Below are positions 1 to 35,640 of a stretch of 35,640 bases of DNA, piece by piece. The notes beneath the pieces are model-generated. The model was given only the letters and a program-made list of their open reading frames with translations, was not told the origin of the DNA and made no database searches. Location of the stretch: contig JAUZRS010000050.1 in the NCBI GenBank assembly GCA_030950195.1, positions 1 through 35,640 on the forward strand, written 5' to 3'. Position 1 is the stretch's first letter; every line of letters begins with the position of its first letter. The DNA comes from Gammaproteobacteria bacterium (lineage in GTDB: Bacteria; Pseudomonadota; Gammaproteobacteria; JAUZRS01). Position numbers and translations under genes: made by a program.

Positions 1-75
1 CCTGCTTTCCGCAAGCGTGAAGTGGGTTATGCACACAGCTGGTTCAAAAATATCACCTCTGATACGTTTGGCTAA
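1..75 (+). CDS. 3' end of an unidentified CDS (…PAFRKREVGYAHSWFKNITSDTFG*), truncated by the window edge
   Basis: Open frame from base 1 to TAA at 73-75, followed by an intrinsic terminator; too short to assign a family. Confidence 0.6.
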   Translation, partial: PAFRKREVGYAHSWFKNITSDTFG

Positions 76-101
76 AGCCAGTTAAGTCAATTTATTGACT
101 T

Positions 102-132
102 AAAAAGCGGAGCCTTTGTGCTCCGCTTTTTT
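102..132 (+). terminator. Intrinsic terminator of the upstream gene
   Basis: AAAAAGCGGAGC-CTTTGT-GCTCCGCTTTTTT: perfect inverted repeat followed by a T run. Confidence 0.85.
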
Positions 133-157
133 GTGCTTAAAATTTGGTGTTATAGAT

Positions 158-1042
158 GTGAATGATAAAAAAATTGATGATTTTTTAAAACAAGAACGAC
201 TGCCTGAACAGTATCGCCATACTGTTTTTCCTTGGTTTAAGGACTTGGCTGACGATGTTTTTTTGTTGCAGAAGAATTCTAATACACCTCTTGTGATTGG
301 TTTGCAGGGTTCACAGGGTTCGGGTAAATCCACTTTGGCCAAGTTGCTTGCTCTGTTATTAAAACCACTCTCGGTGGTGTCGCTTTCGCTGGATGATTTT
401 TATTTAACTCACGCTCAACGCCAGCAGCTTGCTAAGAAAGTGCATCCTCTGCTGGCGACTCGCGGTGTGCCTGGAACCCACGATGTGGTACGTGCTTTGG
501 AGTGTATTGAAAATTTACAGCAAGCAACAGAATCCGATCATTGCTTAATTCCCCGTTTTGATAAAAGCATTGATGACCGTCTACCCAAGTCCCAATGGTC
601 GCTTGTGCGGGGAAAAGTGGATCTGATTATTTTAGAAGGGTGGTGTTTGGGTGCTGAAGAGCAAGCCGCAGATGAGTTGACTTTGCCCATAAATGATCTG
701 GAAAAAAATGAGGATTCAAGTATCGTTTGGCGTACGTATGTGAACGACTGTTTTGCGAGTGAATATCAGGCGTTGTTTAAAAAAATAGATTATCTGGCGT
801 TGCTGAACCCACCTACCTTTGAGATGGTTTATCAGTGGCGTTTATTACAGGAGCAGAAGCTAGCGGAACAGTCTGATAAAAAAAATCGTTTGATGAATGA
901 AACAGAACTGCGGCGTTTTATACAGCATTTTGAACGTTTAACACAACACTGTTTAAAGACCTTACCGCAGCGAGCGGATTGGTGTTTTGAGCTGGACAGC
1001 GAGCACACTGTGGTGGCGTGTCACAGAAAAGTGGGGGGATAA
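158..1042 (+). CDS. P-loop kinase, D-glycerate 3-kinase-like
   Basis: ORF 116-1042. The annotated start lies inside the terminator, so GTG at 158 is more likely. Walker A GLQGSQGSGKST and LSLDDFYL, PRFDKSIDDR, EGWCLG motifs typical of the glycerate kinase/uridine kinase-like family. Confidence 0.75.
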   Translation: MNDKKIDDFLKQERLPEQYRHTVFPWFKDLADDVFLLQKNSNTPLVIGLQGSQGSGKSTLAKLLALLLKPLSVVSLSLDDFYLTHAQRQQLAKKVHPLLATRGVPGTHDVVRALECIENLQQATESDHCLIPRFDKSIDDRLPKSQWSLVRGKVDLIILEGWCLGAEEQAADELTLPINDLEKNEDSSIVWRTYVNDCFASEYQALFKKIDYLALLNPPTFEMVYQWRLLQEQKLAEQSDKKNRLMNETELRRFIQHFERLTQHCLKTLPQRADWCFELDSEHTVVACHRKVGG

Positions 1043-1094
1043 AGTGAGGGCTGACAGATGGGTCAGTACAAATAGGTCAGCCGTTACAAATCGG

Positions 1095-2564
1095 TTATAA
1101 AAAGGCCAGCACTTCGGTTTCGATGTTGTTTTTATCAATCACACTCTCTTGCGCGATGTTTTTATCAAACAGTTCGCTGATCATGGCTGGAATTGGCGTG
1201 TTGGCTTCATGAGAAATACTTTTTAGCGCATCGAGATCGTGGGTGTCTTTTTCACCTGTGAGGGCGTTGGCAATGGTGGGTGAAAATTTGGTCCACTCAG
1301 CGGTGGAGTAAATGATGGTTTTAATGCCCTTTTTGGCGTAGGACTGCTGGGTTTTAAAGCAGGTGGCGGTGTGCGGATCCATTAAATAGCCACGTTTAAA
1401 ACGGCTCTGAATTACCTCTTTGCCTTCGTTATCACTGCAAAAATCGGCATTGAAAATGGCTTGTAGCTTTTCCAGCTCAGTGGGACTTAATTGGTAGTGG
1501 TTGTCTCTGTCCAGTTGCAACATTAACTCTTTGGTGCGTTCTGCGCCAAACAGATCAAATAAAATACGCTCCACATTGGAGGATTTGAGAATGTCCATAG
1601 CCGGTGAGGTGGTGCCGATAACCGCCCGTTCCCGCAGGTCGTAACGTCCCGCTTGAATCCACTCGGTGAGTACGTTGTTGCTGTTCGAGGCGATGAGGAT
1701 TTTTTCTACTGGCAAGCCCATTTTCATGGCGTAATAACCGCCGAGTGCGTTGCCAAAGTTGCCGCTGGGGACATCCAGATAGACCTTATCACCGAGCTTG
1801 AGTGCGTGTTGGCGCACCAATTCTAAGTAGCTGTGAATGTGGTAAATGATCTGGAAAATAATGCGGCCAAAATTGACCGAATTGGCCGCTGAAAGCCGGG
1901 TGTTTTTCTGTTTCAGTTTGGCGGCGAATTTTTCTGAACTGAGCAACTGTTTCAGTGCCGATTGTGCGTCATCAAAATCGCCGTGAATGCCGATGACTTT
2001 GAGGTTGGGAGCGTCTTCGGTCACCATTTGCAAACGCTGCACATCGGAGGTACCGCCATTGGGATAGAGGCAAGCGACTTTGACATTGGCGCGATTTTTA
2101 AAGGTTTCCAGAGCAGCGGGGCCGGTGTCACCGGAGGTGGCGGCCATAATCAGATAGTGTTCATTGCGCTGTTGTGCCAGACGAGAGAGAACGACTCCAA
2201 AGGGTTGCAATGCCATGTCTTTAAAGGCGCGAGTGGGGCCATGGTAAAGCTCGCTGACAAAGGTGTCATTGTCCACTTTGACCACTGGTACAGGGTTTTT
2301 AGCGTCGTCAAAGGCATCGTAGGTGTTGAGGGCTTCATCAATCACCGCTGAGTCAATGTCGATCTCAAAGGCATTTAGCAGTGCTTTGGCTAAGGTTTTG
2401 TAGCTGCTGTTGAGGTGGGTTTGCAAAAAGGTTATGCCTAGATCGGGCAGGCTGTCGGGGACATAAACCCCTCCAAAAGAGGACATGGGGCTGAGAATGG
2501 CGGAGGAAAAACTGACCTCTGAAGCCTGTTGGCCGTCGTTGCCGCGCGTTTCGATAAAGTTCAT
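1095..2564 (-). CDS. thrC: Threonine synthase
   Basis: 489 aa; N-terminal MNFIETRGNDG…SSFGGVYVPDSLP and PLP-enzyme motifs FKDMALQPFG, AATSGDTGPAALE, VPSGNFGNALGGYYA, DPHTATCF. Confidence 0.93.
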   Translation of the reverse strand: MNFIETRGNDGQQASEVSFSSAILSPMSSFGGVYVPDSLPDLGITFLQTHLNSSYKTLAKALLNAFEIDIDSAVIDEALNTYDAFDDAKNPVPVVKVDNDTFVSELYHGPTRAFKDMALQPFGVVLSRLAQQRNEHYLIMAATSGDTGPAALETFKNRANVKVACLYPNGGTSDVQRLQMVTEDAPNLKVIGIHGDFDDAQSALKQLLSSEKFAAKLKQKNTRLSAANSVNFGRIIFQIIYHIHSYLELVRQHALKLGDKVYLDVPSGNFGNALGGYYAMKMGLPVEKILIASNSNNVLTEWIQAGRYDLRERAVIGTTSPAMDILKSSNVERILFDLFGAERTKELMLQLDRDNHYQLSPTELEKLQAIFNADFCSDNEGKEVIQSRFKRGYLMDPHTATCFKTQQSYAKKGIKTIIYSTAEWTKFSPTIANALTGEKDTHDLDALKSISHEANTPIPAMISELFDKNIAQESVIDKNNIETEVLAFL

Positions 2565-2683
2565 GTTTTCAGGTCATCTGATGTTTAAAGATGAGAGTAA
2601 TTATACCCGATATTACAAAGCACAGATATTGGCTGTTGTTGCTGTTATTATTAATTTTATGTTGTACTGGTGGGTGTTTTACA

Positions 2684-3868
2684 ATGTTTTTAGGGATAAA
2701 AAGAGTATTGATAGAGGGTTGGCGTAATCGTGTGCCGTCGAAATTGTTGTTGGTCATATCCTTGGCGACGGTGTTAATTATCTCAATGCTCAACATTAGC
2801 TTTACGTTTGGTTATCGAATCATGGAGCGTTACGTGCCCCTTCTGGACGCTTCGATGGTGATCAAATTGGAGGCGGCTTCCGCTCATTTGTGGTTTGAAG
2901 AGTTGATCAGCAACGATGAAGCAGAAAGTATTGATGCGGTTTTGTCTCACCTTGATCGTGCGGTTTGGTATGCGAACGCGATGTTGCACGGTGGAGAAAA
3001 TCATAAGGGGCGTTTTCTAGCACTGCAAGATCCTCTGTTGATTGACGACGCTGAGAAGATTGTGGTGCAGTTGCAACGGTTTAGAAGCATGACTCTACAG
3101 CGTTTTCAAAACTTCAAAAGCTCAGGTATTGGCAGTGACATTGATCAACGTTATGACGCTCTCTTTAAAAGGTTGCTGGTTAGCGCAGACCAGTTAGAGG
3201 CGGGTTTACAACACAATGTTGATGTGAAGCTCAGGCAATTTGAGCAGGTGCATACTCTATTGATCTTGTTTTTGCTGTTGCTGGCGACGATTGTTTTTGG
3301 CTTCTTTTTTCGTTATGAACGGGAACGAGCAAAAAATTTAGCGCAAATTCATGCCAGCAATGATGCTTTAAAACGCTTGTCGATGATGGATGCCTTAACC
3401 GCCATTGCCAATCGTCGTCATTTTGACGACTGTTTTGAAAATGAGTGGCAGCGAGCGATTCGGGAAAAGTCGCCGCTTTCGGTGTTGATGATTGATGTGG
3501 ACTATTTCAAAGCTTTTAATGATCACTACGGTCATTTGGCCGGTGATGAATGTCTGATCAAGATTGCCACCACCTTGGCCAGTGCCTTTAGACGACCGGC
3601 AGATTTGGTGGCGCGTTTTGGCGGTGAGGAGTTTTCCGTTATTTTACCCAACAGTGTGGAGTCTTATAACGACGCCATGCGTTGCAATGAATTGATCGAA
3701 GGGTTGGCCATTCCGCATGTCAAAGGCAAGGTGGTGACGGTCAGTATTGGGGTGGCTTCAATGGTGCCACGTCTTGATACACCGGCAACGGAATTGATAA
3801 AACGTGCCGATCAGGCGCTTTATGCGGCCAAGTCAGAGGGACGCAATCGTGTGGTATTGGCCTCGTGA
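2684..3868 (+). CDS. Membrane-anchored diguanylate cyclase (GGDEF)
   Basis: ORF 2591-3868. Two TM segments flank a ~180 aa sensor region; C-terminal [13 protein letters not shown]…[12 protein letters not shown]…[15 protein letters not shown]. Start uncertain (ATG 2684 preferred over 2591). Confidence 0.88.
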
Positions 3869-4434
3869 AATATTTGGCCGGTGTGGATGAAGTAGGCAGA
3901 GGGCCATTGGTGGGATCGGTGGTGACAGCGGCGGTGATTTTAAACCCAGAGCGGCCGATTGTGGGTTTGATGGATTCAAAAAAACTCAGTGAAAAAAAAC
4001 GTGAAGCACTGTTTGCCGAGATTCAGGACAAGGCGCTGGCCTTTTGCATTGCGGAGGCAACGGCAGCGGAAATTGATAAGATTAATATTTTGCAGGCCAC
4101 GATGTTGGCGATGAAGCGTGCTGTTGAAGGTTTGACGATTATTCCGCACTTGGTGCAAGTGGACGGCAATCGCTGTCCTGATATTGACTTGCCTTGTGAA
4201 GCGATTGTGAAAGGCGATGCCTTGGTGGCACAGATCAGCGCGGCGTCGATTTTGGCCAAGGTGTATCGAGATCGACAGATGTGGGTTTTAGATCAAAAAT
4301 ACCCGCAGTACGGTTTTGCTCAGCATAAGGGTTACCCCACCAAAGCCCATCGTCAGGCGTTGCTGGAGTTTGGGGTGATCGATGAACATCGGCGCAGTTT
4401 TCGTCCGGTGGCTCAACGGCTCAGCTCTGAGTAA
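3865..4434 (+). CDS. rnhB: Ribonuclease HII
   Basis: [64 protein letters not shown] start overlaps the upstream stop (GTGA). Confidence 0.95.
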
Positions 4435-4448
4435 ACACTTTCATTTTA

Positions 4449-4464
4449 TGGCAAGCGTTTTGCC
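4449..4464 (+). promoter_or_regulatory. Putative sigma54 (RpoN) -24/-12 promoter
   Basis: TGGCAAGCGTTTTGCC: GG-N10-GC spacing against consensus TGGCACG-RNNN-TTGCW; 60 nt upstream of the repeat protein ATG. Confidence 0.6.
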
Positions 4465-4523
4465 TCATTGCTACAAATAAGGCTTTCTGGTCTCTTTTAT
4501 TTGTGCCGTCTTTGAGGTGTATT

Positions 4524-5432
4524 ATGAAATCTGTACAACGTCTTGCAGTTGCTCTCTTTTTGTCTTGTTTTTCCCTGTTTTTTTCCAATCTGGCGTTTGC
4601 GGAGGGGATCTCTCCCAGCCATGTCTATCAAAATACACAACGTATGATGGCGGAAATCAGCCTAATTCGGCAGAAATTGGATGTACAGGACACGCCTCGT
4701 CATTCTGGGGTACAGGTAAAGAAAAAACCGATTCATGTCTATGCCAAAGCTTTAGAAGTGATGGAGAAAGTGGCGCGCGCGCAAACGCGGCAGGGACTGA
4801 CTCCGACAGAAATTGGCAGCATTCCGATTCGAAACATATCGCCAACGGAAGTGTTTGCCGTCAGTGAGCGTATTTTGCTCGAGTTGCGTCGCCTGAAGAA
4901 AAAATTAAACATTGCTCAACAGATTCAAGAGCCGCCGTTTGTGGCAGGTAAACGCCCCTCCGATGCCTATGAAAACATGTGGAATGCCTCTTATCTTTTG
5001 GATGCTGTAGCCGGTGAGATTAAGCCTTCATTTGTGTTTCGCAACAGTCGCTTGATTTTGGCGGAGCTGGGGCAAATTTCAACTAAGTTGGGGTTTTCCG
5101 TGTTAACAAAAGCACCTGAATCCGTTGCGGGTAAGCAGCCCAAAGATGTGAATTTACAGAGTTTTAAAAACATGCATTTGCTGGCGCGTTTGCAGCGTAA
5201 ATTAAACATTGAACCTCTGCGCGCACCGAGCTTCCCCAATGGCAAAATCACCCCTTCTGATGTGTACGACACCACCCATATTTTACTGGCTGAACTGGTG
5301 AGAATTAAAGTGGCATTGGAGATCAATACCCCTCGTCCTGAGGTTGAACTGTTGGAAGGTAAACGCCCTGCTGATGTGTTGTCTCAGATGCAGTTGATTG
5401 CAGAAAACATCAGGGTCCTGACGAAAAGCTGA
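4524..5432 (+). CDS. Secreted/periplasmic repeat protein of unknown function
   Basis: ATG 4524 within ORF 4503-5432. Signal peptide MKSVQRLAVALFLSCFSLFFSNLAFA|EG; about eight degenerate copies of a P-[ST]-x-V-[YF]…ILLAELxxIxxKL type motif. Confidence 0.85.
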   Translation: MKSVQRLAVALFLSCFSLFFSNLAFAEGISPSHVYQNTQRMMAEISLIRQKLDVQDTPRHSGVQVKKKPIHVYAKALEVMEKVARAQTRQGLTPTEIGSIPIRNISPTEVFAVSERILLELRRLKKKLNIAQQIQEPPFVAGKRPSDAYENMWNASYLLDAVAGEIKPSFVFRNSRLILAELGQISTKLGFSVLTKAPESVAGKQPKDVNLQSFKNMHLLARLQRKLNIEPLRAPSFPNGKITPSDVYDTTHILLAELVRIKVALEINTPRPEVELLEGKRPADVLSQMQLIAENIRVLTKS

Positions 5433-5483
5433 TGTTGGTTTTTGTGTGAGCGAGACGATCTGGATTGGTTTGGGAGTGGGACA

Positions 5484-8048
5484 ATGTTGCTGAAAATGAT
5501 GGATATGAAGTTGGCCAACAAAATTATGGCGTTGCCAGCGGTAGTTGCGCTGTTTTTGCTGCTCTCGGGTGGACTGACGTGGTGGAAACTCAATACGATA
5601 GGTGAGAATGTATCCCTGTTGACCACGGTGTTGGTGCCCGAGGCGAATGAGGCCACGGCGCTGTTGCATAATTTATTAAAGAAAGAGACGGTGGTAGAGA
5701 CGTATTTGCGAACCGGTGATCCGTTTGATGCGGGGCGTTTCGAGGTTTTACAGATGAGAGGCGAGGAGATTGGTGAGCGTTTAACCGCGTTGGTGGAGAG
5801 TAAAGAAGATCAAGAAGTGATTACTTTATTGTTATCTCAAGATCAGCAATACAATCGCATTTTTTTACAACAGGTGGTGCCTCAGATGAATCAGCAGCGG
5901 GATTTGCTGCAACAACTGTTGCAGCAACACGGTCCTGAAACGGAAAAATTATTAATTGATATTACTGAGATGGCGTTTGTCGATAAAAAAATGGTGGTGG
6001 CTGAGGCGGCTTTGATCAGCCTAAAGTCTTTTATGAACGCCAGTGTTTTTTTGGAGCATTATGTGGTGAGTCATCTTGGGCAAGATGCAGAGCGGTTTCG
6101 GATGGAAATGCTGGCCACAGAAAGTGGTTTTTATGAGATGGACGATGCCATTACCGATCCGCGTCGAAGGGAGTGGTTAGAGCAGATTGAGAAAGAGCTG
6201 CATCATTACGGAACGGATTTTGAAGATTTGGTGATCGTGATTAAAGAGCGTGATCGACTGATTTCTGCTGTGTTAGACCCTCTGCGTGAGAGGATTTCTG
6301 ATGCTGCACTGCGCATTCAAGCCATTGCTTGGAATGAATTAGATGATGTGGGTGTAACGGTAGAATCGGTGGTGAGCAGTACACACCTACTGCTGTTGGC
6401 GGTGATTGTGGTCTCTCTGCTTGTAGGGTTGTCACTGGCCTTTTTTGTTACCGCTGGCATTACCAAAGCGATAAAAATCGCTGTGTCGGTGGCCAACCGA
6501 ATTGCCAATGATGATTTTAATTCTACGATTAAAGTGACCTCTAAAGACGAAACAGGTCAGTTGTTGAAGGCCTTTCAAATCATGCAGAATAATTTGAAAC
6601 AGCGCATTGAATCAGAACGTGAAATCTCGGCGGCTAATGCACGGATTAAATCAGCCTTGGACAGTACCTCTGCCAATGTGATGTTAACCAATGCGGATCT
6701 GAATATTATTTATATGAACGACGCAGCTAAGTCGTTAATGAGTGAGATTGCGCCGCAATTGAAAACGGTGATAAAACACTTTAACCCCGATTTTTTACTG
6801 GGTCAAAATATTGATGTGTTTCATCGTAATCCAAGCCATCAGCGTTCTGTTTTAGCGAGCTTGAGTAGCAGTAGCCAGTCAAATATTAAGGTGGCGGGGT
6901 TGGATTTGGATTTGATTGTAAGCCCGGTGTTGGATGATGACGGTCAGCGAGTGGGGATTGTGGCGGAATGGAGTAATCGCACTGCCGAAGTTGATGTAGA
7001 AAAAGAGGTCAGCGCGATTGTGGATGCAGCGGTGGCCGGTGATTTCAGTCGGCGCATTGAGGTGCAGGACACATCGGGTTTTTATCAGCGTTTGGCAACG
7101 GGTATTAACGAGGTTTTACAGACCAGCGAAACCGGTATTGGCGATGTGATGCGGGTGTTGCGAGCCCTTTCCGAAGGGGATTTAACCCAGCGCATTGAGG
7201 CGGATTACCAAGGCGTGTTTGCACAGCTAAAACAAGATGCCAATACCACCATTGATCGTCTTTCGCAGGTGATCGGCAATGTGCGTGAAAACTCCGATGC
7301 CATTTCCAATGCGGCGATGCAGGTCAGCAGCACGGCGCAGAGTTTGAGCCACGGTGCCAGTGAGCAGGCAGCGAGTGTAGAACAGACCTCGGCCAGTGTG
7401 GAAAAAATGAATCAATCCATTAAACAGAACGCGGACAACGCCAAAACCACCGGTGGCATTGCCACACAGGCGGTGGGTTCAGCTAAAAAAGGCGGTCAGG
7501 CGGTCAAAGAGACGGTGACGGCGATGGGGCAGATTGCGGAGAAGATCTCTGTGATTGCTGAAATTGCTTTTCAGACTAATATTTTGGCGCTCAATGCGGC
7601 CATTGAAGCGGCGCGTGCCGGTGAACACGGTAAAGGGTTTGCGGTGGTGGCTTCAGAGGTGCGTCAATTGGCAGAACGCAGTCAAACCGCTGCCTCGGAG
7701 ATTGGTGCGTTGGCCAGTTCGAGCGTTGATATTGCCCGCCAAGCGGGGGCAGTGCTGGAAGAGATGGTGCCGAGCATCAACAAAACCGCCACTTTGGTGG
7801 AGGAGATCAGCCTCTCTTCACAGACCCAATCCGTTGGAGTGGGGCAAATTGCCAATACAATGGGGCAGCTGGATCAGGTGACTCAGCAGAACGCCTCGGC
7901 TTCGGAAGAGCTGGCGGCGACGGCGGAAGAGATGCGCGGTCAGTCGGTACAACTGCAACAGTTGATTGGCTTTTTTCAGATGCGCAGCGGTGATGGTTTG
8001 TCCGATCAAACGGAGTTAGAGAGCCGAGATTCTTTGCAAGTGTGTTAA
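5484..8048 (+). CDS. Methyl-accepting chemotaxis protein: large periplasmic domain, HAMP, PAS, HAMP-like segments, MCP signalling domain
   Basis: ORF 5442-8048 (ATG 5484 likely). TM1 near the N-terminus, TM2 [24 protein letters not shown] segment …[21 protein letters not shown]…[15 protein letters not shown]…, hairpin tip [42 protein letters not shown]. Confidence 0.93.
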
Positions 8049-8113
8049 AAAGGCGGCGAAACAGAGTATCATTGCTGACCTTATTTTAAGAATCATAACG
8101 AGGGTTTGCAGCT

Positions 8114-8749
8114 GTGTTTGAATTGGTAAAAGCAGGCGGTTGGTTGATGTTGCCGATACTGCTCTGTTCCGTGGTCGCGTTGGCGATTGTGGTGGAGCGT
8201 TTTTGGGCCTTGCGGTTTGGTAATGTCTTACCGACTCAGCATCGTGCGGCACAGATCTGGAAACTTTGGAATGGCACTACTAGCCTAGACGGTGCGGCTA
8301 CTCGCCAGTTGCAACAAGGTTCTTTGTTGGGGCGTATTATGGCTGTTGGACTGCAAAATCGTCACCACAGCCGTGAGGTGATGAAAGAGAGCATTGAAGA
8401 GGCAGGGCGGCATGTGGCGCATAAGTTAGAACGTTTTCTCAATGCTCTGGGAACCATCGCTGCCATCACCCCGTTACTGGGTTTGTTGGGTACGGTGGTG
8501 GGCATGATCAGTGTTTTTACCACCATCACCAGTGCCGGTGTGGGCAATCCAAGTGAATTGGCGGGGGGGATTTCACAAGCCTTGATTACCACCGCAGCGG
8601 GTCTTTCCGTTGCCATTCCGAGCTTGATGTTCTATCGCTTATTCCGTGGCAAAGTGGATGAGCTGGTGATTGAGATGGAGCAAGAAGCGATCAAGCTGGT
8701 GGAGGTGATGCACGGTGAGCGCAGCCGTGATACGGGGGATGCGGGATGA
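8114..8749 (+). CDS. exbB: MotA/TolQ/ExbB proton channel family protein
   Basis: 211 aa; LNALGTIAAITPLLGLLGTVVGMISVFTTI…GGISQALITTAAGLSVAIPSLMFYRLF; followed by an ExbD-like partner. Confidence 0.88.
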   Translation: MFELVKAGGWLMLPILLCSVVALAIVVERFWALRFGNVLPTQHRAAQIWKLWNGTTSLDGAATRQLQQGSLLGRIMAVGLQNRHHSREVMKESIEEAGRHVAHKLERFLNALGTIAAITPLLGLLGTVVGMISVFTTITSAGVGNPSELAGGISQALITTAAGLSVAIPSLMFYRLFRGKVDELVIEMEQEAIKLVEVMHGERSRDTGDAG

Positions 8750-9159
8750 AGTTCCAGTCTCGGCCACGAGAGGAGCTGGATGTCAATATTGCGCCATTGA
8801 TTGATGTGGTGTTTTTGTTGTTGATCTTCTTTATGGTCTCTACCACCTTTCAGCGTGAATCGGAGTTGAAGGTGTCATTACCCGAAGCGAGTGCCAATAC
8901 ACCCGTTGAAGTGCAGCCGTTGCAGATTGTCATTAATGCCACTGGAGACTACTTTATTGGCGGTCAGGAATTGGTGAACAATCAGCTGAGTACTTTGGTT
9001 TCGGCGCTTGCCAAGCTTTCCTCGGGGAATAAAGACTTACCTTTGGTGATTCGTGCCGATGCGCAGACACCGCATCAAGCTGTGATCACGGCGATGGATG
9101 CGGCGGCGCAGCTCGGTTTGGTGCGTCTCTCCATCGCCACCACTCGCAGCTCGGAGTAG
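8746..9159 (+). CDS. exbD: ExbD/TolR family biopolymer transport protein
   Basis: 137 aa; REELDVNIAPLIDVVFLLLIFFMVSTTF with a single TM; ATGA overlap with exbB. Confidence 0.9.
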   Translation: MKFQSRPREELDVNIAPLIDVVFLLLIFFMVSTTFQRESELKVSLPEASANTPVEVQPLQIVINATGDYFIGGQELVNNQLSTLVSALAKLSSGNKDLPLVIRADAQTPHQAVITAMDAAAQLGLVRLSIATTRSSE

Positions 9160-9163
9160 GTGA

Positions 9164-10930
9164 GTGGCTTCTTCTGAAACAGCCCCTTCTCAGGGGCTGA
9201 ATACCTATCGCCGTTTGCTCTCTTATGTTGCTGGACGTTGGCGTTATTTTGGCATTTCTGTCTTGGGTCTGGCGGTTTATGCCGCTACCGATACGGCTTT
9301 TGCAGCCTTAATGAAGCCGCTGCTGGACGGCAGTTTTGTTGAGCGGGATCCCGAGGTCATTTTTTGGTTGCCGCTGGCCTTGATGGGAGTCTTTGTGGCT
9401 CGTGGTGTGGCGGGGTTTTTTGCCACCTATTTTATGGCCTACGTGGGTTGGCATATCATTAAGCAGTTGCGCCAGCAGATGTTTCATAAACTCATCACCT
9501 TGCCGACGGCGATCTACGACCGCAGTTCGGCGGGGGAGATGATCTCCAAACTGACCTTCAATGTGGAGCGCGTCTCTTCGGCGGCGACCAACTCTCTAAC
9601 GATTTTGATTCGTGACAGCTTGACCATTTTGGGGTTGCTGGGCTGGATGTTTTACCTCAATACTTACATGACCTTAGGCTTTTTGCTGGTGGGGCCTTTT
9701 ATGGCGTGGATCTTTGGCACCATTACGGGGCGTTTTCGCCGCATCAGCCATCGCATTCAAGGCTCTATGGGGCAGGTGACCCATGTGGTTGAAGAGGCGA
9801 TTGAGGGTCATCGGGTGGTGAAGATCTTCGGTGGCACTGAGTACGAGAACGAGCGTTTTGAAAAACTCAATGAAGAGAATCGAGCGCAACAGATGAAGAT
9901 GATTAAAACCCGTGCCATCAGTGTGCCGTTGATTCAATCGTTGGCGGCGTTGGCCTTGGCGGCGATTATTTTTGCCGCTACCCGCGAGAGCATGATTGAT
10001 GAGGTTACTGTTGGCACCTTTATGTCCTTTATGATCGCTATGATGATGCTGTTTGCGCCCTTGAAACGCTTGACGATGGTCAATGAAGAACTGCAAAAGG
10101 GCATTGCGGCTGGGCAGAGTATTTTTGAGCTGTTGGATCAAGAGTCGGAGCCGGATCAAGGACAAACGGCGTTGCAGAAGGTCACAGGCAAGGTGGCATT
10201 TCGTGATGTGAGTTTTGCCTATCAAGCCGACAAAGGCGAGGTGCTCAAGCAGATCAGCTTTGAGATGCAAGCGGGGCAGACGGTGGCCTTTGTGGGGCGT
10301 TCGGGCAGCGGTAAGTCCACTTTGGCCAATCTGATGACCCGTTTATATGAACCGCAGGCGGGTGACATTTTACTCGATGATCAGCCCATCACCGAGGTCA
10401 GTTTGGCCAGCTTGCGGGATCAGTTGGCCTATGTGGGTCAAGATGTGACCCTGTTTAATGACACCATTGCCAATAATATTGCTTATGGCAAATTGGCTGA
10501 ATCAAGTTTGGAGGCAATTCAGCAGGCGGCCAAGGCGGCACACGCTGATGAGTTTATCGCCGCGTTGCCGCAGGGGTATCAGACTCAGGTGGGCGAAAAC
10601 GGCGTGTTGCTCTCCGGTGGTCAGCGTCAACGTCTGGCCATTGCCCGCGCCTTTTTGAAAAACGCACCTATTTTGATTCTGGATGAGGCCACTTCAGCAC
10701 TGGACACCCACTCTGAACGCCATGTTCAAGCGGGTTTAGAGGCATTGCTGCACAACCGCACCACCTTGGTAATCGCGCATCGGCTCTCCACCATTGAACA
10801 TGCGGATCAGATCATGGTGATGGAGGCGGGTGAGATCGTTGAGCGCGGCAGCCATCACGATCTGTTGACTAAACAGGGCGCGTACGCGGCGCTGCACCAA
10901 TTGCAATTTGCCACTGAAAAGGGTGTGTAG
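9164..10930 (+). CDS. msbA: Lipid A export ATP-binding/permease protein MsbA
   Basis: 588 aa ABC exporter: Walker A GRSGSGKST, signature LSGGQRQRLAIARAFLKNAPILILDEATSALD; directly upstream of lpxK. Confidence 0.92.
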   Translation: MASSETAPSQGLNTYRRLLSYVAGRWRYFGISVLGLAVYAATDTAFAALMKPLLDGSFVERDPEVIFWLPLALMGVFVARGVAGFFATYFMAYVGWHIIKQLRQQMFHKLITLPTAIYDRSSAGEMISKLTFNVERVSSAATNSLTILIRDSLTILGLLGWMFYLNTYMTLGFLLVGPFMAWIFGTITGRFRRISHRIQGSMGQVTHVVEEAIEGHRVVKIFGGTEYENERFEKLNEENRAQQMKMIKTRAISVPLIQSLAALALAAIIFAATRESMIDEVTVGTFMSFMIAMMMLFAPLKRLTMVNEELQKGIAAGQSIFELLDQESEPDQGQTALQKVTGKVAFRDVSFAYQADKGEVLKQISFEMQAGQTVAFVGRSGSGKSTLANLMTRLYEPQAGDILLDDQPITEVSLASLRDQLAYVGQDVTLFNDTIANNIAYGKLAESSLEAIQQAAKAAHADEFIAALPQGYQTQVGENGVLLSGGQRQRLAIARAFLKNAPILILDEATSALDTHSERHVQAGLEALLHNRTTLVIAHRLSTIEHADQIMVMEAGEIVERGSHHDLLTKQGAYAALHQLQFATEKGV

Positions 10931-11917
10931 TTGGCCATCGAGTCACATTGGTATCGTCGCAGTTGGCTTTCGCTGCTGTTGTGGCCGTTGTCGCAGCTGT
11001 TTGCCCTGTTGGTGTGGCTGCGCCGCCTTTTTTTTCGCTGGGGGTGGTTGAAGTCAAATAGGTTGCCGGTGCCTCTGGTGGTGGTGGGTAACCTTTCGGT
11101 GGGTGGCACGGGTAAAACACCCTTGGTGGTGGCTTTGGCGAAAGAGCTTACACAAGCCGGTTATCGAGTGGGTATCATCAGCCGTGGTTACGGGGGCCAA
11201 GCCGATGGTTGGCCACAGAGCGTTTCGGCTGACAGTGAGGCAAGTTGGGTGGGTGATGAGCCGTTGCTGATTGCGCGGCGCAGTGACTGCCCCATGTCGG
11301 TAGGAGCAAATCGCTACGCTGCGGGGTTGCATCTGTTGGCACGAGCCGAATGTGATCTGATTCTTGCCGATGACGGTTTGCAACATTACGCTTTGCAGCG
11401 AGATTTTGAGATTGTGGTGCTGGACGGTGAGCGGCGACTGGGCAACGGTTGGCGCTTGCCAGCGGGGCCGTTGCGGGAGTCGGCGGCACGCTTGAGGTCG
11501 GTGGATTGGGTGTTGGTGAACGGCGCTCGTGACCGTGATGAGCTGGGTTTTGATCTGCACGGCGAGCAGTTGGTTTGCCTCTCTGATGCGGCCTCTCGCC
11601 CGTTGGCTGATTTTATCGGCCAGCGCGTTCATGCCGTAGCGGCCATTGGTCATCCTGCTCGTTTTTTTGCTCAGTTGTGTGCCGCAGGTTTGGAACCGAT
11701 TGAACACCCTTTGCCGGATCATCATGTTTTGAAACCTGAAGATGTTAGGTTTGAGGATGATCTGGCGGTGATGATGACAGAGAAAGATGCGGTAAAATGT
11801 CAGGCGCACGCTTTTCGGGCGCAGAAAAATCTCTATTATCTGCCGGTTACGGCAGAGTTGGATCAACCGTTTATAACGTCGTTTTTGGCGGCAGTGAAAA
11901 GGAAATGTGATGGATAA
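10931..11917 (+). CDS. lpxK: Tetraacyldisaccharide 4'-kinase
   Basis: [47 protein letters not shown]…[25 protein letters not shown] start immediately after the msbA stop. Confidence 0.94.
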
Positions 11918-12101
11918 ACGTCTGCTTGATATTTTGGTTTGCCCGTTGTGCAAAAGCCCGCTGATGTACGATAAAAAAGCGGCGGAGTTGATTTGCAAAG
12001 CCGATGCCTTGGCTTATCCGGTGCGCGACGATGTGCCGGTGATGTTGGAAGAGGAGGCGCGCAAATTGACGCTGGAGGAGGTTGAGGACTTGCGGAGTTA
12101 G
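11910..12101 (+). CDS. Trm112 family protein (YcaR-like)
   Basis: [49 protein letters not shown] overlaps the lpxK end; between lpxK and kdsB as in many gammaproteobacteria. Confidence 0.93.
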
Positions 12102-12105
12102 AACC

Positions 12106-12897
12106 ATGAGTTGCGATTTTCGCATTGTGATTCCAGCCCGTTACGGCTCCAGCCGTCTTCCAGGCAAGCCGTTGGCGCTGTTGGCAGGTAAACCGATGTT
12201 GACCTACGTTTATGAGCAGGCGCTAAAAAGCGAGGCCAGTGAAGTGGTGATTGCCACTGACGATGAGCGCATTTATCGTTTTTCTGAAGAGCTGGGCGCG
12301 CAGGTTTGCATGACTTCGGATCAGCATCGTTCGGGCACCGACCGCATTGCAGAAGTGGCTCAACAGTTGGGTTGGCCCGATGAGACGCTGGTGGTTAATT
12401 TGCAAGGCGATGAGCCGTTGACACCGCCAGAGATTCTAAATCAAGTGGCGCTCAATCTGCATCAACATCCGCAAGCGGGCATTGCTACGCTCTGCTGGCC
12501 GATTCACAACGCCAGTGAACTGCACGACCCGCATGTGGTGAAGGTGGTGCGGGATCGTCAGGATTACGCGCTTTATTTCAGCCGTGCGCCGATTCCGTGG
12601 GAACGTGATGCGCTGGAGTTGGAGAGTACTTCGGTGAATACGGTTTTTCGTCACATTGGCCTGTACGCCTATCGTGTCGGTTTTCTACATGCCTATCGTG
12701 ATATGGAGTTGTGTGAGTTGGAGCAGTTGGAGTCTTTGGAGCAGCTTCGTGCGCTCTGGAATGGGGTGAAAATCCATTGTGGTGAGTCGCTGTTGGTGCC
12801 AGGACATGGTATTGATACGCAGGCGGATCTGCGTCAAGTGGAGGCGCTGTTGGCGATGGAAAAAAATCCTATTGACAGCGAAGTCTCCTCCACTTAG
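12106..12897 (+). CDS. kdsB: 3-deoxy-manno-octulosonate cytidylyltransferase
   Basis: VIPARYGSSRLPGKPLALLAGKPM, VVIATDDERI, NLQGDEPL, RHIGLYAYRVGFL. Confidence 0.95.
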   Translation: MSCDFRIVIPARYGSSRLPGKPLALLAGKPMLTYVYEQALKSEASEVVIATDDERIYRFSEELGAQVCMTSDQHRSGTDRIAEVAQQLGWPDETLVVNLQGDEPLTPPEILNQVALNLHQHPQAGIATLCWPIHNASELHDPHVVKVVRDRQDYALYFSRAPIPWERDALELESTSVNTVFRHIGLYAYRVGFLHAYRDMELCELEQLESLEQLRALWNGVKIHCGESLLVPGHGIDTQADLRQVEALLAMEKNPIDSEVSST

Positions 12898-12920
12898 ACT
12901 GCGCGCTCTTCCACATTTGT

Positions 12921-12996
12921 GGGGCTATAGCTCAGCTGGGAGAGCGCTTGCGTGGCACGCAAGAGGTCGGCGGTTCGATCCCGCCTAGCTCCACCA
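12921..12996 (+). tRNA. tRNA-Ala (anticodon GGC)
   Basis: GGGGCTATAGCTCAGCTGGGAGAGCGCTTGCGTGGCACGCAAGAGGTCGGCGGTTCGATCCCGCCTAGCTCCACCA: cloverleaf arms, anticodon loop GTGGCAC, G3:U70 alanine identity pair, encoded CCA. Confidence 0.96.
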
Positions 12997-13017
12997 CTTC
13001 ATTTTGAGATCGTCGTT

Positions 13018-13224
13018 ATGGATCTGATTGGGCGTTTAATGACCTATATCGGTTTATTTGTGACGGTTTTTGGTTTTGTTATCGGTTTTACCGTTCTCTT
13101 TCTTTATCCAGACAGCTGGGGTGTTAATATCCTTGCTCTAACCCCGTACGGCATGTTGTTGCTGTTTATGGGCAGCATGAGCTCGTTTTTGTTCGGTAAA
13201 TCTGATGACGATGATAAGCACTAG
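13018..13224 (+). CDS. Small hypothetical membrane protein (68 aa, two predicted TM helices)
   Basis: MDLIGRLMTYIGLFVTVFGFVIGFTVLFLYPDSWGVNILALTPYGMLLLFMGSMSSFLFGKSDDDDKH; internal ATG of ORF 12952-13224, because the longer start runs through the tRNA. Confidence 0.65.
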   Translation: MDLIGRLMTYIGLFVTVFGFVIGFTVLFLYPDSWGVNILALTPYGMLLLFMGSMSSFLFGKSDDDDKH

Positions 13225-13239
13225 CACTCTTCTAAATAA

Positions 13240-13737
13240 TTAGGCATTGCCTAATGTTCTTTTTCTCCACTCATTCTGTTGTGACTTGCCCTGAGCGTTG
13301 TAGATGATGTGTGGTGCCTCAGAATTGTCTTGCAGCACTCGTAGTGCGTCTTCGATTAAATTTTGCTGTTGATGGGTATGGAGTGCATTTTGTTGGTTCT
13401 CCTGTTCACATTTTGCCAGTAGCTCTACGGTGGTGCACCACTCCTCTTTGACTGCTGTGGGCGCTTGTTTGTCACGCAAATAATCGCTCATGCCTTTATT
13501 ACTAAAAGCGTAACCCTCTTTGCTGATGAGACGTCGATGTTTATCGGAGAGATGTTCCAGTTGTTGGCTAAGGCGGTTTTCAGCTTGAATCAGGTCGGAA
13601 AGCGGCTCCATATCGCCGCTTTGCAGCGCTACAGAGACTTGTTCTAGGCAACTCAGTAGTTGCCGGCTGGTATCGTACTCTTTGCCAAGAATGCGGTATA
13701 GGTTTTCATCTTGAATTTGGGCTGCGTGGTTGTGCAT
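13240..13737 (-). CDS. flgN: Flagellar chaperone FlgN-like protein
   Basis: ATG overlaps the flgM stop (TAATG); helical 165 aa MHNHAAQIQDENLYRILGKEYDTSRQLLSCLEQVSVALQSGD…; position after flgM. The longer ORF-track start is not supported. Confidence 0.8.
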   Translation of the reverse strand: MHNHAAQIQDENLYRILGKEYDTSRQLLSCLEQVSVALQSGDMEPLSDLIQAENRLSQQLEHLSDKHRRLISKEGYAFSNKGMSDYLRDKQAPTAVKEEWCTTVELLAKCEQENQQNALHTHQQQNLIEDALRVLQDNSEAPHIIYNAQGKSQQNEWRKRTLGNA

Positions 13738-14051
13738 TACAGTTTTCCTAAAAGGTCTTCTATTTCTATGAACTTGGCAGCCACTTTTTCGGCATCCAAG
13801 GGGTAGGTTCCATTGGCCAATGCGTGTTTGATACTGGCGACTTTTTTCAGATCTATTTCTGGTTTGGCAGAAAGAAGTTGCTCGTTGCTGTTGAGGCTTT
13901 TGGCGGTTTGGCTGAGAGTAAGAACATCGGTTTTGGCGGTAGGTTGGATGGCGGTTATTTTGTTGCCGTGATTGCATTCGTTGTTGGTCTGTGAATTGCT
14001 GGGTAGAGTAGCAGTAGGGTTGTTTGCAAGGCTGGGGATTGTGTAAGACAT
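13737..14051 (-). CDS. flgM: Anti-sigma28 factor FlgM
   Basis: MSYTIPSLANN…TDVLTLSQTAKSLN…EIDLKKVASIKHALANGTYPLDAEKVAAKFIEIEDLL; characteristic FlgM C-terminal region. Confidence 0.92.
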   Translation of the reverse strand: MSYTIPSLANNPTATLPSNSQTNNECNHGNKITAIQPTAKTDVLTLSQTAKSLNSNEQLLSAKPEIDLKKVASIKHALANGTYPLDAEKVAAKFIEIEDLLGKL

Positions 14052-14144
14052 GTTAGGTTGCTCCAATAGAGTGGGTAATTAAGAATCACGGTCTTGTAAC
14101 GGCTGAGATTTGCTCATATTGAGCGAAAATTTAGCTTGTTTAGA

Positions 14145-14891
14145 TTAATAAACAACCGATGCAACGCCATTTCGAATCACCGTGGCTTCTATAATACGTC
14201 CAGAACTGCTGTTTTTAACTCGTATTTTATCGCCATTTGCACCTTTGTTTAGCGCGCGTCCTTGCATGCTAACCCTAATTCCCGCCCGTTGAGCAATCAG
14301 TAAAATCGTATCCCCTGATTTAATCAAATCTTGTTTTGTTAATTGATAGGGCGAGATAATTTGATTTTTTCGTAAGGTTCGTTTGGTTTGTAATCCGTTC
14401 AACTCATTTAGACTTGAATAATAACCGCGAGGTAGGTTTGATAATTTTTGCTCGGTTATGTTGATGTCTTTTGCCGTCAAAATACTGTTTTTAGGTAAAG
14501 AGCGACGAGTCATGAGGGCTTTGACCTTGTAGTCGATTTTGGCACTTAAATAAATTTTCCAGCGATGTGGGCCGGAGCAATGTACTTTAAGCAGCACTCT
14601 GCCGGTATTGTTCTGTTTACCTGCATAGGCAACCTCTATTTTTTTATCGCAGGGTTTTAGTTGCAGGTTTTGATCTAATGTATTGACTTCGATTTCAAGG
14701 TTGGTTGCAGAGAGCCTGCTGTTTTTTTGAATAAATTTTATGATTTCGCTCTCTATCTCTAAAGATAGTGTTTGATTAACCGCAAATATATTGGGACTGT
14801 GAAACAGTACAGAGGCGAATAGAGTGACCCTTAACCAGCCTATGCAAGACTTGATATCGAGTGGTGAAAATTTGACAGTTATTGGATTCAT
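14145..14891 (-). CDS. flgA: Flagellar P-ring assembly chaperone FlgA
   Basis: 248 aa with SAF-like C-terminus: RRSLPKNSILTAKDINI…LRKNQIISPYQLTKQDLIKSGDTILLIAQRAGIRVSMQGRALNKGANGDKIRVKNSSSGRIIEATV. Confidence 0.93.
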   Translation of the reverse strand: MNPITVKFSPLDIKSCIGWLRVTLFASVLFHSPNIFAVNQTLSLEIESEIIKFIQKNSRLSATNLEIEVNTLDQNLQLKPCDKKIEVAYAGKQNNTGRVLLKVHCSGPHRWKIYLSAKIDYKVKALMTRRSLPKNSILTAKDINITEQKLSNLPRGYYSSLNELNGLQTKRTLRKNQIISPYQLTKQDLIKSGDTILLIAQRAGIRVSMQGRALNKGANGDKIRVKNSSSGRIIEATVIRNGVASVVY

Positions 14892-15077
14892 TTCCTAACT
14901 ACTTGATAAATATTATCTTATTGGTTTTGGTTGGCTGTTTAAAATAGTGTTGTATTGTTATCAAGCAATAGCTGTTCCAAATCAAGTTGCTGTGTTTGAA
15001 CTGGATTGTTTATTGCTCAAATAATAATAGGTTTAAGGTCTTAGGATCATTTTGATGTCAAAAATTTAACGGAAATT

Positions 15078-16019
15078 GTGTATATGACTGGATTTATCGC
15101 TTCTGTAGATACCCGTACGCAGCTGGCAGGGCGAAATAGAATGGAGCTATTGCTGTTTCGTCTTTCCGGTAAACAGTGTTTTGGTATCAACGTATTCAAG
15201 GTGCGAGAGGTGATTCAATGCCCACCTTTGACTGTGATACCCAAATCACATCCAGTGATTCGAGGCATGGCGCACATTCGAGGCACCACTATGTCGGTGA
15301 TGGATTTGAGTTTTGCCATTGGTTTAAGCGCTATGGATGAGCAGCAATCGTCATTTTTAATCATCACTGAGTATAACAATAACATGCAGGGGTTTTTGGT
15401 TGCTGCGGTGGATCGCATTGTTAACCAGAGTTGGAAGGATATCTTGCCGTTGCCAAAAGGGGGAATCAGCTCCAGTTATTTGACTGCGGTTACAAAAATT
15501 GACAATGAAATGATCGAGATTATTGATGTTGAGCGGGTTTTATCCGAGGTGATCGGTACAGATGAGTCTCTCTCCGATGAGTACATTCAGTCGGATTGCT
15601 TGGATCACTGTGAGAAAAAGCTGATCTTGATCGTTGATGACTCGGTGGTGGCACGCAACCAGATCAAACGTACCGTAGAGCAAATTGGCTGTGAAACGGT
15701 GTTGGCATTGGACGGTGAAGAAGCACTGACGTTGCTGAGTGGCTGGGCGAGCAACTCTGATCCTGAGTTTGAGCGTTTGGCAATGATTATTTCGGATATC
15801 GAAATGCCAAAAATGGACGGTTATACTTTAACCCGTAACATTCGTAAAAACGATGACCTAAAACATCTAAAAGTCATTTTGCACACCTCATTAAGTGGCG
15901 GGTTTAACCAGTCGATGGTGAGCAAAGTGGGCGCTGATGAATTTATCTCTAAATTCAGTTCCGATGCCTTGGCTAAATCGATCATTAAAAATATGAAAGC
16001 GTTGCAAGAGATGAGTTGA
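15078..16019 (+). CDS. cheV: Chemotaxis protein CheV (CheW-like domain plus receiver)
   Basis: ELLLFRLSGKQCFGINVFKVREVIQCPPLTVIP…RGMAHIRGTTMSVMDL; C-terminal receiver ILIVDDSVVARNQIKRTVE…MIISDIEMPKMDGYTLTR. Confidence 0.94.
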   Translation: MYMTGFIASVDTRTQLAGRNRMELLLFRLSGKQCFGINVFKVREVIQCPPLTVIPKSHPVIRGMAHIRGTTMSVMDLSFAIGLSAMDEQQSSFLIITEYNNNMQGFLVAAVDRIVNQSWKDILPLPKGGISSSYLTAVTKIDNEMIEIIDVERVLSEVIGTDESLSDEYIQSDCLDHCEKKLILIVDDSVVARNQIKRTVEQIGCETVLALDGEEALTLLSGWASNSDPEFERLAMIISDIEMPKMDGYTLTRNIRKNDDLKHLKVILHTSLSGGFNQSMVSKVGADEFISKFSSDALAKSIIKNMKALQEMS

Positions 16020-16028
16020 ATTCCTTGT

Positions 16029-16044
16029 TGGCATATATACTGCC
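16029..16044 (+). promoter_or_regulatory. Putative sigma54 -24/-12 promoter of the flgB operon
   Basis: TGGCATATATACTGCC, GG-N10-GC; 33 nt upstream of the flgB ATG. Confidence 0.65.
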
Positions 16045-16077
16045 CCTGCATTGTTATTACAGTGACAAGGAGCTGAA

Positions 16078-16473
16078 ATGGGGTTCAACTTTGATAAAGT
16101 ATTAGGAGTGCATGAGAAAGCGCTCTATTTGCGTTCGCAGCGTACGGCGATATTAGCGTCTAATATTGCCAATGCGGATACACCTAATTATAAAGCCAAA
16201 GATATTGATTTCAGATCAATATTATCACAATCGAAGCAGACAGCTGCTCTGCCTCTAGCGCACAACAATCCACGGCATATTTCTAACTCAAACCGTTCGT
16301 TTTCTGCGGCGTTGCAATACCGCAACCCAAACCAAGCTTCTTTGGATGGCAATACGGTGGATCCTCAATTGGAAAAAGCGGCTTTTTCAGAAAATTCAGT
16401 TCGTTATCAAGCCACTCTGCAACTGCTTGGCGGTAAATTCAAAGGCCTGTTAACGGCCATTAAGGGCAATTGA
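16078..16473 (+). CDS. flgB: Flagellar basal-body rod protein FlgB
   Basis: ASNIANADTPNYKAKDIDFRSIL; first gene of the flgBCDE… order. Confidence 0.95.
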   Translation: MGFNFDKVLGVHEKALYLRSQRTAILASNIANADTPNYKAKDIDFRSILSQSKQTAALPLAHNNPRHISNSNRSFSAALQYRNPNQASLDGNTVDPQLEKAAFSENSVRYQATLQLLGGKFKGLLTAIKGN

Positions 16474-16475
16474 TT

Positions 16476-16886
16476 ATGTCTCTATTTTCTGTTTTTGATG
16501 TGGCGGGTTCCGCCATGAGTGCGCAATCTCTGCGCTTGAACATCACCGCCAGTAATTTGGCCAATGCCGATACGGTCAGTGGCTCTGCAAAGGAGGCGTA
16601 TCATGCTCGCGCACCTATTTTTCAGGCGGTTTTAAATGGAGTGAAAAATAACCCCTCGGTTTCTGTGCAGATGCGTGGGGTGGTGGAGAGTCAAGCGCCC
16701 GTTGATGTGCGTTATGCACCGGATCATCCCTTGGCCAATGACGAGGGTAATGTGTATGCGAGCAATGTGAACCGAGTGGAGGAGATGGCCAATATGATCT
16801 CCAGTTCACGTTCGTATCAAAACAACATTGATGTTTTGGACACCTCCAAAAAATTGCTGTTACGCACTTTGATGTTAGGTGAATAA
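16476..16886 (+). CDS. flgC: Flagellar basal-body rod protein FlgC
   Basis: MSLFSVFDVAGSAMSAQSLRLNITASNLANADTVSGS…VNRVEEMANMISSSRSYQNNIDVLDTSKKLLLRTL. Confidence 0.95.
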   Translation: MSLFSVFDVAGSAMSAQSLRLNITASNLANADTVSGSAKEAYHARAPIFQAVLNGVKNNPSVSVQMRGVVESQAPVDVRYAPDHPLANDEGNVYASNVNRVEEMANMISSSRSYQNNIDVLDTSKKLLLRTLMLGE

Positions 16887-16904
16887 ACGTTTAGGAGATG
16901 AGTG

Positions 16905-17585
16905 ATGGTGGCAATAAGTAATGCAACATCGATTTATGAGCAAGCCGGTTTGAGTAGCGCCAGCCAAGCAGACAATGGCAGTGCAAAAGAGCTGGGTCAG
17001 GATGCTTTTTTAGAGTTAATGACCACCCAGATGAAAAATCAAGATCCATTTTCACCGATGGATAACACCGCCTTTTTGGGGCAGATGGCTCAGTTTGGTA
17101 CGGTTAATGGCATTCAAGGTTTGCAAGATTCTTTTTCTGAAGTGAGTTCGGTATTGCAGTCAAATCAGACTTTGCAAGCGGCCAGCCTGATCGGTCGAGA
17201 TGTCTTGGTCAGCAGTGATCGAAACAGTCTGCAAGCGGACGTTGGAATGCGCGGTGAGATTGGGGCTGGCAGTGCAGCGCAGAACATAAAGGTAAATATT
17301 TACGATGCAGCAGGTCAGTTGGTGCAAAGCGTACCGGTGGTTAATGACGGTGGCGGCCTATTGAAATACCACTGGGATGGTACCACTGCAAATGGATTCG
17401 CAGCGCCCTTGGGTGAATACAGTGTGGTGGCAGAAGGCCAGCAAAATGGGCTGACACAGAGTTACCCCACTTTTGCCACCGCACGGGTAAACAGTGTGAC
17501 CGTGGCCAATAACGGTGGTGAAATTATGTTGGATTTAGAAGGTGTGGGTCTGTTGCCCTTGAGTCAGGCAAAACGAATTCAGTAA
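16905..17585 (+). CDS. flgD: Flagellar hook assembly (capping) protein FlgD
   Basis: LGQDAFLELMTTQMKNQDPFSPMDNTAFLGQMAQFGTVNGIQGL. Confidence 0.94.
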   Translation: MVAISNATSIYEQAGLSSASQADNGSAKELGQDAFLELMTTQMKNQDPFSPMDNTAFLGQMAQFGTVNGIQGLQDSFSEVSSVLQSNQTLQAASLIGRDVLVSSDRNSLQADVGMRGEIGAGSAAQNIKVNIYDAAGQLVQSVPVVNDGGGLLKYHWDGTTANGFAAPLGEYSVVAEGQQNGLTQSYPTFATARVNSVTVANNGGEIMLDLEGVGLLPLSQAKRIQ

Positions 17586-17603
17586 TTTTTTGGAGCGTGA
17601 AAA

Positions 17604-18833
17604 ATGTCATTTAATACATCGTTGAGTGGTTTAAATGCCGCTGCTTCAGATCTGAGTGTGACCAGTAATAACATTGCCAATGTGGGTTCGATCGGTTTTA
17701 AAGGCTCGCGTACGGAATTTTCCGATGTGTTCAGTGCAACCGGTGCCAGTAACATTGGCTCCGGTGCTCAGCTGGCTGCGGTGAATCAAAATTTCAATCA
17801 GGGTAATTTGGAATTCACCAATAACAGTTTGGACTTGGCCATCAGTGGTCGCGGCTTTTTTGTGGCATCCAATACGCCAGACGGCGCTGATCGAGTGTAT
17901 ACCCGTGCTGGAGGCTTTCATGTCAATCAGGACGGTTATGTGGTTAATAGTTCCGGCCAATTTATGCAGGCGTTTCCGGTTAACCCCGATGGCACGGTCT
18001 CTTCTTCTAATCTTTCCTCAGCAGGGCCGCTGTTGATACCAGAAGAGTTTGGTGCGCCAACGGCGACGACTTCAATCTCATTGTCGGCTAATTTTCCGGC
18101 GACCGCTCCGGTATTGCCTGTGGCGGGATTTGATCCATTGAATGCCACCACCTATAACCATTCAACTTCGGCGACGGTTTACGATTCTTTGGGTAATACC
18201 CATGTGATGACCAATTATTTTTTTAAAACCAGTGCGGTAAATAACAGCTGGGAGAGTCGTAGTTTTTTGGATGGTGCTGCTTTAACAGCAAATGGCAGTG
18301 AGACCTTGCAGTTTGACCCTACAGGGGCTTTAACTGCGCCTGTAGGCGGTGCTGTTTCGTTTGCCGGTTTTCCTTTGTCCAACGGTGCCGACCCTTTGAC
18401 TTTGAGCAGCAATTACAGTGGCAGCACCCAATTTTCTTCTGCATTTGCGGTTCTGAGTTTGGCGCAAGATGGCAATACCACCGGTTCATTGAGTGGTATG
18501 AGTATTTCTGAGGAGGGTTTAGTGCAGGCCAATTTTAGTAATGGAGAAAGTCGTCCCTTGGGGAAAGTAGCCTTGGCTGATTTTCGTAATTCTCAAGGAC
18601 TGCAATCGGTGGGCAACAGTGCTTGGGTGGAAACGATTGATTCTGGTGCGGTGATGGCGGGTGAGGCCAATAACGGTCGTCTCGGTGCGGTCAAAGGTGG
18701 CGCGGTGGAGGCTTCCAATGTGGATTTAACCCAGCAATTGGTTAAATTGATTACCGCGCAACGTAATTTTCAGGCCAATGCTAAGGCGATTGAGACCTCC
18801 AGTTCGTTGACGCAAACGATTATGAACATTTAG
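17604..18833 (+). CDS. flgE: Flagellar hook protein FlgE
   Basis: SFNTSLSGLNAAASDLSVTSNNIANVGSIGFKGSRTEFSDVF…SNVDLTQQLVKLITAQRNFQANAKAIETSSSLTQTI. Confidence 0.95.
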   Translation: MSFNTSLSGLNAAASDLSVTSNNIANVGSIGFKGSRTEFSDVFSATGASNIGSGAQLAAVNQNFNQGNLEFTNNSLDLAISGRGFFVASNTPDGADRVYTRAGGFHVNQDGYVVNSSGQFMQAFPVNPDGTVSSSNLSSAGPLLIPEEFGAPTATTSISLSANFPATAPVLPVAGFDPLNATTYNHSTSATVYDSLGNTHVMTNYFFKTSAVNNSWESRSFLDGAALTANGSETLQFDPTGALTAPVGGAVSFAGFPLSNGADPLTLSSNYSGSTQFSSAFAVLSLAQDGNTTGSLSGMSISEEGLVQANFSNGESRPLGKVALADFRNSQGLQSVGNSAWVETIDSGAVMAGEANNGRLGAVKGGAVEASNVDLTQQLVKLITAQRNFQANAKAIETSSSLTQTIMNI

Positions 18834-18846
18834 GTTGGGGTGATTT

Positions 18847-19587
18847 ATGGATCGTGTGCTTTATGTGGCGATGAGCGGCGCTAAAAATATTATGTTAGCG
18901 CAGACCAGTAACAGTAATAATTTGGCCAATCTAAATACCACCGGTTTTAAGTCTGATATTGATTATTTTAAACAGCTGCCCGTTTACGGCCCTGGTCAGC
19001 CCAGCCGTGTTTATGCGGAAACGGAGCGAGCCGGTGCTGATTTTCAAGCTGGGGATCTTCAGTCCACAGGGCGTGCTTTGGATGTGGCGATTACGGGTAA
19101 AGGTTGGATGGCGGTGGAATCAGACCAAGGTGAAGAGGCCTACAGTCGCCGTGGTGATCTGCGTTTGGACAGCAATGGCTTGTTGCGCAACGGTTCTGGT
19201 GAATTGATATTGGGAGAGGGTGGGCCGATCAGTTTACCGCCCCACGACAATGTGCTGATTGCGGCGGATGGCAGTATCAGCATTCAACCTTTGGGGCAAC
19301 CGGCAACCTCAATGGTGTTAATTGATCGGATTAAATTGGTGCAGCCCAATGAGGGTGAGCTGTATAAGGGCAATGATGCGCTGTTTCACCCAAGATCAGG
19401 GGAGTTGTTGGAGGCCGATGCCCGCGTGCGGTTGAGCAGTGGCACGTTGGAATCGAGTAATGTCAACGCCATTGAAGCGATGGTCAATTTAATCGAATAT
19501 TCTCGTGCATTTGAGTCGCAGATTAAATTAATGAAAGCCGCTCAAGATAACGACGCTGCTTCGGCTCGCTTGTTGCGTATGGGCTAA
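18847..19587 (+). CDS. flgF: Flagellar basal-body rod protein FlgF
   Basis: [37 protein letters not shown]…[28 protein letters not shown]. Confidence 0.95.
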
Positions 19588-19610
19588 AAGAGACTAAAAA
19601 AGGAGCACCT

Positions 19611-20396
19611 ATGAACCCTGCACTTTGGGTGGCAAAAACAGGTTTGGATGCACAGCAGGCAAAAATGTCGGTGGTGTCGAATAACTTAGCTAATGTGAAC
19701 ACCACCGGCTTTAAACGCAGCCGAGCGGTATTTGAAGACCTGCTGTATCAAAATGTACGTCAAGCAGGGGGGCAGAGCTCGCAAGATACGCAACTGCCTT
19801 CAGGGTTGTCTATTGGCACCGGTGTACGTCTGGTAGCGACGGAAAAGCTGCATACTCAAGGTAATATTGTTCAGACCAATAATTCTTTTGATATGGCGAT
19901 TAACGGTCGGGGGTTTTTTCAGATTGCGATGCCCGATGGCAATTTAGCTTACTCCCGTGATGGCAGTTTTAATTTGGACAACCAAGGTCAGATGGTGACC
20001 TCCAGCGGTTACGCTTTGCAACCCAATATAACCATTCCATCTGGGGCGCAGAGCATCACCATCGGTGACGACGGTACGGTGTCGGTGATGTTGCCAGGCA
20101 ACAGTGATCCGATTCAAGTGGGTAACATTCAGTTGGCGGATTTTGTTAATCCCGTTGGTTTGCAATCCATTGGTGAAAATCTCTATTTGGAAACCGCAGC
20201 CAGTGGTGGAGCACAGACCGGCACGCCGGGTTTTAATGGCATAGGTCGTTTAAACCAAGGCTCACTCGAAACGTCCAATGTGAATGTGGTGGAAGAGATG
20301 GTGAATTTGATTGAAACCCAGCGTGCTTATGAGATGAATTCGAAAGCGATTTCGGCAGCGGATGGCATGTTGAAGTTTTTGAATAATAATGTATAA
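19611..20396 (+). CDS. flgG: Flagellar basal-body rod protein FlgG
   Basis: [47 protein letters not shown]…[27 protein letters not shown]. Confidence 0.96.
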
Positions 20397-20428
20397 ATTT
20401 TACATTACCCTTATGGAGTGAGTCGATT

Positions 20429-21118
20429 ATGTGGCTTTTAATTCGAAGCGCTTTTATTAGCGTCTTGATCTTATCCATTGGTGCTTGTGCCAGCCATGGA
20501 AAAAAACGCTTTGCGGCTACTGAATTTGAAACCGTTGATCGCACGCCGGAGAGTAAAAAAAATACGCTGCTGAACGGTGCTATTTATCGACAAAACAGTT
20601 CTATTTCTCTATTTAAAGACAATAAAGCCTATCAGGTAGGTGATATTTTAACCATTTTGTTGAGTGAAAGAACCAACGCCTCGACTTTGGCTTCCACCAG
20701 TACCTCGAAAAACGATCAAATTGATATTGGTGTTTCCACTCTATTTGGTGGTGCTGGTAATCATCGTGGTCTGCCGGTATTGGATGCGGGGGTTAAGGCG
20801 AAACGAGGTTTTTCAGGCAACGGTGACAGCAGTCAGAGTAACAGCCTCAAAGGTGACATTACCGTTTCAGTAGTACAGATTTTAAACAATGGTAATTTGA
20901 GGGTGAGAGGGGAAAAGTTGATACGTATTAATCAAGGTTCTGAGTCAATGCATTTCTCTGGGGTGTTGCGTCCGCAAGACATCAGATCGGATAACAGCAT
21001 CTCTTCGATCAAAGTGGCCAACGCTAAAATTTATTACGGCAGCGACGGCTCCATTGGTGATGCCAATACACAGGGCTGGCTGTCGCGTTTGCTCTCCAGT
21101 GAATATTGGTTTTTTTAG
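20429..21118 (+). CDS. flgH: Flagellar L-ring lipoprotein FlgH
   Basis: Lipobox-like LSIGACASHG; NGAIYRQNSSISLFKDNKAYQVGDILTILLSERTNAS…SGVLRPQDIRSDNSISSIKVANAKIYYG. Confidence 0.95.
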   Translation: MWLLIRSAFISVLILSIGACASHGKKRFAATEFETVDRTPESKKNTLLNGAIYRQNSSISLFKDNKAYQVGDILTILLSERTNASTLASTSTSKNDQIDIGVSTLFGGAGNHRGLPVLDAGVKAKRGFSGNGDSSQSNSLKGDITVSVVQILNNGNLRVRGEKLIRINQGSESMHFSGVLRPQDIRSDNSISSIKVANAKIYYGSDGSIGDANTQGWLSRLLSSEYWFF

Positions 21119-21121
21119 AGA

Positions 21122-22240
21122 ATGATTATGCGTCTATTGAAGCGAGTGGGGTGGTTCGGTTTTATGTGTGTGGCGCTGCTGCCTTCGAGCGGCTCAGCAG
21201 AACGCATTAAGGATCTGGCTTCCATTGCGGGCGTGCGCAGTAATCCGCTGATTGGTTACGGCATTGTGGTGGGTTTGGATGGTTCGGGTGATCAAAGCAG
21301 TCAGGCACCTTTTGCGCTGCAAAGTTTAAAGTCGATGTTAAGCCAATACGGTGTCACCTTACCCTCGAATGTCAAAGCTCAGGTAAAAAACATTGCAGCG
21401 GTGATTGTGCATGCGGAGTTGCCTGCGTTTTCTAAAGTGGGGCAGAGCATTGATATTACCGTCTCATCTTTGGGCAACGCGAAAAGTTTGCGTGGCGGCA
21501 GTCTGTTAATGACTGCTTTAAAAGGCGTTGACGGTAATATTTACGCCATTGCTCAAGGCAGTTTGGTGGTGGGGGGCTTTGGTGTCGAGGGCAAAGACGG
21601 CTCCAGTGTGACGTTGAACATTCCCAGTGTGGGTCGCATCCCTAATGGAGCAATGGTAGAGCGCGAGGTGTTAACCGCTTTAAATCAAAATGATTACATT
21701 CAATTGCTGCTGCATTCACCTGATTTTACCACCGCCAAACATTTGACCGATACCTTAAACAGCACCTTAGGGGCCAAGACCGCAGTGGCATTGGATGCCA
21801 GCAGCATTAAAGTGTCGGCTCCCAAAGAGAGCGACCAACGGGTCGGTTTTATCTCTTTTTTAGAAAATTTAGAGGTGGTGCCTGGTGAGGCGGCAGCAAA
21901 AGTCATTATTAATTCCCGCACCGGCACCATTGTGATTGGTAGCCACGTCACCGTTTCTCCGGCAGCGGTGACCCACGGTGGCATGACGGTCAGCATTACC
22001 TCTAATCCGATTGTTAGCCAACCTGGAGCCTTGTCTCAAGGTGAAACGGTGGTGGTGCCTAAAGATGATATTGAAGTGAGTCAAGAGAACAATCGCATGT
22101 TTCTGTTTGATTCAGGTGTGACCTTGAGTGAAATAGTGAACGCGGTTAATCAGGTCGGGGCGGCTCCAGGTGATTTGGTGGCGATTTTAGAAGCCTTAAA
22201 ACAGGTGGGTGCTTTGAAGGCGCAGTTGATTGTGATTTAA
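21122..22240 (+). CDS. flgI: Flagellar P-ring protein FlgI
   Basis: [32 protein letters not shown]…[32 protein letters not shown]-type sequence. Confidence 0.96.
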
Positions 22241-22250
22241 GGAGTGTATT

Positions 22251-23159
22251 GTGAGTCTGAATGGTGATTTTTATTTTGATAACCGTTCCTTGAGCAGTTT
22301 GAAATACCAAGCGAGAGCGGCAGGCGGTCAAGAGGAAACCTTAAAAAAAGTCTCACAGCAGTTTGAAGCTTTTTTTATTAAGATCATGTTAAAAAGTATG
22401 CGTGATGCCAGTGCCAGCAGTGGCGAAGGTCTGTTTGACAGCCAAGCTACTCAGTTTTATCAACAGATGTTTGATGATCAGTTGTCGGTGACGATGTCCT
22501 CGCGGGGCAGTTTTGGCATCTCAAATTTACTGCAACAGCAGCTCTCCACCACCGAAACAGAGTCGAAACGACTTTTTTCTGTTCCTGAACGAAGTCGTTT
22601 CCAAGCTCAACAAACCATCCCTCAGCCGCCGTCCATAACAACACGGCGAATGGCTGAGTTGGAACCGCATTTTTCAGCAGAATCACCCGCGGAATTTGTC
22701 ACTTCTCTTCGACCTTACGCCGTTGCCGCTGCGAAAAAAATAGGCATTGATGCCAATGTCTTGATTGCCCAAGCGGCTTTGGAAACCGGTTGGGGGAAGA
22801 AAATTCCAAAACAAACTTCAGGTCAGAGCAGCTTTAATCTGTTTGGTATTAAAGCCGATCAGCGTTGGCAGGGTGAGCGGGTGGTGATCAACACCGTTGA
22901 GTTTAAACAGGACCGTTTTGTCACTGAAAAGGCTTCGTTTCGTGCGTATGACTCGGTGAAAGAGTCCATTGAGGATTACATTCAATTCGTTAAAAGAGAG
23001 CCGCGTTACAAAATGGCGTTGGCCAACAGCAACGATGCTGAACGTTATCTGCATGAGCTAAAAAAAGCTGGGTATGCTACAGACCCTGAATACGATCATA
23101 AAATAATTCGCATTATGCGGGGACGTTTTATTGCCGAGGTTGGGCCGCTTAACAGTTAA
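22251..23159 (+). CDS. flgJ: Flagellar rod cap/peptidoglycan hydrolase FlgJ
   Basis: N-terminal rod-binding KVSQQFEAFFIKIMLKSMRDA; C-terminal glucosaminidase IDANVLIAQAALETGWGKKI…SFNLFGIKADQRW; GTG start. Confidence 0.94.
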   Translation: MSLNGDFYFDNRSLSSLKYQARAAGGQEETLKKVSQQFEAFFIKIMLKSMRDASASSGEGLFDSQATQFYQQMFDDQLSVTMSSRGSFGISNLLQQQLSTTETESKRLFSVPERSRFQAQQTIPQPPSITTRRMAELEPHFSAESPAEFVTSLRPYAVAAAKKIGIDANVLIAQAALETGWGKKIPKQTSGQSSFNLFGIKADQRWQGERVVINTVEFKQDRFVTEKASFRAYDSVKESIEDYIQFVKREPRYKMALANSNDAERYLHELKKAGYATDPEYDHKIIRIMRGRFIAEVGPLNS

Positions 23160-23187
23160 GATTGATTAGTTTAATGGGAGGTGTGTC

Positions 23188-25065
23188 ATGAGTGATTTAT
23201 TATCAATAGGCTTGTCCGGTGTGCTGGCCAACCAAAGCGCATTGGCAACGGCGGGACATAACATTGCCAATGTGAGTACGGCCGGTTACAGCCGTCAAAG
23301 TGTTGAATTACACGCCGCTGTGAGTGGCAAAAATACCGGCTCAGGGGTTTCTGGAGGTGATGCACAGAGAGTGTATGAAGGGTTTTGGAGCAGTCAATTA
23401 CAGCAGTCCGGTTCTGAGAGCAGCCGTTTGCAGACCTTTAACGATATGGCGCGTACGATTGATGACATTTTGGCTGATCCTCAAGGGGGTATGACGCCCG
23501 CGTTGCAAAACTTTTTTTCGGCGTTGCAAGATGTGGCCAGTGACCCTGGTGCCAGTTCGACACGTATTGCTTTATTGAGTGAATCTGAGGCGTTGAGCAG
23601 CCGTTTTCAAAGTTTGGATCGTCAGTTTAACGACCAAGGCCAATACCTTAATGGTCGTGTGTCTGAATTGGTAAATGAAATTAACGGTTTGGCAGAAGGC
23701 ATTCAGGGTTTGAATGGAAAATTAATGGGCAGCGCAGAGGGTGCTTCACCGGATTTGTTGGATCAACGGGATCACCTCCTGACCCTGTTGGCCGATAAAG
23801 TGGCGGTAAAAACCTCAAATAACGGCGATGGCACAGTGAACGTGTTTATTGGTAATGGCCAGACTTTGGTCAGTGGTGTGGACAGTTTTAAATTAACCAC
23901 GAAACCGTCGGCAGAGGATGCCAGAGAGCTGGTGGTGGTTTATGAGGGCGTTGGTGGCAGCAGTGACATCAGCAGCCAAATTCGGGGCGGGGAGATGGGT
24001 GGTTTGATGGATTTTCGCAATGAAGTGTTGTCGGTGGCGAAAAATCATTTAGGCCGTGTTGCCGTTGGTATCGAGCAGAGTGTAAATCAACTGCACCGTC
24101 AAGGTATGGATCTGCAAGGCAATTTGGGAGCTGATTTTTTTAGTACAGAACAGCCGACCGCCCTTGCAAATAGAAATAATCAGGGCAACGCCAATGTTGC
24201 TGTGCAAATCAGTGATGTGAGTCAGCTTACGACGCAAAATTACCAACTCTCTTACGATGGGGCAGCTTGGTCACTGGCAAGTGAAAATGGCGCATCGCAA
24301 GTGAGTGGTGTTGGGCCTGATCTGGTTTTGAATGGCGTGACAGTTTCGATTGTGAATAACGCCGCAGTGGCCGGTGATCGTTTTCAAATTAACCCATTGG
24401 AACAGGCCGCTGCCTCACTGACAACGGTGCTAAAAAATGGCAATGAGATTGCGGCGGCTTCACCGCTAAAAACCTCAGAAGACATTAATAATGGTGGCAC
24501 TGCACGTCTGTCGGGTTTGAGCATTAATGATGTGGGTAATGCGGCTCTTTTGGCTCCGGTGACCTTGGTTTTTGATGCTCCTCCGACCCGTTATTCGCTG
24601 TTGGATGGCACTACGGGAGCGGTGTTGGCCGCAGCGCAGGCGTACAGTGGCAATAACAATATTAATTTAAACGGCTGGCAGGTTAATCTACAGGGGCAAG
24701 CCAACGCTGGAGATCGTTTTAATATTGGCAGCAATGTTGGGGGTACGGCAGACAATCGCGCCATGTTGTCCATTTCGGCCTTGCAGTCTCAAGGTGTTTT
24801 AAATCAGGGGGCCAGTAGTTTTCAAGAGGCGTACAGCGAATTAGTGGTTAATGTGGGGTCGGTGACCCGTAAGTCGGCGATGCATCGTGATGCTCAACAA
24901 GCGTTGTTTGATCAAGTGACGGCTCGTAGAGAATCGGTGGCGGGGGTTAATTTGGATGAAGAAGCGGCTAATTTGGTGCGTTATCAAAAAGCTTATCAAG
25001 CGGCAGCGCAAGTAATTTCGACATCACAAAGTCTGTTTCAAACTCTGTTAAATGCGGTTCGATAG
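23188..25065 (+). CDS. flgK: Flagellar hook-associated protein 1 FlgK
   Basis: LLSIGLSGVLANQSALATAGHNIANVSTAGYSRQ…GVNLDEEAANLVRYQKAYQAAAQVISTSQSLFQTLL. Confidence 0.95.
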   Translation: MSDLLSIGLSGVLANQSALATAGHNIANVSTAGYSRQSVELHAAVSGKNTGSGVSGGDAQRVYEGFWSSQLQQSGSESSRLQTFNDMARTIDDILADPQGGMTPALQNFFSALQDVASDPGASSTRIALLSESEALSSRFQSLDRQFNDQGQYLNGRVSELVNEINGLAEGIQGLNGKLMGSAEGASPDLLDQRDHLLTLLADKVAVKTSNNGDGTVNVFIGNGQTLVSGVDSFKLTTKPSAEDARELVVVYEGVGGSSDISSQIRGGEMGGLMDFRNEVLSVAKNHLGRVAVGIEQSVNQLHRQGMDLQGNLGADFFSTEQPTALANRNNQGNANVAVQISDVSQLTTQNYQLSYDGAAWSLASENGASQVSGVGPDLVLNGVTVSIVNNAAVAGDRFQINPLEQAAASLTTVLKNGNEIAAASPLKTSEDINNGGTARLSGLSINDVGNAALLAPVTLVFDAPPTRYSLLDGTTGAVLAAAQAYSGNNNINLNGWQVNLQGQANAGDRFNIGSNVGGTADNRAMLSISALQSQGVLNQGASSFQEAYSELVVNVGSVTRKSAMHRDAQQALFDQVTARRESVAGVNLDEEAANLVRYQKAYQAAAQVISTSQSLFQTLLNAVR

Positions 25066-25074
25066 GAGAAAAAA

Positions 25075-26286
25075 ATGCGCGTCTCTACCTCGCAGTTGTT
25101 TCAGCACAGTTTACGTTCAATGCAAACACAACAGACCAAATTGGCGGATCTTCAGCATCAAATAGCCAGTGGTCAAAAAAACCTACGTCCGTCTGATAAT
25201 CCGGCTGATGCGGCTCGAAGTTTGAATTTGCAGCAGGTTGTGGATCAGACTCAGCAATATCAGAGCAATATTAATCAGGCACAAGGGCGTTTGGAGTTGG
25301 AAGATACGGTGTTAACGGATGTTACCTCGTTGCTGCAACGGGTGAAAGATTTGGCGTTGCAAGCCAATAATGGCTCACTGTCATCGGCGGATATGAGTGC
25401 CATTTCTCAGGAGGTGGTGGAGCGTAAAGAGGAGCTGTTGTCGTTGGTGAATACGCGAGATGCTAACGGTGATTTTCTTTTTTCTGGTTTTAAAGGCCGG
25501 ACACAGGCGTTTGAGAAAAGCGGCAGTGGTGATCTTGCTGGGGTCTCTTTTCAAGGTGATCAAGGCATCAGAGAGATTCAAGTCAGCCCCTCTCGGCGGG
25601 TAAAAGATGCGGACTCGGGCAGTGATCTATTTTTGAATGTGGCCTCTCCCGCTGGAGTGGCGGTAACCGCGAGTGTGAATAATGGCGGTACGCTGGCAGC
25701 CAGTACGGCGTTTATTACGGATGTAAGTTTGCAAACTCAAAATCGCTATCAGATTACGTTCAATACGCCGACTCAATTTAACCTTGTGGATACAACCACG
25801 GCAACCACGGTATTGGTAAACAGCACGTATGTTTCTGGAAAGGCGATTGAATTTGATGGTTTGAAAGTGGTGTTGCACGGTGCGGCTCAAGTAGGTGATC
25901 AATTGATTTTGGAGCCGTCTGTTAAGCAGGATGTGTTTACCAGTATGAATAAGTTTATTGATGCTTTGGCGGCGAGTTCGTCGATCTCCAACAGCAATGC
26001 ACGTTTGTCTGGGGTGTTGGCGGAGAGCATCACTGAATTTGATGCGACAATCTCAAAAAGCATTGAATTTCAGACCCAAGTGGGGGGGCGTTTAAGCTCA
26101 TTGGCTTCACAAAGCATTGAGAACGATGCTTACTTGATTCAACTTAAAACATCACTGTCAAAAATTCATGATCTTGATTATACCGCTGCCATTTCTCAAT
26201 TAACCCAAGAGAGTATGGTGTTGCAAGCATCGCAAGCGGCTTTTATGAAAGTTGAAAAAATATCTCTTTTTGATTTTTTAAGATAA
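25075..26286 (+). CDS. flgL: Flagellar hook-associated protein 3 FlgL
   Basis: MRVSTSQLFQHSLRSMQTQQTKLADLQHQIASGQKNLRPSDNPADAARSL; C-terminal LTQESMVLQASQAAFMKVEKISLFDFL. Confidence 0.94.
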   Translation: MRVSTSQLFQHSLRSMQTQQTKLADLQHQIASGQKNLRPSDNPADAARSLNLQQVVDQTQQYQSNINQAQGRLELEDTVLTDVTSLLQRVKDLALQANNGSLSSADMSAISQEVVERKEELLSLVNTRDANGDFLFSGFKGRTQAFEKSGSGDLAGVSFQGDQGIREIQVSPSRRVKDADSGSDLFLNVASPAGVAVTASVNNGGTLAASTAFITDVSLQTQNRYQITFNTPTQFNLVDTTTATTVLVNSTYVSGKAIEFDGLKVVLHGAAQVGDQLILEPSVKQDVFTSMNKFIDALAASSSISNSNARLSGVLAESITEFDATISKSIEFQTQVGGRLSSLASQSIENDAYLIQLKTSLSKIHDLDYTAAISQLTQESMVLQASQAAFMKVEKISLFDFLR

Positions 26287-26325
26287 AAATTTTTCAACAA
26301 TATTCATGATCTCTTTTATTTTTTA

Positions 26326-26352
26326 TAAAGATTATTAGATATAAACCGATAG
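26326..26352 (+). promoter_or_regulatory. Sigma28 (FliA) promoter of the flagellin gene
   Basis: TAAA-N15-ACCGATAG against consensus TAAA-N15-GCCGATAA. Confidence 0.85.
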
Positions 26353-26394
26353 TATAAATGAATGTAGTATGATTCTTTTTTAGGAGAAGTAGAA

Positions 26395-27876
26395 ATGGCT
26401 CAAACAATCAACACCAATGTCTCTTCACTCAATGCTCAGCGTAATTTGAATAAATCTCAATCCATGATGACCACCGCGATTCAGCGTTTGTCTTCTGGTT
26501 TGCGGATTAACAGTGCTAAAGATGATGCGGCAGGCATGGCCATCAGTACCCGTATGACAACCCAAATTGGCGGTTTATCGGTTGCGATGAGAAACGCCAA
26601 TGATGGCATCTCTATTGCGCAAACCGCTGAAGGGGCGATGGATGAGATGGGTAATATTTTAAATCGAATGCACGATCTTTCTGTGCAGGGTGCGAGTTAT
26701 AACAACAGCAACGATCGTGATTCTATGAACCAAGAGGTGACGCAGCTCAAAGATGAATTGAGTCGTATTACCAGTCAGACCCGTTACAACGGCCAGCAGC
26801 TTCTGACGGGGGGCTTCAGTGCCAATATTCAGGTGGGTGCTAAAACTGGCGAAACCATCAGTGTGGATGTTTCGAATCTCTCTCCTACGGGTATGGGGGT
26901 GGCTTCCAATTACGCCGATGTCTCTTCTCTGGGGTCAGCGGCTCTGGCGGATCGGATGCGCAATCAGTTTCAGGGGGCGGTGGCCTCTACCGATACCATT
27001 AACGGCGTGGCGGTAGGGTCTACCATCGCCACTAATACCAACTCTATTTCTAAAATTAATGCCATTAACAGTCAATCTTCAGCGCACGGAGTGGATGCTT
27101 TTGGTTATGGCAATGCCGCCATTAGCAGTGCGGATGTGACCGATGCTAACTTGGTGGCAGGTACGGGGTTAGTGGTGGCAACGGGGGAAGTTTCTGTTAA
27201 CGGCATCAGTATTGATGGTGCGACGGGTTTGACGGATTTGGTGGCGAATATCAATGCAAAATCAGGTCAGCACGGAGTGACAGCAGCAATTGATACAGGA
27301 GCAGCAGCGGATCAAAATCGTCTGGTGCTTTATAACACCTCGGGTTCTGCTGTTGAAATGAACGTCAACGGTGCTAATGCAGCAACAACCACGGGGTTTG
27401 CCGCAGGCACTACTTCTGTGGATGCAGGAGCGAACGGCTTGATGGTGTTGAATCAGGATTTGAACTCAACGGCGGTCAACTTTAGTACGGGTGTGGCATC
27501 AGAAGCGATGACAGGTGTGGCGAATGTTTTGGCAACGCCCGTGACCTACAACTTGACCAATGCGTCGGTCAGCGGTATGAACGTCAACAGTGCAGCAGAG
27601 TCCAGTTTGGCCATGTTGGCTTATGAAAAAGCCATTGATCATGTGAATACAGATCGTTCTGTGTTAGGTGCCAAAATGAACCGCTTTGATTCGTTGATTC
27701 GTAATTTGGATAACGTCAAAGAGAACATCTCTTCGGCACGTTCGCGGATTCAAGACACCGACTTTGCGGTTGAGACGGCCAACATGAGCAAGGCTAAAAT
27801 CTTGCAGCAAGCGGGGATGGCGATGGTCTCACAAGCCAATTCTTCCACACAGTCGGTGATGACGCTGTTGCGTTAA
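26395..27876 (+). CDS. fliC: Flagellin
   Basis: MAQTINTNVSSLNAQRNLNKSQSMMTTAIQRLSSGLRINSAKDDAAGMAIS; C-terminal ARSRIQDTDFAVETANMSKAKILQQAGMAMVSQANSSTQSVMTLLR. Confidence 0.97.
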   Translation: MAQTINTNVSSLNAQRNLNKSQSMMTTAIQRLSSGLRINSAKDDAAGMAISTRMTTQIGGLSVAMRNANDGISIAQTAEGAMDEMGNILNRMHDLSVQGASYNNSNDRDSMNQEVTQLKDELSRITSQTRYNGQQLLTGGFSANIQVGAKTGETISVDVSNLSPTGMGVASNYADVSSLGSAALADRMRNQFQGAVASTDTINGVAVGSTIATNTNSISKINAINSQSSAHGVDAFGYGNAAISSADVTDANLVAGTGLVVATGEVSVNGISIDGATGLTDLVANINAKSGQHGVTAAIDTGAAADQNRLVLYNTSGSAVEMNVNGANAATTTGFAAGTTSVDAGANGLMVLNQDLNSTAVNFSTGVASEAMTGVANVLATPVTYNLTNASVSGMNVNSAAESSLAMLAYEKAIDHVNTDRSVLGAKMNRFDSLIRNLDNVKENISSARSRIQDTDFAVETANMSKAKILQQAGMAMVSQANSSTQSVMTLLR

Positions 27877-27895
27877 TCTGCGTTTATATTCCATC

Positions 27896-27925
27896 AATGA
27901 CCCATATTTTTGGGTCATTTTTTTT
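27896..27925 (+). terminator. Intrinsic terminator of fliC
   Basis: AATGACCCA-TATTTT-TGGGTCATT followed by T run. Confidence 0.88.
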
Positions 27926-27952
27926 GCCATTTGATTTGATGGCAAATTTTTT
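27923..27952 (+). terminator. Second tandem intrinsic terminator-like hairpin
   Basis: TTTGCCAT-TTGATTTG-ATGGCAAA followed by TTTTTT; begins in the T tract of the first terminator. Confidence 0.65.
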
Positions 27953-27955
27953 GCA
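27940..27955 (+). promoter_or_regulatory. Putative sigma54 -24/-12 promoter of fliD
   Basis: TGGCAAATTTTTTGCA, GG-N10-GC spacing; ~45 nt upstream of the fliD ATG. Confidence 0.65.
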
Positions 27956-27999
27956 CTTGTTAAGGGGCATACGGAATGGTTTATGAATAGGTGTTTGTT

Positions 28000-29364
28000 A
28001 TGTTGAGTTCGACGGGAATTGGGTCTGGATTAGATGTGCCGAATATCATCGGTAAGTTGATGGAGGTGGAGCGGCTGCCTTTGGTGAAATTACAAAATCG
28101 TCAAGGGGGAATGCAATCTAAAATAAGTTCCTTTGGTATGTTAAAAAGCATGATGTCTAATTTTAATGATGCATTGACTAAATTCTCTGATACCAGCAAG
28201 ATTAAAGCACACTCCACACAAAGTTCAAATGAGGCTGTTTTAACCTCAGCCATCAGCAGCAGTGCCACTCCATCTGTTTCAAAATACAGTGTTGATGTTA
28301 TTTCCTTAGCACAGTCGCATAAAATTTCTTCCCCTCTATTTCTTAATGCAACGGATCCAGTAGGTGAAGGTACTTTGACGCTCAGTGTGGCGGGGAAAAC
28401 CTTTGATTTTAATTTGGCTGCAAATAATAACTCTTTAAATGACGTTCGTGATGGTTTAAACAAACGCCTCAACGCAGAGGGTATTCGCGCCAATATAATC
28501 AATGTCAATGGCGGTAGTCACTTGATGATTTCAACGCAGAATACGGGGGTAAATAACGCCATAAAAATGACGGTGAGTGCTGATGTTGATGGTAATAATC
28601 AAGATCTTAACGGACTCTCTCGGCTTGTTTTTGACCCCTTGGGTACAAAAAACATGAGTGAAATATCTACGGCTCTGGATGCTGAAGTGAAGGTGGATGG
28701 CTTTGTGGTAAGTTCGGCCTCCAATACATTGGATAAAACCATTCCAGGTGTTCGCCTTGAGCTTAAAAGTGTGGGTAGCTCGAATTTGACGGTGAACAGT
28801 GATGATTCGGATTTTAAAACAGCCGTCTCTGATGTGGTCTCTTCGTATAATAGTTTGCAAGATATTTTGGTTGGTTTTAAATCTGGGCAATTAAAAGGAG
28901 AAGCCATGCTATCCTCTATTGAACAAAAATTACGCAGTGTTTTTGCGGGTGAAAATAAGGCTGTTAAAGGCATGAGTGCTTATAAAATGGGCATTGAATT
29001 TGATCGTTATGGGAAGATGTCCTTTAATGATGCTCGTTTTAATACTCTTTCTAGTGTAGATAAAAGTCAGTCGTTGGATTTTTTGTCCCTGCCAAAGAGC
29101 GGTATGGCAGTGCAGTTAGGTGAGGTGATGGATCTTTATGTTGGGGCGAAGGGCTTTATTGATTCTGTTACAACAGGATTGAACAGTCAGGTGCGTTATA
29201 TGGATTCCAGTATTGAGAGTATGAATCGGCGCTTGGTGAGTCGTGAAATCACCATGACAAAACAGTTTACGGCTCTGGATACTTTGATTGCGAATATGGA
29301 TGCCACCAGTGGTTTTTTAACTCAGCAGTTAGAGAGTATGCAGGCGATGGATACAAAAAAATAA
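28000..29364 (+). CDS. fliD: Flagellar filament cap protein FliD
   Basis: STGIGSGLDVPNIIGKLMEVERLPLVKLQNRQ…; FliD C-terminal helices; ATG 28000 preferred over 27991. Confidence 0.93.
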   Translation: MLSSTGIGSGLDVPNIIGKLMEVERLPLVKLQNRQGGMQSKISSFGMLKSMMSNFNDALTKFSDTSKIKAHSTQSSNEAVLTSAISSSATPSVSKYSVDVISLAQSHKISSPLFLNATDPVGEGTLTLSVAGKTFDFNLAANNNSLNDVRDGLNKRLNAEGIRANIINVNGGSHLMISTQNTGVNNAIKMTVSADVDGNNQDLNGLSRLVFDPLGTKNMSEISTALDAEVKVDGFVVSSASNTLDKTIPGVRLELKSVGSSNLTVNSDDSDFKTAVSDVVSSYNSLQDILVGFKSGQLKGEAMLSSIEQKLRSVFAGENKAVKGMSAYKMGIEFDRYGKMSFNDARFNTLSSVDKSQSLDFLSLPKSGMAVQLGEVMDLYVGAKGFIDSVTTGLNSQVRYMDSSIESMNRRLVSREITMTKQFTALDTLIANMDATSGFLTQQLESMQAMDTKK

Positions 29365-29383
29365 GCCATTTTTTAGAGGATAG

Positions 29384-29761
29384 ATGATGCGTGGATCAGC
29401 GGAAAAGATGTATAACAGGGTGGGTTTGTATGGCGAAATTGAACAGGCAAACCCACACAAGTTGATTTCCATGTTGTATGAAGGGGCGCTGAAGCGGATT
29501 GTGATGGCCAAAAAAGAGTTGGCCCTGAAGAACGTTGCTGAAAAAGGCGTTCTTTTGGGGCAAGCGATGATGATTGTGGCTAATTTAAAATCCTCGTTAA
29601 ACATGGAGCAGGGCGGTGATATTTCGATTCATTTGACCGATCTGTATGATTATATTGAAACGCTATTATTGAAAGCTAACTTTAATAATGATGCTGAGAT
29701 GTTGGATGAGGTGATGAATTTATTGCTGGAAATAAAAGGGGCTTGGGATCAAATTGCCTGA
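29384..29761 (+). CDS. fliS: Flagellin export chaperone FliS
   Basis: YNRVGLYGEIEQANPHKLISMLYEGALKRIVMAKKEL…GGDISIHLTDLYDYIETLLLKANFNND. Confidence 0.93.
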   Translation: MMRGSAEKMYNRVGLYGEIEQANPHKLISMLYEGALKRIVMAKKELALKNVAEKGVLLGQAMMIVANLKSSLNMEQGGDISIHLTDLYDYIETLLLKANFNNDAEMLDEVMNLLLEIKGAWDQIA

Positions 29762-30089
29762 TCATGATGTTAGTTTGAGTGAAGAGGGCGAACTTGTGCC
29801 GCGCATCGCTTCTTTGTGTCAGGAGGTTTCTGTTCTGATTGAACAACAGGCTTGGCAAGAACTTATTTTACGAGACCAAGAGTTGCTGCTGCTGATTCAG
29901 CGCGTTTTTGATGGTTCATTGCAATACCGTTTGCAAACAGAACAGATTGAGTCTTTGCACGCTTGTTTGCAGGTGTTGCTGTCTGGCATCGAAAGAGCCA
30001 AATTGGCACGAAGTCATGTAACGGAACAATTTTCAAAATCAAAACAAGCGCGTTCCGCAGCAGCGGCTTACGACAGGTGTAAAAAATAA
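29754..30089 (+). CDS. FliT-like small flagellar chaperone
   Basis: 111 aa helical ORF with TTG (or internal GTG) start overlapping fliS by 8 nt; position immediately after fliS. Confidence 0.6.
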   Translation: MPDHDVSLSEEGELVPRIASLCQEVSVLIEQQAWQELILRDQELLLLIQRVFDGSLQYRLQTEQIESLHACLQVLLSGIERAKLARSHVTEQFSKSKQARSAAAAYDRCKK

Positions 30090-30302
30090 TCCCTATCTTA
30101 TCTCTTCGGTTAAGAGTTCAATCATCTTCTCAGATTAGAATGGCGTGTTTGGCCTGAAAATTGATTGAGTCTAAACATCTGCGTTGTTTTTCCTAGGATT
30201 TGTTTTTCTTAGGAGATTAGTTAATAATGCCTGTCATTCGAGCCTTTGTAAGGCTCTCCCGTATTTGAACCAAGCTTCACATATCGAAGGAATGGGTGCT
30301 TT

Positions 30303-31769
30303 ATGTCTGAAAAAAATGCGTCAATCCCAAGCAAGATATTGATTTTAGACGAAAATTTAGATCGATCTGCTGCGTTAGCAACGGTGTTAACCTTTTTAGA
30401 CTACGAGCCGAAAGTGATTTCTGATGCCACGTTAGTCAAAAATATGGCGCTGGGTGAGGATTATTTGGCGGTGTTTGTTGCTTATGATGAATTCTCATTG
30501 CAGGAATTGGAACCAGTGAGTGCTGACAAGAACTGTCCCCCCTTTATTCTGTTAGCAGAAGAAGGTGAGATGGAGCGGCGACGAGAAAAACTGGGGAAAC
30601 GTTATTTAACCCAGGCTAAACATGGTTTGAAATACGAAGCCTTAAACGATTTGATGCATCGAGCTGAGCTGTTTTGTCGCAAAGAGCAGCAGCCACTGGA
30701 CGATGAAAAGAGGTCGAAAGAGCGTTCTTTGGAGCTGTTCCGCAGCATGGTGGGCAACAGTCGTGGCATTGTTGCGGTGCGTAAAATGATCGAACAGGTG
30801 GCGGACACCGAAGCCACGGTGATGATTTTGGGCGCTTCCGGTACCGGTAAAGAGGTGGCGGCGCGCAACATCCATTACATTTCTTCTCGGCGAAATGGCC
30901 CCTTTGTGCCGATCAACTGTGGCGCGATTCCCGCAGAGCTGTTGGAAAGTGAGCTGTTTGGGCATGAAAAAGGCGCGTTCACTGGTGCCATCAGCACTCG
31001 TCAAGGGCGATTTGAAATGGCCGAAGGTGGCACTCTGTTTCTGGACGAGATTGGTGATATGCCGCTCAATATGCAGGTGAAGCTGCTGCGGGTGTTGCAA
31101 GAGCGCTGTTTTGAGCGGGTGGGCAGCAATAAAAGCATCAAAACCAATGTGCGTATTGTGACCGCCACTCATCGCAATTTAAGTGAGTTGATTGCAGCAG
31201 GAAATTTTCGAGAAGACCTCTATTACCGTTTGAACGTTTTCCCCATTGATATGCCGAGTTTGGCCGAGCGTATTGATGACCTGCCGTTATTGATCCAAGA
31301 GTTGATTGCGCGCATGGAACATGAATTCCATAATTCGGTGCGTTTGACCCCCGCAGCGGTGACGGCGTTGTGTCACTACTCGTGGCCAGGCAATGTGCGT
31401 GAATTGGCTAATTTAATGGAGCGTATGGCCATTTTGCACCCCTACGGTGTGGTTGATGTGCGTGATTTGCCCGAAAAATACGTACCGGATGATTTGGATA
31501 TAAAAAGCCTGCAAATTCTGCCTGACATTCAGCCTGCTTTACACATGGCAGAACAGGTTGTGGTTGAGAGTCAGGCGGTGCGTCTGCCGAGCAGTGGCAT
31601 GGATCTGAAAAAGTACATGGCGAAAATTGAAGTGGATCTGATTCAGCAGGCACTGGAGGATTCAATGGGTGTGGTTGCCCATGCGGCCAAGCTGCTAACC
31701 GTGCGGCGCACCACACTGGTCGAGCGGATGAGAAAGTACGGCATTAGCCGTCGAGAGGAAGCGTCATAA
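30303..31769 (+). CDS. fleQ: Sigma54-dependent flagellar master regulator FleQ/FlrA
   Basis: 488 aa; degenerate N-terminal receiver, Walker [15 protein letters not shown] sigma54-contact loop, [11 protein letters not shown]-terminal Fis-type [13 protein letters not shown] motif typical of FleQ. Confidence 0.93.
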
Positions 31770-31827
31770 AGCGGTTTTCTGCTTATCTGGTCTAGGTAAG
31801 CTACTGTTACATAGGTGTATTTTTTAT

Positions 31828-31843
31828 TGGCACTGATTCTGCA
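31828..31843 (+). promoter_or_regulatory. Putative sigma54 -24/-12 promoter of the fliE operon
   Basis: TGGCACTGATTCTGCA, GG-N10-GC spacing; upstream of fliE. Confidence 0.75.
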
Positions 31844-31971
31844 TCAATATCGATTGTGTTTAACGGTCGATGAGCATTGCTATCTTCTCCTCCTGTTATC
31901 ACCTTAACGACCCTTTAACTTTTTTCTAGAGGGTTTTCTTCGCTGTTATTTGATATTTTTCGAGGTTACTC

Positions 31972-32274
31972 ATGTCTGAAATTAATCCAATACAGAGCAT
32001 CAATCTGAATGTGAATTCCAACAGTGAGCTGTTAGAAAAACAGGCTACTGGCATTGATTTTTATAAATTGGTGCAAGAGCAGATTGGCCAAGTAAACCAT
32101 TTGCAGAAAGAGTCTGGCTCGTTAGCGGATAAATTTGAGCGTGGTATTGAGGGTGTGGGTCTGGCTGAAGTGATGGTGGCTGGACAAAAATCAACGGTGG
32201 CGTTTCAAGCACTGTTGCAAGTTCGGAATAAAGCCTTATCGGCTTACCAAGATATTATGAACATGCCGGTCTGA
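31972..32274 (+). CDS. fliE: Flagellar hook-basal body complex protein FliE
   Basis: 100 aa; GVGLAEVMVAGQKSTVAFQALLQVRNKALSAYQDIMNMPV. Confidence 0.94.
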   Translation: MSEINPIQSINLNVNSNSELLEKQATGIDFYKLVQEQIGQVNHLQKESGSLADKFERGIEGVGLAEVMVAGQKSTVAFQALLQVRNKALSAYQDIMNMPV

Positions 32275-32286
32275 GTGTTGTTATAG

Positions 32287-34020
32287 ATGCCTGCCTTAGA
32301 TCAAACGGTGGTTCTTGAGGGTGCAACGGCTCTTGCTGGCAATCATGGTTCAGCAGATAAAGGTTTTGTTGCGACAGTTGAGCGTGTTTCAGAATCGGTG
32401 GCGATTAAAAAAGTTGGTTTATTGATCGCGCTTGCTTTGGCCATTGCCATCGGGGTGGTGGTGGCTTTATGGACTGTCGAGCCGCGTTATCAGGCGCTGT
32501 TTACCCAATTGGCCGATGCGGATACCTCGGCCATTATGCAGTCGTTGCAAAGCAGTCAAATAGAGTATCGGATTGATCCAGCAACGGGTAATCTTTTGGT
32601 GCCAACGGCTAAAATTAGAGAGATTAAATTAAATTTAGCTACTCAAGGTTTACCGCAAGGCAAAGCCAATGGTCTGGAGATGTTGCAAAAAGACCAAAGT
32701 TTGAGCACCAGTCAATTTATTGAATCAGCGCGTTACAAACACGCTTTGGAAATTGAGCTGGCTCGTTCTGTTTCATCCTTGCTGGGGGTGGAAAGTGCGC
32801 GAGTGCATTTGGCCATCAACAAACAATCGGTGTTTGTTAGAAAAAAAATTAAACCAACGGCTTCGGTATTAGTAAAGCTGTATCAGGGGCGTTCGCTGGA
32901 GTCCTCACAAGTGAGTGCTATTGTGCATCTGGTGGCATCCAGTATTGCTTATTTGGAACCATCGCAGGTTACGGTGATTGATCAATACGGCACTTTGTTA
33001 ACCAACAATGGCGGCAACAGCGATCTCTCTTTAACGGGCAAACAGTTTGATTACAGTAAAAAAGTTGAGGACTCTTTTGCACAACGAATTTTGGGTATTT
33101 TGGAACCGATGGTGGGTATGGGGCGTGTGCGCGCTCAGGTGAGTGTGGCGGTTGATTTCTCCAGCAGCGAAAGCAGTAAAGAGCAGTTCGATCCAAAACA
33201 GAGGGCGCTGCGTAGCGAGCAGGTGTCTGATCAGCGCAATGGGGCAAACCAGCCAATGGGCATTCCTGGGGCGTTGAGTAATCAGCCCCCAGGAGAGGGA
33301 AGCACTGATAAAAAAGCGTTTGATGAAGTGCAAGGTGAGGGTAATCGGACTCACAGTGCGACGCGTAATTTTGAAGTGGATAAACAGATCAGTCGTACTC
33401 AGCACGCCTCTGGTACATTGACCCGTTTAACCGCTGCGGTCATTATTGATGAACCAACGGTGCTGGATAAAGAGGGCAATTCTCAGCCATCGGCTTATGA
33501 TCAGCAGCAGTTGGATAAATTTACTGCTCTGGTTAAAGAGGCGATTGGTTTTAGCAAAGAGCGTGGTGACAGCGTTTTGGTGCTGAGTTCCTCATTCCAT
33601 AAAGAGGAGATTGAAGTTATTCCAGAATTGCCCATTTGGAAGGAGGTTTGGCTGCAAGAGTTGATTAAACAGGTTTTATCCGGACTCTTTCTGTTAATCG
33701 TTATGTTGTTAATCGTGCGGCCACTGATTAAAGCGGTTTCCCACAGTCAGAAGTTGGCTGAGTTAAAGCAGAAGCAGCAACTCACCGCGCAGAAAAACCA
33801 AGTAGAGGCACGAAAGAAAAGCAAATCTGAGGGCATTGAGGGAGAGTTGACCGAGGGTGAGGTGATACTCAGTGGCGATGAAAAATTGACGGCTCTGTTG
33901 ACGGATAAATCTCAAGCAGGGTATGAGAAAAAAATAGAGTATGCACGGGAGTTGGTGGCGGAAGATCCTAAAAAAGTAGCCAATATGGTTAAAGGGTGGT
34001 TGGAGGTTGATGAAAGCTGA
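32287..34020 (+). CDS. fliF: Flagellar MS-ring protein FliF
   Basis: PRYQALFTQLADADTSAIMQSLQSSQIEYRID…VARSVSSLLGVESARVHLAI-type YscJ/FliF domain; two TM segments. Confidence 0.95.
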   Translation: MPALDQTVVLEGATALAGNHGSADKGFVATVERVSESVAIKKVGLLIALALAIAIGVVVALWTVEPRYQALFTQLADADTSAIMQSLQSSQIEYRIDPATGNLLVPTAKIREIKLNLATQGLPQGKANGLEMLQKDQSLSTSQFIESARYKHALEIELARSVSSLLGVESARVHLAINKQSVFVRKKIKPTASVLVKLYQGRSLESSQVSAIVHLVASSIAYLEPSQVTVIDQYGTLLTNNGGNSDLSLTGKQFDYSKKVEDSFAQRILGILEPMVGMGRVRAQVSVAVDFSSSESSKEQFDPKQRALRSEQVSDQRNGANQPMGIPGALSNQPPGEGSTDKKAFDEVQGEGNRTHSATRNFEVDKQISRTQHASGTLTRLTAAVIIDEPTVLDKEGNSQPSAYDQQQLDKFTALVKEAIGFSKERGDSVLVLSSSFHKEEIEVIPELPIWKEVWLQELIKQVLSGLFLLIVMLLIVRPLIKAVSHSQKLAELKQKQQLTAQKNQVEARKKSKSEGIEGELTEGEVILSGDEKLTALLTDKSQAGYEKKIEYARELVAEDPKKVANMVKGWLEVDES

Positions 34021-35017
34021 AGAGGGTGAAGGCTTAAGCGGTGCAGAACGTTCGGCGGTTCTGCTGATGATTTTAGGTGAGAGTGAGGCCTCGGAGGTAT
34101 TAACTCACATGAACCCAAAAGAGGTACAGAGTATTGGTTCGTGTATGAGTGCAATGAGCAATATTACTCGCGATAAAGTAGAGAAGGTTTTAGATGAATT
34201 TTTAACAGATTTGAAGAACCAGACCGCTCTAGGCATCGGTTCAAATGATTATGTGAGAAGCGTGTTAACCAAAGCCTTGGGTGAGGATAAAGCCGGTAAC
34301 GTAATTGATCGCATTATGTTAGGTGGTAATAGCCAAGGTTTGGAAGCCTTAAAATGGATGGAGCCGCGAGAAGTGGCGGAAGTGATTCGTCTGGAGCACC
34401 CGCAAATCATTGCTATCGTGCTCTCTTATCTTGACAGTGATCAATCGGCACAGATTCTTAAATGGTTGCCGGAGAGAGCACGCCCCGATGTGTTGATGAG
34501 AATTGCGACATTGGACGGCATCCCCCCTTCGGCATTAAAAGAGCTGGATATTATTTTTGAAAAATACCTCTCTACCGAAGGCACAATGAAATCAGCCAAT
34601 GTGGGAGGGATTAAATCTGCCGCAGAAATCTTGAACTTGGTTGATTCCTCATTGGAGTCGGAGATCATTGAATCTGTAAAAGAGCTTGATCAAGAGTTGG
34701 GCGATGATATTGAAGACTTGATGTTTGTTTTTGAGAATTTAATTGATGTGGACAGCAGCGCTATTCAAGCCTTGATGCGTGACATCAGTACCGATGTGTT
34801 AGTCAGTGCCTTGAAAGGCGCGGATGAAAATTTAAGAGACAAGTTCTTGAGTAACATGTCAAAACGCGCCTCGACCTTGCTGTTGGAAGATATGGAGGCC
34901 AAAGGACCGATGAAATTGAGTGACGTTGAAGCAGCACAAAAAGAGATTTTGGGCATTGCGCGTCAAAAAGAGCAAAACGGCGAGATTGTGTTGAGTGCGG
35001 GAGATGAGTTTGTTTAG
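34010..35017 (+). CDS. fliG: Flagellar motor switch protein FliG
   Basis: GLSGAERSAVLLMILGESEASEVLTHMNPKEVQSIG…LEHPQIIAIVLSYLDSDQSAQIL…; ATG 34010 preceded by GGAGG and overlapping the end of fliF. Confidence 0.96.
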   Translation: MKAEEGEGLSGAERSAVLLMILGESEASEVLTHMNPKEVQSIGSCMSAMSNITRDKVEKVLDEFLTDLKNQTALGIGSNDYVRSVLTKALGEDKAGNVIDRIMLGGNSQGLEALKWMEPREVAEVIRLEHPQIIAIVLSYLDSDQSAQILKWLPERARPDVLMRIATLDGIPPSALKELDIIFEKYLSTEGTMKSANVGGIKSAAEILNLVDSSLESEIIESVKELDQELGDDIEDLMFVFENLIDVDSSAIQALMRDISTDVLVSALKGADENLRDKFLSNMSKRASTLLLEDMEAKGPMKLSDVEAAQKEILGIARQKEQNGEIVLSAGDEFV

Positions 35018-35034
35018 CGAGAGAGAGTTCTAAA

Positions 35035-35640
35035 ATGGCACTGAACCACAGTTATGCAAAAAAAAATCGATCTCCTCAGGCTTGGAATCTACCCAACGTT
35101 AATGGGGTGGTGATTGAAGATTTTGAACAAGGGGAGCCAGCAGTACCAGCGCCCAGAAAAACGCCTACTGGAGAAGAGCAAGAGGTCACGTTGGAGCCGT
35201 GCCATGATCGGCGTGTTTTGCCGAGCGTGGAGCAGATTGCGAGCATTGAACGTCAAGCGCACGAAGAGGGTTATAAAAAAGGCCATGCGGAGGGTTTGGC
35301 TCAAGCAAAAGCCAGCGCACAGGAAAAAATAGTCGCTTTTGAACGTTTGTTGCATAAGATGAATGCACCGTTTGATGAGCTGGCTGAGCAGGCGGAAGAA
35401 GAGCTGCTGTTGTTGGTGCTGACTTTGGCCAAACAGTTGGTGCGCCGCGAGATCAAAACAGCGCCAGGTGAGGTGATTGCGGTGTTGCGTGAATCCATTG
35501 CCCTGCTGCCCTCCTCCAGCGCTGAAATACGCATCCATCTGCACCCCGATGATGCACTTCTGGTGCGAGAGTTACTTTCGGTGAGCGAGGAAGGTAATCA
35601 AAACTGGCATCTTTATGAAGACCCTATGCTGACTCGGGGC
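35035..35640 (+). CDS. fliH: Flagellar assembly protein FliH (5' part, runs off the window)
   Basis: Open frame from ATG 35035 to the window end, not in the ORF track: MALNHSYAKKNRSPQAWNLPNVNGVVIEDFEQG…SIERQAHEEGYKKGHAEGLAQAKASAQEK…LLLLVLTLAKQLVRREIKTAPGEVIAVLRESIALLPSSSAEIRIHLHPDDA; GxxxG repeats and FliH C-terminal region. Confidence 0.93.
   Translation, partial: MALNHSYAKKNRSPQAWNLPNVNGVVIEDFEQGEPAVPAPRKTPTGEEQEVTLEPCHDRRVLPSVEQIASIERQAHEEGYKKGHAEGLAQAKASAQEKIVAFERLLHKMNAPFDELAEQAEEELLLLVLTLAKQLVRREIKTAPGEVIAVLRESIALLPSSSAEIRIHLHPDDALLVRELLSVSEEGNQNWHLYEDPMLTRG

Follow-up and report, generated by a model that had tools for sequence, protein, structure and literature searches.

An eight-helix periplasmic repeat protein encoded beside membrane sensors and proposed as a sensor partner

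Introduction

Directly upstream of a chemoreceptor (MCP) gene in a gammaproteobacterial contig lies a gene for an exported protein built of repeats, which raises the question of what such a protein might do beside a sensor. The stretch of DNA analysed here, 35,640 nucleotides in all and referred to below as the window, had been annotated previously from its letters; that first-pass annotation did not recognise a characterised family in the protein and offered a periplasmic ligand-binding or receptor-accessory role as a guess.

Results

The gene, its export signal and its setting

The gene and its signal peptide are placed as follows:

4524..5432, + strand: eight-helix periplasmic repeat protein, proposed sensor partner (ORF with ribosome-binding site, AlphaFold2 model, dN/dS)
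4524..4604, + strand: Sec signal peptide, residues 1-27, cleavage near NLAFA/EG (sequence; same kind in homologues)

The ORF runs from an ATG at 4524 to a stop at 5432 and encodes 302 aa, about 275 of which form the mature part, and a good ribosome-binding site (TTGAGGTG) stands ahead of the ATG. The signal peptide that the first-pass annotation had read as ending at NLAFA/EG is evident, and a Sec-type hydrophobic N-terminal segment was found in 58 of 61 homologues, with a lipobox in none of the 61. From these sequence features, the repeat protein is predicted to be exported to the periplasm and to be soluble there. Comparison with the orthologue in a sister species gave a dN of 0.025 and a dS of 0.22, indicating that the gene is under purifying selection.

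Upstream of the repeat gene lie an RNase HII gene and a GGDEF gene. The latter encodes a membrane protein (window 2591-3868, same strand, two genes 5' of the repeat gene), and its 3' end overlaps the start of the RNase HII gene by 4 bp. The chemoreceptor gene does follow directly, as had been described, with its ATG at 5484, 51 nt past the repeat gene. Further downstream are ExbB/ExbD-like genes, LpxK, CheV (CheW-REC), FlgN, FlgA, rod and hook genes, FleQ, FliF and FliG; given CheV and the flagellar genes, the organism appears motile. Promoter and terminator scans of positions 4380-8130 returned signals at chance level only.

Repeat architecture and predicted fold

Past the signal peptide, the protein divides into two halves:

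4608..5018, + strand: first half, residues 29-165, 137 aa, with units at 29 (A), 67 (B), 105 (A) and 143 (B, short) (self-comparison; four of the eight helices)
5019..5429, + strand: second half, residues 166-302, 137 aa, with units at 166 (A), 204 (B), 242 (A) and 280 (B, short) (duplicates the first half without gaps)

The eight unit starts, at residues 29, 67, 105, 143, 166, 204, 242 and 280, are separated by steps of 38, 38, 38, 23, 38, 38 and 38 aa, the single 23-aa step falling at the middle. Gapless self-comparison gave z = 10.6 at a shift of 137 and z = 5.8 at shifts of both 38 and 76, whereas in 1000 shuffled controls the best z averaged 2.9 and reached 5.5 at most. When the 137-aa halves were compared with each other, their gapless alignment showed 27% identity with z = 10.3, a value that none of 10,000 shuffles came near. 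The A units scored 38-47 against each other and the B units 4-28, so that type A is a tight class and type B a loose one; A against B scored weakly. The roughly eight degenerate units of the first-pass annotation are thus all found where it had placed them, at a more regular spacing than it had noted. Its alternation of two types also stands, firmly for A and only as a loose class for B, but its division into four A+B modules of about 70 aa gives way to a duplicated A-B-A-B half of 137 aa.

Structure prediction, which had been suggested as a check on the repeats, was carried out with AlphaFold2 using the window protein and eight relatives as input, and yielded eight helices, one per unit, with a mean pLDDT of 91.8 and a pTM of 0.90. 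The linkers between helices are about 17 residues long within each half and about 4 between the halves. Since the within-half linkers are long enough for it, the helices of a half could run parallel, with a tight turn joining the halves.

Weak heptad periodicity does occur in helical proteins, and one might on that ground ascribe the alternation of repeats to chance or low complexity and regard the protein as an ordinary helical one. We consider this next to impossible: the self-comparison refutes it through the exact 38-aa pitch and the gapless 137-aa duplication at a z of about 10, each unit is predicted to form one helix, and the homologues keep both length and repeat architecture, even below 30% identity.

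Searches for known families

Pfam, NCBIfam and PDB sequence searches, run with the single protein and with a 13-member profile, returned nothing above threshold. DUF7219 (PF23856) was rejected as a candidate, as its best match covered just a single unit (residues 239-269) and scored 15 bits (E=0.02), against a gathering cut-off of 27 bits. A Foldseek search of the repeat-protein model against PDB and BFVD (viral) retrieved nothing at E<=0.001, and the TM-score never exceeded 0.26. The bilobal alpha/beta fold of TorT and the periplasmic binding proteins was likewise rejected, given an all-helical model with no Foldseek match in PDB at E<=0.001 and no PDB sequence match. Pfam matches to LTXXQ (the CpxP/Spy/ZraP family) and to PepSY (the domain of DbfQ) were sought at E<=1 and none was found for either. 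With the defining feature of each family tested and absent, the repeat protein is not a TorT, LTXXQ or PepSY family member. Searches of the literature turned up analogues but no description of an eight-helix repeat family. The first-pass annotation's view that this is not a characterised family is therefore borne out by the lack of any match to a named family or fold; the family is apparently new and its fold apparently undescribed, and we rate it as falling within a functional class already known, that of periplasmic sensor partners.

Distribution of the family

About 65 homologous loci were found, in Gammaproteobacteria, other classes of Pseudomonadota and SAR324. Searched with the 13-member profile, 23 of 369 sampled Gammaproteobacteria genomes and 32 of the 399 genomes of the phylum sample contain the family. 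In two other classes, it was found in 22 of 48 and in 4 of 78 genomes, respectively. Eight named loci came from a search with a 4-row alignment, and the named members belong to Candidatus Halobeggiatoa, Thioploca, Thiotrichales HSG1, SAR324, Alteromonas sp. a30, Endozoicomonas sp. G2_1 and a Cellvibrionaceae bacterium. The family was not found in plasmid and phage collections at the sensitivity used, and so it is not evidently mobile-element cargo. Members linked to histidine kinases and those linked to MCPs have the conserved polar residues H71, K82, S156, D160, E257 and K262 in common.

Double-length homologues of about 630 aa, consisting of two fused copies, are encoded at L035 and L122-L126 (e.g. 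L035:7715-9607) and are paired with hybrid kinases. On the tree, the N-copies and the C-copies fall into separate clades, so the fusion is old.

Pairing with membrane sensors

The non-redundant set comprised 66 loci including the window, two of which end at a contig edge, leaving 64 that could be evaluated. The adjacent same-strand gene encodes a sensor in 57 of these 64, which are not 57 independent events because many of the kinase-linked loci are related to one another. These sensors, which have domains outside the cytoplasm, are MCPs, histidine kinases (mostly hybrid) and GGDEF proteins. Pfam searches of 54 of them gave 33 with HisKA, 17 with MCPsignal, 3 with GGDEF and one kinase sensor domain truncated by a contig end, and these tallies were combined with sequence motifs to assign classes to loci. 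The remaining members of the 57 are the window, L010 (with a split MCP gene) and L126 (with a kinase cut by the contig end). HAMP was detected in 45 of the 54 Pfam-scanned sensor neighbours. The MCP lies immediately upstream, not downstream, in four of the 57 sensor-paired loci. By phmmer, a downstream same-strand sensor follows 48 of 63 homologues, compared with 23 of the 455 other genes within the same loci, which served as the background (Fisher p 9e-37). The gaps within the pairs are short, and the stop and start codons overlap by exactly 4 bp in 11 of them.

The first-pass annotation had asked whether homologues consistently neighbour MCP genes. Sensors do adjoin the family at the frequency given above, with the repeat architecture kept; an exclusive link to MCPs does not hold, as a histidine kinase is the more frequent partner and a GGDEF protein an occasional one. 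Partners beyond chemoreceptors point to a role as a general sensor partner. Partner class is clustered on the tree and changes on well-supported branches, with at least seven such changes for histidine kinases and at least four for MCPs; because adjacency is kept through these switches, the pairing must have been re-established repeatedly. Where a genome has more than one copy, each copy has its own sensor: G217 has three kinases (one of them beside a double-length protein) and G373 has one kinase and one MCP.

A recurrent operon (L102-L105, L107, L108, L110, L115-L117, L119 and L120) combines the repeat protein with a Cache-HAMP-GAF hybrid kinase. Some of these loci have a CHASE3 membrane protein upstream, and the one downstream protein tested, that of L104, is a CheB-CheR fusion. 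The operon resembles an uncharacterised chemosensory-like phosphorelay. Separately, the MCP adjoining the L010 homologue (L010:9338-11196) is split into two ORFs of 235 and 316 aa, which is possibly due to a frameshift or marks a pseudogene.

Mirror-tree comparisons were made between the repeat protein and its kinase partners. With corrected distances, the correlation between the repeat protein and the kinase sensor domain is r=0.80, no weaker than that between domains of the kinase itself, and the advantage of the sensor domain over the kinase core lies within the jackknife error and so is not evidence of contact; with uncorrected distances, the value for the repeat protein and sensor domain was 0.94 versus 0.81. 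The correlated distances show co-inheritance of repeat protein and sensor, not contact.

Loci without an adjacent full sensor

Next to the homologue, four loci of Thiotrichaceae/Thiotrichales carry a gene for a small exported protein, about 250 aa long, that has neither kinase nor MCP domains:

L041:10910-11671, small exported neighbour
L042:4099-4830, small exported neighbour
L044:1797-2564, small exported neighbour
L045:3935-4666, small exported neighbour

The protein in L041 is weakly Cache-like (E=0.0044) and that in L042 gave no domain match; these neighbours are perhaps freestanding sensor domains. The protein encoded upstream of the homologue in L045 is 914 aa long, open at the contig end, and carries long low-complexity SKSSKDDD repeats, and a similar KSDDKKSDD-rich protein is encoded upstream of the homologue in L041.

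Three further members have no sensor neighbour. One is L008, an orphan copy in genome G033, which has an unlinked kinase with a homologous sensor domain (30% identity, E 2e-44). Another is L030, which is followed by a methyltransferase gene and in whose genome neither a related sensor domain nor a homologue of a related MCP domain was found. The last is L141, which, like L140, is a weak match to the family.

The partner chemoreceptor in the window

The adjoining chemoreceptor contributes two features:

5484..8048, + strand: MCP, proposed partner, with TM1, periplasmic domain, TM2, HAMP, PAS-like segment, HAMP_2 and MCPsignal (Pfam; TM prediction)
5580..6386, + strand: MCP periplasmic ligand-binding domain, residues 33-301, HBM (helical bimodular) fold (AlphaFold2; Foldseek)

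The transmembrane helices are predicted at about residues 14-32 and 302-320, and the AlphaFold2 model of the periplasmic domain between them has six helices, two of them very long, with a pLDDT of 89.8. Foldseek matched this model to McpS (2yfa, TM 0.75/0.85) and then to TorS (3i9y/3i9w/3o1h), including TorS-TorT complexes. By its model, the domain is an HBM domain, a six-helix, two-module bundle as in McpS; a Pfam scan of the MCP sequence gave no HBM match. The PAS-like segment between HAMP and HAMP_2 is a less usual cytoplasmic layout. Elsewhere in the family, the adjoining sensors have 4HB and dCache/PF21623 domains, and with sensor domains of such unrelated folds (HBM, 4HB, dCache/PF21623) one common mode of binding does not suggest itself.

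Discussion

We think it likely that the repeat protein is a secreted soluble periplasmic partner, a co-receptor or modulator, dedicated to the adjoining sensor, to which it would bind. Its relatives nearly always lie beside the gene for a membrane sensor, and they are therefore probably helper proteins that adjust what the sensors detect; the receptor-accessory guess of the first-pass annotation draws its support from this adjacency, which is family-wide. Under the proposed mechanism, the repeat protein would be co-expressed with the adjacent sensor and would dock on its periplasmic domain, and docking would shift the sensor's signalling state, as TorT does on TorS. The repeat protein would either carry a ligand or report a condition of the envelope, and in the case of the window, CheA activity and swimming would be biased.

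TorT is exported, encoded near its sensor TorS, and has a periplasmic-binding-protein fold. In the established case, TorS-TorT (PDB 3o1h, 3o1i, 3o1j), an HBM-type domain is read via a periplasmic partner, and TorT, LuxP and maltose-binding protein all bind a solute and present it to a sensor. The window's pair is similar in that an exported protein is encoded near a sensor whose HBM-type domain has TorS as its next-best fold match after McpS, and differs in that the repeat protein has eight helices and no fold match in PDB and in that its partner is an MCP, not a kinase. McpS binds malate and succinate directly, and we know of no need for a periplasmic partner in its case. Its HBM domain (PDB 2yfa, 2yfb) shares the fold of the window MCP's periplasmic domain, whereas direct malate/succinate binding is a feature of McpS and the window MCP is proposed to have a periplasmic partner. 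CpxP and ZraP, the LTXXQ modulators of CpxA and ZraS, are all-helical, soluble and periplasmic, as the repeat protein is by its model, but the latter has no LTXXQ match and differs from them in length, repeat pitch and duplicated architecture.

Among published systems, DbfQ of Vibrio cholerae is a small periplasmic protein that binds the sensor domain of the sensor kinase encoded by the adjacent gene, DbfS, and the pair forms a widespread gene module (PMC12714742). The repeat protein is likewise small, periplasmic and encoded beside a sensor, but DbfQ-like proteins are PepSY-type, and the partners of the repeat family include MCPs and GGDEF proteins. QseG is a sensor-kinase accessory protein that is co-encoded with QseE and acts from the periplasmic side (PMC12691602), which is the role proposed for the repeat family; QseG is an outer-membrane lipoprotein, unlike the repeat family with its lack of a lipobox.

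Within the favoured reading of a dedicated sensor partner, a ligand-carrying, TorT-like role and an envelope-reporting role like that of CpxP, QseG or DbfQ are about equally likely, and we hold each only tentatively. As a solute-binding co-receptor, the eight-helix protein would bind a small molecule or peptide and present it to the sensor, consistent with the sensor adjacency, with the likeness of the MCP domain to TorS as well as McpS, and with the conserved polar residues, which could form a site. Against this, the protein bears no likeness to any periplasmic binding-protein fold, and among the conserved residues are helix-capping positions and an A-helix glutamate present throughout the repeats, both consistent with structural roles. 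A ligand-free modulator would instead report the state of the envelope (misfolding, membrane or contact stress) by binding or leaving the sensor; an all-helical protein without a binding-protein fold, the pairing with sensors of very different domain folds, and the published adjacent-gene periplasmic regulators DbfQ-DbfS (PMC12714742) and QseG-QseE (PMC12691602) speak for this. The Pfam scans without PepSY or LTXXQ matches speak against it, and the pairing with chemoreceptors points to a chemical cue, not to stress.

A structural or enzymatic periplasmic protein could also share transcription units with sensors without touching them, and the few members without sensor neighbours (L030, L141) would fit such an arrangement. 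We regard it as unlikely, since adjacency persists through repeated partner switches, the genes overlap by 4 bp in some pairs, paralogues are paired one to one with sensors, and even the unlinked copy coexists with its kinase type.

Returning to the dedicated partner, a bolder version of this reading is that an undescribed fold, a duplicated four-helix repeat with linkers of about 17 residues and helices that are perhaps parallel, evolved as a general-purpose periplasmic co-receptor for structurally unrelated inputs (HBM, 4HB, dCache) and outputs (chemotaxis, phosphorelay, c-di-GMP), to which we give a little less than an even chance. The family would then be a rare case of one partner family paired with chemoreceptors, sensor kinases and GGDEF proteins, in which coupling could be compared across outputs. 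To our knowledge, most bacterial sensors have no known ligand. If the proposal is true, a widespread family of dedicated partners would account for possible failures of direct ligand screens on sensor domains, and the repeat family would name a missing component for ligand assays.
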